DNA of 24,712 nt, taken from a virus. Positions 1 through 24,712 of this stretch are shown here, in pieces. The notes under the pieces were generated by a model. That model had not been told where the DNA came from. It saw only the letters and a list, made by a program, of their open reading frames with translations, and ran no database searches. The DNA lies in the IMG/VR virus record IMGVR_UViG_3300042474_000439, positions 1 to 24,712 of that record; one strand, given 5' to 3'. The stretch's first letter is position 1, and the number at the start of each line of letters is the position of its first letter. The translations under genes were made by a program, and so were the position numbers.

Positions 1-553
1 TTGACGCCATGGCCGTGTCTTGCAAGTCTGGATCTGAAACCATCTCCAAGAACTCTTTTGGATACTGTCTAGCGTACAACAGGATGTCCCTCTTAATCTC
101 TGGCGTGGTCATTGTTTCAATAACGCTACCATACAACAACTGAGCGATAGACAACATGGTTTCTAACTCTAAGCCCCTAGCAGCAATCTGTGCGTCCAAC
201 TCAATATTGAGTTCTTCGATGTCCTTAGCAGCCTCTTTCTCTGTGTTAAGCTCTCTAAATACGTCTCCATTCAATGGGTGTAAGTCCATGAATTTACTAA
301 GCATTGGATTGTTTGATGATACAATTAATACACCATCTTCAAAGATGATTGGTTCCAAAATCGCCTTGTCGTCCTGTTCATCCTCGAACACTGACTTTTG
401 ATTTCTAGAGTAACGAAGTGCTCGGTTTGCGGTTCCGTCAAAGTGCAACAAAGAAAAACGCTTGGTGTTTCTCGAAGGCAACGTGTAGCTCAATGGAGCT
501 TTGTCTTTTGTAAGGATGAATACTCGATCCTTTAGCTGATTTGATTGTTTCAT
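1..553 (-). CDS. Phage protein of unknown function, 3' end cut by window edge
   Basis: The frame starts at the ATG at 553, is open to the left edge, and gives 184 visible residues beginning MKQSNQLKDRVFILTKDK. I do not recognise a family. The N-terminal half looks like a beta-rich domain (residues about 9-80, with acidic FEDEQDDK in the middle). The second half, from about residue 100, is helical and acidic. It lies directly downstream of the major capsid gene but is separated from it by a hairpin terminator, and has its own TAnnTTTG box 21 nt before the start. The leader carries AAATCAAATCAAATT just before the ATG, a motif also seen before three other genes here. The position after the capsid gene suggests a virion or head-completion role, but that is inference only. 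Confidence 0.85.
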   Translation of the reverse strand, partial: MKQSNQLKDRVFILTKDKAPLSYTLPSRNTKRFSLLHFDGTANRALRYSRNQKSVFEDEQDDKAILEPIIFEDGVLIVSSNNPMLSKFMDLHPLNGDVFRELNTEKEAAKDIEELNIELDAQIAARGLELETMLSIAQLLYGSVIETMTTPEIKRDILLYARQYPKEFLEMVSDPDLQDTAMAS

Positions 554-574
554 AATTTGATTTGATTTACGGTA

Positions 575-582
575 CAAATATA
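575..582 (-). promoter_or_regulatory. Bacteroidota-type -7 box (TATATTTG)
   Basis: Read on the minus strand this is TATATTTG followed by TAC, matching the known Bacteroidota -7 consensus TAnnTTTG. It lies 21 nt upstream of the ATG at 553. The -33 region falls inside the terminator hairpin, and I see no good TTTG there, so this is a partial promoter match. The context TTTTTGTTTATATTTG recurs almost exactly upstream of groEL. Confidence 0.6.
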
Positions 583-615
583 AACAAAAAGGGTGAGTAC
601 ATTGTACCCACCCTT
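583..615 (-). terminator. Rho-independent terminator after the capsid gene
   Basis: On the minus strand a 12-bp stem (AAGGGTGGGTAC with GTACTCACCCTT, one A-C mismatch, 3-nt loop ATT on the plus strand) is followed by TTTTTGTTTA. It sits 21 bp past the capsid stop codon and points the same way, so it should end capsid transcription. Confidence 0.85.
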
Positions 616-636
616 CTGTGATAATCTTAGTTAAGA

Positions 637-2037
637 TTAAGCGGTTTTGAACAAGAAGAAGTTGTTCGCGCCCAATGTGCACAATGCACGCTCAGACAAG
701 AAGTTAACTCTCATTGCATCCAAATCGCTAGTAGAAGCACCACCGGCAGAACCAGTAATCCAAGTCTTGTAGCGACGGTTCTCAGTTTCGCTAGCGCGGT
801 AACGAACGTGCAAGAAAGGACGTTTAGCGTTCTTACCCATCACCATGTCGTAAACGTTAGTAGAACCAGCAGGAACCAACACACCATTAACTTCACCACC
901 ATTGATACCACCACGCAAAGTTGCGTCGTTCAAGTATTTCCAATCGGTCTTGTAGAAGTCATAGCCACGCTTGAAGCCTTTGAAGCCCAAGTTCAACGCC
1001 ATGTTTTCGTCGTTGTTAAACACACCGTAGCTAGTTCCGTTAACGCCGTAGCTGTTTTGGGTAGACAACATGTCATCGATGTCGAAACCGAAGTTACGGT
1101 TAACGAACAACATGTTTTCTTGGATAGAACCTTGCTTGTCCAAACGCTGAATGATTGCGTCGAAATCAGCCAAGGTACTTGGGTTTCCACCACCCCAAAC
1201 GTTACCACGTTGTTCGATAGTGTAGAACAAACCGTCGGTACCCTTGTTTCCTACGTCACCGGTAGCTGCAATAGCACCAGATGCGGTTTCAGCAGGAACG
1301 CCTTCGATCATAGCCATTTCCAAGTAGTCCTCGAAACGCAAGCGAGTTTCGTGCTCAGACTTGATGTACCACAAGTAGCCAGTTGCACCATTTTCAGTAG
1401 TAACTTCTACCCATCCGATCTGAGCCATGTCAGAACCAGATACTTCGTAGTTGTCCTTGATAATGATAGGGCTGTTGTCAAAGATTGAATCTTCAGCCTC
1501 CAAAGAGCCAGCCATTCCATTGCTGCCCTTTTTAAACTCAGAACCGTAAACAAATGCAGTAGAAGTAGTTGATACAGGAATAGTTTGACCACCAGCAGCG
1601 TAGTAAGCTACAGTGAAAGTCAATCCAGATACTGCGGTGATGATAGCTTTATCGCTTTGGGTACCACCAGCATTGCGAGACAAGAACACAGTCTGACCTA
1701 CGCGGAAGTTACAGGCAGTAATGCCTGAGTCAGCAACTGTCCAAGTAGCGGTGTCAGAAGCAGCAGCAGCAGCAGAAGTACAGCTTACATACTTGGTATG
1801 CAAACGACCTTGCTCTGCCCACTTAATCAAGTCAGAGTTAGAAGGCATCTCAGCACCTACTTGGCGCAAGAAAGATGCGATAGAGCGATTACCGTAACGC
1901 TCGAATTCCTTCTCGTAAGTATCAGGAAGATACTGATTCAAGAAATCGAAGTTGGTAATGTAATTTGAAGGCAAAGTTGCCTTAACGGATGAGGGGGTTA
2001 TAGCAAACCCGGGACTCACTTGAACTGATCCAGCCAT
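637..2037 (-). CDS. Major capsid protein (HK97-fold candidate)
   Basis: 466 residues. It is called as major capsid from length, its position after terminase, portal and a scaffold-like gene, and its overall character: a helical N-terminal arm (residues 20-65, with FDFLNQYLPDTYEKEFERYG), then a long alpha/beta core including FEDYLEMAMIEGVPAE and a beta-rich C-terminal half. Residues about 84-160 form a Thr/Ser/Ala-rich beta segment with hydrophobic strands, which may be an inserted surface domain in the core fold. The run AAAAAS in it is coded by a short CAG-type trinucleotide tract near 1760. The gene has an A-rich leader without a Shine-Dalgarno and is followed by a strong terminator, as expected for a highly expressed virion gene. 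HK97 fold is inferred, not shown. Confidence 0.85.
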   Translation of the reverse strand: MAGSVQVSPGFAITPSSVKATLPSNYITNFDFLNQYLPDTYEKEFERYGNRSIASFLRQVGAEMPSNSDLIKWAEQGRLHTKYVSCTSAAAAASDTATWTVADSGITACNFRVGQTVFLSRNAGGTQSDKAIITAVSGLTFTVAYYAAGGQTIPVSTTSTAFVYGSEFKKGSNGMAGSLEAEDSIFDNSPIIIKDNYEVSGSDMAQIGWVEVTTENGATGYLWYIKSEHETRLRFEDYLEMAMIEGVPAETASGAIAATGDVGNKGTDGLFYTIEQRGNVWGGGNPSTLADFDAIIQRLDKQGSIQENMLFVNRNFGFDIDDMLSTQNSYGVNGTSYGVFNNDENMALNLGFKGFKRGYDFYKTDWKYLNDATLRGGINGGEVNGVLVPAGSTNVYDMVMGKNAKRPFLHVRYRASETENRRYKTWITGSAGGASTSDLDAMRVNFLSERALCTLGANNFFLFKTA

Positions 2038-2067
2038 AGTTTTGTTTTTTTAGTTTTTTGTTTTTTG
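2038..2067 (-). promoter_or_regulatory. A-rich translation leader of the capsid gene
   Basis: The short gap before the capsid ATG reads on the minus strand as repeated AACAAAAAAC units ending ACAAAACT-ATG. There is no Shine-Dalgarno sequence. A-rich leaders are known to favour translation in Bacteroidota. I see no TAnnTTTG box here, so the capsid gene is probably co-transcribed with the scaffold gene. Confidence 0.5.
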
Positions 2068-3189
2068 TTATCTGTTACTCATTTTTATCTTGAGCCCACT
2101 TCCGTGGTCAGAGTCCAAAGCAACAACTTTGAAACCAGTTGTAGGCGTGAGCTGTGGTGCCGACCGAACGTCCATTTGGATGTTCTTTGACTCCTTTGCT
2201 ACACTATCTACTGCTGCCGCTCTGCCTTGCTCATAAAAGTGCTTGGCAAAGCTGTCTGGGTTCATTGCTACTGCGATAGCTCTGTGGTATGCAGCTGGGT
2301 CTTTAATGAATCCTTTCTCGTCTAAGAAAGAACCAATAAACTTGCTTACGTCAGATTGAGCCTTCTTCAGTTGTTCTGGACTGCCAGGTTTAAACGAGAG
2401 AGACTTGTCGTCGATCTTAAATTCAAAACCTTTGAACTGATCGCTGAAAAGCTCGTCTGTCTTCTTAGCAAAGAACTCTGAGCGCTCTAACTGAGCCTTC
2501 TGCACTTCCTCGGATTCTTGAGCATATCTTTTGAAGTCCTCGTACATACTTTTCTCTTCGTCAGAAACTAAGCCACCCCTTGACTCAACGGGTACCTTGT
2601 ACTGTTCCTTCAGTTTGTTGAAGTAGTCTTTGGCCTTTGCAAGATCTTTTTTCATTGCTAGCTTCTTCTTCTTAACGTCTTTTGGATCGTCAAGATCTTC
2701 ATCAAAGTCGTACCGAGTCTCGATTTCGTACTTTACGTCTTCGTCGTCATACTCTGGATTCTCCTGTTTGATGAATTCAGCTAGCAGTTGATTTGCAGGA
2801 ACATCGTCGTAGTTCTTATTCAGCTGAATAAAATCTTCGATTCCTCGTCCGGTCTCTTTCTTGTATTTCAAGAACGCAGACACGTCTTCTGGTAGTTCCT
2901 CCGCCTCTTTTCTCGCCTCGAACAAATCGTCAACTGAGTTGATTTCTTTGTTGTACCGATTCTTTAAATATGTAAGAACGTCTGTATCTTCTAGCTCCTT
3001 GGCTTGCGCCTCGTTGCTTTCGATCTTTTCTGTTGTCCCGTCAGCTGCCACCACTGTGGTTTCTACCGGGGCTTCTTCAGAAGACAAGCCATGCTTCTCT
3101 TCGTGCTCTTTCAGAAGTTGTGCTTCGATTTCTTGAACAGACTTCTGTTCCTCGAAGGCTACTTCCTTCACTTTGAATTCATTTTCCAT
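2068..3189 (-). CDS. Candidate capsid scaffolding protein
   Basis: 373 residues, strongly charged and predicted mainly helical and coiled-coil, with almost no Cys or Trp. Residues 1-60 are acidic and likely disordered. Residues about 150-215 hold an acidic stretch (YDDEDVKYE, DFDEDLDDPKD) followed by Lys-rich KKKKLAMKKDLAKAK. Another helical block covers 215-260, and the C-terminal 40 residues are basic (ending GSGLKIKMSNR). Low complexity, high charge, a basic tail able to bind the capsid protein, and a location between portal and capsid genes are all typical of phage scaffolding proteins. No protease motif is evident. The start is the only ATG with a promoter-like box and the AAAATCAAATC leader motif upstream. 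Confidence 0.75.
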   Translation of the reverse strand: MENEFKVKEVAFEEQKSVQEIEAQLLKEHEEKHGLSSEEAPVETTVVAADGTTEKIESNEAQAKELEDTDVLTYLKNRYNKEINSVDDLFEARKEAEELPEDVSAFLKYKKETGRGIEDFIQLNKNYDDVPANQLLAEFIKQENPEYDDEDVKYEIETRYDFDEDLDDPKDVKKKKLAMKKDLAKAKDYFNKLKEQYKVPVESRGGLVSDEEKSMYEDFKRYAQESEEVQKAQLERSEFFAKKTDELFSDQFKGFEFKIDDKSLSFKPGSPEQLKKAQSDVSKFIGSFLDEKGFIKDPAAYHRAIAVAMNPDSFAKHFYEQGRAAAVDSVAKESKNIQMDVRSAPQLTPTTGFKVVALDSDHGSGLKIKMSNR

Positions 3190-3206
3190 ATAAGATTTGA
3201 TTTTAC

Positions 3207-3232
3207 GTCACAAATTTACGAATAAATGTGAC
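3207..3232. promoter_or_regulatory. -7 box and overlapping dyad before the scaffold gene
   Basis: The 46-bp gap between portal and scaffold genes holds TAAATTTG on the minus strand (3211-3218), a TAnnTTTG match 21 nt before the scaffold ATG. It overlaps an inverted repeat with arms GTCACA-AATTT and AAATGTGAC. No U-tract follows the dyad, so it is not a classical terminator; an operator is possible. Confidence 0.45.
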
Positions 3233-3235
3233 ACG

Positions 3236-5665
3236 CTATTTTGGCTCAAATGACGCTAGGTCAAAGCCATCAAGGGTGTCCTCATTCGACTCGAAATCGA
3301 CCGGTGGCAAGTTGTTTTTTCTTTGCTCGATCAATTTTGATTGCTGTGTATTCTGAATAGAAATCCGCTTGTCTTTAGCTTCTTCTTTCATTTTTTCTTT
3401 GTCGTTAATCATACTAGCGTCAACGCCCTTCAACTGCATGTTCATCTGAAACTCTTGCTGCATTAATTGCAACTTAATTTGAGCTTCCTGTTGCATTGTT
3501 TGAACTGAGAACATCGACTCTGCCTCCTTGATGCGGATCTTAGACTGTGTTTCTGCTTCGATCTGTGCCATCTTGGCCTCGGCTGCTGCCTGTGTAGCTG
3601 CAATGTTAGACTGAGACTGGAACTGAGACATCATCTGCTGTTTCTCCATGTCCTTCTTCTCCTTGTCCTTGCGCTTAACCTTCAACAACTGGTTAGCAAC
3701 CTTCAAGTTCTTGATCTCGCGGATGTCGATTGCGTCCTCAAGGGCGATCTGGTCACGGCTCAATGCCATCTGGATGTTTGCCTCAAGCTGTTGCTTCTCC
3801 TCTTCGTCAGGCGAAACCTCGATGAAGATACCAAAGTCGTGCAAGTAAAGGTCCTTGATGCTGTCTAGGATCTGGATGTTATACTTACCGATCTGGTTAG
3901 CGAACTCCTCACGGAACTCAGCGTACTCTAAAATGTCAGACACACGGCAAGACAATGCCTCAGACAACCTGCGTGTGATGAAGATACCACCATCAAGAAT
4001 GTGACGAGTTGCAGTGTTTGAGTTAGCGGCTGCCAGCTTCTGTACGCCCACCAAAGCATCGGCGCTAGGCATAGACCCGTCGCGTGCTTCGTTAAGCCCT
4101 GTAACGTCGCGTAGCATTCCCATGTACTGGTTGTATGCTGAGATCAAGCTAGAGATTTTACCCTGTGCTGCACTGTGGTTCAGCTCCTGGATTGGAACAC
4201 GTGCGTTGTTGAACTCACCGTCCTGTGTATAGCTACGTCCGATTACACTACCCGTTTGGAAGTACATGCGTAATGCATCCTCTGGGTTGTAAGCGGCACC
4301 GTTGCCAAGGTCAACCTCGTTCAGTCCGTCGGCGTCAATAAACACACCATCTGGTACCATCTTGGTCAACACCTGTTGCAACTTAAGGTGAGTCATCTGG
4401 ATCAAGTCAGCGAACGCTGTCATCCTGCGGCCCAAAGACTCGATGGCTCCCTTGTACATACGAGGGGCTACCATCACGTAATTTGAGTACGCATACTGTG
4501 ACGCAGACTTGGGGCGTGCCATGTTCTTGGACAACTCCCACTTGATCAATTTATTTGAGCCAAGAATCAAGATGCCCTCGTACCAAACGTCAATACGCTT
4601 CTCGATACGCTCGAATCTTTCCTCTTGGTCTACTGGAGGGTTGAAGCTCTCGTCCTTACGGATTATACGCTCCCCACCGCTTTCTAAGAACTTCTTCTTG
4701 TATACGAAGGTCTTGTCAGTTTTGTAGTTAAAGTACAATAGGGTTACAACGTCCTTGTCGAACAAGTCGTTCCTGTATGTACGCATGATGCCATAGTAGT
4801 CCCACCAAGCAGATCCGAGCTGTGACGCTTCTTCTAGTTCTGCCTTTGTGATGTCTGGCTTGATCTTGATCAGCTCAGTGATCGGAACCTGTTTTACTTC
4901 TCCCCAATAGAATACGTCGTCGAAATAGGGTGACTCGGTGTAACTGTATACCAAGTTGGCGGGGTCGACATATTCAACCTTAACTCCGGCTCCTGGTAGA
5001 AATGAGTGCTTTGCACCACCGATACCCAGAGTGGCAAGGTCGTAATCGATACGTTTTTTAGTGTCTGCATAGTTGTTCTGTTCAAGTAGAGTATTGATTG
5101 CTTGCTCTTCTGCAATCTCGATGCTTGGCTTATATTTCAACTGCATGTAAAGTTGCAACTCCTCATCGTTTGATGGAAGCTCCTCTACATTGGTGTTGAA
5201 CGCGTCTACGCCAAACTGTTCCTTTGTCTGTAGCAAGAAATCCTTAGCGACCATGTCGCCTTCGATCATGTCTTGGAACTGGTTACGCTGATCTGCCGCT
5301 AGTGCATCTTGCGCTACGGCCTTTACTGAAAAGTTTCTATCAGCCATTCCATTAACAACAATGTCAATGAACTTAGGCATGATAGGTACCGGTGTCCAAG
5401 AAAGGTTTAAATACGATAGGTCTCCATCGAATGACATCTCCTTTTTGTACTTCTCAACGGACTGCTCTCCGCGTGCATACAGGCGCAAACGGTGGAACTC
5501 CACCCACTGGTTATAGAACCTGCACGAGCCTGCGTCTTTTCGGAACCACTCCGACTGCACCGCTAACCCAACCTGTAGACCGAACTCTTTAGACGCCTTC
5601 TCAGCGTCCGTGGCCAGCTGGCTTGGGAAGGTAGTTGCATTGATTATTATTTTTGGATCTGTCAT
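3236..5665 (-). CDS. Portal protein
   Basis: 809 residues. Position directly after the large terminase (TAATG, one-base overlap) and size fit a phage portal, the dodecameric ring through which DNA enters the head. The N-terminal 620 residues look like a portal core: an early segment with WVEFHRLRLYARGEQSVEKY, the wing and clip region with beta strands, and around residues 500-560 a helical stem-like region containing RDVTGLNEARDGSMPSADA. The last 150 residues, from about 650, are a long Gln/Met/Lys/Glu-rich coiled coil (KEKKDMEKQQMMSQFQSQS and onward), which probably forms an extended crown or barrel inside the head. The length is above that of many portals because of this tail. The exact portal family was not established. 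Confidence 0.85.
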   Translation of the reverse strand: MTDPKIIINATTFPSQLATDAEKASKEFGLQVGLAVQSEWFRKDAGSCRFYNQWVEFHRLRLYARGEQSVEKYKKEMSFDGDLSYLNLSWTPVPIMPKFIDIVVNGMADRNFSVKAVAQDALAADQRNQFQDMIEGDMVAKDFLLQTKEQFGVDAFNTNVEELPSNDEELQLYMQLKYKPSIEIAEEQAINTLLEQNNYADTKKRIDYDLATLGIGGAKHSFLPGAGVKVEYVDPANLVYSYTESPYFDDVFYWGEVKQVPITELIKIKPDITKAELEEASQLGSAWWDYYGIMRTYRNDLFDKDVVTLLYFNYKTDKTFVYKKKFLESGGERIIRKDESFNPPVDQEERFERIEKRIDVWYEGILILGSNKLIKWELSKNMARPKSASQYAYSNYVMVAPRMYKGAIESLGRRMTAFADLIQMTHLKLQQVLTKMVPDGVFIDADGLNEVDLGNGAAYNPEDALRMYFQTGSVIGRSYTQDGEFNNARVPIQELNHSAAQGKISSLISAYNQYMGMLRDVTGLNEARDGSMPSADALVGVQKLAAANSNTATRHILDGGIFITRRLSEALSCRVSDILEYAEFREEFANQIGKYNIQILDSIKDLYLHDFGIFIEVSPDEEEKQQLEANIQMALSRDQIALEDAIDIREIKNLKVANQLLKVKRKDKEKKDMEKQQMMSQFQSQSNIAATQAAAEAKMAQIEAETQSKIRIKEAESMFSVQTMQQEAQIKLQLMQQEFQMNMQLKGVDASMINDKEKMKEEAKDKRISIQNTQQSKLIEQRKNNLPPVDFESNEDTLDGFDLASFEPK

Positions 5666-7875
5666 TATTTTCTTAACTCGCTGTGAAAGCCTTTGTTATC
5701 GTATTGTGCAAATTTAAGGCTTATTTTTGACTTCTTTACCTCGGGTACATATAAATGTCGCTGCGTCGCCATAATGGCAAGGCCAGAGCTGATAGATGCG
5801 TCATGCTTTGTACGATTGTTGATGTCAAACCGTGCCCAGTCCTCTAAGGTTCTAGTGAACGGCATGGTGCCCATCTCGTCTGTCGGCCTGTACGTACCCT
5901 CCATGTCAATGCCAACGTGCTGCTCGATGTACGTCTCGATAGCAGCCGCGTGAGCCTGCTTTACGTCCTCTGATGAGTTGGGTATTCCCCCAATCTCAAG
6001 CTCTGTCTTTGACAACTTGGCAATGGCTTTGTCTGGTCTGTTCATCGCAAATGCACGATATCCTCTGTTCTTGAAGTGATACAGTAGTCTTGGCTTGTTG
6101 TTCTCTACAAGGATCGGCATGCCATAGAAGAAGCAGGCCATCAGTACGTCCTCAAAGAATATTTCAGCCGTCTGTGGACGTGCAATGTACTCAAGAAAAA
6201 ACTCGTTAACCGGCCCCTCGTCCATGTGGAACTTGGTCAGCCCGTGTAGCGATCCGTTAGACCCGCCCCCGCCAACGGCACCAGAGATGTCATATGGGTC
6301 ACAGCCAAAGCAGCCCATGTGCTCGTTGCCCGGCTTGAACCTGCCGTTTATCTTTAATACCTTGTTACGCTTGTTATGCTCAGGCATCCATGACACCAAG
6401 AAACGCCCCTTTCGATCTGGAGTCCATACCACCTCTGAATCCTTTACACCATCTTTCCAGTGGAACGAGCCGCGTGTGATGGACTGGATCTGCACCATCG
6501 TGTCGTTGTAGTCGATCTGCTGGTAGATCTTGGTCAGATTGAACAGAGAAGACTTACTCTCGTCACGGAACGCGTGCGACTCCGTGCGTGGAAACTGACG
6601 ATAGAATTCGTTTAGTGCGTCCGAGTCGCTCTTCAGTGCTGCAACTTCGTTTTCCCAGTATTCTACAACACTCTGTATAATCCAGCTCCCATCGATACTC
6701 TTAATTGGCTTTTCTGGCTTTTCAAGCACAGGCCAGCCATGCTCGTCGATAAAACCTTCAAAGTTCCACTCCATGGGAATAAACAGTGAGTACAGGCCGC
6801 TCTTGGTCTGTCCGTTACTGCTTCGCTTCCTTGGGTCTGAGTCGTAGTAGATATCCTTGAACCCAGATCCACCCTTGTCGAGTGCGTTCGAGGTAGAGCC
6901 CATCATACACTTTCCAATGATCCGCGAACCAAGACGCAAACACGTTTTAGTTACACGCCAGTTATTCTCAATGTTATTTGGTGCAAGCCACTTACCCGAT
7001 TCGTCATGAACCAGTAGCTTCAACTTTTCACCGTCATAGCTGTTGTCAGCCGTGTTCTTCCAGTCAATAGACGTGTCAAGTCCCTCGATCTCCTCCTCGT
7101 TCTTGTCCATGTTCTTCCGCGTAATCTTGGACGCAGGCACACGGTATCCGAGCTCAGTCTTTGGTTTGTCCATACCATCCTGCACCGGCTTGAAGAAGAA
7201 TGGATAGTTGTTCGATATAGGCACCACCTTGTCCGTGAACATGATCTTTGCATCGTTACCGGTCTTTGACAGGATACCAAGACGTGCGTTCTTGTTGATG
7301 GTTGCCGTGTTCACCAGCTCAGACGAGCTCATAAACGAGAATCCAGAACGACGGTTCTTGAGGTAACACATTCCAAAGCACCTTGTGTCTGCCTTGCACG
7401 CCTCCCAGAAAATAAAGAATATGCGGTTAGACTCACGAAACTCTGGAAGACCAACGTCAATCTTGGTCCACTGCAAATACATGTAGTGAGTTCCCGTAAT
7501 GTAGGTCTTCTGCTTGTTGTTCATGAACCAGAAACCGTTGTCTCTCCTGTCGAACTCTGTCTCGATGTAGTCAATCCACTTGGTCTTGAACTCGTTGTCG
7601 TACTTGTTCCAGTCGAAGATGGTCTTGATCTTTGCTAAGTCCTTGGGGTACTCCTGTGGCTGCCACTTGGCTCCACGGTTCTGTATGTCCTTCGGCATCG
7701 GCAGTGCGATACGAAGTCCGTTGATCTCGTAGATTGGCCCGATGGTTCCGTCCTTTGATATGACCACAAAGTCATGCGTCGGATCCCATCCGTACTCCCA
7801 AGACTTATCCTTGTTCTTTTTGTTTAAGACCTCTGGTCTTACAACATCTTTGAGTACTTGATACAGCTTGGTCAT
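5665..7875 (-). CDS. Terminase large subunit (DNA-packaging ATPase/nuclease)
   Basis: 736 residues. The ATPase half shows a degenerate Walker A, KNRRSGFS (173-180), Walker B LLVHDE (287-292) with the catalytic Glu at 292, and a coupling motif GST (326-328) preceded by GKCMM. The nuclease half shows an RNase H-like pattern: GCDPYD with Asp526 as likely first metal ligand, an acidic residue after the strand GMPILVEN (about 591), and HDASISSG with Asp692 late in the chain. A glycine-rich loop GAVGGGGSNGS follows Asp526. The gene overlaps the small upstream gene by 4 bp (ATGA) and the portal by 1 bp, so translation is probably coupled. The Walker A lacks the usual GKS lysine and uses arginines (RR), a deviation seen in other phage terminases. 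The 160 residues before Walker A form a long N-terminal extension. Confidence 0.92.
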   Translation of the reverse strand: MTKLYQVLKDVVRPEVLNKKNKDKSWEYGWDPTHDFVVISKDGTIGPIYEINGLRIALPMPKDIQNRGAKWQPQEYPKDLAKIKTIFDWNKYDNEFKTKWIDYIETEFDRRDNGFWFMNNKQKTYITGTHYMYLQWTKIDVGLPEFRESNRIFFIFWEACKADTRCFGMCYLKNRRSGFSFMSSSELVNTATINKNARLGILSKTGNDAKIMFTDKVVPISNNYPFFFKPVQDGMDKPKTELGYRVPASKITRKNMDKNEEEIEGLDTSIDWKNTADNSYDGEKLKLLVHDESGKWLAPNNIENNWRVTKTCLRLGSRIIGKCMMGSTSNALDKGGSGFKDIYYDSDPRKRSSNGQTKSGLYSLFIPMEWNFEGFIDEHGWPVLEKPEKPIKSIDGSWIIQSVVEYWENEVAALKSDSDALNEFYRQFPRTESHAFRDESKSSLFNLTKIYQQIDYNDTMVQIQSITRGSFHWKDGVKDSEVVWTPDRKGRFLVSWMPEHNKRNKVLKINGRFKPGNEHMGCFGCDPYDISGAVGGGGSNGSLHGLTKFHMDEGPVNEFFLEYIARPQTAEIFFEDVLMACFFYGMPILVENNKPRLLYHFKNRGYRAFAMNRPDKAIAKLSKTELEIGGIPNSSEDVKQAHAAAIETYIEQHVGIDMEGTYRPTDEMGTMPFTRTLEDWARFDINNRTKHDASISSGLAIMATQRHLYVPEVKKSKISLKFAQYDNKGFHSELRK

Positions 7876-8162
7876 TTAGAGAACCTTTCCGCAAAGCCCT
7901 TTTTAGTCTCGACAGCGTCGGGAGTCTTTTTGGCCTCCGGTGCGTCGAGCATGTTCTTCTCCTCTTGGATCCGCTTGAGGATGTCAAACGCGTCCATGAT
8001 GGCAAGCTTCTTTGTCGCCGCAGCGTTCTTTAGCTTGTCGGCAGACAGGTCAGTATCTGAGCCACCATTAAGGATTGGTTCTTTAGCCACCAGTATTAGC
8101 TCTACGATTGCCTTCTCTGCGGCAGCGATGATCTTCTCTTTGAACTCTCTTTCGGTTGTCAT
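7872..8162 (-). CDS. Small helical protein before terminase; terminase small subunit possible
   Basis: 96 residues, mostly helical and charged: a helix with FKEKIIAAAEKAIVELILV (8-27), a loop with NGGSDTD, then a helix with ADKLKNAAATKKLAIMDAF and a Lys/Glu-rich tail. It overlaps the terminase gene by 4 bp (ATGA) and the GroES-like gene before it by 4 bp. Small terminase subunits usually sit just upstream of the large subunit and are short, helical and DNA-binding, so this is the best positional candidate. No helix-turn-helix motif is clear, so the function stays open. Confidence 0.8.
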   Translation of the reverse strand: MTTEREFKEKIIAAAEKAIVELILVAKEPILNGGSDTDLSADKLKNAAATKKLAIMDAFDILKRIQEEKNMLDAPEAKKTPDAVETKKGFAERFSK

Positions 8163-8716
8163 AGCGCTACACAGATATTTTTGCTCATCATGCGGTACAG
8201 TTTCTCTCCGTCGACCTTGAACTCGTACTCGCTCTCTGGCTGAAAGCTGATCAAGTCGCCGTCTTTTAATCCCTTTGAGTAAAGGTAGTCATTTCCGTAC
8301 TTAAGAATTCCTAACAATGGCTTCTCTAGGTCCGTAGACATAATTACACCCTCGTCGTAGTTCTCTACAGGCTTGACCATGCAATACGGGTGTGGAGCTT
8401 TCCACTGTCCGTCATGCTTGTACAAAAAGTACTGGTCGTCCTCTATTAAGAATGTTTTGTCTCTGAAGTGTGATGGCCCGTAGACCTCCTTGCCACGAAT
8501 GTCGAAGTACTTTCTAAATACGTTGTGGTGTACCATCAGTGTGTCACCGGGTACAATCTCCCCGGTGTATAAAATCGGAGTGGCGATGACCGTAGCGAAT
8601 CTGTTCGTTACTGTGTGGTCCTCCTTGGATGCGCTCAGTATGAGCCCAATTTCATTTGTGTTGTCGTAAAGCTTGTCGCCAACAGGCTCTACTACAAAGC
8701 AGAGCGGTGATTTCAT
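8159..8716 (-). CDS. Tandem GroES-like (co-chaperonin fold) protein
   Basis: 185 residues from the ATG at 8716; the longer frame would run into the stop of the preceding gene at 8722. Two GroES-like modules are visible. Module 1 (about 4-99) has a beta start CFVVEPVGDKL, a mobile-loop-like EIGLILSAS (22-30), a strand FATVIATP, the turn motif VPGD (55-58) with LMVHHN, and the closing strand TFLIEDDQYFLYK. Module 2 (about 111-185) has YCMVKPVE, the loop DEGVIMST (121-128), LLGILKYGN, LKDGDLISFQPESEYEF and ending MSKNICVAL. The order matches GroES: strand, G-[IVL] mobile loop, strand with G-x-[IV], GD turn, acidic hairpin, terminal strand. It may bind a GroEL ring or be a repurposed scaffold for virion assembly. 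Overlaps the next gene by 4 bp. Confidence 0.8.
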   Translation of the reverse strand: MKSPLCFVVEPVGDKLYDNTNEIGLILSASKEDHTVTNRFATVIATPILYTGEIVPGDTLMVHHNVFRKYFDIRGKEVYGPSHFRDKTFLIEDDQYFLYKHDGQWKAPHPYCMVKPVENYDEGVIMSTDLEKPLLGILKYGNDYLYSKGLKDGDLISFQPESEYEFKVDGEKLYRMMSKNICVAL

Positions 8717-8721
8717 TTTAT

Positions 8722-8940
8722 TTAAAAGTCTATATCGTATTCGATCGATATCGGCATGTTGTTGTTGAACGATTTCCACAGCAACACGCCAGATTCGTTC
8801 TTGATCCAAATCTCAATGAATCCATTGTCACGCATAATAATCAAGTCGATGAAATATTCACCACGCAAAACGTCTTGCCCATGAAGGTAGTTCATGGCGT
8901 TCTTGTAGTCTGCACCAACTGATATCTTGCGTATAATCAT
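8722..8940 (-). CDS. Small hypothetical protein (72 aa)
   Basis: I do not recognise it. The start chosen is ATG at 8940, which overlaps the stop of the preceding gene by 4 bp (ATGA) and gives MIIRKISVGADYKN; the longer frame would overlap that gene by over 100 bp. The 72 residues look like a small alpha/beta protein with strands EYFIDLIIM, FIEIWIKN and VLLWKSF and an acidic end ISIEYDIDF. It is followed after 5 bp by the GroES-like gene. Its place between a fibre-like gene and the packaging genes gives no firm function. Confidence 0.75.
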   Translation of the reverse strand: MIIRKISVGADYKNAMNYLHGQDVLRGEYFIDLIIMRDNGFIEIWIKNESGVLLWKSFNNNMPISIEYDIDF

Positions 8941-9197
8941 AAAGCTGACCAGCCAGATGACTTGTATTGATACAAGCCTTCTGTAGCGTCTGTTTGGTAT
9001 ACTACTTGACCCAATGTAGCGACCAATGCCAATCGTTGAGCCTGAGTCACCTGTGGGGCTCCTGCGGTCCAAGCGTAGTCGGCAACTGCGTCTACTGTGG
9101 TATTTTTTGTTGCACCACCGGCAGGGGTGTCAGACATCAACAGCTTCTCGGTTCCCACCAAGGCTGTGTCGGTTGTGTAGTTGTTAATGTTACCCAT
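8937..9197 (-). CDS. Small fibre-like virion protein (86 aa)
   Basis: 86 residues. The N-terminal part (NYTTDTALVGTEKLLMSD, then AVADYAW at 38-44) is a pattern I know from phage fibre or appendage proteins. The C-terminal GQVVYQTDATEGLYQYKSSG-W resembles residues 34-56 of the 477-aa fibre protein in this window (GQIYYDSS..., IYFWDGTAW): a small strand-turn-strand unit with conserved Gly-Gln, Tyr and Trp. It overlaps the preceding coiled-coil gene by 8 bp and the next gene by 4 bp. A minor virion or fibre-associated role is inferred from this similarity. Confidence 0.75.
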   Translation of the reverse strand: MGNINNYTTDTALVGTEKLLMSDTPAGGATKNTTVDAVADYAWTAGAPQVTQAQRLALVATLGQVVYQTDATEGLYQYKSSGWSAL

Positions 9198-9432
9198 TTT
9201 TTATTTCTCCTGTACTTAGGTCGATCGTCACGTTACCGTACTTCTCGAACAGCTCTGCTTGGAACTTTGAAAGCTCCTCAGCAGCTACCTCGATCTCGAA
9301 CAGTGCGCTCTGTTTCTTGGTCTTAAGTCTTGACAAAGATACTTCAATGTCAGCAATTTCTTCCTTTAGGGTCTTAACTTTAAAGTTTAAGTCCTTTAAG
9401 CTTTCCAATTCGGTTGATTCAAGTGTATTCAT
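9190..9432 (-). CDS. Small coiled-coil protein, paralogue of 10407-10679
   Basis: 80 residues. An almost continuous heptad-like helix runs over residues 5-63 (LESLKDLNFKVKTLKEEI, then SLSRLKTKKQSALFEIEVA), followed by FEKYGNVTIDLSTGEI. The same layout, a long helix followed by a YG-x(3)-[IL]-[DN]-L segment, occurs in the 90-aa protein at 10407-10679, so the two look like paralogues. It overlaps the spanin-like gene by 4 bp (ATGA) and the next gene by 8 bp. I do not know its function; helical oligomers of this size in phages include chaperones and spanin-like partners, but there is no membrane segment here. Confidence 0.8.
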   Translation of the reverse strand: MNTLESTELESLKDLNFKVKTLKEEIADIEVSLSRLKTKKQSALFEIEVAAEELSKFQAELFEKYGNVTIDLSTGEIKNG

Positions 9433-9839
9433 TTACTTACAAATCTAATGATAATAATTAATAAAAGCAATATCAGTGCTGCCCAAATCGCGGTCTGCAC
9501 GTCTGTCATTCCAGCCTTTACTACTTTTGGTGGTAACTGGAATGGAATCTTCGTGGTTATGCGAACGGTGTCTGACTTACACTTGGTGTATACTTTTATC
9601 ACGTTGTCCTTGCGGATGACCTGTGTGTACACGAAGCTGTCCTCGATGGTAACCGTGTCGTACTCGGTTGTAACAAAGCTGTCGTAAAGAACTCGCTCCT
9701 TTGTGGTGATTACGGTGTCGTGAACCAATACGGTATCGCCACCCTTCAGCAGCGATGGGTCTTTTTTAATTGCACGATTTAAGTGCCAGTTAGCACTGCA
9801 AGATGTGAAAAGAAGGATGGCGACAGCGTACTTTAACAT
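9429..9839 (-). CDS. Candidate unimolecular spanin (lipoprotein with C-terminal membrane helix)
   Basis: 136 residues. The N-terminus is a lipoprotein signal, MLKYAVAILLFTSC, with likely lipid attachment at Cys14 (preceded by FTS, close to the lipobox). The middle (about 35-105) is beta-rich and polar, with alternating DTVLVHDTVITT and EYDTVTIEDSFVY. The C-terminus is one strong membrane helix, AIWAALILLLLIIIIRF, ending with Lys. An outer-membrane lipid anchor and an inner-membrane C-terminal anchor on one chain, joined by a beta-rich periplasmic segment, is the known architecture of unimolecular spanins such as T1 gp11, which disrupt the outer membrane at the last step of lysis. A holin-like gene lies two genes upstream. 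Overlaps: 7 bp with the gene before, 4 bp with the gene after. Confidence 0.75.
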   Translation of the reverse strand: MLKYAVAILLFTSCSANWHLNRAIKKDPSLLKGGDTVLVHDTVITTKERVLYDSFVTTEYDTVTIEDSFVYTQVIRKDNVIKVYTKCKSDTVRITTKIPFQLPPKVVKAGMTDVQTAIWAALILLLLIIIIRFVSK

Positions 9840-10123
9840 TTCCAGCGTTTACGTGCCTGTCTCAGGCGTGAATTTGGATCAGCAGCTGCCTTTGGAAAGT
9901 CTGCCATTTGTCCTGCACTGCGAGCACAGAAAGACTTACGACGCTTTGCGTCAGCACTTCCGGCCTTTACCTTGCCAGTAACTGCAGTCTTTAACTTCGA
10001 TCCTGGGTTTGCCTTACGGTATGCGGCCACTCCCTTAGCAGTCATGCCAGCCCCCTTGCTTGTAGGCAAGTAGTTGGCACCCTTTCCGGTTGTAGTCTTT
10101 GGTATTGGCTTATCCTTCGGCAT
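9833..10123 (-). CDS. Small basic phage protein with SFCARSAG motif, unknown function
   Basis: 96 residues from ATG at 10123 (MPKDKPIPKTTTGKGANYL). A longer frame begins at 10153 but would overlap the holin-like gene by over 40 bp. The protein is very basic and poor in hydrophobic residues. It carries GAGMTAKGVAAYRKANPGSK, then KRRKSFCARSAGQMADFPKA and ends RLRQARKRWKC, with Cys in the SFCARS motif and as last residue. I recall this signature from a family of small conserved proteins of unknown function in aquatic phages; I cannot name it with certainty. Its charge suggests nucleic-acid binding. It overlaps the gene before it by 14 bp and the spanin-like gene by 7 bp. Confidence 0.85.
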   Translation of the reverse strand: MPKDKPIPKTTTGKGANYLPTSKGAGMTAKGVAAYRKANPGSKLKTAVTGKVKAGSADAKRRKSFCARSAGQMADFPKAAADPNSRLRQARKRWKC

Positions 10124-10340
10124 TGTCCTTTTTGAATATCTTATTTGCAGCACCTAGACCAAGTGCACCAAAGGCAAGTGCAGTAACGCACTCTACTAAA
10201 ATAGCAGACGGAGCTACGTGCTCTTCTGAGAATGAATTGTGATACATTGTCACGCAAAGTGATAGTGCACAGAGAATTCCAACGAAACGATTAGACGACC
10301 AGTGGTCGTTCTCGTCCTTAAAAATTTGAAAGAATTTCAT
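10110..10340 (-). CDS. Two-helix membrane protein, holin candidate
   Basis: 76 residues from ATG at 10340. An upstream TTG at 10349 is in frame but lies inside the -7 box, so it is unlikely to be used. A short polar N-terminus (FFQIFKDENDHWSS) precedes two hydrophobic segments, about residues 20-36 (RFVGILCALSLCVTMYHN) and 48-68 (ILVECVTALAFGALGLGAA), with a Lys-rich C-terminus. Small size, two membrane helices and a spanin-like gene two genes downstream fit a phage holin. It could equally be another small membrane protein. It has its own promoter box only 6 nt before the ATG. Confidence 0.75.
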   Translation of the reverse strand: MKFFQIFKDENDHWSSNRFVGILCALSLCVTMYHNSFSEEHVAPSAILVECVTALAFGALGLGAANKIFKKDNAEG

Positions 10341-10346
10341 ACACTT

Positions 10347-10354
10347 CAAAGATA
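10347..10354 (-). promoter_or_regulatory. -7 box TATCTTTG of the holin-like gene
   Basis: TATCTTTG on the minus strand matches TAnnTTTG and ends 6 nt before the ATG at 10340, leaving room for almost no leader. It begins just after the U-tract of the terminator at 10361-10388. No clear -33 TTTG is seen at the usual spacing. Confidence 0.55.
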
Positions 10355-10388
10355 CAAAATAAAAGGGCAGCCATTTGGCCGCCCTCTT
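10355..10388 (-). terminator. Rho-independent terminator after the 90-aa coiled-coil gene
   Basis: On the minus strand GGGCGGCC-AAAT-GGCTGCCC forms a GC-rich stem (one internal mismatch) with flanking A-T pairs, followed by TTTTATTTTG. It lies about 20 bp past the stop at 10407 and points with that gene. Confidence 0.85.
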
Positions 10389-10406
10389 AATGTGAACTCG
10401 TTTAGT

Positions 10407-10679
10407 TTACTTTACCACTTCCATGGTAGGCTCTTCGGCTGGGATAAACTCGAAACTCTCCAAGTTCAATTGACCTTTACCGTAGCTAGACTCCAAGCCC
10501 TTGAAGAACTCACCCTGTTCTGAAGCAAGTTTTACCTTGGCCTCTAAAACCTGTGACTTCAAGCTTTCCAAGTCTGACATCTGGAAGCTAATTCTGCCCA
10601 AATCGCTAATGATAGCATTTGCTTGCTGTTGAAAACCTTTCAAGGCTTCAACTTCTTCTTCTGTTAATTTGATTGACAT
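10407..10679 (-). CDS. Small coiled-coil protein, paralogue of 9190-9432
   Basis: 90 residues. It begins MSIKLTEEEVEALKGFQQQ and is predicted to be one long helix to about residue 62 (heptads in ISDLGRISFQMSDLESLKSQ), then GKGQLNLESFEFIPAEE and a short acidic tail. It shares layout with the 80-aa protein at 9190-9432: a heptad helix, a YG turn and a short beta-like end. It has its own -7 box and its own terminator, so it forms a one-gene unit. The function is not recognised. Confidence 0.85.
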   Translation of the reverse strand: MSIKLTEEEVEALKGFQQQANAIISDLGRISFQMSDLESLKSQVLEAKVKLASEQGEFFKGLESSYGKGQLNLESFEFIPAEEPTMEVVK

Positions 10680-10698
10680 ATGTATAAAATTAGTAGTG

Positions 10699-10706
10699 CA
10701 AATATA
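10699..10706 (-). promoter_or_regulatory. -7 box TATATTTG of the 90-aa gene
   Basis: TATATTTGCAC on the minus strand, 19 nt before the ATG at 10679; the extended form TATATTTGCAC is identical to the box upstream of groEL. A TTG lies 14 nt upstream, closer than the usual spacing. Confidence 0.55.
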
Positions 10707-10716
10707 TGATAAAGTA

Positions 10717-11199
10717 TTAACAATCCTCTACTTTGGTAGCACCATACAAAGAAATTAATTTTTCTTTGAGTTTACCATAAGCGTAAGCGAAGATGTCAAC
10801 ACCCTGCAATGGAGACAAGTCAATAACGTTACTCTTGCGAGTTCCTGTCATTTCTTTTTCTACTGGGACCATTTCCTTAACGGTCTCAGATACTTCTTCT
10901 CCTGCATCGTTGGTGTAGGTCTTTACAACCTCTTTTTCTTCTTGTACAGTTTGAGTGTAGGTGTAGGTCTCTTCTACTTCTTTCATCAAAGAAACGTTCA
11001 AAGATTCTCCGATTTCAATGTTTTGAGCCTGAGCTCCCATCATCATACTGTTCTCTTTTGCTGCTGCCTCGTTCATGTAAAGTTGAACACGGAAGTTTGC
11101 GCTACCAGACTTACTGATCTGATAATCAGCGATGCGAATGTATGCTTCATTCGTGATGCCACGATTCGTGCCGATGGATTTTGTTACTTTTAATGCCAT
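10717..11199 (-). CDS. Conserved-looking phage protein of unknown function (160 aa)
   Basis: 160 residues from ATG at 11199 (MALKVTKSIGTNRGITNEAY). A frame starting further upstream lies over the promoter. The N-terminal 60 residues look like a small beta domain (AYIRIADYQISKSGSANFRV). A charged middle part (residues about 80-120) is rich in Glu, Val and Lys (VEETYTYTQTVQEEKEVVKT). The end, GVDIFAYAYGKLKEKLISLY, is helical. It lies between the fibre block and the small lysis-type genes, so a minor virion or assembly role is possible but not shown. It has the best-matching minus-strand promoter on this side of the fibre block, abutting the ATG. Confidence 0.85.
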   Translation of the reverse strand: MALKVTKSIGTNRGITNEAYIRIADYQISKSGSANFRVQLYMNEAAAKENSMMMGAQAQNIEIGESLNVSLMKEVEETYTYTQTVQEEKEVVKTYTNDAGEEVSETVKEMVPVEKEMTGTRKSNVIDLSPLQGVDIFAYAYGKLKEKLISLYGATKVEDC

Positions 11200-11203
11200 A
11201 ATG

Positions 11204-11233
11204 CAAATATACTCAATATTTAACAAAAATCAA
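11204..11233 (-). promoter_or_regulatory. Full Bacteroidota promoter TTG-N19-TATATTTG
   Basis: On the minus strand TTG (11231-11233), a 19-nt spacer and TATATTTG (11204-11211) match the -33 and -7 elements known for Bacteroidota. The box ends 4 nt before the ATG at 11199, so the mRNA is predicted to be leaderless or nearly so. Confidence 0.75.
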
Positions 11234-11799
11234 TAGACCCTAACATAAATACTCTGACCGTTTCCTGTGTGGTCAATTGTTCCAGATGATGCACTTGCAC
11301 CGGGCGCTACTTGATACGGAGAGCCACCGAAGTCTGTCCACGTACTCCCGTTGTATGAGTACTCTACGGTTACTGTAGGGAACGGAGGAGGACCGGGCGT
11401 TGCGATAAAGTTAACTTGTAGGGTTATCTGGTCCCAGTGTGGAACACCGCCACCACCCTGTGTGGTATTTGGTGGTACTCCGTTGACCGTAAAAGGAGAT
11501 ACGGCAGGATTTAGTCCTGGAGTACCTATACCAATCGAGTCAATAACTTGAAAGTCGCAACTTGTAAGGCTTGCTGGTACGGATGACTGCACTTGGAAAG
11601 AGTATCCTACCTTGGCCTCTAGGTTGTAGAATCCGCTCATCTTGATGGTTGTTTGGTCCACGTAGCTGTAGGCATCAGCGTAGCCATCAAACAGCTTGTA
11701 GTCGTTGAACTGCGAGAACAGGGATGGACTTGGAGTTGTGATGTCCAAGTCCGTTATCAAGTCCCCGATGAGTATTACTCCAGATGTTGGTGTGCTCAT
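11230..11799 (-). CDS. Beta-rich fibre-associated protein (189 aa)
   Basis: 189 residues with few charges and many Ser, Thr, Gly and Pro. The first half contains strands such as DQTTIKMSGFYNLEAKVGYS. A Pro/Gly-rich linker (PNTTQGGGGVPHWD) follows. The last 60 residues look like an Ig-like or jelly-roll domain (TVTVEYSYNGSTWTDFGG and GNGQSIYVRVY). It follows the giant fibre gene with a 4-bp ATGA overlap, so it is likely made with it. Candidate roles are a fibre tip, a fibre-assembly protein or a receptor-binding accessory. None is proven. Confidence 0.8.
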   Translation of the reverse strand: MSTPTSGVILIGDLITDLDITTPSPSLFSQFNDYKLFDGYADAYSYVDQTTIKMSGFYNLEAKVGYSFQVQSSVPASLTSCDFQVIDSIGIGTPGLNPAVSPFTVNGVPPNTTQGGGGVPHWDQITLQVNFIATPGPPPFPTVTVEYSYNGSTWTDFGGSPYQVAPGASASSGTIDHTGNGQSIYVRVY

Positions 11800-14700
11800 T
11801 TCTTCAATTCATTAATCTCTTGTTGCATTCTTTCGATTGTAGCCTGTTGTTCTTTCATTCCCTCAATTAAGAGTGCGATCATGTTAGAGTACGCTACGTT
11901 CAGAGTGCCGTCTGGGTTAGCAGAGACAACCTCTGGCAGCACCTTCTGTACTTCCTGTGCGATAACACCGGCCCTTCTTGTTCCTGTCTCATCGTCTGTA
12001 CGCACGTAGGTGTAGCCGTTCAGTTCTTTTACCTTCTCAATGGCATTCTCAATCCTCTTAACCTCTTTCTTAACTGTGATATCAGAGAACGCTGCAATGT
12101 CATGAGACGCATAAATAGAGATCCCAGATGTATTCCCTTCTACGTGTAGGTTGTATGAAGGAGTAGTAGTACCTATACCTACGTTACCTGTCTTGGTTAT
12201 TCGCATACGCTCAGTAAGCGAACCCCCATTAGGGTGAGTTGAAAAAGAAAGATTAGACCCAGTATTCGTACCAACGATCCCCGCCCCTAAATCTGTTAAT
12301 TCGTCTTGAACACTGGCTACAAAAGAATTTTGATAACCCGTAGAGTTTTGTCCTAGGAATACAACATATCTCACTCCACCATTATTACCCGGACTCTTTA
12401 CGTGAAGTATTTCAGCAGGACTAGTAATACCAATACCTACGTTTCCGCCATTTTTTAGATATAATTGAGTTGTAGAACTATTAGCTCCTAAACTTAAGTC
12501 TACACTTGAGTTTGTATAAATTTTATGTAACCCAGTGTCGTCTGCATTTAATATTAAAGTATTGGTAGGGGCTGCTTGAGTAACATACACACCCCCTCTA
12601 GCTTGAGCTATGCCTTGAACAGATAAGGTAAATGTTGGACTAGTAGTACCGATACCTACGTTGCCTGCACTATTTATTATTACCTTGTCGTTATTATTTA
12701 CTCGGAATCTTATGTTATAACCAGTCTTTGAATTAATAAACGTTTCTCCATCATTTGCAGATAGAAAAGAATATTCACCAGCTACAGCTCTTGATGTATG
12801 GGAAAATTGTGCATTTGCTGATGTATATGATGGAACTTCACCAATAAATGCGTTGTTTATTATTCCATCACCTCCACTAACTTGAAACTTAGCCCCAGGA
12901 CTAGTAGTACCTATACCTACGTTTACATTTGTAGAGGTATAAATGCGTTGATTTCCACCGTCTAAAAATAATTGCGTGTACGCACCGCTACCATTGCTAT
13001 TTTGTATTCTAAGAATTCTTTCACCAGATGAATTACCAACTTGTTCAATGTATTGACCGCTACCATCAGTTCCAGTCACTATATATCTTCCTGCTCCACC
13101 TTGAAATATTGCAATATTTCCAGTAGTGCCAGTTACTACGTGAAACTTAGATGACGGAGTCGTAGTACCTACACCCAAGTTGTCATAAACAATCAAACTA
13201 TCTTCAATAGTTGTTAGCTGATTTACAAACAATGTTTCGTTTATATATGCATTTCCAGATACGTGAAGTTTATAGTTAGGACTAGTAGTACCTATACCTA
13301 CGTTGCCATTATTAAGTATTCGCATCACCTCTCTTTGAGTAACAATGTTGTCGGTTACTACAGATGATGTCGATACGTTAAAATACATTTCACCAGCACT
13401 ACTCACTCCTACATTTCCAGAATACCCTGTTGTCCCTGCTTTCCATCCGCTGTTATAATACTGATTGAATCCGATAATTGGATCATCGTTTATTATATAA
13501 ACTGGCCTTGCTGTACCAAATCGTGCTGTTGTATTACTATACGGGGATGTTCTAACGTCCAATCCAGTTACTGGACTAGTAGTTCCTATACCTACGTTTC
13601 CGCCAGTAGTAATACGCATTGCTTCTGAGTCACCTGGGCTTAACGCAATAAATCCTGGAGTGTTAAGAGCCAAATGATTATAGTACCCTATTACCTCACC
13701 TGTTCTAGATCCATTGTTTTGAAAAGCCAGTATGGGATATGAAGATGCATTTATAGTTACTGAAGTAACACCTGTACCTGCATACGGATTAGTCGTATTA
13801 ACTCCAATATTCCCTGCAGAGGTGATACGCATACGTTCACTTCCGTTAGTTCCAGCTACCCAAGTACTTGCAGCATTTAACGAAAGGTTACCTCCCATTA
13901 AAATTTTAGTATTAGCACTCGGTCCTTGAATTGTACTTTCGTCTTCAGTAAACGTCAATGCTGCTACTCCCCCACTATTATTTTGAGAAATAGTTAATTT
14001 TCCTGTTGGGCTAGTAGTACCAATACCTACTTTTCCCGAATAAGTCCAAGACATTATACTCAAATCTCCTTGAGTAGTGTGTTGTCTTCTTAAGACAAAA
14101 GCATCATCTGATCCTGATACGATTTTATAGGCAAAATCTGTATTAACTCCAGAATTTAAATACAACAAATCATTAGTTCCCGAAGTAACAATGCTTAATT
14201 TACCACTTGGACTAGTAGTACCGATACCTACGTTACCACTAGATAAAATACGCATCCTTTCTACAGATGCGGTGTTGAATACAATGTTATTTGGAGCAAC
14301 TGACGCCCCTCCTCCACCAACATAAATGGAAGTGTTATATCCGGATGTACTACCTGCAGTAATTGTAACTGATCCTGCGTCTGCACCAGATGTTCCTAAT
14401 GTTAAACTATATGGATAATTTACTGCGTTTAATGAATCTGACAACAATCCGCTAGTAAATCTACCCGTGCCAGTAACGTCTAAATTATAAGTAGGACTAT
14501 TATTCCCAATGCCTAATTTACCAGTAAAGTAATTTAAGTATCCGTTTACCTCTAACATTATAGTACCAGAGGTATTCCTTATCCTCAAAGCGTTTTGACT
14601 ATTGTCTACATCTATGTATGATCCATAAGTAAAGTTACCCCAAGAAAATCCTTGTCCAGACGATCCGCCAACAAAATAACTAGATGCTCTAACGTCTCCA

Positions 14701-17700
14701 ATTACATCTAACTTCCATCCAGGTCCGGTAGTACCAATTCCTACATTACCTCCGTTTATCCAGTTATTTCCGCTTCCTGTAAATCTAGCAAACTCAGTCT
14801 TTGATGACGTGTGATACAGATGAAACGTGCCTGCATCTGCAGAATCGTTGTTAATCCAAATCTTGAATGATTCCCAGGCTGATACTAAATGAGTAGAAGC
14901 ACCTCCAAAGGTTATGTGGTCTTCGGAATCTGACCAAATATTTAGCTTAGACTGAAACGTTGTTGATGTAGCGGTTGTTGCATCAAGTCCCCAATCTGCC
15001 CTTCTGTCTGGTCCTATTGTAATAGACTCACTTGAGTTTATAGCAATTGCATCACTAGCGTATGTTCCATTGCCAACAGTACCAGTAAGTACTGTCCCTA
15101 CATAGAACTTAATTGGTGGCGCAGTAGTACCAATACCTACGTTGCCACCCATATATGACATATTACCAGTAGTCATTAGGGCTAAATACGAAGTACTAAA
15201 TTGACCATTTCCAGCAAATACCGTATTATATCCAGACTCTGAATACATCACAGCTGACGGACTTATAGGACTATTACTCCAAGTGGTAATTAATTTTCCT
15301 AGTCTTGTTTCTCCATTTACATCTAGTTTATAAGCAGGACTAGTAGTACCGATACCTACGTTACCGCTTGAGTTAATGAACATATTATCTGTGGTACCTC
15401 CATTTACTCTAAATGAAATTCCACGCCCTGTTGCTGAAGCTAGGTATAGGCCGTCCGCTGTTCCGTCTTGTCCGAAGACTCTATTATATCCATTTGAGGT
15501 ACCGCCAAAACCTATAGTGGAGTATGCACCATATGTTCCATCGTTACCTATAATTGCTTTATAGTTACTTCCAAATCTAGCTTCTCCTACAACGTCTAGT
15601 TTGTAACCTGGACTAGTAGTACCAATACCTACGTTACCGTCTCCGGTAATACGCATACGCTCAGTATTTGTAAAAAATCTAATAGGTCTACTTGAACTAT
15701 CTGTTCCAATAATAACTCCTGTATCTGAATTTCCCTGATACCATCCTGCTGCACCAAAATATGCATTTGGAGTTCCATTTTGATATGCTAAAAACCCCCC
15801 TCCTCCAGTAGCTCCAGTATTATAAACGCTTATACTATTGTATGCTCCGGAAGTTGTAGCTCTTATATTACCAACAACTTCAAGTTTGTCAGCTGGACTA
15901 GTAGTACCAATACCAACATTACCTCCATTTGTAACAGTTAGTACATCTCCAGCTGTATTGTTTCCTAAAGAAAGATTTGCACCAAAGCCATATACTCTTA
16001 CATTGTTACCTGCGTTGGGTCCATAATCTAGATGCCCTCCAACATAAAAAATTCCATCACTTCTCCAACCAATACCACCTACCCCCGCACCATCATTTCT
16101 AACAAAATTAACATTACTGTAATTACCCGAAGCACCAACAGTAATATTTCCTGTAATATATTGATTACCAACTACATGGAGTTTTTGACTAGGACTAGTA
16201 GTACCTATGCCTACATTACCTTCAACTATTAATCCATTTGATGGAGGTGTTACAAAGTAATTGACACCAATTGTAGCACCTGCTCTTATATGAGAGGTAT
16301 AATCACTACCGCCCTTAACTACAAAGGCAAACCCCCCACTAGATCCGTCAACCCTAAGTCCTTCACTGCCTGATCCTGTAGAAACAATGTCTAACTTAGC
16401 TCCAGGAGCAGTAGTGCCTATACCTACGTTTCCGTTACCCGGCAAATACATTGTACCTCCAGAAAGACTTACTAGGTCAGTTGTATTATTACCTATGTAA
16501 CTATTATCTGAGTTAATATAAACATTACCTCCATTAAAAGTAGCATTTCCGTTTACTCCTAAAGTACCATTTACTTCAAGTTTATATCCTGGACTATATG
16601 TACCTATACCCAAACTACCTTGAGGAATAGATAAGTTTCTCCAACCAATACCTGTTCTTACAGCCGCTATTAATCCAATATCATTAGTATAATCGTAACC
16701 AATTATTGTTTTGTATGCAGGATCTGAAGCTGAAGCAGCAGCAATAGCATAAGTATTTTCATTAGTTGGGCTAGCATCACTTGTAACTACTAATTTATTT
16801 GCAGGACTAGTAGTACTAATACCTACGTTGCCGCCAGAGGTTATTCTTACCCAGTCTACAGTGTGAGAAGCATTTCTAAAAATATGATTATCTGCGCTAT
16901 AATAATTATTTCCGTCTGTATATGGGAACCAGTTATGATATTCAGTATTTCTAGCCAACAAGTTAGCCCCACCTGCCCCTGCTGCTACAGATATTCCTGT
17001 AGGACTAGAATGTGGTGAAGTAGTATATACTGATAGTTTTGCTATAGGACTAGCAGTGCCTATGCCTACGTTACCATTATTAATTACAAAGTTTGCACCA
17101 GACTCTAAAGTTAATGCTAAGTTATTTGCCGTAGATCCATCATTGTACCCCATGTATCCTACACGACCAGGGCCTGGTTTAAACCATTCTACATAACCTT
17201 GTACTGTTGCTCCTCCTGTCTGTAATGCAACATATCCGTATGTTGATCCCAAAGATGCTCTAATTTCTCCAGCCACTTGTAATTTAGCACTAGGACCAGT
17301 AGTGCCGATACCAACGTTTCCACCTTCAAGAACAGTAATAGCTGTATTGGCCCCTAATGTTTTATTGGTCAAGGACCATCTGTCCATTCCTGTTCCAAAT
17401 GGATTTAATCCAGCAATCCATTGTCTAGTATATGTAGATGTTACGCCTGGGTACCCCGTTCCTCCAGCAGCCCATACAAATCCAACCTCCGCATCATTAG
17501 GGTTTGCTACCGCAGACTGACCCCAACTACTATCTGTAGTTCTTGAAAGAGATTTCCCTCCGTCAACGTGAAATTTTACTGCTGGAGCAGTAGTACCTAT
17601 ACCAACGTTACCTGCACTAGCTATATATAGCATTGCTGGCGTTGTGTCACCGTCTGCAGAGAATCGGATATTGCTAGTTCCAGCATATCCCGTCTTTATA

Positions 17701-17960
17701 TTCAAGTCTGCTTCCGAACCGTGAGTAGCAGCATTAAAGTATCCATACCATCCTTTAAATGTACCTCCACTACTAGTAAGTCCCATATGTACACTGCTTC
17801 CTCGTAGGTTTAAAGTACCAACTGCTCCAGCTCCAGTACCTACAACTTGTAAAGGAGCATTAGGCGTACTAGTTCCAATACCTACTGTCCCCAATACATA
17901 GGCATTCTGTTCCACGCCAAGATTAGCCTTGGCGAGTATGTCAGTTATAAATTTTCTCAT
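11796..17960 (-). CDS. Giant repeat tail fibre with C-terminal S74 intramolecular chaperone
   Basis: 2054 residues. After a short N-terminus (MRKFITDILAKANLGVEQNA) there are about 24 imperfect repeats built around GNVGIGTTSP followed by a short strand such as YKLDVNG, spaced roughly 40-130 residues apart. Between them lie variable beta-rich segments rich in Ser, Thr, Asn and Gly. The last about 100 residues match the S74 / endosialidase-type intramolecular chaperone: AFSDITVKKEV with the Ser1959-Asp1960 cleavage pair and a following Lys1964, then RAGVIAQEVQKVLPEVV, LNVAYSNMIALLIEG and a coiled coil. Such domains drive trimer folding and then cut themselves off, so the mature fibre would lose the last 96 residues. 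The repeats suggest a long segmented shaft. Spacing is 9 bp after the 477-aa gene and a 4-bp overlap with the 189-aa gene. Confidence 0.9.
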   Translation of the reverse strand: MRKFITDILAKANLGVEQNAYVLGTVGIGTSTPNAPLQVVGTGAGAVGTLNLRGSSVHMGLTSSGGTFKGWYGYFNAATHGSEADLNIKTGYAGTSNIRFSADGDTTPAMLYIASAGNVGIGTTAPAVKFHVDGGKSLSRTTDSSWGQSAVANPNDAEVGFVWAAGGTGYPGVTSTYTRQWIAGLNPFGTGMDRWSLTNKTLGANTAITVLEGGNVGIGTTGPSAKLQVAGEIRASLGSTYGYVALQTGGATVQGYVEWFKPGPGRVGYMGYNDGSTANNLALTLESGANFVINNGNVGIGTASPIAKLSVYTTSPHSSPTGISVAAGAGGANLLARNTEYHNWFPYTDGNNYYSADNHIFRNASHTVDWVRITSGGNVGISTTSPANKLVVTSDASPTNENTYAIAAASASDPAYKTIIGYDYTNDIGLIAAVRTGIGWRNLSIPQGSLGIGTYSPGYKLEVNGTLGVNGNATFNGGNVYINSDNSYIGNNTTDLVSLSGGTMYLPGNGNVGIGTTAPGAKLDIVSTGSGSEGLRVDGSSGGFAFVVKGGSDYTSHIRAGATIGVNYFVTPPSNGLIVEGNVGIGTTSPSQKLHVVGNQYITGNITVGASGNYSNVNFVRNDGAGVGGIGWRSDGIFYVGGHLDYGPNAGNNVRVYGFGANLSLGNNTAGDVLTVTNGGNVGIGTTSPADKLEVVGNIRATTSGAYNSISVYNTGATGGGGFLAYQNGTPNAYFGAAGWYQGNSDTGVIIGTDSSSRPIRFFTNTERMRITGDGNVGIGTTSPGYKLDVVGEARFGSNYKAIIGNDGTYGAYSTIGFGGTSNGYNRVFGQDGTADGLYLASATGRGISFRVNGGTTDNMFINSSGNVGIGTTSPAYKLDVNGETRLGKLITTWSNSPISPSAVMYSESGYNTVFAGNGQFSTSYLALMTTGNMSYMGGNVGIGTTAPPIKFYVGTVLTGTVGNGTYASDAIAINSSESITIGPDRRADWGLDATTATSTTFQSKLNIWSDSEDHITFGGASTHLVSAWESFKIWINNDSADAGTFHLYHTSSKTEFARFTGSGNNWINGGNVGIGTTGPGWKLDVIGDVRASSYFVGGSSGQGFSWGNFTYGSYIDVDNSQNALRIRNTSGTIMLEVNGYLNYFTGKLGIGNNSPTYNLDVTGTGRFTSGLLSDSLNAVNYPYSLTLGTSGADAGSVTITAGSTSGYNTSIYVGGGGASVAPNNIVFNTASVERMRILSSGNVGIGTTSPSGKLSIVTSGTNDLLYLNSGVNTDFAYKIVSGSDDAFVLRRQHTTQGDLSIMSWTYSGKVGIGTTSPTGKLTISQNNSGGVAALTFTEDESTIQGPSANTKILMGGNLSLNAASTWVAGTNGSERMRITSAGNIGVNTTNPYAGTGVTSVTINASSYPILAFQNNGSRTGEVIGYYNHLALNTPGFIALSPGDSEAMRITTGGNVGIGTTSPVTGLDVRTSPYSNTTARFGTARPVYIINDDPIIGFNQYYNSGWKAGTTGYSGNVGVSSAGEMYFNVSTSSVVTDNIVTQREVMRILNNGNVGIGTTSPNYKLHVSGNAYINETLFVNQLTTIEDSLIVYDNLGVGTTTPSSKFHVVTGTTGNIAIFQGGAGRYIVTGTDGSGQYIEQVGNSSGERILRIQNSNGSGAYTQLFLDGGNQRIYTSTNVNVGIGTTSPGAKFQVSGGDGIINNAFIGEVPSYTSANAQFSHTSRAVAGEYSFLSANDGETFINSKTGYNIRFRVNNNDKVIINSAGNVGIGTTSPTFTLSVQGIAQARGGVYVTQAAPTNTLILNADDTGLHKIYTNSSVDLSLGANSSTTQLYLKNGGNVGIGITSPAEILHVKSPGNNGGVRYVVFLGQNSTGYQNSFVASVQDELTDLGAGIVGTNTGSNLSFSTHPNGGSLTERMRITKTGNVGIGTTTPSYNLHVEGNTSGISIYASHDIAAFSDITVKKEVKRIENAIEKVKELNGYTYVRTDDETGTRRAGVIAQEVQKVLPEVVSANPDGTLNVAYSNMIALLIEGMKEQQATIERMQQEINELKK
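12158..17895 (-). repeat. About 24 DNA copies of the GNVGIGTTSP repeat
   Basis: Read on the plus strand, GGACTAGTAGTACC followed by a short variable step and CTACGTTNCC recurs through the fibre gene, for example near 12634, 12898, 13280, 14210, 15336, 15610 and 15895. Several copies are almost identical over 25-30 bp while the sequence between them differs. The copies encode the repeat motif in the same frame, so this is a protein repeat, not a CRISPR array. Confidence 0.9.
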
Positions 17961-17969
17961 CGAGTGGTA

Positions 17970-19403
17970 TTATGCGATTTTGATTACAAGTACTCTTAGT
18001 GTGTTAATTGGTTGTGGTAAAGCGAATCCTAGTGTTACTACGTTTGTAGTAGTGCGAATCATGTCGCACTCGATGTTGTCTCCAGTCGATATCTCGTATA
18101 CCTGCACCATCACGTCTAGCGTGCCAAGGTTGTGAGTAACGATCATGCTATTAGCTAAAGATGCAGGACCTGTTGTTGCGTAACGAAGTCCAGCAAGGCC
18201 AGATGGAGTAACAACTACCGTAGAGCTAGAAAGGGCGTTCACCTCGGCTGTTGTAGCCAACTCAACTACTCCGACTGCACTTGTAGTGGCATTTGTGCCT
18301 GCGATTCCAATACTGGTTGTTCCAGAGCCCGTAACAGCGACACCGTTAGAGCCAGTGATTGTGATTCCGGTGATGATGTCGGCGGCTAGGTCAGCAGATG
18401 TTAAGTATTTAACAATTCCACTATCACCAACCAAGTACTTGTTGCCAGAGTACCCCGCTCCAGCATCGGCGATTGATCCGATGTGGAAAGGCTGATCCAC
18501 AGTTGACCAGTAGTCTCCGCTCTCGATCCACAAGAAAGAAACGTTAGGACTAGTTCCACGCTCGATCTCAATACCTGCGTTCAGCGATGGAGCTCCAGTC
18601 TCGTTCTTGTTTAATATAATGATGTTGTCACCAATCTCTAGCGTGGTAGAGTTGATGTATGTAACAGTTCCATTTACAGTCAAGTTACCACCGATGGTTA
18701 CGGTTGTTCCGTCGTCCGTAATTGTGCTATTTACAAGCTGAGACCCGTTCCATTTGGTCAAAGTGTTTGCAGACAAAGAGCCTGCTCCAGCAAGTGCTAC
18801 GTCGTCAGCGTTAACCGTGATACCTGTACCCGCTCCAACAGTAAACGTGCGAGACGCTGTGATGTCTCCTCCGCCTGTCAAACCTGCCCCTGCTGTAAGT
18901 ACTACCGCAGAGTGGTCTGTGTTACGAGTAGACGTGGTGTCCAAGGCTACATCGTCAGCGTTGACTGTAATACCTGTACCAGCTCCGATGTTAAGCGTTG
19001 CAGACGATCCAAGCGAAATTGACCCGCCTCCGGTAAGACCCGCCCCAGCAGTAACTGTCAGTGCTGAGTTGACCAACATCGCGTTGGTAACACCACTAGC
19101 CTTGATATATAGTTGGTTAAATCCGTTTACACCAATAGACGAGTCATCATATACCGTGTTGATGGTCAAGTCCCTGGTTCCAGTGATCGAGATACCGGAT
19201 CCAGCCGTAACCGACCTAAGGTCACCACCAACGTCGATCCATGCAGTTCCGTCCCAGAAGTAGATAGACTTATCGCCAACACTGCTGTCGTAGTAAATTT
19301 GGCCCTCTACTGGAGAAGAAGGTGCCGTCGCTAAGTTCTGTATCCTAGCGTTTAAAAGTTCGTTCTGGTTTAAGTCTAAGGAGACTAAAAATTTTCTTGC
19401 CAT
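17970..19403 (-). CDS. Tail fibre / receptor-binding-type protein (477 aa)
   Basis: 477 residues. The N-terminus (MARKFLVSLDLNQNELLN) is a form I know from fibre proteins. It is followed by a GQIYYDSS ... YFWDGTAW unit (34-56). Two direct internal repeats follow: TAGAGLTGGG at 118-127 and 170-179, and GAGTGITVNADDVAL at 140-154 and 190-204. A middle segment reads SLNAGIEIERGTSPNVSFLW. The end, NSMIVTHNLGTLDVMVQVY to the last residue, forms a small beta domain with a conserved His-Asn-Leu start, also seen at the end of the 290-aa protein. It follows the 290-aa gene by 1 bp and precedes the giant fibre by 9 bp. Likely a second fibre or an adaptor of the giant fibre. Confidence 0.85.
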   Translation of the reverse strand: MARKFLVSLDLNQNELLNARIQNLATAPSSPVEGQIYYDSSVGDKSIYFWDGTAWIDVGGDLRSVTAGSGISITGTRDLTINTVYDDSSIGVNGFNQLYIKASGVTNAMLVNSALTVTAGAGLTGGGSISLGSSATLNIGAGTGITVNADDVALDTTSTRNTDHSAVVLTAGAGLTGGGDITASRTFTVGAGTGITVNADDVALAGAGSLSANTLTKWNGSQLVNSTITDDGTTVTIGGNLTVNGTVTYINSTTLEIGDNIIILNKNETGAPSLNAGIEIERGTSPNVSFLWIESGDYWSTVDQPFHIGSIADAGAGYSGNKYLVGDSGIVKYLTSADLAADIITGITITGSNGVAVTGSGTTSIGIAGTNATTSAVGVVELATTAEVNALSSSTVVVTPSGLAGLRYATTGPASLANSMIVTHNLGTLDVMVQVYEISTGDNIECDMIRTTTNVVTLGFALPQPINTLRVLVIKIA

Positions 19404-19404
19404 G

Positions 19405-20277
19405 TTAGTTTAGATAAGCTTTTCCTGAAAAAGATGATGAAAATGTTATAGTTATGTTGTTTTGGTCGACGAAATGAACGTCTCCCTCTACTTCGTTGTT
19501 TGCTGAGTCTACTACGCTTACAGACGGGAATTTGTTAAGCGTGTGTGTGATGTTCCATGTATTAGACGGAGATCCTTGAGTGAATATAAAGGTCTCTGGA
19601 GTCTGCGCTTGGTTGACCCACAGCCCCGTTCCAGAGTCATACGCTAGGACCTGATTATCCTGCGGAGAGTTGATGCTTACATCGTGCAGCTCGTAAAGCT
19701 CGTACCCGTTCTGGATGTTCACCTCGATCACCCCCTGAGTTGGATGCGACCTTACCACAACCCCAACGTACACCAAGTGATTTGGTGCAAGCTGCTTTGC
19801 TGTGGTGTATGTACCGGCAACTGTAGCGCTCAAGTACAGCTGCGTGCCCTCCGGTATAGACTGTGTGTCAAGACCTGACAGCTTCCCAATTACAACGACA
19901 AATCCGTTGCTATTGTTTGAGATACTGTCTCTAACAAACCCAAACGTCTGTGCAGAAGTTGCATCTCCAGTAGCAATGGCCTTTGTGACTCTAGGAAGGT
20001 TTCCATGTGCCCCGTTGATATAAACGATTGTCCCACGCGTAAGCGTGGCGCCGGTCTGATTGTAAACTTCGGTAATAAGGGTCGTAGAACTAGACGCAGG
20101 AACCGGTCCGATCAGTGATATTGTAACGTCACCCTCTCCAGATGCTGGACTGATGGTAATGTTTTCGCCCGCAATGATCTTAGACACGTACTTTGCGTTG
20201 ACACGCTTCAGTATGTAGTCTATTGATTTCCTTACATCAACTAAGTATTCGGAGTATTTGGTTGGCGGCCTAAACAT
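19405..20277 (-). CDS. Fibre or adaptor-type virion protein (290 aa)
   Basis: 290 residues. The N-terminus (RKSIDYILKRVNAKYVSKI) is helical, followed by GENITISPASGEGDVTISL (38-56), a sequence style shared with the GSGISITG type segments of phage fibres. A beta-rich middle holds ATLTRGTIVYINGAHGNLPR and the strand LAPNHLVYVGVVVRSHPTQG. The tail, TWNITHTLNKFPSVSVVDS to the end, resembles the last 60 residues of the 477-aa protein (H-x-L start, then beta strands), so the two may share a terminal domain. It is the first gene of the fibre operon, with its own promoter box 5 nt before the ATG. It probably attaches fibres to the virion or forms a short fibre itself. Confidence 0.8.
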   Translation of the reverse strand: MFRPPTKYSEYLVDVRKSIDYILKRVNAKYVSKIIAGENITISPASGEGDVTISLIGPVPASSSTTLITEVYNQTGATLTRGTIVYINGAHGNLPRVTKAIATGDATSAQTFGFVRDSISNNSNGFVVVIGKLSGLDTQSIPEGTQLYLSATVAGTYTTAKQLAPNHLVYVGVVVRSHPTQGVIEVNIQNGYELYELHDVSINSPQDNQVLAYDSGTGLWVNQAQTPETFIFTQGSPSNTWNITHTLNKFPSVSVVDSANNEVEGDVHFVDQNNITITFSSSFSGKAYLN

Positions 20278-20282
20278 TTATA

Positions 20283-20290
20283 CAAAGATA
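20283..20290 (-). promoter_or_regulatory. -7 box TATCTTTG of the fibre operon
   Basis: TATCTTTGTAT on the minus strand ends 5 nt before the ATG at 20277. No convincing -33 TTTG is seen. The close spacing again predicts an mRNA with almost no leader. Confidence 0.5.
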
Positions 20291-20308
20291 ACCAACTATT
20301 GCGTTAGT

Positions 20309-20572
20309 TTACTTCTTTGTTGACTTTCCGTTGCTACCCTGTCTCGCTCTGTTCTTCGACTTGTGCTCTAGAACCATCTTGCCGTCCTTGGTGTGGCTGA
20401 GGTCCATAGACTTACGCTTTCCGTAGATGCCTCGCTCACGAGCTTCGGCGTTCAGCTCAGCGCGATACTTGTTGCGTGATGGGGTAGACTGATACGCCTT
20501 CTCCTTGGAGTAGTCTCTTCCGGTAGCCTTGTTGCTACCCGGTCTAGTGTTTTTTCCTGTAATCTTTGCCAT
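20309..20572 (-). CDS. Small, very basic phage protein (87 aa)
   Basis: 87 residues, about one third Lys, Arg and His, with no hydrophobic core to speak of: it runs MAKITGKNTRPGSNK, then RNKYRAELNAEARERGIYGK and ends KSKNRARQGSNGKSTKK. A central MDLSHTKDGKMVLEHK could form a small hairpin. I recall similar short basic proteins in many marine phage genomes, but not a function. Nucleic-acid binding is a reasonable guess from charge. Its start lies inside the end of the 35-aa membrane peptide gene (29-bp overlap). Confidence 0.8.
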   Translation of the reverse strand: MAKITGKNTRPGSNKATGRDYSKEKAYQSTPSRNKYRAELNAEARERGIYGKRKSMDLSHTKDGKMVLEHKSKNRARQGSNGKSTKK

Positions 20573-20651
20573 CTAAGTACTCTCCTATAATATACGAAAT
20601 GCCTATTGTAAAGGTAACGAACAACGTCCCAAACAAGAAGCCCTCCATCAT
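20544..20651 (-). CDS. Small membrane peptide (35 aa)
   Basis: 35 residues: MMEGFLFGTLFVTFTIGI, then SYIIGEYLDGKDYRKKH. One hydrophobic helix spans residues 4-24 and the C-terminus is charged. It starts at the ATG at 20651, overlapping the preceding gene's stop by 4 bp (ATGA), and overlaps the 87-aa gene in another frame. The exact ATGA coupling and a sensible one-helix sequence argue for a real gene. An ATG one codon later (20648) is an alternative start. A role in membranes or lysis timing is possible but not shown. Confidence 0.6.
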   Translation of the reverse strand: MMEGFLFGTLFVTFTIGISYIIGEYLDGKDYRKKH

Positions 20652-20794
20652 TTCTTTTTGGCTGTCTTTGCTGACTGCTTGAATGCTTTCGCTGTCGGTG
20701 CACCCTTGGTCCCCGGCTTACGCATCTTCTCACCGCTTCCGGCTTCGATACGCTTCTTCTTTGCGTTGATGTTTGCGTACAGTCCGTTTTTCAT
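20648..20794 (-). CDS. Small basic phage protein MKNGLYANI type (48 aa)
   Basis: 48 residues, basic: MKNGLYANINAKKKRIEAGS, then GEKMRKPGTKGAPTAKAF and ending KTAKKK. I recall near-identical short proteins from other aquatic phages (conserved MKNGLYANI-AK-KRI-AGSGEKMRKPG-KGAPTA), of unknown function. The gene is linked to its neighbours by ATGA overlaps on both sides, so all three are probably translated together. The strict conservation of a short disordered-looking sequence hints at binding to nucleic acid or ribosome, which is inference. Confidence 0.8.
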   Translation of the reverse strand: MKNGLYANINAKKKRIEAGSGEKMRKPGTKGAPTAKAFKQSAKTAKKK

Positions 20795-20934
20795 CGTCCC
20801 TGTCCCTTATATTTCTTGACGTAGTTCTTCGATGTCTTCATTGAAGAGCTCTTCTTCTTAGACACAACGCCGGGGCGCTTAATCGATGCCTTTGGCTTCC
20901 ACTTGGCAGCCTCTGATTTTACTTTTGCTGCCAT
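20791..20934 (-). CDS. Small basic phage protein (47 aa)
   Basis: 47 residues, strongly basic: MAAKVKSEAAKWKPKASIKR, then PGVVSKKKSSSMKTSKN and ending YVKKYKGQGR. I do not know its function; the Lys/Ser-rich composition with KRPG suggests a disordered nucleic-acid-binding or virion-packed peptide. It begins inside the end of the 148-aa gene (16-bp overlap) and ends in an ATGA overlap with the 48-aa gene. Confidence 0.75.
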   Translation of the reverse strand: MAAKVKSEAAKWKPKASIKRPGVVSKKKSSSMKTSKNYVKKYKGQGR

Positions 20935-21365
20935 ATGTATAATCTGAAATATTCAAAATCTTCTTTTCCGCCCTCTTCAACGTAGTTCAAGTAAGCCTCG
21001 TATATCGGGCCTCCGAAACTAACTTCTTGATAAGAGGTGTCAACGCCACTGCCAATCATTTTAACAGCGTAAAATTCAACCTTGTGCTCCATTTCTTCCA
21101 CTACGTGTTTGACTTCTTCAACCTTTGCCTCAGCAACAACAACAGCTTCTTTCAGTTCGGCTTTCTCTTCTTGCTTTTGTGCAACAAGTGCTGCACTTTT
21201 GGTTTGAGCAACTTTGGTTACCTGTGAGGCCAAACTCAAATTTCTTTGAATCTTTGCCATCATCATCTCAATCTCGTCTATTGGAGGAGTGGTAACTGCC
21301 CCTACGGGAAATGCAAGTTCTACAGCCAATAAGAAAAAACAAAAGGCAATGATGAAAATCCTCAT
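20919..21365 (-). CDS. Exported coiled-coil protein (148 aa)
   Basis: 148 residues. A signal peptide is clear: MRIFIIAFCFFLLAVELAFP, with likely cleavage after VGA near residue 23. The only Cys of the signal (Cys9) is in the hydrophobic core, so it is not a lipoprotein. Residues about 30-95 are a coiled coil with a Glu/Lys/Val-rich part (KEAVVVAEAKVEEVKHVVEE). The C-terminal 50 residues form a compact-looking domain (YQEVSFGGPIYEAYLNYVEE, then EDFEYFRLYIWQQK). It overlaps the i-spanin-like gene by 4 bp. A periplasmic partner in lysis is the most likely context-based role, but the family is unknown. Confidence 0.8.
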   Translation of the reverse strand: MRIFIIAFCFFLLAVELAFPVGAVTTPPIDEIEMMMAKIQRNLSLASQVTKVAQTKSAALVAQKQEEKAELKEAVVVAEAKVEEVKHVVEEMEHKVEFYAVKMIGSGVDTSYQEVSFGGPIYEAYLNYVEEGGKEDFEYFRLYIWQQK

Positions 21366-21619
21366 AGCTTTTTAACGGTATTTATAATCCTAAGCTCAGT
21401 TATTGCAGCAGAGAGGGCAGAATCGCTTCTCTTGAGGGCATATGCCATCTTATCGATTTTGATCTCCATCGCGTCGATCTTTTTGTTGGCCTTCTCGATC
21501 TGCTCGGTGTATCCTGAGCGAAGGTCCACGTACAAGTAACCAACAACAAGCAGCATGCAGAACGCAACGGCTGCTACTGGGTTCTTTTGAAATTCAGAAA
21601 AGCTAACGGGTAGTTTCAT
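21362..21619 (-). CDS. Inner-membrane coiled-coil protein, i-spanin-like
   Basis: 85 residues. A short cytoplasmic start (MKLPVSFSEFQKNPV) is followed by one membrane helix, about residues 15-33 (AAVAFCMLLVVGYLYVDL), then a predicted periplasmic coiled coil (EQIEKANKKIDAMEIKIDKM, then LSAAITELRII). This is the layout of an inner-membrane spanin subunit (Rz type), though no lipoprotein partner is embedded or adjacent in the usual way. It follows a holin-like gene with a 4-bp overlap (21616-21619) and overlaps the exported coiled-coil gene by 4 bp, forming a compact cassette. Alternatives include a generic membrane-anchored helper. Confidence 0.75.
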   Translation of the reverse strand: MKLPVSFSEFQKNPVAAVAFCMLLVVGYLYVDLRSGYTEQIEKANKKIDAMEIKIDKMAYALKRSDSALSAAITELRIINTVKKL

Positions 21620-21792
21620 TTTTTAATAATTCCTTTTACGTAGTAAATGCATGCAAGAATTCCAGAGATGCAACCAATAACACCAACAATCATAGAAATG
21701 ATAGGTTGCCACGCTGTAGCGAATGACGCAACTGCGGCTACTCCCGTTATTGTTGTGAGGGTATTAGCCGCTGAGTCTGTTTGGTGGATCAT
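21616..21792 (-). CDS. Small two-helix membrane protein, holin candidate
   Basis: 58 residues from ATG at 21792 (MIHQTDSAANTLTTITGVAA); a longer frame exists but overlaps the preceding gene. Two hydrophobic stretches are visible, about residues 13-28 (TTITGVAAVASFATAW) and 31-53 (IISMIVGVIGCISGILACIY), with VKGIIKK as positive end. Size and layout fit a small holin. Its start shares one base with the stop of the preceding gene (TAATG) and its end overlaps the i-spanin-like gene by 4 bp. Confidence 0.75.
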   Translation of the reverse strand: MIHQTDSAANTLTTITGVAAVASFATAWQPIISMIVGVIGCISGILACIYYVKGIIKK

Positions 21793-22049
21793 TACCAGAG
21801 AGCTACGATGTTTGTTGCAGAGGTTCCAGTAGCCCAAACCTTAACGACTTGGATGCTCATAAATGTTCCAACAGGGACAGCGGAAAAGGTAACTTCGTCG
21901 CCACCAACAGTGGTAACTTTCACGTTTCCAGCGCCTCCGATGTACAACAAACAACCATTGTTGCTTGTGCCTCCAGTAATTGGCGGAATATTTGCAGAAT
22001 CAGACGGTGTAACCGCTGCTGCACGACCTGCTTGTAGTATCTGATACAT
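21792..22049 (-). CDS. Small beta-rich virion-type protein (85 aa)
   Basis: 85 residues starting MYQILQAGRAAAVTPSDSAN. I know this type of sequence (R-A-x-x-V-T-P-S-D near the start, then a Gly-rich CLLYIGGAGNVKVTTVGG, VTFSAVPVGTFMSIQVVKV and WATGTSATNIVALW) from small conserved phage proteins that are probably virion components. The strands suggest a small beta sandwich. It has its own TATATTTG box 7 nt before the ATG. The exact location in the virion is not known to me. Confidence 0.8.
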   Translation of the reverse strand: MYQILQAGRAAAVTPSDSANIPPITGGTSNNGCLLYIGGAGNVKVTTVGGDEVTFSAVPVGTFMSIQVVKVWATGTSATNIVALW

Positions 22050-22056
22050 AATACTA

Positions 22057-22064
22057 CAAATATA
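22057..22064 (-). promoter_or_regulatory. -7 box TATATTTG of the 85-aa gene
   Basis: TATATTTGTAG on the minus strand, 7 nt upstream of the ATG at 22049 and just after the stop of the 52-aa gene. No clear -33 match is seen. It probably starts the operon that runs through the small membrane and basic protein genes. Confidence 0.55.
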
Positions 22065-22067
22065 ATA

Positions 22068-22226
22068 CTAATCTTTTTTCTTCTTGTAAGGCACCAACTT
22101 GTTCAAAGCCTCCTGTCTGGCATCGCATCCGCAGTTTTCTCCGAATAAACTTTTCACCAATGCCTCTATTCCAGTCGCCTTTGTGATAACAGCTACGGTG
22201 TCTCCTAAGCCCTTTTGCTTCTCCAT
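22068..22226 (-). CDS. Small phage protein with ENCGCDARQ motif (52 aa)
   Basis: 52 residues: MEKQKGLGDTVAVITKATGI, then EALVKSLFGENCGCDARQEA and ending KLVPYKKKKD. The middle carries a Cys-x-Cys pair inside GENCGCDARQEALN. I recall similar MEKQKGLGDTV...NCGCDAR...LN-L-PY proteins in phages of Bacteroidota; their function is unknown to me. The frame is short and lies in the opposite reading phase to a longer spurious one, but the promoter and coherent sequence support it. It is the minus-strand member of a divergent pair with the plus-strand gene at 22266. Confidence 0.8.
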   Translation of the reverse strand: MEKQKGLGDTVAVITKATGIEALVKSLFGENCGCDARQEALNKLVPYKKKKD

Positions 22227-22230
22227 TTAA

Positions 22231-22261
22231 CAAAATTAGTTTAAATTTGTTACAAATCAAA
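22231..22261 (-). promoter_or_regulatory. Full promoter TTTG-N19-TAATTTTG of the 52-aa gene
   Basis: On the minus strand TTTG (22258-22261), 19 nt and TAATTTTG (22231-22238) match the Bacteroidota -33 and -7 elements fully. The box ends 4 nt before the ATG at 22226, so a leaderless mRNA is predicted. Confidence 0.75.
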
Positions 22262-22265
22262 CTAA
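22236..22265. promoter_or_regulatory. Near-palindromic putative operator in the divergent promoter
   Basis: TTAGTTT-AA-ATTTG, then TTA, then CAAAT-C-AAACTAA: arms of TTAGTTT and ATTTG repeat in reverse on the other side of a 3-nt centre, with one extra base in the left arm. It occupies the region from the minus-strand -7 box to the plus-strand ATG and covers both promoters. This is a typical place and shape for a dimeric repressor site. Confidence 0.55.
22242..22249 (+). promoter_or_regulatory. -7 box TAAATTTG of the plus-strand gene
   Basis: TAAATTTG on the plus strand, 16 nt before the ATG at 22266, and only 3 bp from the minus-strand -7 box, so both promoters cannot be used at the same time. 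No -33 TTTG at the usual distance. Confidence 0.5.
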
Positions 22266-22733
22266 ATGGACAACAAAGAACTAGCACAGAAGCTAGCGTA
22301 CATGCCGATCATATCGAAGTATGTACAACGTAAGTACGAAATTACAGCGGCGCAGATGAGCGTGCTGCTTTTCATCTACCACAAGCGGCTGTTCCCGCTA
22401 CGCCAGTACTTCAACTACAAGTGCATGTTCAAGTGGGAGGCCAAGGCGTTCCACGAGATGCAGCGCCGTGGTTTTATGAAGATTGCAAAGGAGTCGTCCA
22501 AGAAACTGGGCGTTATCTACGCCTCGACCCGCAAGACCGACAAGATCGTTGAGGAGTTTTTTGAGATGCTACGCGACGATGTCTACATCTCCACTGACCC
22601 GGAAGTGAACCCGCTGTTTAAGCGGGAAGACTTCCAAGACAAGGTGTTTTCTAATTTTATGAAGGCAATCAATCGAGAACGAGAACGACGTCCCGCTCCT
22701 GGATTATATGATACGGACGATTCTGAATTCTAA
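22266..22733 (+). CDS. Only plus-strand gene; winged-helix-like protein, unknown function
   Basis: 155 residues, MDNKELAQKLAYMPIISKYV then KYEITAAQMSVLLFIYHKRL and onward. Residues about 25-110 look like a winged-helix domain of MarR style: a helix ITAAQMSVLLFIYHK, a second helical part, KWEAKAFHEMQRRGFMKIAK and a beta wing followed by a helix KTDKIVEEFFEMLRDD. The C-terminal 45 residues are acidic then basic (INRERERRPAP) and unstructured. If it binds DNA, the palindrome at its own promoter is an obvious candidate site. It starts with the AAATCAAAC leader motif and its last 65 bp overlap groES on the other strand. The winged-helix call is by eye and may be wrong. Confidence 0.8.
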   Translation: MDNKELAQKLAYMPIISKYVQRKYEITAAQMSVLLFIYHKRLFPLRQYFNYKCMFKWEAKAFHEMQRRGFMKIAKESSKKLGVIYASTRKTDKIVEEFFEMLRDDVYISTDPEVNPLFKREDFQDKVFSNFMKAINRERERRPAPGLYDTDDSEF

Positions 22734-22932
22734 CGCCGTGTCCAGCACGCCTGTCGTAATAAACGACAGTTGTGGGCTGGATAGCCGCTATTACATCTTC
22801 TCCTACGTGGATGCACTCTGCCTTCCCATACCGCAGGTCGTTCTCGTCTGTTGATGTCATTATGAGCCCAGAGGAGGCTTTCGTCTCCTCTTTGATTGGC
22901 TCGATTACTATGTATTTTCCGATGGCTCTCAT
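22669..22932 (-). CDS. groES: Co-chaperonin GroES
   Basis: 87 residues. It follows the GroES pattern: strand YIVIEPIKEE, mobile loop about residues 15-30 with SGLIMTS (GroES IVL triplet here LIM), strand YGKAECIHVGEDV, a hairpin with VVYYDRRAG and a terminal strand with RDVVLVLD. The usual GroES length is about 95, so this is slightly short. It caps the GroEL ring and allows folding of captured protein. It overlaps the groEL stop by 4 bp (ATGA), so translation is coupled. It lies downstream of groEL, the reverse of bacterial groES-groEL. Its 3' end overlaps the 3' end of the plus-strand gene by 65 bp, in antisense. Confidence 0.88.
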   Translation of the reverse strand: MRAIGKYIVIEPIKEETKASSGLIMTSTDENDLRYGKAECIHVGEDVIAAIQPTTVVYYDRRAGHGVRIQNRPYHIIQERDVVLVLD

Positions 22933-24503
22933 TTGGCTCTTGCGTTAGTGATGATACAGTTGGTGCTCATAATGGTCGTTGCGACGCTTACGGCGTTCTC
23001 TAAGGCACTCTTGGTGACCTTGAGAGGGTCTATGATGCCCATCTCGATCATGTTGCCTACACGAGCCTCTTTCACGTCGTATCCGTATCCGAACTGTCCT
23101 TGATATCCCAAGGCGATGTCGCCCTTGATCTCGTTCGCGTCGTATCCTCCGTTTGCCAAGATGGTATTGAACGGCTGCTGCATGGCATGCTTGAGGATGT
23201 TCTTGGCTGTCGAGCAGCCACACATCTCACCTGCGATGTTTAGCAGCGCCACACCACCACCTGGCAGAATGCCTCCCTCCATGGCGGCCTTGGTCGCGTA
23301 CACCGCGTCCTCGACCCTGTCCTTCTTCTCTTTCATCTCCACGTCGCTCTGTGCGCCGACGTAGATAACACCAACACCACCTGCAAGGTTCGCCAAGCGC
23401 TCCTCTAAGTGCTTTTTCACGTACTCGTTGGTAGCTTCCTCCAATTTGGTGCGGATGGAATCGACGCGTGTCGCAACGCCAAGTTGTGACTCGTCGTCTG
23501 TCATGATCACCGTTGAATCCTTAGCTACCACCACCTTGTTGGCATGGCCCAGGTCAGCAAATGAGATGGTGAACAGGTTGTCGCCTGTCTCGTCAGAGAT
23601 GTACTTGGCGCCGGTTGCAGCCGCGATGTCCTCCATGATCTCGGAGCGGTTAGCACCGAAGCTTGGTGGAACGATGGCGCAGACCTTGATTACGCCCTTC
23701 ATCTTGTTCAAGTTTAGGCTGTTGAGAGCGTTCTCCGCCAGCTCAGCGATGATCAGTATGCTCTTTCCCTGCTGCACGATCGGTGCAAGCAAGTGCTCGA
23801 TGTTGTTCAGCGACGATATCTCCTGGTCAGAGACCAAGATGTAGCAGTCCTCGAGGATTGCTTCGTTCTTTTTCTGGTCCGTGATGAAGTATTTCGACAT
23901 GTAGCCCCTGCTGAGCTTCATGCCAGACACCACCTCTGAATAAGTTGTAGCGTTGTTTGATGCCTCAACCGTCACCACGCCGTCTTTTGACACCATGGTG
24001 TACGCGTCAGCGATGATCTGCCCCAGCTCTGGGTCGTTGTTGGCCGAAATGGTAGCCACAGACGCAAGCGACTCGTCGGTTACCGGTATTGCCATTGCGT
24101 CCAGTGCCTGCCCAACGGCAATTGCGAGGTCTTTCACCTCTCTGAGAACCTTTGTTGGGTTGTCCTCTGGCTTGATGAACTGCTGATAGCCATGGATCAG
24201 GGCCTGCGTAAGCACTACGGACGTAGTTGTACCGTCACCGGCAGCTGTTGCGGTCCTCTCAGAGGCCTCACGGACCATCTGCACAGCAAGATTCTGCGTT
24301 GGATCGTCCAATACGATGGACCTGGCAACGGTTACACCGTCTTTTGAAATTGCTAGACCATGTGTGTGTTGGTCGGACTCGATCAGAACAGTTTGTCCTC
24401 TTGCCCCTAGCGTTGACTTTACGGCGTTGGCTATAATATCTATTCCAGATACTAATTTTTCTCTAGCCTCAGCGCCGAATTCTACATTCTTTACAATATT
24501 CAT
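22929..24503 (-). CDS. groEL: Chaperonin GroEL
   Basis: 524 residues from ATG at 24503 (MNIVKNVEFGAEAREKL); a longer frame would run across the terminator upstream. All family landmarks are present: TLGARG (31-36, where E. coli has TLGPKG), KDG (54-56, Asp55 as D52), GDGTTT (89-94, Asp90 as D87), ISANND (152-157), GMKLSRGYMSKYF (194-206), the apical domain around 210-340 and GVIYVGAQSDVEMKEKKDRV (378-397) with Asp399 as the ATP-hydrolysis Asp398, and GPGGGVAL style GILPGGGVAL (411-420). The usual C-terminal Gly-Gly-Met tail is absent; the chain ends STNCIITNARAK. It probably folds phage structural proteins such as the capsid protein or the giant fibre. Confidence 0.97.
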   Translation of the reverse strand: MNIVKNVEFGAEAREKLVSGIDIIANAVKSTLGARGQTVLIESDQHTHGLAISKDGVTVARSIVLDDPTQNLAVQMVREASERTATAAGDGTTTSVVLTQALIHGYQQFIKPEDNPTKVLREVKDLAIAVGQALDAMAIPVTDESLASVATISANNDPELGQIIADAYTMVSKDGVVTVEASNNATTYSEVVSGMKLSRGYMSKYFITDQKKNEAILEDCYILVSDQEISSLNNIEHLLAPIVQQGKSILIIAELAENALNSLNLNKMKGVIKVCAIVPPSFGANRSEIMEDIAAATGAKYISDETGDNLFTISFADLGHANKVVVAKDSTVIMTDDESQLGVATRVDSIRTKLEEATNEYVKKHLEERLANLAGGVGVIYVGAQSDVEMKEKKDRVEDAVYATKAAMEGGILPGGGVALLNIAGEMCGCSTAKNILKHAMQQPFNTILANGGYDANEIKGDIALGYQGQFGYGYDVKEARVGNMIEMGIIDPLKVTKSALENAVSVATTIMSTNCIITNARAK

Positions 24504-24520
24504 ATTTGATTTTATTAGTG

Positions 24521-24528
24521 CAAATATA
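24521..24528 (-). promoter_or_regulatory. -7 box TATATTTG of groEL-groES
   Basis: TATATTTGCAC on the minus strand, 17 nt before the groEL ATG. The leader has the AAAATCAAAT motif before the ATG. The box directly follows the U-tract of the upstream terminator; no -33 TTTG is seen at 19 nt. Confidence 0.6.
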
Positions 24529-24556
24529 AACAAAAAAAGGGCCGTTAAGCCCTTTT
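24529..24556 (-). terminator. Rho-independent terminator upstream of groEL
   Basis: On the minus strand a perfect 8-bp stem AAAAGGGC-TTAACG-GCCCTTTT is followed by TTTG TTTA. It ends transcription of the gene at the right edge (stop at 24588) before groEL begins. Confidence 0.9.
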
Positions 24557-24587
24557 CTGTCACATTGTCGTGAAAATTATTTATTGG

Positions 24588-24712
24588 TTATCGTGATATT
24601 TTGCCTTTTTTCACTGCTCTTTCGTAAACATTAACTGCTTTTTGTTGAGCTTTCATAGATACACCGCCTGTTGGAGTTGCACCTCTTTTTTCAATTCTGC
24701 TAGCCTTGTTAA
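24588..24712 (-). CDS. Basic phage protein, C-terminal fragment (5' end outside window)
   Basis: Forty residues are visible on the minus strand, ending in SRIEKRGATPTGGVSMKAQQ, then KAVNVYERAVKKGKISR. The start lies beyond the right edge. The part seen is Lys-rich with a helix at the end (KAQQKAVNVYERAVKKGK). A frame stop at 24588 and the terminator 30 bp later support a real gene end. I do not recognise the family. Confidence 0.65.
   Translation of the reverse strand, partial: NKASRIEKRGATPTGGVSMKAQQKAVNVYERAVKKGKISR

Follow-up and report, generated by a model that had tools for sequence, protein, structure and literature searches.

Genes and predicted promoter elements at the divergent gap

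The window, by which we mean the whole 24.7-kb stretch of DNA analyzed here, is a fragment of a Bacteroidota podovirus genome. The terminase shares 71% identity with its counterpart in MW202828 (Podoviridae sp. ctfjg026, Manatee Spring) and 43% with those of Elemovirus phages of Flavobacterium. Intergenic spaces are very short throughout the window, and the minus strand holds all the well-supported genes but one. The exception encodes a 155-aa protein; this gene lies tail-to-tail with groES, followed by groEL, and is divergent from a 52-aa gene across a short gap. The first-pass annotation had called it the only plus-strand gene. This description fits the window, as well as the late block in two long relatives, but not the phage as a whole, whose early genes lie on the plus strand. 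In these two relatives, the 65-kb L001 phage and MW202828, it is the sole well-supported plus-strand gene inside a long minus-strand block. Elsewhere in the window, positions 11796-17960 (minus strand) encode a protein of 2054 aa that contains numerous GNVGIGTTSP-like repeats and is probably a tail fibre or adhesin; its positional counterpart in the L001 phage is 2455 aa long. The features of the locus are the following:

22068-22226, minus strand: 52-aa divergent gene (phrog_32048), the first gene left of the gap
22227-22265, both strands: predicted 39-bp divergent promoter gap, at the same position in L001 to L004
22228-22252, both strands: second dyad, TAACAAA-N11-TTTGTTA, across both back-to-back boxes; 4 IMG/VR contigs carry it, and these all belong to the window clade
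22231-22238, minus strand: predicted -7 box TAATTTTG, back-to-back with the plus box; kept in L001 and L002 and present as TATTTTTG in MW202828
22236-22265, both strands: 30-bp near-palindrome, with core TAAATTTGttaCAAATCAA (22242-22260)
22242-22249, plus strand: predicted -7 box TAAATTTG, identical in L001 to L005
22253-22260, minus strand: CAAATCAA, a putative decayed facing minus box (TTGATTTG) where relatives have the conserved CAAANNTA
22258-22261, minus strand: TTTG, 19 bp upstream of the minus -7 box; parted from the box by an insertion in L001
22266-22733, plus strand: gene of the 155-aa winged-helix protein, a likely regulator (phrog_17028; from the ORF, the PHROG match, and the predicted structure)
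22669-22932, minus strand: groES, convergent with the regulator gene; the 3' ends overlap by 65 bp (22669-22733)
22929-24503, minus strand: groEL, with its own predicted -7 box TATATTTG starting at 24528

The gap (TTAACAAAATTAGTTTAAATTTGTTACAAATCAAACTAA) is flanked by the ATG of the minus-strand gene at 22226 and that of the plus-strand gene at 22266. Both starts are backed by conservation, the minus one by the N termini MEKQKGLGDTV, MNKHKGLGDTV, and MKSKGLGDTI and the plus one in L001 to L004. Promoters of the main sigma factor of Bacteroidota have the consensus -33 TTTG/-7 TANNTTTG (PMC6847099), with the -33 TTTG being a weakly conserved element in F. johnsoniae (PMC6847099). Such a -7 box (TAHHTTTG) was found on each strand of the gap. 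The coordinates of the gap, the minus promoter TTTG-N19-TAATTTTG, the plus box TAAATTTG, and the 3 bp between the two boxes are all as first annotated. Among the 25 TANNTTTG boxes of the window, only TAATTTTG has a full TTTG at 17 to 23 bp; the plus box has none at this distance upstream. The last G of the -7 box occupies position -5 relative to the start (PMC6847099). By this rule, the plus transcript is predicted to start at 22254, with a leader of 12 nt, and the minus transcript at 22226, the A of the ATG, which would make it leaderless. In flavobacteria, few mRNAs are leaderless (5.5%; PMC9723704).

The 155-aa protein has a predicted MarR/SarA-type fold

The 155-aa protein belongs to phrog_17028, a family listed as having unknown function and for which our analysis suggests a role in transcription regulation. 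Its sole match among annotated phages is a "repressor protein" of MW202828 (23.5% identity), likewise encoded beside groES. The window protein matched no Pfam entry at an E value of ≤1 and no curated family, and a search of PDB sequences with family profiles gave nothing convincing. The structure prediction that the first-pass annotation had proposed as a check returned a DNA-binding-type fold: an AlphaFold2 model built with 15 family sequences is a winged helix (pLDDT of 82.9), as is a second model of a family member built with 48 sequences (pLDDT of 89.2). The elements of the first model (helices 3-23, 28-40, 45-55, 59-67, 89-102, and 123-141; strands 42-44, 71-75, and 84-87) have the winged-helix topology with flanking helices of the MarR/SarA regulators. 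Foldseek and VIA-align returned mostly MarR-type matches for both models (Z of up to 10.7 for the first), with no Foldseek match to the PDB below an E value of 0.001. The earlier reading of the product as a winged-helix protein is thus borne out at the level of the predicted fold. The structural matches to MukF, HxlR, and SarX reflect the common winged helix and were not taken as indications of function.

Some relatives carry weak signals of their own: 13 of the 48 match the Sar family model TIGR01889 (best, 2.6e-4), 4 match PF22381 (best, 0.005), and 9 match a PHROG named "transcriptional regulator." Together with the predicted fold, the matches to the Sar model and to this PHROG make it likely that the 155-aa protein is a DNA-binding regulator. 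At position 61, in the helix 59-67, the window protein has an alanine where all of the 47 aligned relatives have an arginine, so its DNA preference may have drifted from theirs.

Symmetric elements in the gap and in the window clade

The 30-bp near-palindrome that had been annotated over both boxes does exist; it is, by itself, statistically marginal (P of 0.03 to 0.11). It pairs as 7 plus 5 bp with a 3-nt loop and a 2x1 internal loop. We assessed it with three tests against dinucleotide shuffles: its folding as DNA (minimum free energy of -5.7 kcal/mol; z = -2.4) was equaled by 5 of 200 shuffles, and its palindrome score gave a P of 0.11 ungapped and 0.05 gapped, marginal values for an A+T-rich gap. 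The right arm is close to the leader AAATCAAA, which precedes other starts in this phage.

A second dyad, absent from the first-pass annotation, overlaps the near-palindrome. Its arms are perfect over 9 bp in the sister loci L002 and L003, and the distant MW202828 has a counterpart, GTCACAAA-N10-TTTGTGAC, whose arms are changed and still match each other. We considered a regulon built on this dyad and dropped it, since copies do not recur: the window holds one exact copy of GTnACA-N14-TGTnAC (3207-3232), TTTGTnAC is not clearly enriched there (9 versus 5.1 expected), and scans of MW202828 and the L001 phage revealed no set of copies. The single copy, GTCACAAATTTACGAATAAATGTGAC, overlaps the minus-strand -7 box TAAATTTG of a 373-aa gene that precedes the capsid gene; its length (26) equals that of the MW202828 dyad at the promoter of the regulator.

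The back-to-back boxes are 2 to 3 bp apart in L001, L002, and MW202828. In the window clade, decay has affected the minus box that faces the plus box, whereas the minus box in the back-to-back position is perfect. In the window, the facing version is TTGATTTG, without the conserved A, and the AAATCAAA leader, frequent ahead of starts in this phage, also accounts for its sequence. The sister phage L001 encodes an identical 155-aa protein; there, an insertion of 33 bp runs through the palindrome and leaves the back-to-back boxes intact. This insertion (AGTTATTATACCAGAGGTATAACTACAGCAATA; ~4929-5000, upstream of the regulator gene at 5001) has a strong inverted repeat of its own. The working leftward box of the clade is most likely the back-to-back one, with a predicted leaderless mRNA for the 52-aa gene.

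Facing -7 boxes in the gaps of related phages

Profile searches revealed at least 108 loci with a homologue, several of them from the same contigs. In nearly all of these, the regulator gene is tail-to-tail with groES/groEL, an arrangement that, by gene order, is maintained in a large set of phages of Bacteroidota. The gap is mostly 36 to 50 bp long, although the minus-strand gene varies among phages. According to the first-pass annotation, its proposal would be refuted by related phages having a gene at this place and no palindrome. Part of this was found: at six loci (L076, L079, L081, L089, L090, and L092), the homologue ends a groEL-groES operon and lacks the divergent gap, and in Elemovirus, whose Elemo phages infect Flavobacterium sp. 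BAL314, the homologue gp48 (L007, 9729-10421; NC_055852) is codirectional with the preceding genes, again with no divergent gap. This hypothetical protein also adjoins groES and has an N-terminal extension of ~70 aa relative to the regulator.

The relatives were represented by the best 80 of 561 hits, a sample that leans to one clade, so that the 55 nonredundant divergent gaps obtained from it are not independent. Facing -7 boxes of the form TANNTTTG-N0..7-CAAANNTA with at most one mismatch occur in 46 of these 55 gaps (shuffles: mean, 1.04; maximum, 3), and exact ones occur in 25 (shuffle mean, 0.06). The window enters the count of 46 with one mismatch, through TAAATTTGttaCAAATCAA. The other divergent gaps of the same loci, delimited with a crude ORF caller, had exact facing boxes in 0 of 39 cases and boxes with at most one mismatch in 2 of 39; both boxes were present at all in 2 of 39. 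At the genome scale (21 genomes of ~55 to 65 kb), the pattern TATCTTTG-N0..7-CAAANNTA occurs 11 times, and in 10 cases it lies immediately upstream of the single-copy regulator gene. The backwards pattern, used as a control, did not occur.

The spacing between the facing boxes ranges from 0 to 7, the commonest being 3 (e.g., TATCTTTGctaCAAAGATA). The plus box frequently ends in A instead of G, which often breaks the symmetry, and counts of perfect facing boxes therefore miss many relatives. Variable spacing and G-to-A plus boxes indicate that what is kept is the promoter pair and not a fixed dyad: a rigid operator in these gaps seems unlikely, and a bidirectional promoter would fit better. By the G at -5 rule, the predicted starts of facing boxes are ~2 to 9 bp apart, and each predicted start lies inside the other box in 46 of the 55 relatives; for the window, this is so only when one mismatch in the facing box is allowed. 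By its sequence, the core of the near-palindrome would be the window's decayed form of these facing boxes. At L040, L124, L167, and L177, a minus box is back-to-back with the plus box at ~14 to 16 bp, and in L040, L167, and L177, a facing minus box accompanies it.

A two-way promoter as the favored reading

We consider it probable, with modest confidence, that the gap serves the host RNA polymerase, with the main sigma factor of Bacteroidota, as a compact two-way promoter, that this enzyme loads one way at a time, and that leftward transcription turns the regulator down. Loaded rightward, the polymerase would produce the mRNA of the MarR-fold winged-helix regulator, antisense inside the late block; loaded leftward, it would produce the mRNA of the late genes left of the gap. 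In most relatives, the two predicted -7 boxes face each other. In the window clade, the leftward box would instead be the one back-to-back with the rightward box (3 bp apart in the window), and the decay of the facing box would have left the near-palindrome. The claim of the first-pass annotation that two polymerases should exclude each other is supported by the geometry of the boxes and is in line with previous descriptions (PMC12825309); loading would probably occur in one orientation at a time. The sequences show the boxes, their conservation and near-uniqueness per genome, the synteny, and the predicted fold. We infer that the promoters are active and exclude each other, that antisense transcription silences the regulator gene, and that the regulator binds the gap, the last being plausible for a MarR-type protein encoded next to its own promoter.

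The main alternative is that the near-palindrome is an operator bound by a dimer of the 155-aa protein, which would thereby repress its gene and switch the late genes, essentially the proposal of the first-pass annotation. The predicted MarR-type fold and the position of the gene beside its own promoter speak for it, and so does the dyad symmetry, which is kept through a matched change on both arms (GTAAC/GTTAC in L002 versus GTCAC/GTGAC in MW202828). However, this is one comparison, and the matched change may reflect similar sequences after both -7 boxes. The operator is further weakened by the marginal score of the palindrome, by the insertion that breaks it in L001 next to an identical protein, and by the asymmetric, variably spaced boxes of the relatives, whose symmetric element consists of two opposed -7 boxes; nor are there further dyad copies in the window, MW202828, or the L001 phage to form a regulon. 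The switch is also weakened by the homologues that lack the gap and by putative late promoters elsewhere: predicted -7 boxes precede late genes at 24528 (groEL), 22064, 20290, 11211, 10706, 10354, 3218, and 582, so the gap promoter cannot be the sole control point of the late genes. We thus regard the operator model as rather unlikely, and the palindrome looks, by its sequence, largely like a pair of opposed promoter boxes and not like a proven repressor site. Autoregulation by the 155-aa protein is still plausible given the modeled fold. On the minus strand, the boxes at 22064, 20290, 11211, 10354, and 22238 are just 4 to 7 nt before an ATG, from which leaderless or nearly leaderless mRNAs are predicted.

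A second alternative is chance and compaction, in which two promoters of a dense genome share a gap and the symmetry, made of similar boxes and an A-rich leader, has no regulatory role. It would account for the marginal P values, for the AAATCAAA motif before other starts, and for the very short intergenic spaces, but it is improbable given that facing boxes occur in 46 of the 55 gaps from the best 80 of 561 hits, are almost unique per genome, and are lacking in other divergent gaps. Finally, an activator contacting polymerase or sigma in the manner of T4 MotA and acting at other promoters, the gap being just the start of its own mRNA, is very improbable: MotA is among the tied top matches of the first model (1bja, Z = 10.2; 6k4y, Z = 9.9), the gene is kept where the gap is lost, and W57 and, outside the window clade, R61 are conserved at the surface, but MotA is absent from the list of the better family model, where MarR types and MukF appear, and there is no sequence match.

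Returning to the two-way promoter, the regulator gene lies antisense inside the late block in both of the long genomes that were examined. Transcription reading through from groEL-groES would therefore traverse it in antisense. If strong, leftward (late) transcription, this read-through included, would turn the regulator down, which makes a feedback between late transcription and the regulator plausible. A broader idea, unlikely at this stage, is that a large lineage of Bacteroidota podoviruses uses, in each genome, one bidirectional promoter together with the conserved single-copy winged-helix protein as an early-late switch, in which the protein would set the direction of polymerase loading and late antisense transcription would lock the choice.

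Comparison with known systems

Our literature search found no mapped promoters for this phage lineage. The locus offers a defined test case, an element of ~20 bp that is almost unique per genome and lies beside one regulator gene with chaperonin neighbors, and it opens the question of whether the orientation of polymerase loading is a controlled step in phage development.

The temperate phages P2 and 186 have a switch of face-to-face promoters beside a repressor gene. The gap resembles it in its two opposing predicted promoters beside a putative repressor gene, but the partner belongs to the late block and not to an early lytic operon. A lysogeny switch was considered as a further candidate; no integrase is named in the annotation of MW202828, where many genes are hypothetical, and the window is a fragment. 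Relative to the MarR/SarA regulators, the 155-aa protein shares the predicted fold and topology, and some family members weakly match Sar models; it differs in having a C-terminal NPxF motif and an extra helix and in belonging to a phage family, phrog_17028.

Among the divergent promoters of Escherichia coli, acrA/acrR and bioA/bioB (PMC12825309) also place two promoters in a short gap, and acrA/acrR includes the gene of a DNA-binding autoregulator. In the phage gap, in contrast, the operator is putative and the partner is a late gene that varies among relatives. The closest parallel is with the bidirectional promoters of bacteria described by Warman, Grainger, and coworkers (PMC12825309; PMC10268837), which are defined by divergent starts 7 to 25 bp apart and at which steric exclusion has been described, although competition between the opposed promoters was not seen at basal activity (PMC12825309). 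As in these, the predicted elements of the phages are opposed and overlap within ~20 bp, would give divergent mRNAs, and would exclude one orientation when the other is used. They differ in being TANNTTTG boxes of the Bacteroidota sigma factor and in the distance between predicted starts, which is ~2 to 9 bp when the boxes face each other, against 28 bp in the window.
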